Notes under the pieces: generated by a model
Database searches by the model: none
What the model was told of the DNA's origin: nothing
What the model saw: only the letters and a program-made list of their open reading frames with translations
Made by a program: the position numbers and the translations under genes
Assembly (NCBI GenBank): GCA_019417795.1
Contig: DXUR01000058.1
Location: 1-12,009 of the forward strand
Direction of reading: 5' to 3'
Origin: Clostridiales bacterium
GTDB lineage: Bacteria > Bacillota_A > Clostridia > Oscillospirales > Oscillospiraceae
DNA: 12,009 nt
Shown: positions 1 through 12,009 of the stretch, piece after piece
How positions within the stretch are numbered: the stretch's first letter is position 1
How the letters are laid out: every line of letters starts with the position of its first letter

Positions 1-10
1 GATTGCCTTA

Positions 11-34
11 ATGTAAACCGCTTGCGGTTTACAT
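11..34. promoter_or_regulatory. GTAAACCGC palindrome (candidate operator) upstream of XRE gene
   Basis: An 11-bp perfect inverted repeat with a 2-bp centre, arms 11-21 (ATGTAAACCGC) and 24-34. The same palindrome, differing mainly at the 2-bp centre, lies upstream of the paralogous XRE gene at 9563-9590, and both are preceded by GATTGCC. The right arm supplies TTTACA (28-33), a plausible -35 with TAGAAT at 52-57 as -10 (18-bp spacing). Binding by the adjacent regulator would therefore act on its own promoter. That it is the regulator's operator is inferred from position and conservation. Confidence 0.65.
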
Positions 35-70
35 GATAAGGTTTGATGAAATAGAATTGGGATGAAAAAC

Positions 71-484
71 ATGGAATTAAAAGAAAAACTTGTCGCCTTG
101 CGTAAAGAAAAAGGGCTGACACAATCAGCTGTTGCTGAGAAACTGGATGTTTCCAGACAAGCTATCTCACGGTGGGAATCGGGAGTGGCGTTGCCATCTA
201 CGGATAATCTTAAGTGCTTGAGTTCTTTATATGAAGTACCTGTTGATTATTTGTTAAAAGAAGATTCCGAAGTGAAAAACAATCCGGATAACGAGCCGAC
301 TCCGGATAAGATTCAATGTAAGTTGAAAAAAGCGGTTATTATAGCCATTGCTTTTATAGGTATTTTAGCTGTTAGTATATTTGGGTATTTTCTAACGCGC
401 AGTAATGAGAAATCTATAGATGTAGCGGCTGCAGAAAGTGATCAATGGAATGAGTCTCAAACGGAAATTGAGATTGATTGGTAA
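71..484 (+). CDS. Membrane-anchored XRE-family transcriptional regulator (cassette 1)
   Basis: This is a 137-aa protein. Residues about 2-62 form an XRE/Cro-type helix-turn-helix (LTQSAVAEKLDVSRQAISRWESG), the DNA-binding fold of lambda repressor-like proteins. A charged linker follows, then one transmembrane segment at about 88-109 and a short acidic tail ending EIEIDW, which should lie outside the membrane. I chose ATG 71 over the in-frame ATG at 62 because it aligns with the start of the paralogue at 9625 and has GGGA upstream at suitable distance. The layout suggests a regulator that senses something at or beyond the membrane, with DNA binding on the cytoplasmic side. It heads an operon with three exported or membrane proteins. 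The likely target is the palindrome at 11-34 and perhaps that at 2254-2294. The HTH call is secure; the sensing role is inference. Confidence 0.88.
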   Translation: MELKEKLVALRKEKGLTQSAVAEKLDVSRQAISRWESGVALPSTDNLKCLSSLYEVPVDYLLKEDSEVKNNPDNEPTPDKIQCKLKKAVIIAIAFIGILAVSIFGYFLTRSNEKSIDVAAAESDQWNESQTEIEIDW

Positions 485-510
485 TGTGTAATAGAAGGGA
501 GGTGAGTGAA

Positions 511-936
511 ATGCAGTTGAAAAAGAAACTAACTCTCATATTAGCTTGTGTAGTTTCGATTTGCTGCCTTAATGTTGGTGCTGTTGCTACAGAGACTCTG
601 GGGGACAATAGCATTATTGAAATTACACAAGGACCCATGCGTGCTTCAAAAACTTTTGAAGTTACTGTAAATGCCCATGGAAATGCAAATGCAAATGTCA
701 AGGATGCCTTTTCAATGGAGGCTGGAGAAACGGTGCGGATTAGAGGAACATATTCCCCAGAGGATGCGAGTATGGACTTTGGATTGATTGATTCGGCTGG
801 AGTTTTCCATTACGTCAACGTAAAAGACGGGAGCATTGACCAGACATTCAAGATTTCTGAGTCTGACAACTATCGGCTTGGAATTAGAAATAATTCTGGA
901 GAGGTGGTAAAAGTATCCGGGTTTGTGAGGTATTAA
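511..936 (+). CDS. Small exported protein, cassette-conserved (cassette 1)
   Basis: A 141-aa protein of unknown function. It has a Sec signal peptide (MQLKKK, then a hydrophobic core, likely cleavage after AVA at about residue 26) and a mature domain of roughly 115 residues that looks all-beta. The C-terminal half shares a clear block with the protein at 10080-10484: an F-x-M-E-x-GETV motif, then YSPE-x-AS, then DFGLIDS, then DGSI, then RNNS, ending GFV-x-Y. Both follow a membrane XRE gene directly, so the pair is a conserved unit. ATG 511 is preferred because GGAGGTGA lies just upstream; an upstream in-frame start at 478 would overlap the XRE gene and spoil the signal peptide. A short Asn/Ala stretch (NANANV) follows the mature N-terminus. 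It could be a ligand or partner for the regulator's external tail, or an envelope or adhesion factor. I do not recognise a named family. Confidence 0.8.
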   Translation: MQLKKKLTLILACVVSICCLNVGAVATETLGDNSIIEITQGPMRASKTFEVTVNAHGNANANVKDAFSMEAGETVRIRGTYSPEDASMDFGLIDSAGVFHYVNVKDGSIDQTFKISESDNYRLGIRNNSGEVVKVSGFVRY

Positions 937-1113
937 ATGGGGAGAAAAACTAAAATAGTTGTATTGGCACTTTCATTGTTTTGTGTGTCAAGCATATTAA
1001 CGATGAGAATGGTAGACGAATGGCGGGAGTATGGCTATATTGTGCCAATATGTGCTTACGGAGCAATTAATACGTCCCTCAATATATTTAAAAATAAGGA
1101 GGAAAAAAGATGA
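937..1113 (+). CDS. 58-aa membrane or exported peptide
   Basis: A short gene whose ATG directly follows the previous stop (TAA then ATG) and whose TGA overlaps the next gene's start as ATGA, which suggests translational coupling on both sides. A GAGGT ribosome binding site lies in the end of the upstream gene. The product starts MGRKTKIVVLALSLFCVSS, a basic start and hydrophobic segment that would act as a signal anchor or signal peptide, then a roughly 35-residue region with a second mildly hydrophobic patch (YIVPICAYGAI), and ends in a Lys/Glu-rich tail. No counterpart occupies this place in the second cassette. Function is unknown. The tight packing and good start are the evidence that it is a real gene. 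Confidence 0.6.
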   Translation: MGRKTKIVVLALSLFCVSSILTMRMVDEWREYGYIVPICAYGAINTSLNIFKNKEEKR

Positions 1114-2195
1114 AAAAGTTGCTGTGTATGGTTATGAGCGTTTTGATGGCAGTTCCCCTCATGATGACTGCATCTGCAGTGGAGCAACAAACAGAAGCGG
1201 AATTTGAAGAGTATGATCTTTCTGCGGAAGCTGAAGTGAACGGTGGTGGGACAGATTATGACCGAGGAAGATCTGTAATGCTATCTATGGGGTTCGATGA
1301 AGATCTGGTCGATTCAATGGATCGGGATCATGTTGCAAGCTATGCAGATGTTACAGAGGCTGTTGGCCTAACGCAGTATTATAGAGTGCATTATACACTT
1401 GATAATGAAATCAAAACAAGGTCAAATGAAGACCACTTGTATATTGTGGTGACACCAGAGGATGAAGATCATTTGGTAGCTTCTGTGCAGCCCGTTACGA
1501 AGGAAGAATATGAACAACTCTCACAGGAAGTTGTGAGATTGCAAGAAGAACATGACCAGATTGCAATGACGGATTTGATTCAGGAAGAGGAAGTATTTGA
1601 TGGTTTTATGACGCTGCAAGCAAAGGCTGCAAAGATTTCGGATTCCTGCTATAAAATTTCTGGTCATTATGAATGGACAACACGGCCTCAGGGATTTGCG
1701 ACAACTTTCAAAGGACTCCGTCAGGATATCTTTACAATTGCACCAGATGCTCATGGCAGATTCAATAACCCCACTATGTATGCCATTAGAAAAGTTGATT
1801 GGACAAAAACGGTTACGGATGCACAGGGGGTTCACCATTTGACATACGGCAATAATAATAAGGAGTTCAATGGTGCGAACGATATGACTTTTGACGAAGG
1901 TGGTGGCTTTGGTATCGATGTTCCTGTTGAATATAGCACAACAGGTGATGGGTACAGTTACAGCAATTATAAGGGGTATATTGGGGGAGAAATGCTTATT
2001 AGCGAAGATGATCTGAAAGCGACCCTAAAGATTTGTGTTGATTATGCAGAGAATACAAAGAAAATTGGAAGTATTTCGTCTATTAGTGTTTCTATCCCCC
2101 CGTCTCTATCGATTTCGTTCAGTTCTGGCGGAGATAAATATACCGTTCAGGAAAGTGCACTGATGTTCCATATTCCGGATTTTAAAAAGGTCTAA
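1110..2195 (+). CDS. Secreted protein of unknown function (361 aa)
   Basis: The protein begins with a clear Sec signal peptide (MKKLLCMVMSVLMAVPLMMT, then ASA, cleavage near residue 23). The mature protein of about 338 residues is acidic at the start. It has a helical, Glu/Gln-rich stretch around 120-160 and a C-terminal half rich in Gly, Ser, Thr and aromatic residues (for example EWTTRPQGF, and a GGGFGIDVPVEYSTTGDGYSYSNY region), typical of beta-rich extracellular domains. There is no LPXTG sorting motif, no lipobox and no second transmembrane segment, so release into the medium or loose envelope association is expected. AAGGAGG sits upstream of ATG 1110. It is the last gene of cassette 1 before a strong terminator. 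I recognise no catalytic motif or family. It could be cargo controlled by the XRE regulator, such as a colonisation or competition factor, but nothing in the sequence proves that. Confidence 0.78.
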   Translation: MKKLLCMVMSVLMAVPLMMTASAVEQQTEAEFEEYDLSAEAEVNGGGTDYDRGRSVMLSMGFDEDLVDSMDRDHVASYADVTEAVGLTQYYRVHYTLDNEIKTRSNEDHLYIVVTPEDEDHLVASVQPVTKEEYEQLSQEVVRLQEEHDQIAMTDLIQEEEVFDGFMTLQAKAAKISDSCYKISGHYEWTTRPQGFATTFKGLRQDIFTIAPDAHGRFNNPTMYAIRKVDWTKTVTDAQGVHHLTYGNNNKEFNGANDMTFDEGGGFGIDVPVEYSTTGDGYSYSNYKGYIGGEMLISEDDLKATLKICVDYAENTKKIGSISSISVSIPPSLSISFSSGGDKYTVQESALMFHIPDFKKV

Positions 2196-2204
2196 ATGAA
2201 CGGG

Positions 2205-2242
2205 AAAGCAGTGGGAAGATTTTTCTTCCCACTGCTTTTTTT
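2205..2242 (+). terminator. Rho-independent terminator of cassette 1
   Basis: A perfect 15-bp stem, arms 2205-2219 and 2224-2238, with a TTTT loop and a run of T to 2242. It lies 10 bp after the 361-aa gene and separates that operon from the RNA promoter. Confidence 0.95.
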
Positions 2243-2253
2243 GAAGAATACAA

Positions 2254-2294
2254 ATAACGGTTTACCCGTTTAATATGAACGGGTAAACCGTTAT
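2254..2294. promoter_or_regulatory. Long palindrome upstream of the large-RNA promoter
   Basis: A perfect 17-bp inverted repeat, arms 2254-2270 and 2278-2294, around a 7-bp AT spacer. Each arm carries CGGTTTACCCG or its complement, so it includes the GTAAACCG half-site seen in the XRE-gene palindromes at 11-34 and 9563-9590. It ends 21 bp before the -35 box at 2316. A nearly identical copy is at 11898-11938. It has no T-tract, so an operator or protein-binding site is more likely than a terminator. Confidence 0.7.
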
Positions 2295-2315
2295 ACAGTT
2301 AATTTTGTTGTTATG

Positions 2316-2344
2316 TTGACAACCTCCGCAACGTATGGTAAGAT
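2316..2344 (+). promoter_or_regulatory. Near-consensus sigma-A promoter for non-coding RNA
   Basis: TTGACA at 2316-2321, a 17-bp spacer and TAAGAT at 2339-2344. The expected transcription start is near G2351, the first base of a 9-bp helix of the RNA. The same promoter is repeated at 11961-11989. No start codon with a ribosome binding site and usable reading frame follows on this strand for over 600 bp. Confidence 0.85.
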
Positions 2345-2350
2345 GTTCTT

Positions 2351-2907
2351 GGATAGGAAAGGCTGCGGTAGACGCTGGATCGAAGCCTTGAAAGAAAGGG
2401 GGTATGGATGGCGGCTGCGAGTGGTGTGTGATTGGCAGCAGAAGTGAAGAACGAAGCTCGTCTGGGCGAGGGTAAATAGTAATTAGGCCCAGAGCGTCTT
2501 GGCTGGCAGATCTGCCGGTCGGGGGTTTAGCAATTTGCTAATCAGAAGCCACTTCAGGTACGATACACCTGTGTGATGCGTGGGCTTGCCGTAGTAACCT
2601 TTGTGAACTGGAAAGCGCATCATGGACCCGGCATGAGTAATCCTTTTGAAAGTGTCGGTAAGTAAAACGTATCTGTTCCTATCCACTTTCTGATAGTAGC
2701 CGGAATACTGTAGATCTTCCGGAGAGCTGCTTCCTCTACAAAGAAGCCGACAGAATCTGAACTGCCGTAGATCTCAATAAATCAGAGCTGCACACATAAG
2801 CAGATCAAAAAAGTGTAGGGAGCAATCCCAAACCCGTCATACATAAGACGTTAAAAAGTGTATTTTGCCGATTGTCGAGTCTCCGAATGGAGCTGGCATG
2901 AGGCGGC
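2351..2907 (+). ncRNA. Candidate large structured non-coding RNA (possibly ROOL class)
   Basis: About 560 nt with no plausible gene but dense self-complementarity. A perfect 9-bp helix joins 2351-2359 to 2676-2684 and closes a multi-branched domain. Inside are local stems at 2457-2470 (its loop also pairs with 2488-2493), 2503-2518, 2527-2541, 2555-2571 and 2574-2580/2616-2622. The 3' part has stems 2700-2705/2717-2722, 2818-2829 (GGGA, a GCAA tetraloop, TCCC), 2835-2850 and 2867-2907 with an inner CTCC/GGAG hairpin. The length, ornate fold, own promoter and mobile-element setting match what is known of ROOL RNAs (about 580 nt, Firmicutes, phages and plasmids). I assign ROOL only tentatively, as I cannot run a covariance model. 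The 3' end is uncertain, because no T-tract terminator follows and transcription could run into the recombinase gene. A second copy begins at 11996. Confidence 0.65.
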
Positions 2908-2922
2908 TTAGCTTGAACGAAA

Positions 2923-2990
2923 AATATAGAAGTCTATAAAACTAAGAAAATGGTTATGTAGTTTTATAGAAATATAGATTTATACAAAAA
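2923..2990. promoter_or_regulatory. AT-rich region with inverted TCTATAAAACT motifs upstream of recombinase gene
   Basis: Perfect 11-bp arms TCTATAAAACT (2933-2943) and AGTTTTATAGA (2960-2970), with further ATATAG units at about 2924 and 2973. The sequence resembles the AT-rich regions before the genes at 7452 and 8514; for example, TTTATAGAAA is shared with the parA upstream region. It could be an operator bound by the plasmid RHH protein, a recombination site for the adjacent integrase, or a promoter region. I cannot decide among these. Confidence 0.45.
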
Positions 2991-3013
2991 TAGACGCACG
3001 AAAGGAAGTCGGA

Positions 3014-4036
3014 ATGGGGCGTAGAAATAAAGCGTACTTCAAGGATCTGCACCAGCAAGCCTATGACCGGCTTACCGGGATGCAGGCTTTTGGCGAGAGC
3101 AAAAAAGAGGCGGTAGCCAATGGCACAGAGAAAGATAAAATATTTGCGTTCAACACCTATAAGAGCTACTGGAAACATACCAAATATTTTATCAAGTACA
3201 TCAAGGAGAAGCATCCGGAGTGTACCACGCTGAAGAGTGCAAAGAAGTATGCTAATGAATGGCTTCAGACCAGAGTGGATCAGGGGCTTTCAGCGTGGAC
3301 GGTGCAGCTCGAAGCGAAAGCGCTGGGAAAGCTATACGGGATTTCCCCGGATGACGAGAATTACTTTAATCCGCCCAAGCGAAAACGTGAGGAGATTAAA
3401 CGGAGCCGGGGGGACCGGGTGCGGGACAAGCATTTCTCCAAGACGAACAATGATGAACTGATAAAATTTTGCAGAGGGACCGGTCTGCGGCGAAAGGAGT
3501 TGCAGGAGCTGCGTGGGAAAGATCTGGTGCCCAGGGCGCAAATTGAGGCGGAGATCTCCGAGCTGCAGAAGATCCCAGAGGAGCAGCGAGTACCGAGTGT
3601 CACAAAACGCCTTGAAATGCTCCAGGACGCACGTTTGTTTCCGGAGGAGTGGTTTGTCCATGTCCGCAACGGAAAGGGCGGACGAGAGCGTTTAAGCCCG
3701 ATTATAGGCAAAAATGCGGGGCAGATCATTGAACGGATAACTGATACACCGCCAGAGGAGAAGGTGTGGCAGCACGTCCATAATTGCGCCGACATCCACG
3801 GTTATCGTGCGGAGTATGCCACGGCAATCTACAAGGCTCATGCCAGGGCAATCGAAGAGATTCCCTATGACCGGGTAAACCGTGGCACCGGGCGGCGTTA
3901 TCAAAGCGAGGTTTATACTTGCCGAAAAGATGAAGCGGGGAAGAAGCTGGACAAGGCTGCTATGCTGATCTGCAGCAAGGCGCTGGGGCATAACCGTATT
4001 AGCGTTGTAGCGGATAACTACATTCGGGGCCTGTAA
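3014..4036 (+). CDS. Tyrosine recombinase / integrase
   Basis: A 340-aa site-specific recombinase of the phage-integrase family, which cuts and rejoins DNA through a covalent 3'-phosphotyrosine. An N-terminal SAM-like core-binding region spans about 45-115. The catalytic domain from about 140 has the full active-site set: Arg in GTGLRRKEL (R159), Lys in NGKGGRERL (K221), HGYR (H262, R265), LGHNR (H326) and the nucleophile Tyr in NYIRGL (Y336). GAAAGGAAG lies just before ATG 3014. The protein ends four residues after the nucleophile, which is normal. It sits directly after the large RNA and the AT-rich inverted repeats. It is followed by a gene of unknown function whose GTG starts 14 bp downstream. 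It may integrate the element, resolve plasmid multimers or recombine cassettes; the sequence does not say which. Confidence 0.93.
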   Translation: MGRRNKAYFKDLHQQAYDRLTGMQAFGESKKEAVANGTEKDKIFAFNTYKSYWKHTKYFIKYIKEKHPECTTLKSAKKYANEWLQTRVDQGLSAWTVQLEAKALGKLYGISPDDENYFNPPKRKREEIKRSRGDRVRDKHFSKTNNDELIKFCRGTGLRRKELQELRGKDLVPRAQIEAEISELQKIPEEQRVPSVTKRLEMLQDARLFPEEWFVHVRNGKGGRERLSPIIGKNAGQIIERITDTPPEEKVWQHVHNCADIHGYRAEYATAIYKAHARAIEEIPYDRVNRGTGRRYQSEVYTCRKDEAGKKLDKAAMLICSKALGHNRISVVADNYIRGL

Positions 4037-4050
4037 GGAGGTGCGCTGCC

Positions 4051-4821
4051 GTGGGCGAGTTTGTAAAGAAAACTGCATTTGGATATAAGCCGACAAGTGG
4101 TGGCCGCTCTGACCCGGAATGCACCCATGTGATTTTGACGGAAGACGAATATGATAGATTGCTGCAACAGATATCCGGTGCAGAGCAGGAGGTCAGGAAT
4201 GCAAAGTACGATGCAGATAAAGAGATTCGTCGAGTACAGATTGACGCTCAAAGAAGAATAGAATCTACGGAGTGTGAAGCAGCGAAGGATATAGAATATC
4301 TGGAAAAGGCATTGGCAGCAGAACAAAAGGAAAGTGCGCTGCAGCGAGGGCTGAATGCTAATTTGCTGCGGATCGCACGGGAACGAGCCAACGCGGATCG
4401 GAAGTTGAAGCCGAAGAAGGAACATACCGGGTATGTTGTGGTGTCATCGATGGAGAAGGAACACCGCTACAAAGATGGAAATGGGCGCTGGCGTGCAGTA
4501 GTGCTATGGGAAACGGTGCTGGAGACGCCATATACTGTGGATTTTTGCGTGGAAGAGGTTAGACATCTGATACAGGAACTGTTTCAGGATGACGAGGAGG
4601 GGAACTGGCTGATTGGAAAAATCGGCATCACTGAAAACTATCCAAAAGGCTATGCCAATATGATCTACGACAAGGACTGGAGAGAAGAGTATCGCAATTA
4701 TAACGTGATGCTGGAGCGCCGGTTGAAAGCAAACTACAGGACCGGCTTTTGGGAGATGATATTCCTGCATACGAAGCCGCTGGCTGCTGTCCCTTCAGAT
4801 ATGAGAGCGGGACGAAATTAG
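4051..4821 (+). CDS. Hypothetical protein with N-terminal coiled coil
   Basis: A 256-aa protein with a GTG start and a strong AAGGAGG about 10 bp upstream. Residues about 30-115 are rich in Glu, Lys, Arg, Ala and Gln without proline (for example AEQEVRNAKYDADKEIRRVQ), strongly suggesting a coiled coil. The C-terminal part (about 125-245) is a compact alpha/beta-looking domain with many aromatic residues (YVVVSSMEKEHRYKDGNGRW, EMIFLHTKPL). There is no signal peptide or membrane segment, so it is probably cytosolic. It is likely co-transcribed with the recombinase, 14 bp upstream, and precedes the structured region before the replication gene. A mobilisation, recombination-accessory or replication-accessory role would fit the context, but I recognise no family and make no functional call. 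Confidence 0.8.
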   Translation: MGEFVKKTAFGYKPTSGGRSDPECTHVILTEDEYDRLLQQISGAEQEVRNAKYDADKEIRRVQIDAQRRIESTECEAAKDIEYLEKALAAEQKESALQRGLNANLLRIARERANADRKLKPKKEHTGYVVVSSMEKEHRYKDGNGRWRAVVLWETVLETPYTVDFCVEEVRHLIQELFQDDEEGNWLIGKIGITENYPKGYANMIYDKDWREEYRNYNVMLERRLKANYRTGFWEMIFLHTKPLAAVPSDMRAGRN

Positions 4822-4851
4822 TGCGCTCAAAGTCATTTCGGATTTGATAAA

Positions 4852-4896
4852 ATAGCCTGTCCGAAGGGGCTTGCAATCGGTTATTGGACAGGCTAT
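4852..4896. repeat. Inverted repeat, 11-bp arms, start of structured intergenic region
   Basis: ATAGCCTGTCC (4852-4862) and GGACAGGCTAT (4886-4896) are perfect complements around a 23-base loop. They lie 30 bp after the coiled-coil gene. No T-run follows, so it is not a standard terminator. The large loop resembles antisense or origin stem-loops. It belongs to the 414-bp gene-free stretch 4822-5235. Confidence 0.6.
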
Positions 4897-5037
4897 AATT
4901 ACAGACAAAAAACAGGGAATTACTTCATTGATAATATATGCCCCCCTTTAAGGGTTTTGCAGGGAAGCCATTACGTATTTTTTCTCTTAGAAAATGGAGA
5001 AAGTCGGTGGGGAATTGGGGGTGTGCGGAAGGGTGTG

Positions 5038-5074
5038 GGAATGTGGTAAACCCAACGGGTTTTCCATCATTTCC
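5038..5074. repeat. Imperfect inverted repeat centred on AAACCC-AAC-GGGTTT
   Basis: The core is AAACCC (5048-5053) and GGGTTT (5057-5062). An imperfect extension pairs GGAATGTGG on the left with CCATCATTTCC on the right. Structures like this occur at plasmid double-strand origins and transfer origins. No relaxase gene is present in the window, so oriT cannot be claimed. Confidence 0.45.
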
Positions 5075-5088
5075 ATACCCTGGAGCGA

Positions 5089-5158
5089 GGGGGAAAAGGG
5101 GAGGTGACTTTCTCTTTAAGCCCCCGTAGGGGGCGCTCTTTGGCTCCCCTTTTCCCCC
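5089..5158. repeat. Nested inverted repeats before the replication gene
   Basis: Perfect 15-bp arms, GGGGGAAAAGGGGAG at 5089-5103 and its complement at 5144-5158, enclose a second perfect hairpin, GCCCCC-GTA-GGGGGC (5120-5134). The strongly purine/pyrimidine-biased cruciform or RNA fold lies 78 bp upstream of the replication-protein start. It may be part of the replication origin or a leader controlling rep expression. Which strand acts cannot be told from sequence alone. Confidence 0.65.
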
Positions 5159-5177
5159 TTCCCGCCCGCAGGAGGTC

Positions 5178-5215
5178 TCCGCGTAGCGGACTTTTCTTTT
5201 TGCTTCTTTTTCTTT
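5178..5215 (+). promoter_or_regulatory. Terminator-like hairpin just upstream of rep ribosome binding site
   Basis: TCCGC-GTA-GCGGA (5178-5190) is followed at once by a T-rich, purine-poor tract (CTTTTCTTTTTG and on to about 5216), then the GGAGG used by the gene at 5236. A weak intrinsic terminator here could attenuate rep transcription. The stem is only 5 bp and shares its GTA loop with the hairpin at 5120-5134. Attenuation is an inference. Confidence 0.4.
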
Positions 5216-5235
5216 TCTGGACTGGAGGTGTTTTT

Positions 5236-6648
5236 GTGACGATAGATCAGCAGACCGATCTGGAGCGGCAGCGGGCGCTTTATAGGGAAAAGAACGACCA
5301 TCTCCGGCAGTATTTGGAGCCGGTGAAGCCGTTTGAGTTTTATAGAGAGATATTTCCTGAAGGTTCGTTCGAAAGGAAGGGCCACTATGAAGATGCTAAA
5401 GGAAATGCTATTGCACTGACCGTCCCAAGAAAGCAGGATAGTCGTGAAAATGGGGTCGCGCTGGAGATTGAAGGTGACGGTAGGGCCAGAAGACATCTGA
5501 TTACGGACGAGTTGGAAGAATTGGGAGATATCCAGGATACAGATTTTACAATCATGTCTCCTATCTCATACTTCGGTAGGCAGCGTAGCGGGAGAAATGC
5601 CAGATATCTCTATGCCATCGTTTTCGATTTGGACGGTGTAGGTATGCCGCAGCTCCGGGATACGCTGCATCAGATGGACAAGGATATCATTCCCAAAGCG
5701 ACCTTCATTGTAAACAGCGGAACAGGACTCCATCTCTATTATGTGCTGACAGAGCCGGTTCCCATGTATCCGCAAAATCAGAAAATTTTGAAGGAACTGA
5801 AATATGCCCTCACCCGGCAGATCTGGAACAGGTTTACCTCGTCCATCCGTGAGCCGCAGATGCAGGGCATTTTACAGGGATTCCGTGTTGTTGGGTCTGG
5901 CTCAAAGCTGGGGCGAGATTATCCTGTGGTAGCTTATCGATTCGGGGATGCTGTAGATCTGGAGAAGCTGCTGGATTATATTCCTGACAGCAATGGAGAG
6001 CAGCAGCGAATACAGGCGCTTATGAAAAAGAGCCGCCTATCACTGTCTGAGGCTAAGGAAAAGTATCCGGATTGGTATGAGCGTCGTATCGTGAAAAAAG
6101 AGCGCCGGGGGCGCTGGACGGTAAAGAGAGATCTTTATGATTGGTGGCTGCATCGTATAATAGATGAGATTAAAGTGGGACATCGTTTTTACGGGATTAT
6201 GACGTTGGCCATATACGCAAAAAAGTGTGGCATAGATGAAGATGAGCTAAGAGAGGATGCATTTGGACTGCTCGAGCGATATGATGATATGAGTGTGGAG
6301 GACATCAACCGTTTTACGAGGGACGATATTGTGTGTGCTTTAGAAATGTTCAATGAGGACTATGTAACTTTTCCGCGAGATGATATAGCGAAGATATCGG
6401 GACTGTCGATGCCCGTTAATAAGAGAAATGGGAGAAAGCAAGGACAGCATGTTGCAATTATGAGTGCAGTTCGGGATATTGTTCACCCAGATGGAGAGTG
6501 GCGGAATACAGATGGTCGGCCAACAGCAGAGAAAAGAGTCTATGAGTGGCGAGAGCAGCACCCAAACGGGCGCAAGGTTGACTGCCATAGAGATACTGGA
6601 CTTGATCCAAAGACAATCCGCAAATGGTGGGATAGCAAAGCATTATGA
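5236..6648 (+). CDS. AEP-type primase / plasmid replication initiator
   Basis: With a GTG start at 5236 (GGAGG 8 bp upstream) the protein has 470 aa. An open frame extends upstream to 5104, but that stretch is hairpin and polypyrimidine sequence and lacks a ribosome binding site. Residues about 100-240 resemble an archaeo-eukaryotic primase domain: FDLDGV (D131 and D133, the hhDhD metal-binding motif) and SGTGLHLYYVL (H166, the sxH motif). A helical region follows (about 335-385, GHRFYGIMTLAIYAKKCGIDEDEL), like the PriCT-type domains of primase-replicases. The C-terminus has a helix-turn-helix-like segment (CHRDTGLDPKTIRKWW) that could bind the origin. The family makes primers and starts plasmid or phage replication. 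The structured DNA at 4852-5190 directly upstream is a candidate origin or control region. Primase or initiator activity is inferred from these motifs. Confidence 0.8.
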   Translation: MTIDQQTDLERQRALYREKNDHLRQYLEPVKPFEFYREIFPEGSFERKGHYEDAKGNAIALTVPRKQDSRENGVALEIEGDGRARRHLITDELEELGDIQDTDFTIMSPISYFGRQRSGRNARYLYAIVFDLDGVGMPQLRDTLHQMDKDIIPKATFIVNSGTGLHLYYVLTEPVPMYPQNQKILKELKYALTRQIWNRFTSSIREPQMQGILQGFRVVGSGSKLGRDYPVVAYRFGDAVDLEKLLDYIPDSNGEQQRIQALMKKSRLSLSEAKEKYPDWYERRIVKKERRGRWTVKRDLYDWWLHRIIDEIKVGHRFYGIMTLAIYAKKCGIDEDELREDAFGLLERYDDMSVEDINRFTRDDIVCALEMFNEDYVTFPRDDIAKISGLSMPVNKRNGRKQGQHVAIMSAVRDIVHPDGEWRNTDGRPTAEKRVYEWREQHPNGRKVDCHRDTGLDPKTIRKWWDSKAL

Positions 6649-6671
6649 TGAAATTGTAAAAGAAATTTCAG

Positions 6672-6704
6672 TTGATATTTTAGCGTAATTACGCTAAAAT
6701 ATCA
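6672..6704 (+). promoter_or_regulatory. TA-operon promoter inside a 32-bp perfect palindrome
   Basis: Positions 6673-6704 form an uninterrupted perfect palindrome centred on AATT (6687-6690). TTGATA (6672-6677), a 17-bp spacer and TAAAAT (6695-6700) form a good promoter lying wholly within it, 18 bp before the antitoxin ATG. Autorepression by antitoxin or toxin-antitoxin complex binding to such a palindrome is the established pattern for Phd/YefM systems. Confidence 0.85.
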
Positions 6705-6717
6705 GCGAGGTGATATT

Positions 6718-6996
6718 ATGAATATGATTCGACCAGTATCAGATTTGAGAAATAATTTTGCGGATATTTCAAAAACGGTTCATGAGACGGCGAAGCCTGT
6801 TTTTCTGACAAAAAACGGATATGGCGATATGGTTGTTTTGAGCATGGAAGCGTTTGAAAATTTGCAGTTTGAGAGTGAGGTATATTTTAAGCTGCAGGAA
6901 GCGGAACGAGAGGCCGAGATGACCGATAAGCGATACTCATCTAAAGATGTATTGAAGATGATGAAAGAGGCCATAGGAGGAGAGCAGGTTGTATAA
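6718..6996 (+). CDS. Phd/YefM-family antitoxin
   Basis: A 92-aa protein. The N-terminal part (IRPVSDLRNNFADISKTVHETAKPVFLTKNGYGDMVVLSMEAFENL) is the classic Phd/YefM DNA-binding fold. The charged, helical C-terminus (about 58-92) is the part expected to wrap around and neutralise the toxin. GAGGTGAT lies just before ATG 6718. The stop overlaps the toxin gene by 8 bases, so the two are translationally coupled. It should repress its own operon through the palindrome at 6673-6704. On a plasmid the pair would act as an addiction or stability module. The family call rests on motif resemblance and on the partner gene. Confidence 0.92.
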   Translation: MNMIRPVSDLRNNFADISKTVHETAKPVFLTKNGYGDMVVLSMEAFENLQFESEVYFKLQEAEREAEMTDKRYSSKDVLKMMKEAIGGEQVV

Positions 6997-7297
6997 TCTG
7001 GAATATCTGCCAGTGGCCCGCCAGGATATGATCGATATTGTTCGGTATATTAGTAGAGAGCTGAACAATCCAACGGCTGCGGAGAGTCTGGCTGTAGAAC
7101 TGATTGACGCTGGAAATCGTATAGCAGATTTTCCGTATGCCAATCCTGCTTATGTACCGATTCGTCCACTAAAGCATGAGTATCGGAAGTTGCTGATACG
7201 GAACTATTTGATGTTCTACTGGGTGAACGAGGAAAATAATTCGGTAACAATTGCTCGCGTAATTTATGCCAAGAGAGATTACGAGAAGATGCTATAA
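6989..7297 (+). CDS. RelE/ParE-superfamily toxin
   Basis: A 102-aa protein starting at TTG 6989, with AGGAGG at 6975-6980 and an 8-nt gap. No ATG occurs nearby until codon 13. The sequence YLPVARQDMIDIVRYISRELNNPTAA at the N-terminus and RKLLIRNYLMFYWVNEENNSVTIARVIYAKRDYEKML at the C-terminus are typical of the RelE/ParE fold. Members are either mRNA-cleaving (RelE, YafQ, YoeB) or gyrase-poisoning (ParE), and I cannot decide between these from sequence. It overlaps the antitoxin gene by 8 bases and ends just before a strong hairpin at 7328-7381. The length is normal for the family and the frame is intact, so it is probably functional. Confidence 0.9.
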   Translation: MYNLEYLPVARQDMIDIVRYISRELNNPTAAESLAVELIDAGNRIADFPYANPAYVPIRPLKHEYRKLLIRNYLMFYWVNEENNSVTIARVIYAKRDYEKML

Positions 7298-7327
7298 GGA
7301 AAGAAAGATTGTAAAATCGGTTGAACA

Positions 7328-7381
7328 ATAACAACACAAAAAGAGGCAGGACATATGTTCTGCCTCTTTTTGTGTTGTTAT
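7328..7381. terminator. Near-perfect 54-bp palindrome, probable bidirectional terminator
   Basis: Centred at 7354/7355, with arms 7328-7354 and 7355-7381 that pair throughout except one G/T pair (7350, 7359). The arms contain AAAAAGAGGCAG and CTGCCTCTTTTTG, so an A-run precedes and a T-run follows the GC part on either strand. It closes the TA operon. Confidence 0.85.
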
Positions 7382-7416
7382 ATAACTATATCTATAGTAA
7401 ACTATAAATATAGTTT
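7374..7416. promoter_or_regulatory. AT-rich palindromic region upstream of the DUF2806-like gene
   Basis: Contains AAACTATA-AA-TATAGTTT (7399-7416), including ACTATAAATATAGT (7401-7414), which recurs exactly before parA at 8444-8457. The flank 7374-7390 also matches 8433-8449 at 15 of 17 positions. Extra ACTATA/TATAGT units are at 7385-7390 and 7394-7398. It is a candidate binding site for the plasmid RHH protein. TTGTTA (7375-7380) with TAAACT (7398-7403) is a possible promoter. Confidence 0.55.
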
Positions 7417-7451
7417 CTGCTAAAGAAAAAATAAGTTGGGGGGATGATCGG

Positions 7452-8363
7452 ATGACTGGAACTGAGATTATTACTTTTTTGAGTAGCAATTTTCCTACGC
7501 AGGCAATTAGTCCTATCGTAGGAAGTATCTTTACTGCTATATTTTTGAGACATAATACAGAGGCAACAGAGTTTGAAAAAATCAAAGCCGGCCAATTTAA
7601 GGAGGTTGCGGATAGTCTACTCAGATCAGGAAAAATGACGTATACTGAGTATTATAAAGCGAATAACTTTTTGAAAGTAGCAAAGAAGGCTGATGAGTTC
7701 TATTCAGAAATGCATCGTAGTGAAAATACGCCGCCGGCTACGTATGATTTTGATTGGTTTATTAGATTTTATGAAGCTGTTGGAAACATCAGTGATGAAG
7801 CAATGCAAGATTTGTGGGCAAAAATATTAGCGGGTGAAATATCTCGGCCATCTTCATATTCACTTAAGACTATTGATGTTCTCAAGAATATGAGCAAAAA
7901 AGATGCTGAACTATTTGTAAGGATATGCTCGCACTCATTTACTTCGGGAGAGAAGAAAATTTTTCTACCTAATAATAACGATTACCTCGAGAAATGTGGA
8001 ATCGAGTATAGTGATATAATGAAAATGAATGAGCAAGACCTAATATTTAGTGATAGTGTAATAACCCTTTCATTAAATATTAGTAAAAATGAATCACATC
8101 TGTTTACCAATAGAGAACTGGTTATGACTATTTCGTCGGCAAACGGAAGTGAGGTGAAGGCTGCCATTGAACAATATCCGTTTACAGAAGTTGGCGTAGA
8201 AGTTGCGTCACTTTTCGCAGACAGTGCTTCAGATGAAGACTTTATAGAGTATGGTAGATGTTTGGCTCGAAAACATAAAAATTATGTAATCGCTATTTAT
8301 AAAGTGCATAGCTGGGAAGAAGATGGCACCATCAAATGCGAGAGAAGAAATATTCTTGAGTAA
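7452..8363 (+). CDS. DUF2806-like protein, unknown function
   Basis: A 303-aa protein. The central block DEAMQDLWAKILAGEISRPSSYSLKTIDVLKNMSKKDAELF (residues about 115-157) is the signature I associate with DUF2806 proteins, which have no established function. The N-terminus (FPTQAISPIVGSIFTAIFL, about 14-32) is hydrophobic and might touch a membrane. The C-terminal part (about 165-303) looks alpha/beta with no known catalytic motif. GGGGGG lies upstream of ATG 7452; an earlier ATG at 7444 stops after three codons. The gene stands alone, with its own upstream AT-rich palindrome and its own terminator (8378-8430), between the TA and partition operons. That is a typical place for cargo, and an anti-phage or stress role is possible but unproven. 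It looks more AT-rich than the recombinase and rep genes. Confidence 0.75.
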   Translation: MTGTEIITFLSSNFPTQAISPIVGSIFTAIFLRHNTEATEFEKIKAGQFKEVADSLLRSGKMTYTEYYKANNFLKVAKKADEFYSEMHRSENTPPATYDFDWFIRFYEAVGNISDEAMQDLWAKILAGEISRPSSYSLKTIDVLKNMSKKDAELFVRICSHSFTSGEKKIFLPNNNDYLEKCGIEYSDIMKMNEQDLIFSDSVITLSLNISKNESHLFTNRELVMTISSANGSEVKAAIEQYPFTEVGVEVASLFADSASDEDFIEYGRCLARKHKNYVIAIYKVHSWEEDGTIKCERRNILE

Positions 8364-8377
8364 TTTTGTTGAATAAT

Positions 8378-8430
8378 AAGAACATGTCCGTGCAGAAAGT
8401 TGTATTCTGTATGGACATGTTCTTTATTTT
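8378..8430 (+). terminator. Terminator of the DUF2806-like gene
   Basis: A 20-bp stem, arms 8378-8397 and 8405-8424, with two G-U pairs, followed by TATTTTT. It lies 15 bp past the stop codon. Confidence 0.9.
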
Positions 8431-8432
8431 TA

Positions 8433-8482
8433 GTTGCTATATTACTATAAATATAGTAATATACAAATATAGCTTTATAGAA
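8433..8482. promoter_or_regulatory. Palindromic AT-rich region upstream of parA (candidate parS/operator)
   Basis: A 26-bp inverted repeat (8438-8463; 12-bp arms, AA centre) contains ACTATAAATATAGT, followed by further ATATAG and TTTATAGAAA units to about 8480. The parA ATG is at 8514. In compact ParA/RHH partition systems the RHH protein binds such upstream repeats both as centromere and as operator, so this is the best candidate partition site here. TTGCTA at 8435-8440 might serve as a -35. Confidence 0.6.
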
Positions 8483-8513
8483 AGCGGAAATATAAGAACG
8501 GGAGTGTGAGAAC

Positions 8514-9275
8514 ATGATTATTGCAGTAGCAAATCAAAAGGGCGGTGTTGGCAAAACAACAACGTCCCAGGCGTTGGCTGCAGGACTGGCAGCAAAGGGA
8601 TACCGAGTCCTTGGCATTGATTTAGATCCGCAAGGGAATTTTTCGACGGCTTGCGGAGCAGAGAACTACAATGTCCAGACGATTTACGAGGTCATGAAAA
8701 GAGCTGCCAGCATCCGGGAGGCAATTCAGCATACTAAGGGCGGATACGATGTTGTGCCGGCAAATATTATGTTGGCCGGAGCAGAGCAGGAGCTGTCGCA
8801 GACAGGAAAAGAACACCGGCTGAAGGAGGCCGTGGCGCCGATTGCAGCCGACTATGATTTTATAGTGATTGACACGCCGCCTTCTCTGGGCGTGCTGACG
8901 GTGAATGCCTTTACTTGCGCTACGGATATTTTGATTCCAACGACAGCGGGAATTTTTGCGACCGCAGGAATATCGCAACTCAACGAGACAGTTACCAGTG
9001 TTCAGAAGTATTGCAACCCGAACGTGAAAATTAGGGGTATCTTGTTTACGAAATTTAATCCGCGGGCCAATATCAGCCGGCAGATGAAGGAACTCGCAGA
9101 GCAGCTTAGCGAGTATATTGCTGCACCGATTTACGAGACGTATATCAGATCTGCCGTAGTAGTAGAAGAAGCGCAGGCAAACCGGCAGGATATTTTTGAC
9201 TACGCAAATAAATCTACAGTATCGGAAGACTATAAGGCATTTATTGAGGAGTTTTTGAAAGGGGTTAAGGAATAA
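8514..9275 (+). CDS. ParA/Soj-family partition ATPase
   Basis: A 253-aa ATPase with the deviant Walker A motif KGGVGKTTT (residues 9-17), DLDPQGN (36-42) and a Walker B-like strand FIVIDTPPS (116-124). It has no N-terminal HTH domain, as in the short (type Ib or Soj-like) ParA proteins. Such ATPases form gradients on nucleoid DNA that position plasmids or chromosome origins through a centromere-binding partner. The partner is the RHH gene that overlaps its stop by one base (TAATG). GGGAGTG precedes ATG 8514. The upstream AT-rich palindrome (8438-8463) is the likely site of control. The family call is secure. The role in partitioning this element follows from gene order. Confidence 0.95.
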   Translation: MIIAVANQKGGVGKTTTSQALAAGLAAKGYRVLGIDLDPQGNFSTACGAENYNVQTIYEVMKRAASIREAIQHTKGGYDVVPANIMLAGAEQELSQTGKEHRLKEAVAPIAADYDFIVIDTPPSLGVLTVNAFTCATDILIPTTAGIFATAGISQLNETVTSVQKYCNPNVKIRGILFTKFNPRANISRQMKELAEQLSEYIAAPIYETYIRSAVVVEEAQANRQDIFDYANKSTVSEDYKAFIEEFLKGVKE

Positions 9276-9523
9276 TGGCAGGAAAAGCAAAATTCGATCA
9301 GGAGGCTGCATTCAAGTCCATCATTGGTGCAGATCGTCGACCGGCAGAGAAGCTGCAGGAGGAAACTGAAAAACCGAAGAAGAACAAGGATCGTGTGCAG
9401 CGAGCTTACTTTTTAGATCGGGACATTGATAAGGCATTGCGTAGAAAGGCGCTGGAAGAGGGAAAGAATTTGACTGAGTCGATCAACGATGTATTACGTG
9501 CAGGATTAACAAAATATCTGTAA
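9275..9523 (+). CDS. Ribbon-helix-helix centromere-binding partner of ParA
   Basis: An 82-aa protein. The first 40 residues are charged and probably disordered (AEKLQEETEKPKKNKDR); in ParG/omega-like proteins a flexible tail of this kind contacts ParA. Residues 43-82 fit a ribbon-helix-helix: strand RAYFL, helix RDIDKALRRKALEEG, turn, helix LTESINDVLRAGLTKYL. The start overlaps the parA stop by one base, so the two are coupled. By analogy with small ParB-like partners it should dimerise, bind repeated DNA sites and load ParA. The repeated ACTATA/TATAGT motifs at 8438-8480, 7385-7416 and perhaps 2923-2990 are candidate targets. It has no ParB/Spo0J domain. ParB-like function is inferred from position and fold. 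Confidence 0.85.
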   Translation: MAGKAKFDQEAAFKSIIGADRRPAEKLQEETEKPKKNKDRVQRAYFLDRDIDKALRRKALEEGKNLTESINDVLRAGLTKYL

Positions 9524-9544
9524 AAAGAACGAGAAAATTGGAAA

Positions 9545-9561
9545 GGCAATCGCCGATTGCC
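9545..9561. repeat. Short inverted repeat GGCAATC-GCC-GATTGCC
   Basis: A 7-bp stem with a 3-base loop, 21 bp after the RHH gene. There is no T-tract, so it is at best a weak terminator. Its right arm GATTGCC is also found at 2-8, in the same place relative to the first XRE palindrome. This implies the window starts just inside an equivalent junction. Confidence 0.5.
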
Positions 9562-9562
9562 T

Positions 9563-9590
9563 AAATGTAAACCGCGTGCGGTTTACATTT
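9563..9590. promoter_or_regulatory. GTAAACCGC palindrome (candidate operator), cassette 2
   Basis: Perfect 13-bp arms, 9563-9575 (AAATGTAAACCGC) and 9578-9590, with a GT centre. It matches the palindrome at 11-34 in sequence and in distance from the XRE gene. TTTACA in the right arm (9582-9587), a 17-bp spacer and TAAATT (9605-9610) make a plausible promoter overlapping it. Confidence 0.68.
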
Positions 9591-9624
9591 ATTAACTTCT
9601 AAGATAAATTCGGAGATACAAACA

Positions 9625-10056
9625 ATGACCTTAGAGAAGAAATTGGTTCGCTTACGGAAAAAAGAAGGCATGTCCCAAGCGGATGTGTCAGAAAAATTAG
9701 ATGTATCTAGACAGGCCGTATCAAGATGGGAGGCCGGAGACTCGAGACCGTCTACCGAAAATCTTCAGGCTCTCTGCAGACTCTATAATGTGAAGTTAGA
9801 TGATTTGCTTAGTGATGAAGAAATTTCAATTGGAAAAACTGAGTCTATAAAAACAGAATGCGAACCGGAACAAAAAAGTAAAGAGAGAAACCGCGTTTGG
9901 ACTAAGCGCGGAGTAATTGCAGCGGTGATTTTGGCGCTGATAGTCTGCTGCATTTTCTGGTATATGGACCAAAAGAAAGAGGTAGAGCTACATACGATAA
10001 GCGGAGAAAAAGTAGAAGCTCAGGAAACTCAAGAGTTTAATTTAAATTGGAAGTAA
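9625..10056 (+). CDS. Membrane-anchored XRE-family transcriptional regulator (cassette 2)
   Basis: A 143-aa paralogue of the protein at 71-484. The XRE HTH covers about residues 3-62 (MSQADVSEKLDVSRQAVSRWEAGDSRPSTENL), followed by a polar linker, one transmembrane segment at about 96-114 (GVIAAVILALIVCCIFWYM) and a tail ending EFNLNWK. The putative recognition region DVSRQAxSRWExG is nearly the same as in cassette 1, in keeping with the nearly identical upstream palindromes, so the two proteins may share targets and cross-regulate. Linker and tail sequences differ strongly, except that both end with a short E-hydrophobic-x-hydrophobic-D/N-W pattern. The ribosome binding site before ATG 9625 is weak (GGAG). 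It heads an operon of exported proteins. Confidence 0.88.
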   Translation: MTLEKKLVRLRKKEGMSQADVSEKLDVSRQAVSRWEAGDSRPSTENLQALCRLYNVKLDDLLSDEEISIGKTESIKTECEPEQKSKERNRVWTKRGVIAAVILALIVCCIFWYMDQKKEVELHTISGEKVEAQETQEFNLNWK

Positions 10057-10079
10057 GTAGAAGAAAGGGGGTGAAACCG

Positions 10080-10484
10080 ATGAGCCTAAAGAGGAGCAGT
10101 TGTATGCTGTTAGCTTGTGTCATGCTTTTCAGCGTTTTGGTTGCTCCGGAAGTAGAAGCAAAAGAAGAGACTGTAACCCAAATTGCAGAGATGAGAGCAA
10201 TGGGGCAGTTTGACTTTGAACTCCCACCGAAAACACTTATGAAAGCTAATAGCAGCTTTCCGATGGAGCGTGGGGAAACCGTCAAGATTACGGCTTCATA
10301 TTCTCCGGAATCGGCAAGCGTGGACTTTGGATTGATTGATTCTGATGGAATCTTTTATCCGATACGGGCGAACGATGGCAGCATCAAAAAGACAATCAAA
10401 ATAGACTTGAAGGGCACCTATACATTTGCGGTAAGAAACAATTCGAATGATACTGTATGGGTGAATGGGTTTGTGAACTACTAA
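10080..10484 (+). CDS. Small exported protein, cassette-conserved (cassette 2)
   Basis: A 134-aa homologue of the protein at 511-936. It has a signal peptide (MSLKRSS, hydrophobic core, likely cleavage after VEA near residue 27) and a mature beta-rich domain. Shared with cassette 1 are the F-x-M-E-x-GETV block, YSPE-x-AS, DFGLIDSDG, DGSI, RNNS and a final GFV-x-Y. ATG 10080 is chosen because AAAGGGGGTGA lies directly before it and because it begins the signal peptide. An in-frame upstream ATG at 10047 would overlap the XRE gene. The gene starts 23 bp after the regulator. Retention of this pair, while the remaining cargo differs, suggests a functional link between the XRE membrane protein and this exported protein. 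Family unknown. Confidence 0.8.
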   Translation: MSLKRSSCMLLACVMLFSVLVAPEVEAKEETVTQIAEMRAMGQFDFELPPKTLMKANSSFPMERGETVKITASYSPESASVDFGLIDSDGIFYPIRANDGSIKKTIKIDLKGTYTFAVRNNSNDTVWVNGFVNY

Positions 10485-10523
10485 TCAGCCGAATTATGTA
10501 TGCAGTGAAAGGAGCGCATTTTC

Positions 10524-10955
10524 ATGAAAAAATTCTTGTCCATGACCCTGACGCTTATTATGTTGATGGCCCTTGCTGTTCCTGCATTGGCCGTTGACAC
10601 TGTACCTCCGACTGATTCTGATCCGGAAGAGAACTGGATTATGCCACTTGATCTGTTTATTGATAGTGGCACGATCCATAACAAGACTGGACTGGATACG
10701 ACCAAAAAGTTGAATAAGGACAACGGGAAATACGTTAATTTGTATGTTGAAAACAAAGGGAGCGGTTCCGTTATAGCAACTATCAATGGCCAGAGCTCGA
10801 GAACCTTCAAGAAGGGTGAAAGCGGCCATATTTACGTAGAAGTAACTCAGGGCGTGCTTGGTGGGGACAAATCATATAATTTTAAAGTAGTGCCTGGCAC
10901 CAATGGCGGAATGGTTGATATTTACTACGAGATCGCTCAGCGAGATTCTCAGTGA
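10524..10955 (+). CDS. Small secreted protein (143 aa), unknown function
   Basis: It has a clear Sec signal peptide (MKKFLSMTLTLIMLMALAVP, then ALA, cleavage near residue 23). The mature protein of about 120 residues begins with an acidic, Pro/Asp-rich stretch (VPPTDSDPEEN). It continues with alternating polar and hydrophobic segments typical of a small beta-sandwich (YVNLYVENKGSGSVIATING, GHIYVEVTQGVLGG, YNFKVVPGTNGGMVDIYYEI). There are no cysteines in the mature part, no lipobox and no sorting signal. AAAGGAGCG precedes ATG 10524. It is the third gene of cassette 2. Its Gly-rich, NGG-type turns loosely recall the conserved small exported protein, but I see no clear homology. No function assigned. 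Confidence 0.75.
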   Translation: MKKFLSMTLTLIMLMALAVPALAVDTVPPTDSDPEENWIMPLDLFIDSGTIHNKTGLDTTKKLNKDNGKYVNLYVENKGSGSVIATINGQSSRTFKKGESGHIYVEVTQGVLGGDKSYNFKVVPGTNGGMVDIYYEIAQRDSQ

Positions 10956-10965
10956 TATATGAGAG

Positions 10966-10988
10966 TCTAAGAGAGATAGTCTCTTAGG
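10966..10988. repeat. Short intergenic hairpin within cassette 2
   Basis: CTAAGAGA (10967-10974) and TCTCTTAG (10980-10987) pair around a GATAG loop, with one added T-G pair. There is no T-run. It may stabilise mRNA or separate expression of the genes on either side. Confidence 0.45.
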
Positions 10989-11022
10989 TTGTGAGAGATA
11001 TGAGAGAAATGAGGTAAGGAAT

Positions 11023-11658
11023 ATGAAAAGAAATTTTGCAATCTTATTGACGCTGCTGATGTGTTTGTCACTTTGCGTTCCGACATTTGCAACTGATGAA
11101 AACCAACAGGAAGAAATGGTAGAGACTACTTATGTTACGGAAGATGGTGTTGTAGTACGTGTTTTCGCGCATAAATCAGTAGACATTGAAGAGGAAGATG
11201 GAGCCTTAATTATTGAAGGTAAAGAGTATCCCCTTGAAGATGACTTGCCCGTTGAAGATAATTTACTAGTAACACGAGGTGCAAATATTCCAACTCAGGG
11301 GTATAGTTTGCGCGATGGCCCCGATACGCAGTCTGGAAGTATTAGCGCTGGTGGGACTACATATTCAAATAAGCTTTATTATCCATCAAACTACAATGAC
11401 TTTAAGGTTTCTTTTGCTATAACTGCGGAAGGTAACGGAGGGAAAAGAGGAGAAGTTTATCTGATTGGAGTCGGCCTTTATGATAGCCAGCATGAGAATA
11501 GGAGAATTTACTTTTATGATGCGGCCAGCATTTCATTGACGGGTAAGGTTTCTTGGAATTGTTCAGATACATTTGAAGATAAGCTTACAGAATTTTGCTA
11601 TTTAAGGTATTTTGGTGTGAAGGATTTTGCAGTATCGTATAATAGTACGGTATCTTGA
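11023..11658 (+). CDS. Secreted protein (211 aa), unknown function
   Basis: It begins with a Sec signal peptide (MKRNFAILLTLLMCLSLCVP, then TFA or TFAT, cleavage near 23-24). A roughly 65-residue acidic propeptide-like part follows (DENQQEEMVETTYVTEDG, an SVDIEEEDGALIIEGKEYPLEDDLPVEDN stretch). A mature-looking domain from about residue 88 contains GYSLRDGPDTQSGSISAGGTTYSN and many aromatic residues. The acidic N-terminus followed by a more neutral, beta-rich C-terminus could mean a pro-protein that is processed after export; that is an inference. The start is supported by GAGGTAAGGA just upstream. It is cargo of cassette 2, with no counterpart in cassette 1 that I can recognise. I do not see catalytic residues of a known family. 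Confidence 0.75.
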   Translation: MKRNFAILLTLLMCLSLCVPTFATDENQQEEMVETTYVTEDGVVVRVFAHKSVDIEEEDGALIIEGKEYPLEDDLPVEDNLLVTRGANIPTQGYSLRDGPDTQSGSISAGGTTYSNKLYYPSNYNDFKVSFAITAEGNGGKRGEVYLIGVGLYDSQHENRRIYFYDAASISLTGKVSWNCSDTFEDKLTEFCYLRYFGVKDFAVSYNSTVS

Positions 11659-11688
11659 TTTTAATTTTGTAGAGAGAGGTGTTTTGGT

Positions 11689-11845
11689 ATGAAAAAGAGA
11701 CTATGCTGCGGTGACGTCGCAAGGAACTTTGTATGTGGATGCAGGAGCAGCGGACTGTGATTCCAGTGGGTACTGGGTTTCTTTGAATACCTTTAAGGAA
11801 TATTTGGTTACAGATCCTTGGATGTATTTGCGGGGCAACTCCTAA
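11689..11845 (+). pseudogene. Remnant of a small secreted-protein gene
   Basis: GAGAGAGGTG and ATG 11689 begin a frame, MKKR, that looks like the start of a signal peptide but stops at 11758-11760 after 23 codons. A second frame (11693-11845, TAA 11843-11845) lacks a start but reads like the end of a protein: YAAVTSQGTLYVDAGAAD, then DSSGYWVSLNTF, ending LRGNS. The simplest reading is that an internal deletion removed the signal peptide and the front of the mature protein and shifted the frame. A programmed frameshift is unlikely, since the signal-peptide core is missing altogether. It is the last gene of cassette 2, just before the terminator. Confidence 0.6.
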
Positions 11846-11861
11846 TTTTGAAGGCAATAGG

Positions 11862-11896
11862 AAAAATGCGGCTGAGAAAACTCAGCCGCATTTTTT
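11862..11896 (+). terminator. Rho-independent terminator of cassette 2
   Basis: A perfect 15-bp stem, arms 11862-11876 and 11881-11895, with an AAAA loop and a T-run. It has the same place as the terminator at 2205-2242: end of cassette, directly before the long palindrome. The stem sequence is unrelated. Confidence 0.93.
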
Positions 11897-11897
11897 G

Positions 11898-11938
11898 TAA
11901 CGGTTTACCCGTTTATATTATGAACGGGTAAACCGTTA
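11898..11938. promoter_or_regulatory. Long palindrome upstream of second RNA promoter
   Basis: Perfect 16-bp arms, 11898-11913 and 11923-11938, around a 9-bp AT spacer. It is nearly the same as 2254-2294; the spacer differs by two bases in length while the arms are conserved, as expected for a protein-binding inverted repeat. Confidence 0.7.
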
Positions 11939-11960
11939 TACGGTTAATTTTGTGGTTATG

Positions 11961-11989
11961 TTGACAACCTCCGCAACGTATGGTAAGAT
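11961..11989 (+). promoter_or_regulatory. Promoter of second large-RNA copy
   Basis: TTGACA (11961-11966), a 17-bp spacer and TAAGAT (11984-11989). It is identical to 2316-2344, including the spacer. Confidence 0.82.
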
Positions 11990-11995
11990 GTTCTT

Positions 11996-12009
11996 GGATA
12001 GGAAAGGCT
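11996..12009 (+). ncRNA. Start of a second large structured RNA, cut by window edge
   Basis: GGATAGGAAAGGCT matches 2351-2364 exactly, which is the 5' strand of the closing helix of the RNA at 2351-2907. Only 14 nt are visible, so whether a full RNA follows is unknown. Confidence 0.5.

Follow-up and report, generated by a model that had tools for sequence, protein, structure and literature searches.

A structured RNA family headed by a pistol ribozyme and linked to a recombinase gene on plasmids of gut bacteria

What is encoded by the roughly 560 nt that precede a recombinase gene on a plasmid-like element of a gut Clostridiales bacterium? The window analysed here is the entire 12,009-nt stretch of contig DXUR01000058.1, in which a large, independently promoted non-coding RNA, either of the ROOL class or of a new one, had been predicted at 2316-2907 from the sequence alone. 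Comparison with relatives points to an intricately folded RNA of about 390 bases on gut-bacterial plasmids, directly 5' of a DNA-recombinase gene and with a built-in self-cutting ribozyme, by which its front end appears to be trimmed. As judged from its sequences, the RNA family is ribozyme-headed, recombinase-linked and structured, and is absent from Rfam as a family. The RNA is undescribed in the titles and abstracts of open-licence papers, and fragments of it may be listed in a gut RNA survey, as far as the available part of that paper indicates (PMC8040213). It is also unannotated in the single complete plasmid record, that of Flavonifractor plautii (NZ_CP095095.1).

The ribozyme and the folded core

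The features of the RNA from the ribozyme to the end of the core are:
2456-2530, + strand: pistol self-cleaving ribozyme (RF02679), scoring 57.6 bits where the cut-off is 34.5
2527-2541, + strand: UUAGCA-AUU-UGCUAA hairpin of the new 5' end, sharing sequence with the pistol P2 strand
2544-2918, + strand: conserved RNA core with 14 proposed helices (covariance models R1 and R2)
2546-2550/2583-2587, + strand: core pseudoknot AAGCC/GGCUU, two pairs changed on both sides
2788-2816, + strand: first H-type pseudoknot, stem CUGC/GCAG, loop ACAC with GUGU (helices 10 and 11)
2835-2861, + strand: second H-type pseudoknot, stem CGUC/GACG, loop AUAC with GUGU (helices 13 and 14), outer pair covarying

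The pistol is the sole convincing Rfam match in the window and aligns to the full model, positions 1-68. The Rfam models for ROOL, GOLLD, OLE, HEARO and RNase P gave no match in the window at E≤1, which speaks against the ROOL assignment of the original prediction. A nearly perfect 27-bp inverted repeat with no gap at 7328-7381 accounts for spurious Rfam microRNA matches. Within the pistol, the P1 loop pseudoknot has 100% of its cells paired and 2 pairs changed on both sides; P2 near the cut has 72.2% of cells paired, with the first pair unpaired in 16 of 18 rows and two pairs changed on both sides; and the P3 stem, aligned by the covariance model, varies in length among homologues. The available portions of two pistol papers place the cut at the dinucleotide joining P3 and P2 (PMC4604425, PMC6154101); in the window this dinucleotide is G2525|U2526, and cleavage is predicted between these two bases.

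The hairpin at the resulting 5' end uses the strand needed by pistol P2. By eye it is found in 18 of the 21 pistol rows (missing from L009, L011 and G040), a rumen group retaining it with the letters ACAUUA/UAAUGU. On the alignment 79.6% of its cells are paired, a value reached in 2 of 500 shuffles, and two pairs are changed on both sides, as in 70 of 500 shuffles.

The conserved core, overall about 2526-2918, belongs to no Rfam family, which supports the other half of the original prediction, a new large RNA class; the conserved RNA ends near 2918, leading into the recombinase, rather than at 2907. For 24 core sequences (alignment A7, in which the poorly aligned row G488 was kept), the proposed structure comprises 76 pairs and includes three pseudoknots; 92.5% of its cells are paired and 40 of the 76 pairs are changed on both sides, values that 0 of 500 shuffles reach. 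Cells changed on both sides number 173 against 54 in shuffles, and structures slid along the alignment as controls are 32-39% paired; the structure was drawn from the same related sequences on which it was counted, so these controls favour it somewhat and it is the size of the effect that counts. Both tandem H-type pseudoknots are nearly invariant, and the case for them comes from conservation rather than covariation; in the first, which shows little covariation, 85.4% of the loop cells pair as aligned. Helices of the held-out loci G1026 and G1031 (strands chosen by eye), two of them in G1031 partial at 4/6 and 5/6, serve as illustration only, several of the printed positions in this check being other copies of the string. 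The proposal of a large structured RNA at 2316-2907 thus stands as to structure, by the 24-sequence comparison, and falls as to class, no large-RNA family of Rfam matching. The single-sequence fold of the region is not unusual (z -0.72; core z -1.4), and comparison was needed because this fold is no better than those of shuffles; it is in the comparison alone that structure becomes apparent.

On the + strand the structure contains 102 G-U cells against 44 A-C cells, an excess that fits a + strand RNA, the structure having been drawn with G-U allowed and so favouring G-U. This bears on a reading that we consider very improbable, namely that the region acts as DNA, as a recombination or replication site, with the RNA structure a by-product. 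Palindromes upstream and, by eye, in some spacers would suit such a site, but apart from the G-U excess, the pistol is an RNA catalyst, and the promoter position shifts together with ribozyme loss.

A protein-coding or decayed gene was considered and rejected, since few forward frames are long: the longest without a stop, in G754, has 83 codons. An antisense gene was likewise rejected: open runs of up to 125 codons occur, but in different phases in different homologues, and the earlier view that the region holds no plausible gene is upheld.

Ribozyme or promoter at one predicted 5' end

Upstream of the ribozyme, and once more at the end of the window, lie:
2254-2294, no strand assigned: conserved palindrome, arms TAACGGTTTACCCGTT and AACGGGTAAACCGTTA, middle variable
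2316-2344, + strand: TTGACA-17-TAAGAT promoter whose -10 is preceded by TG; transcription predicted to start at about 2351
2345-2455, + strand: variable 5' extension, missing or short in several lineages
2351-2359, + strand: 5' strand of a proposed long-range helix, exact complement of its partner 2676-2684
11898-12009, + strand: second copy, at 95.5% identity, of the stretch 2255-2364 (palindrome, promoter and beginning of the 5' extension), incomplete because the window ends there

The near-consensus promoter of the original prediction was recovered, and its pattern recurs in relatives, where the best pair 20-33 nt past the palindrome begins TTGAC in 25 of 27 loci and has a spacing of 17 in 26 of 27; by number alone, such a promoter is not above chance there (1 found, 1.8 expected). 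The promoter script always returns a best pair, so all positions are estimates, starts being set 6 nt downstream of the -10. Some loci have a poor -10 (TAAAAG in G075, for example), and G1026 has a poor -35. With 20-33 nt downstream searched, the best -35 follows the right arm of the palindrome (at most 2 mismatches) at a distance of 25-29 nt in 27/27 loci, and a wider search of 0-90 nt past the palindrome returns the same best -35 in 25 of 26 rows, G1031 differing; the left arm is missing from L008. The inverted repeat at 2254-2294 is thus a conserved palindrome coupled to the promoter and likely an operator or protein-binding site, and a terminator-like hairpin with a T-run is seen by eye at about 2205-2242, although the terminator scan does not list it.

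Distances were measured to a GATAC/GATGC core anchor in 27 loci (two each from F. plautii and G1026), leaving out L006 and L013, which begin inside the core, L018, L019 and L022, which are identical there to L017 or L007, and L051, a second G754 copy at a contig edge. In the 21 pistol loci, cleavage is predicted 33-37 nt before the anchor, while transcription is estimated to start 106-434 nt before it. Six loci have no pistol (L008, G075, which has a truncated recombinase, G488, G1031 and two in G1026), and their estimated start is 35-42 nt before the anchor. Since the cut and the pistol-less start fall at about the same core position, ribozyme and promoter look like interchangeable ways to the same RNA 5' end: the sequence upstream varies, and the predicted 5' end of the core is constant. 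The pistol-less loci amount to evolution's own experiment, in which the RNA should begin where the ribozyme would cut; with them, the idea that a ribozyme matures the 5' end of a large RNA can be put directly to the test. To our knowledge, what benefit pistol ribozymes bring to their hosts is mostly an open question.

The 9-bp helix between the start of the 5' extension and the core, another element of the original prediction, stood in part. Its complementarity is exact, although at least one such pair occurs in 21.7% of mononucleotide shuffles. Thirteen pistol loci with a long 5' extension retain the partner segment (altered in both F. plautii copies), and the 3' segment is absent from seven pistol loci with no or a short extension (L010, L012, L015-L017, G508 and G754, about four lineages). 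Inspection of L008 by eye suggests possible pairing between its shortened 5' end and a changed segment. The joint absence of both segments is the better support for this helix, the pairing not being significant by itself: in most of 14 loci the duplex energy of cognate extensions is no better than that of shuffled ones (the L008 row used a misaligned stretch), and cognate pairings show no general advantage over non-cognate ones. In G040 (L045, upstream of 5274), an open reading frame, seen by eye between the conserved promoter and the pistol, replaces the extension, yet the partner segment is kept; here the ribozyme would part a coding leader from the core RNA. Some loci show by eye a candidate leader peptide, short and with a Shine-Dalgarno-like run, ahead of the pistol; it was dropped, as neither its start nor its frame is conserved.

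Linkage to the recombinase and the possible role of the RNA

Downstream of the core are found:
2919-3000, + strand: variable AT-rich spacer, with 95 nt from core end to start codon in the window
3014-4036, + strand: tyrosine recombinase of 340 aa, catalytic R159, K221, H262xxR265, H326 and Y336
4051-4821, + strand: 256-aa protein with no function assigned, conserved just downstream of the recombinase (tblastn)

A recombinase search of genome contigs yielded 21 loci; their contigs measure 3.5 to 59.9 kb and are titled Oscillospiraceae, Lachnospiraceae, related genera or MAGs. A pistol lies upstream in 17 of the 20 scanned, L006 and L013 beginning inside the core and L008 having none; the 21st, L022, is identical in the region to L007 and was outside the pistol scan. 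Covariance model R1, built on the 3' part of the core, was run on genomes independently of the recombinase and matched 4/300, 2/58, 3/250, 2/246 and 6/394 genomes (overlapping sets, strict filters), giving 15 distinct loci, and R2, for the 5' part, recognises each of the nine divergent loci to which it was applied (L044-L049, L068-L070). The recombinase start follows in 13 of the 15 R1-found loci (truncated in G075), and the other two stop at a contig edge just past the core. Wherever downstream DNA is present, one tyrosine recombinase closely follows the RNA, on the same strand and with no gene between. Collected with their flanks, the homologues recast the supposed 560-nt unit as pistol plus core linked to a recombinase, an arrangement that the original prediction had missed.

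The complete plasmid of F. plautii (strain VE303-08, 21.8 kb) supports the plasmid-like setting that had been proposed: it contains two copies of the RNA, each with a pistol (2/2) and each preceding a recombinase 83% identical to that of the window. Oscillibacter sp. MSJ-31 also has two copies, of which only one includes a pistol. An apparently chromosomal copy (L008/L049) keeps core, recombinase and 256-aa gene and has no rep match. Three pistols were found among 394 genomes of the order, two in this element and one (G1089) among other short genes (by eye), and in another search each of 9 genomes has exactly one, always in this element. Viral contigs gave no relative in pattern and recombinase scans, and 50,697 phage records no match to the recombinase or the region.

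Several further observations concern the plasmids themselves. The window carries two related units, with the second RNA promoter region at 11898-12009 and a palindromic stretch before XRE genes occurring twice (1-34 and 9555-9588); the F. plautii plasmid likewise has two diverged backbones, as if related plasmids fuse. Same-genome contig pairs that are interrupted at an identical position within the RNA region (G1026 contigs C54/C81, and L006/L013) suggest that cells may carry two related plasmids at once. At 6718-7297 the window has a Phd-type antitoxin and a RelE-like toxin, the RelE match being below the curated cut-off.

From core end to start codon there are 30-160 nt in 22 loci, and only 30-35 nt in L008, L012 and L015-L019, which leaves little room for another promoter. 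In the window's own spacer no promoter- or terminator-like site was found between core and recombinase (2860-3060). Spacers of L014 and other loci contain AT-rich perfect inverted repeats (14-bp arms and a 6-nt middle in L014) that by eye resemble recombinase core sites, and the compact loci have no room for them.

The best explanation, which we favour tentatively and with slightly less than even confidence, is that the RNA is a ribozyme-matured structured leader controlling recombinase output. On the plasmid, the promoter at 2316-2344 would give a transcript comprising a leader with the pistol ribozyme, the folded core of about 390 nt and the recombinase mRNA. The ribozyme would cut co-transcriptionally at G2525|U2526, discarding all RNA upstream, and the new 5' end would form its hairpin, recapturing one ribozyme strand. 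In the least certain step, the matured core may act in cis: as a 5' leader with tertiary structure it would set recombinase mRNA stability or translation and so keep plasmid recombination, probably multimer resolution, at the right level. Sequence comparison supports the identity of the pistol, the core structure, the constant position of the predicted 5' end and the linkage to the recombinase; the RNA structure and the predicted trimming site are well supported on this basis, and the control function is what we infer. Such an RNA may reveal how plasmid recombinases are controlled. Counting against a leader, the RNA with its 390 nt and near-invariant loops is bigger than one would expect of a simple one, the cut would give the mRNA a 5'-OH end, no anti-SD switch or ligand site was identified in the core, and the spacers of 95-160 nt elsewhere could house a separate promoter or end that uncouples the RNA, the scan for such sites covering the spacer of the window.

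The longer spacers are pertinent to an alternative that we regard as unlikely, a trans-acting or scaffold RNA of the ROOL/GOLLD type, in which the core is freed from the recombinase mRNA as a stable RNA or assembly and the recombinase is a mere neighbour. In 14 of 22 loci at least 95 nt separate the core from the start codon, and the size, pseudoknots and near-invariant loops of the core resemble those of large ornate RNAs. Its linkage to the recombinase, which extends to the apparently chromosomal copy without rep, argues against this alternative, as does the lack of a terminator-like site after the core in the window; nor does the window or the F. plautii plasmid contain any tRNA gene, which sets them apart from the surroundings of ROOL and GOLLD given in the available part of PMC12286853.

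The recombinase itself has 2,905 relatives (90%-identity clusters, E≤1e-5), a count of recombinases and not of RNA carriers, and among the best 120 of these the longest contig is 27.8 kb, plasmid-sized. Its residues that we take to be the catalytic R, K, HxxR, H and Y are conserved across distant relatives (the L063 row, which is truncated at its annotated end, does not reach H and Y), and its predicted fold (pLDDT 77) is nearest to integron integrase, Cre and XerA, with Foldseek TM-scores of only 0.2-0.3. In full-length matches the recombinase is 68-96% identical, against about 40-58% for the 256-aa neighbour. This better conservation would suit a second alternative, rather improbable in our view, that the RNA is a cofactor which the recombinase binds co-translationally and needs for synapsis, site choice or multimer control. 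The catalytic set and the fold are, however, those of tyrosine recombinases, elsewhere RNA-independent, and no guide-like variable loop was found.

Distant members of the family bear on the cofactor in both directions. Relatives at 25-41% identity occur on named plasmids of Streptococcus, Caldicellulosiruptor and Natranaerobius and on pRGI00233, and ten distant small-plasmid records have 575-1,453 nt without annotated genes upstream of the recombinase, although the PLSDB gene table is incomplete and these gaps are partly open frames: an unlisted 146-codon frame in pRGI00233 leaves 178 nt, and several other gaps contain frames of at least 50 codons. Some of the stretches fold well (z -5.8 and -4.5 in Caldicellulosiruptor, -4.8 in Natranaerobius, -3.7 in S. 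infantis, -3.3 in pRGI00233), but two S. suis leaders are not unusually folded (z 0.3 and 1.3); the stretches were cut by eye, some including part of the upstream palindrome, and L065-L067 were left out. On eight distant recombinase plasmids the core models gave chance-level scores only. A two-sequence test in Caldicellulosiruptor combined a strong fold with 3 double changes against 2.8 in shuffles, and a three-sequence test in S. suis was weak. Upstream folding in distant relatives is a lead only. A bolder version, which we think quite improbable, is that this tyrosine recombinase family of small plasmids may work as a ribonucleoprotein, the leader RNA, whose exact 5' end is set by the built-in ribozyme or by a moved promoter, being a structural cofactor of the recombinase encoded on the same transcript, and that the distant small-plasmid relatives carry other large RNAs at the same place. 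Two Caldicellulosiruptor plasmids (L059, pYA01-1, and L060, pATHE02) have a well-folded stretch of about 540 nt upstream of the recombinase, possibly another large RNA, which also contains open frames of 50-115 codons. In the Streptococcus leaders L061, L062, L063 and L065, GAGGAAA is repeated several times by eye between a promoter-like site and the recombinase.

Comparison with known systems

In IS110 elements a non-coding bridge RNA lies beside the mobile-element recombinase; the recombinase here is of the tyrosine type, and no guide loops were found. Structured mRNA leaders, whether riboswitches or protein-autoregulated, share with the present RNA a conserved fold directly 5' of one gene on the same strand, but this RNA is larger and ribozyme-headed, and no known ligand or switch was seen in it. 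Like ROOL and GOLLD, it is hundreds of nucleotides long, has several pseudoknots, occurs on mobile elements and has no assigned function; it differs in giving no covariance match, lying beside a recombinase and carrying a ribozyme. ROOL and GOLLD are set in phages or prophages, often near tRNA islands, whereas 0 tRNAs were found here (window and L001) and no phage match.

Rcd of the ColE1 cer site is also a plasmid RNA at a recombination locus, and by analogy the RNA could be a dimer checkpoint made near a presumed resolution site that signals plasmid multimers to the cell, a reading we judge a long shot. The RNA does lie between a conserved palindrome and a resolvase-like gene, and the F. plautii plasmid and the window each carry two related units. 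Rcd, however, is 70 nt long and made at a site used by the host Xer recombinases, according to the available part of PMC5357621; here a multimer-dependent promoter is not in evidence.

The closest likeness is to the pistol family (RF02679) itself: 2456-2530 passes the family score, the whole model is aligned and the loop pseudoknot covaries. In the accessible text of PMC4604425, the published pistol context is mostly near phage genes. Here the pistol heads a much larger conserved RNA, and where it is missing the promoter has moved.
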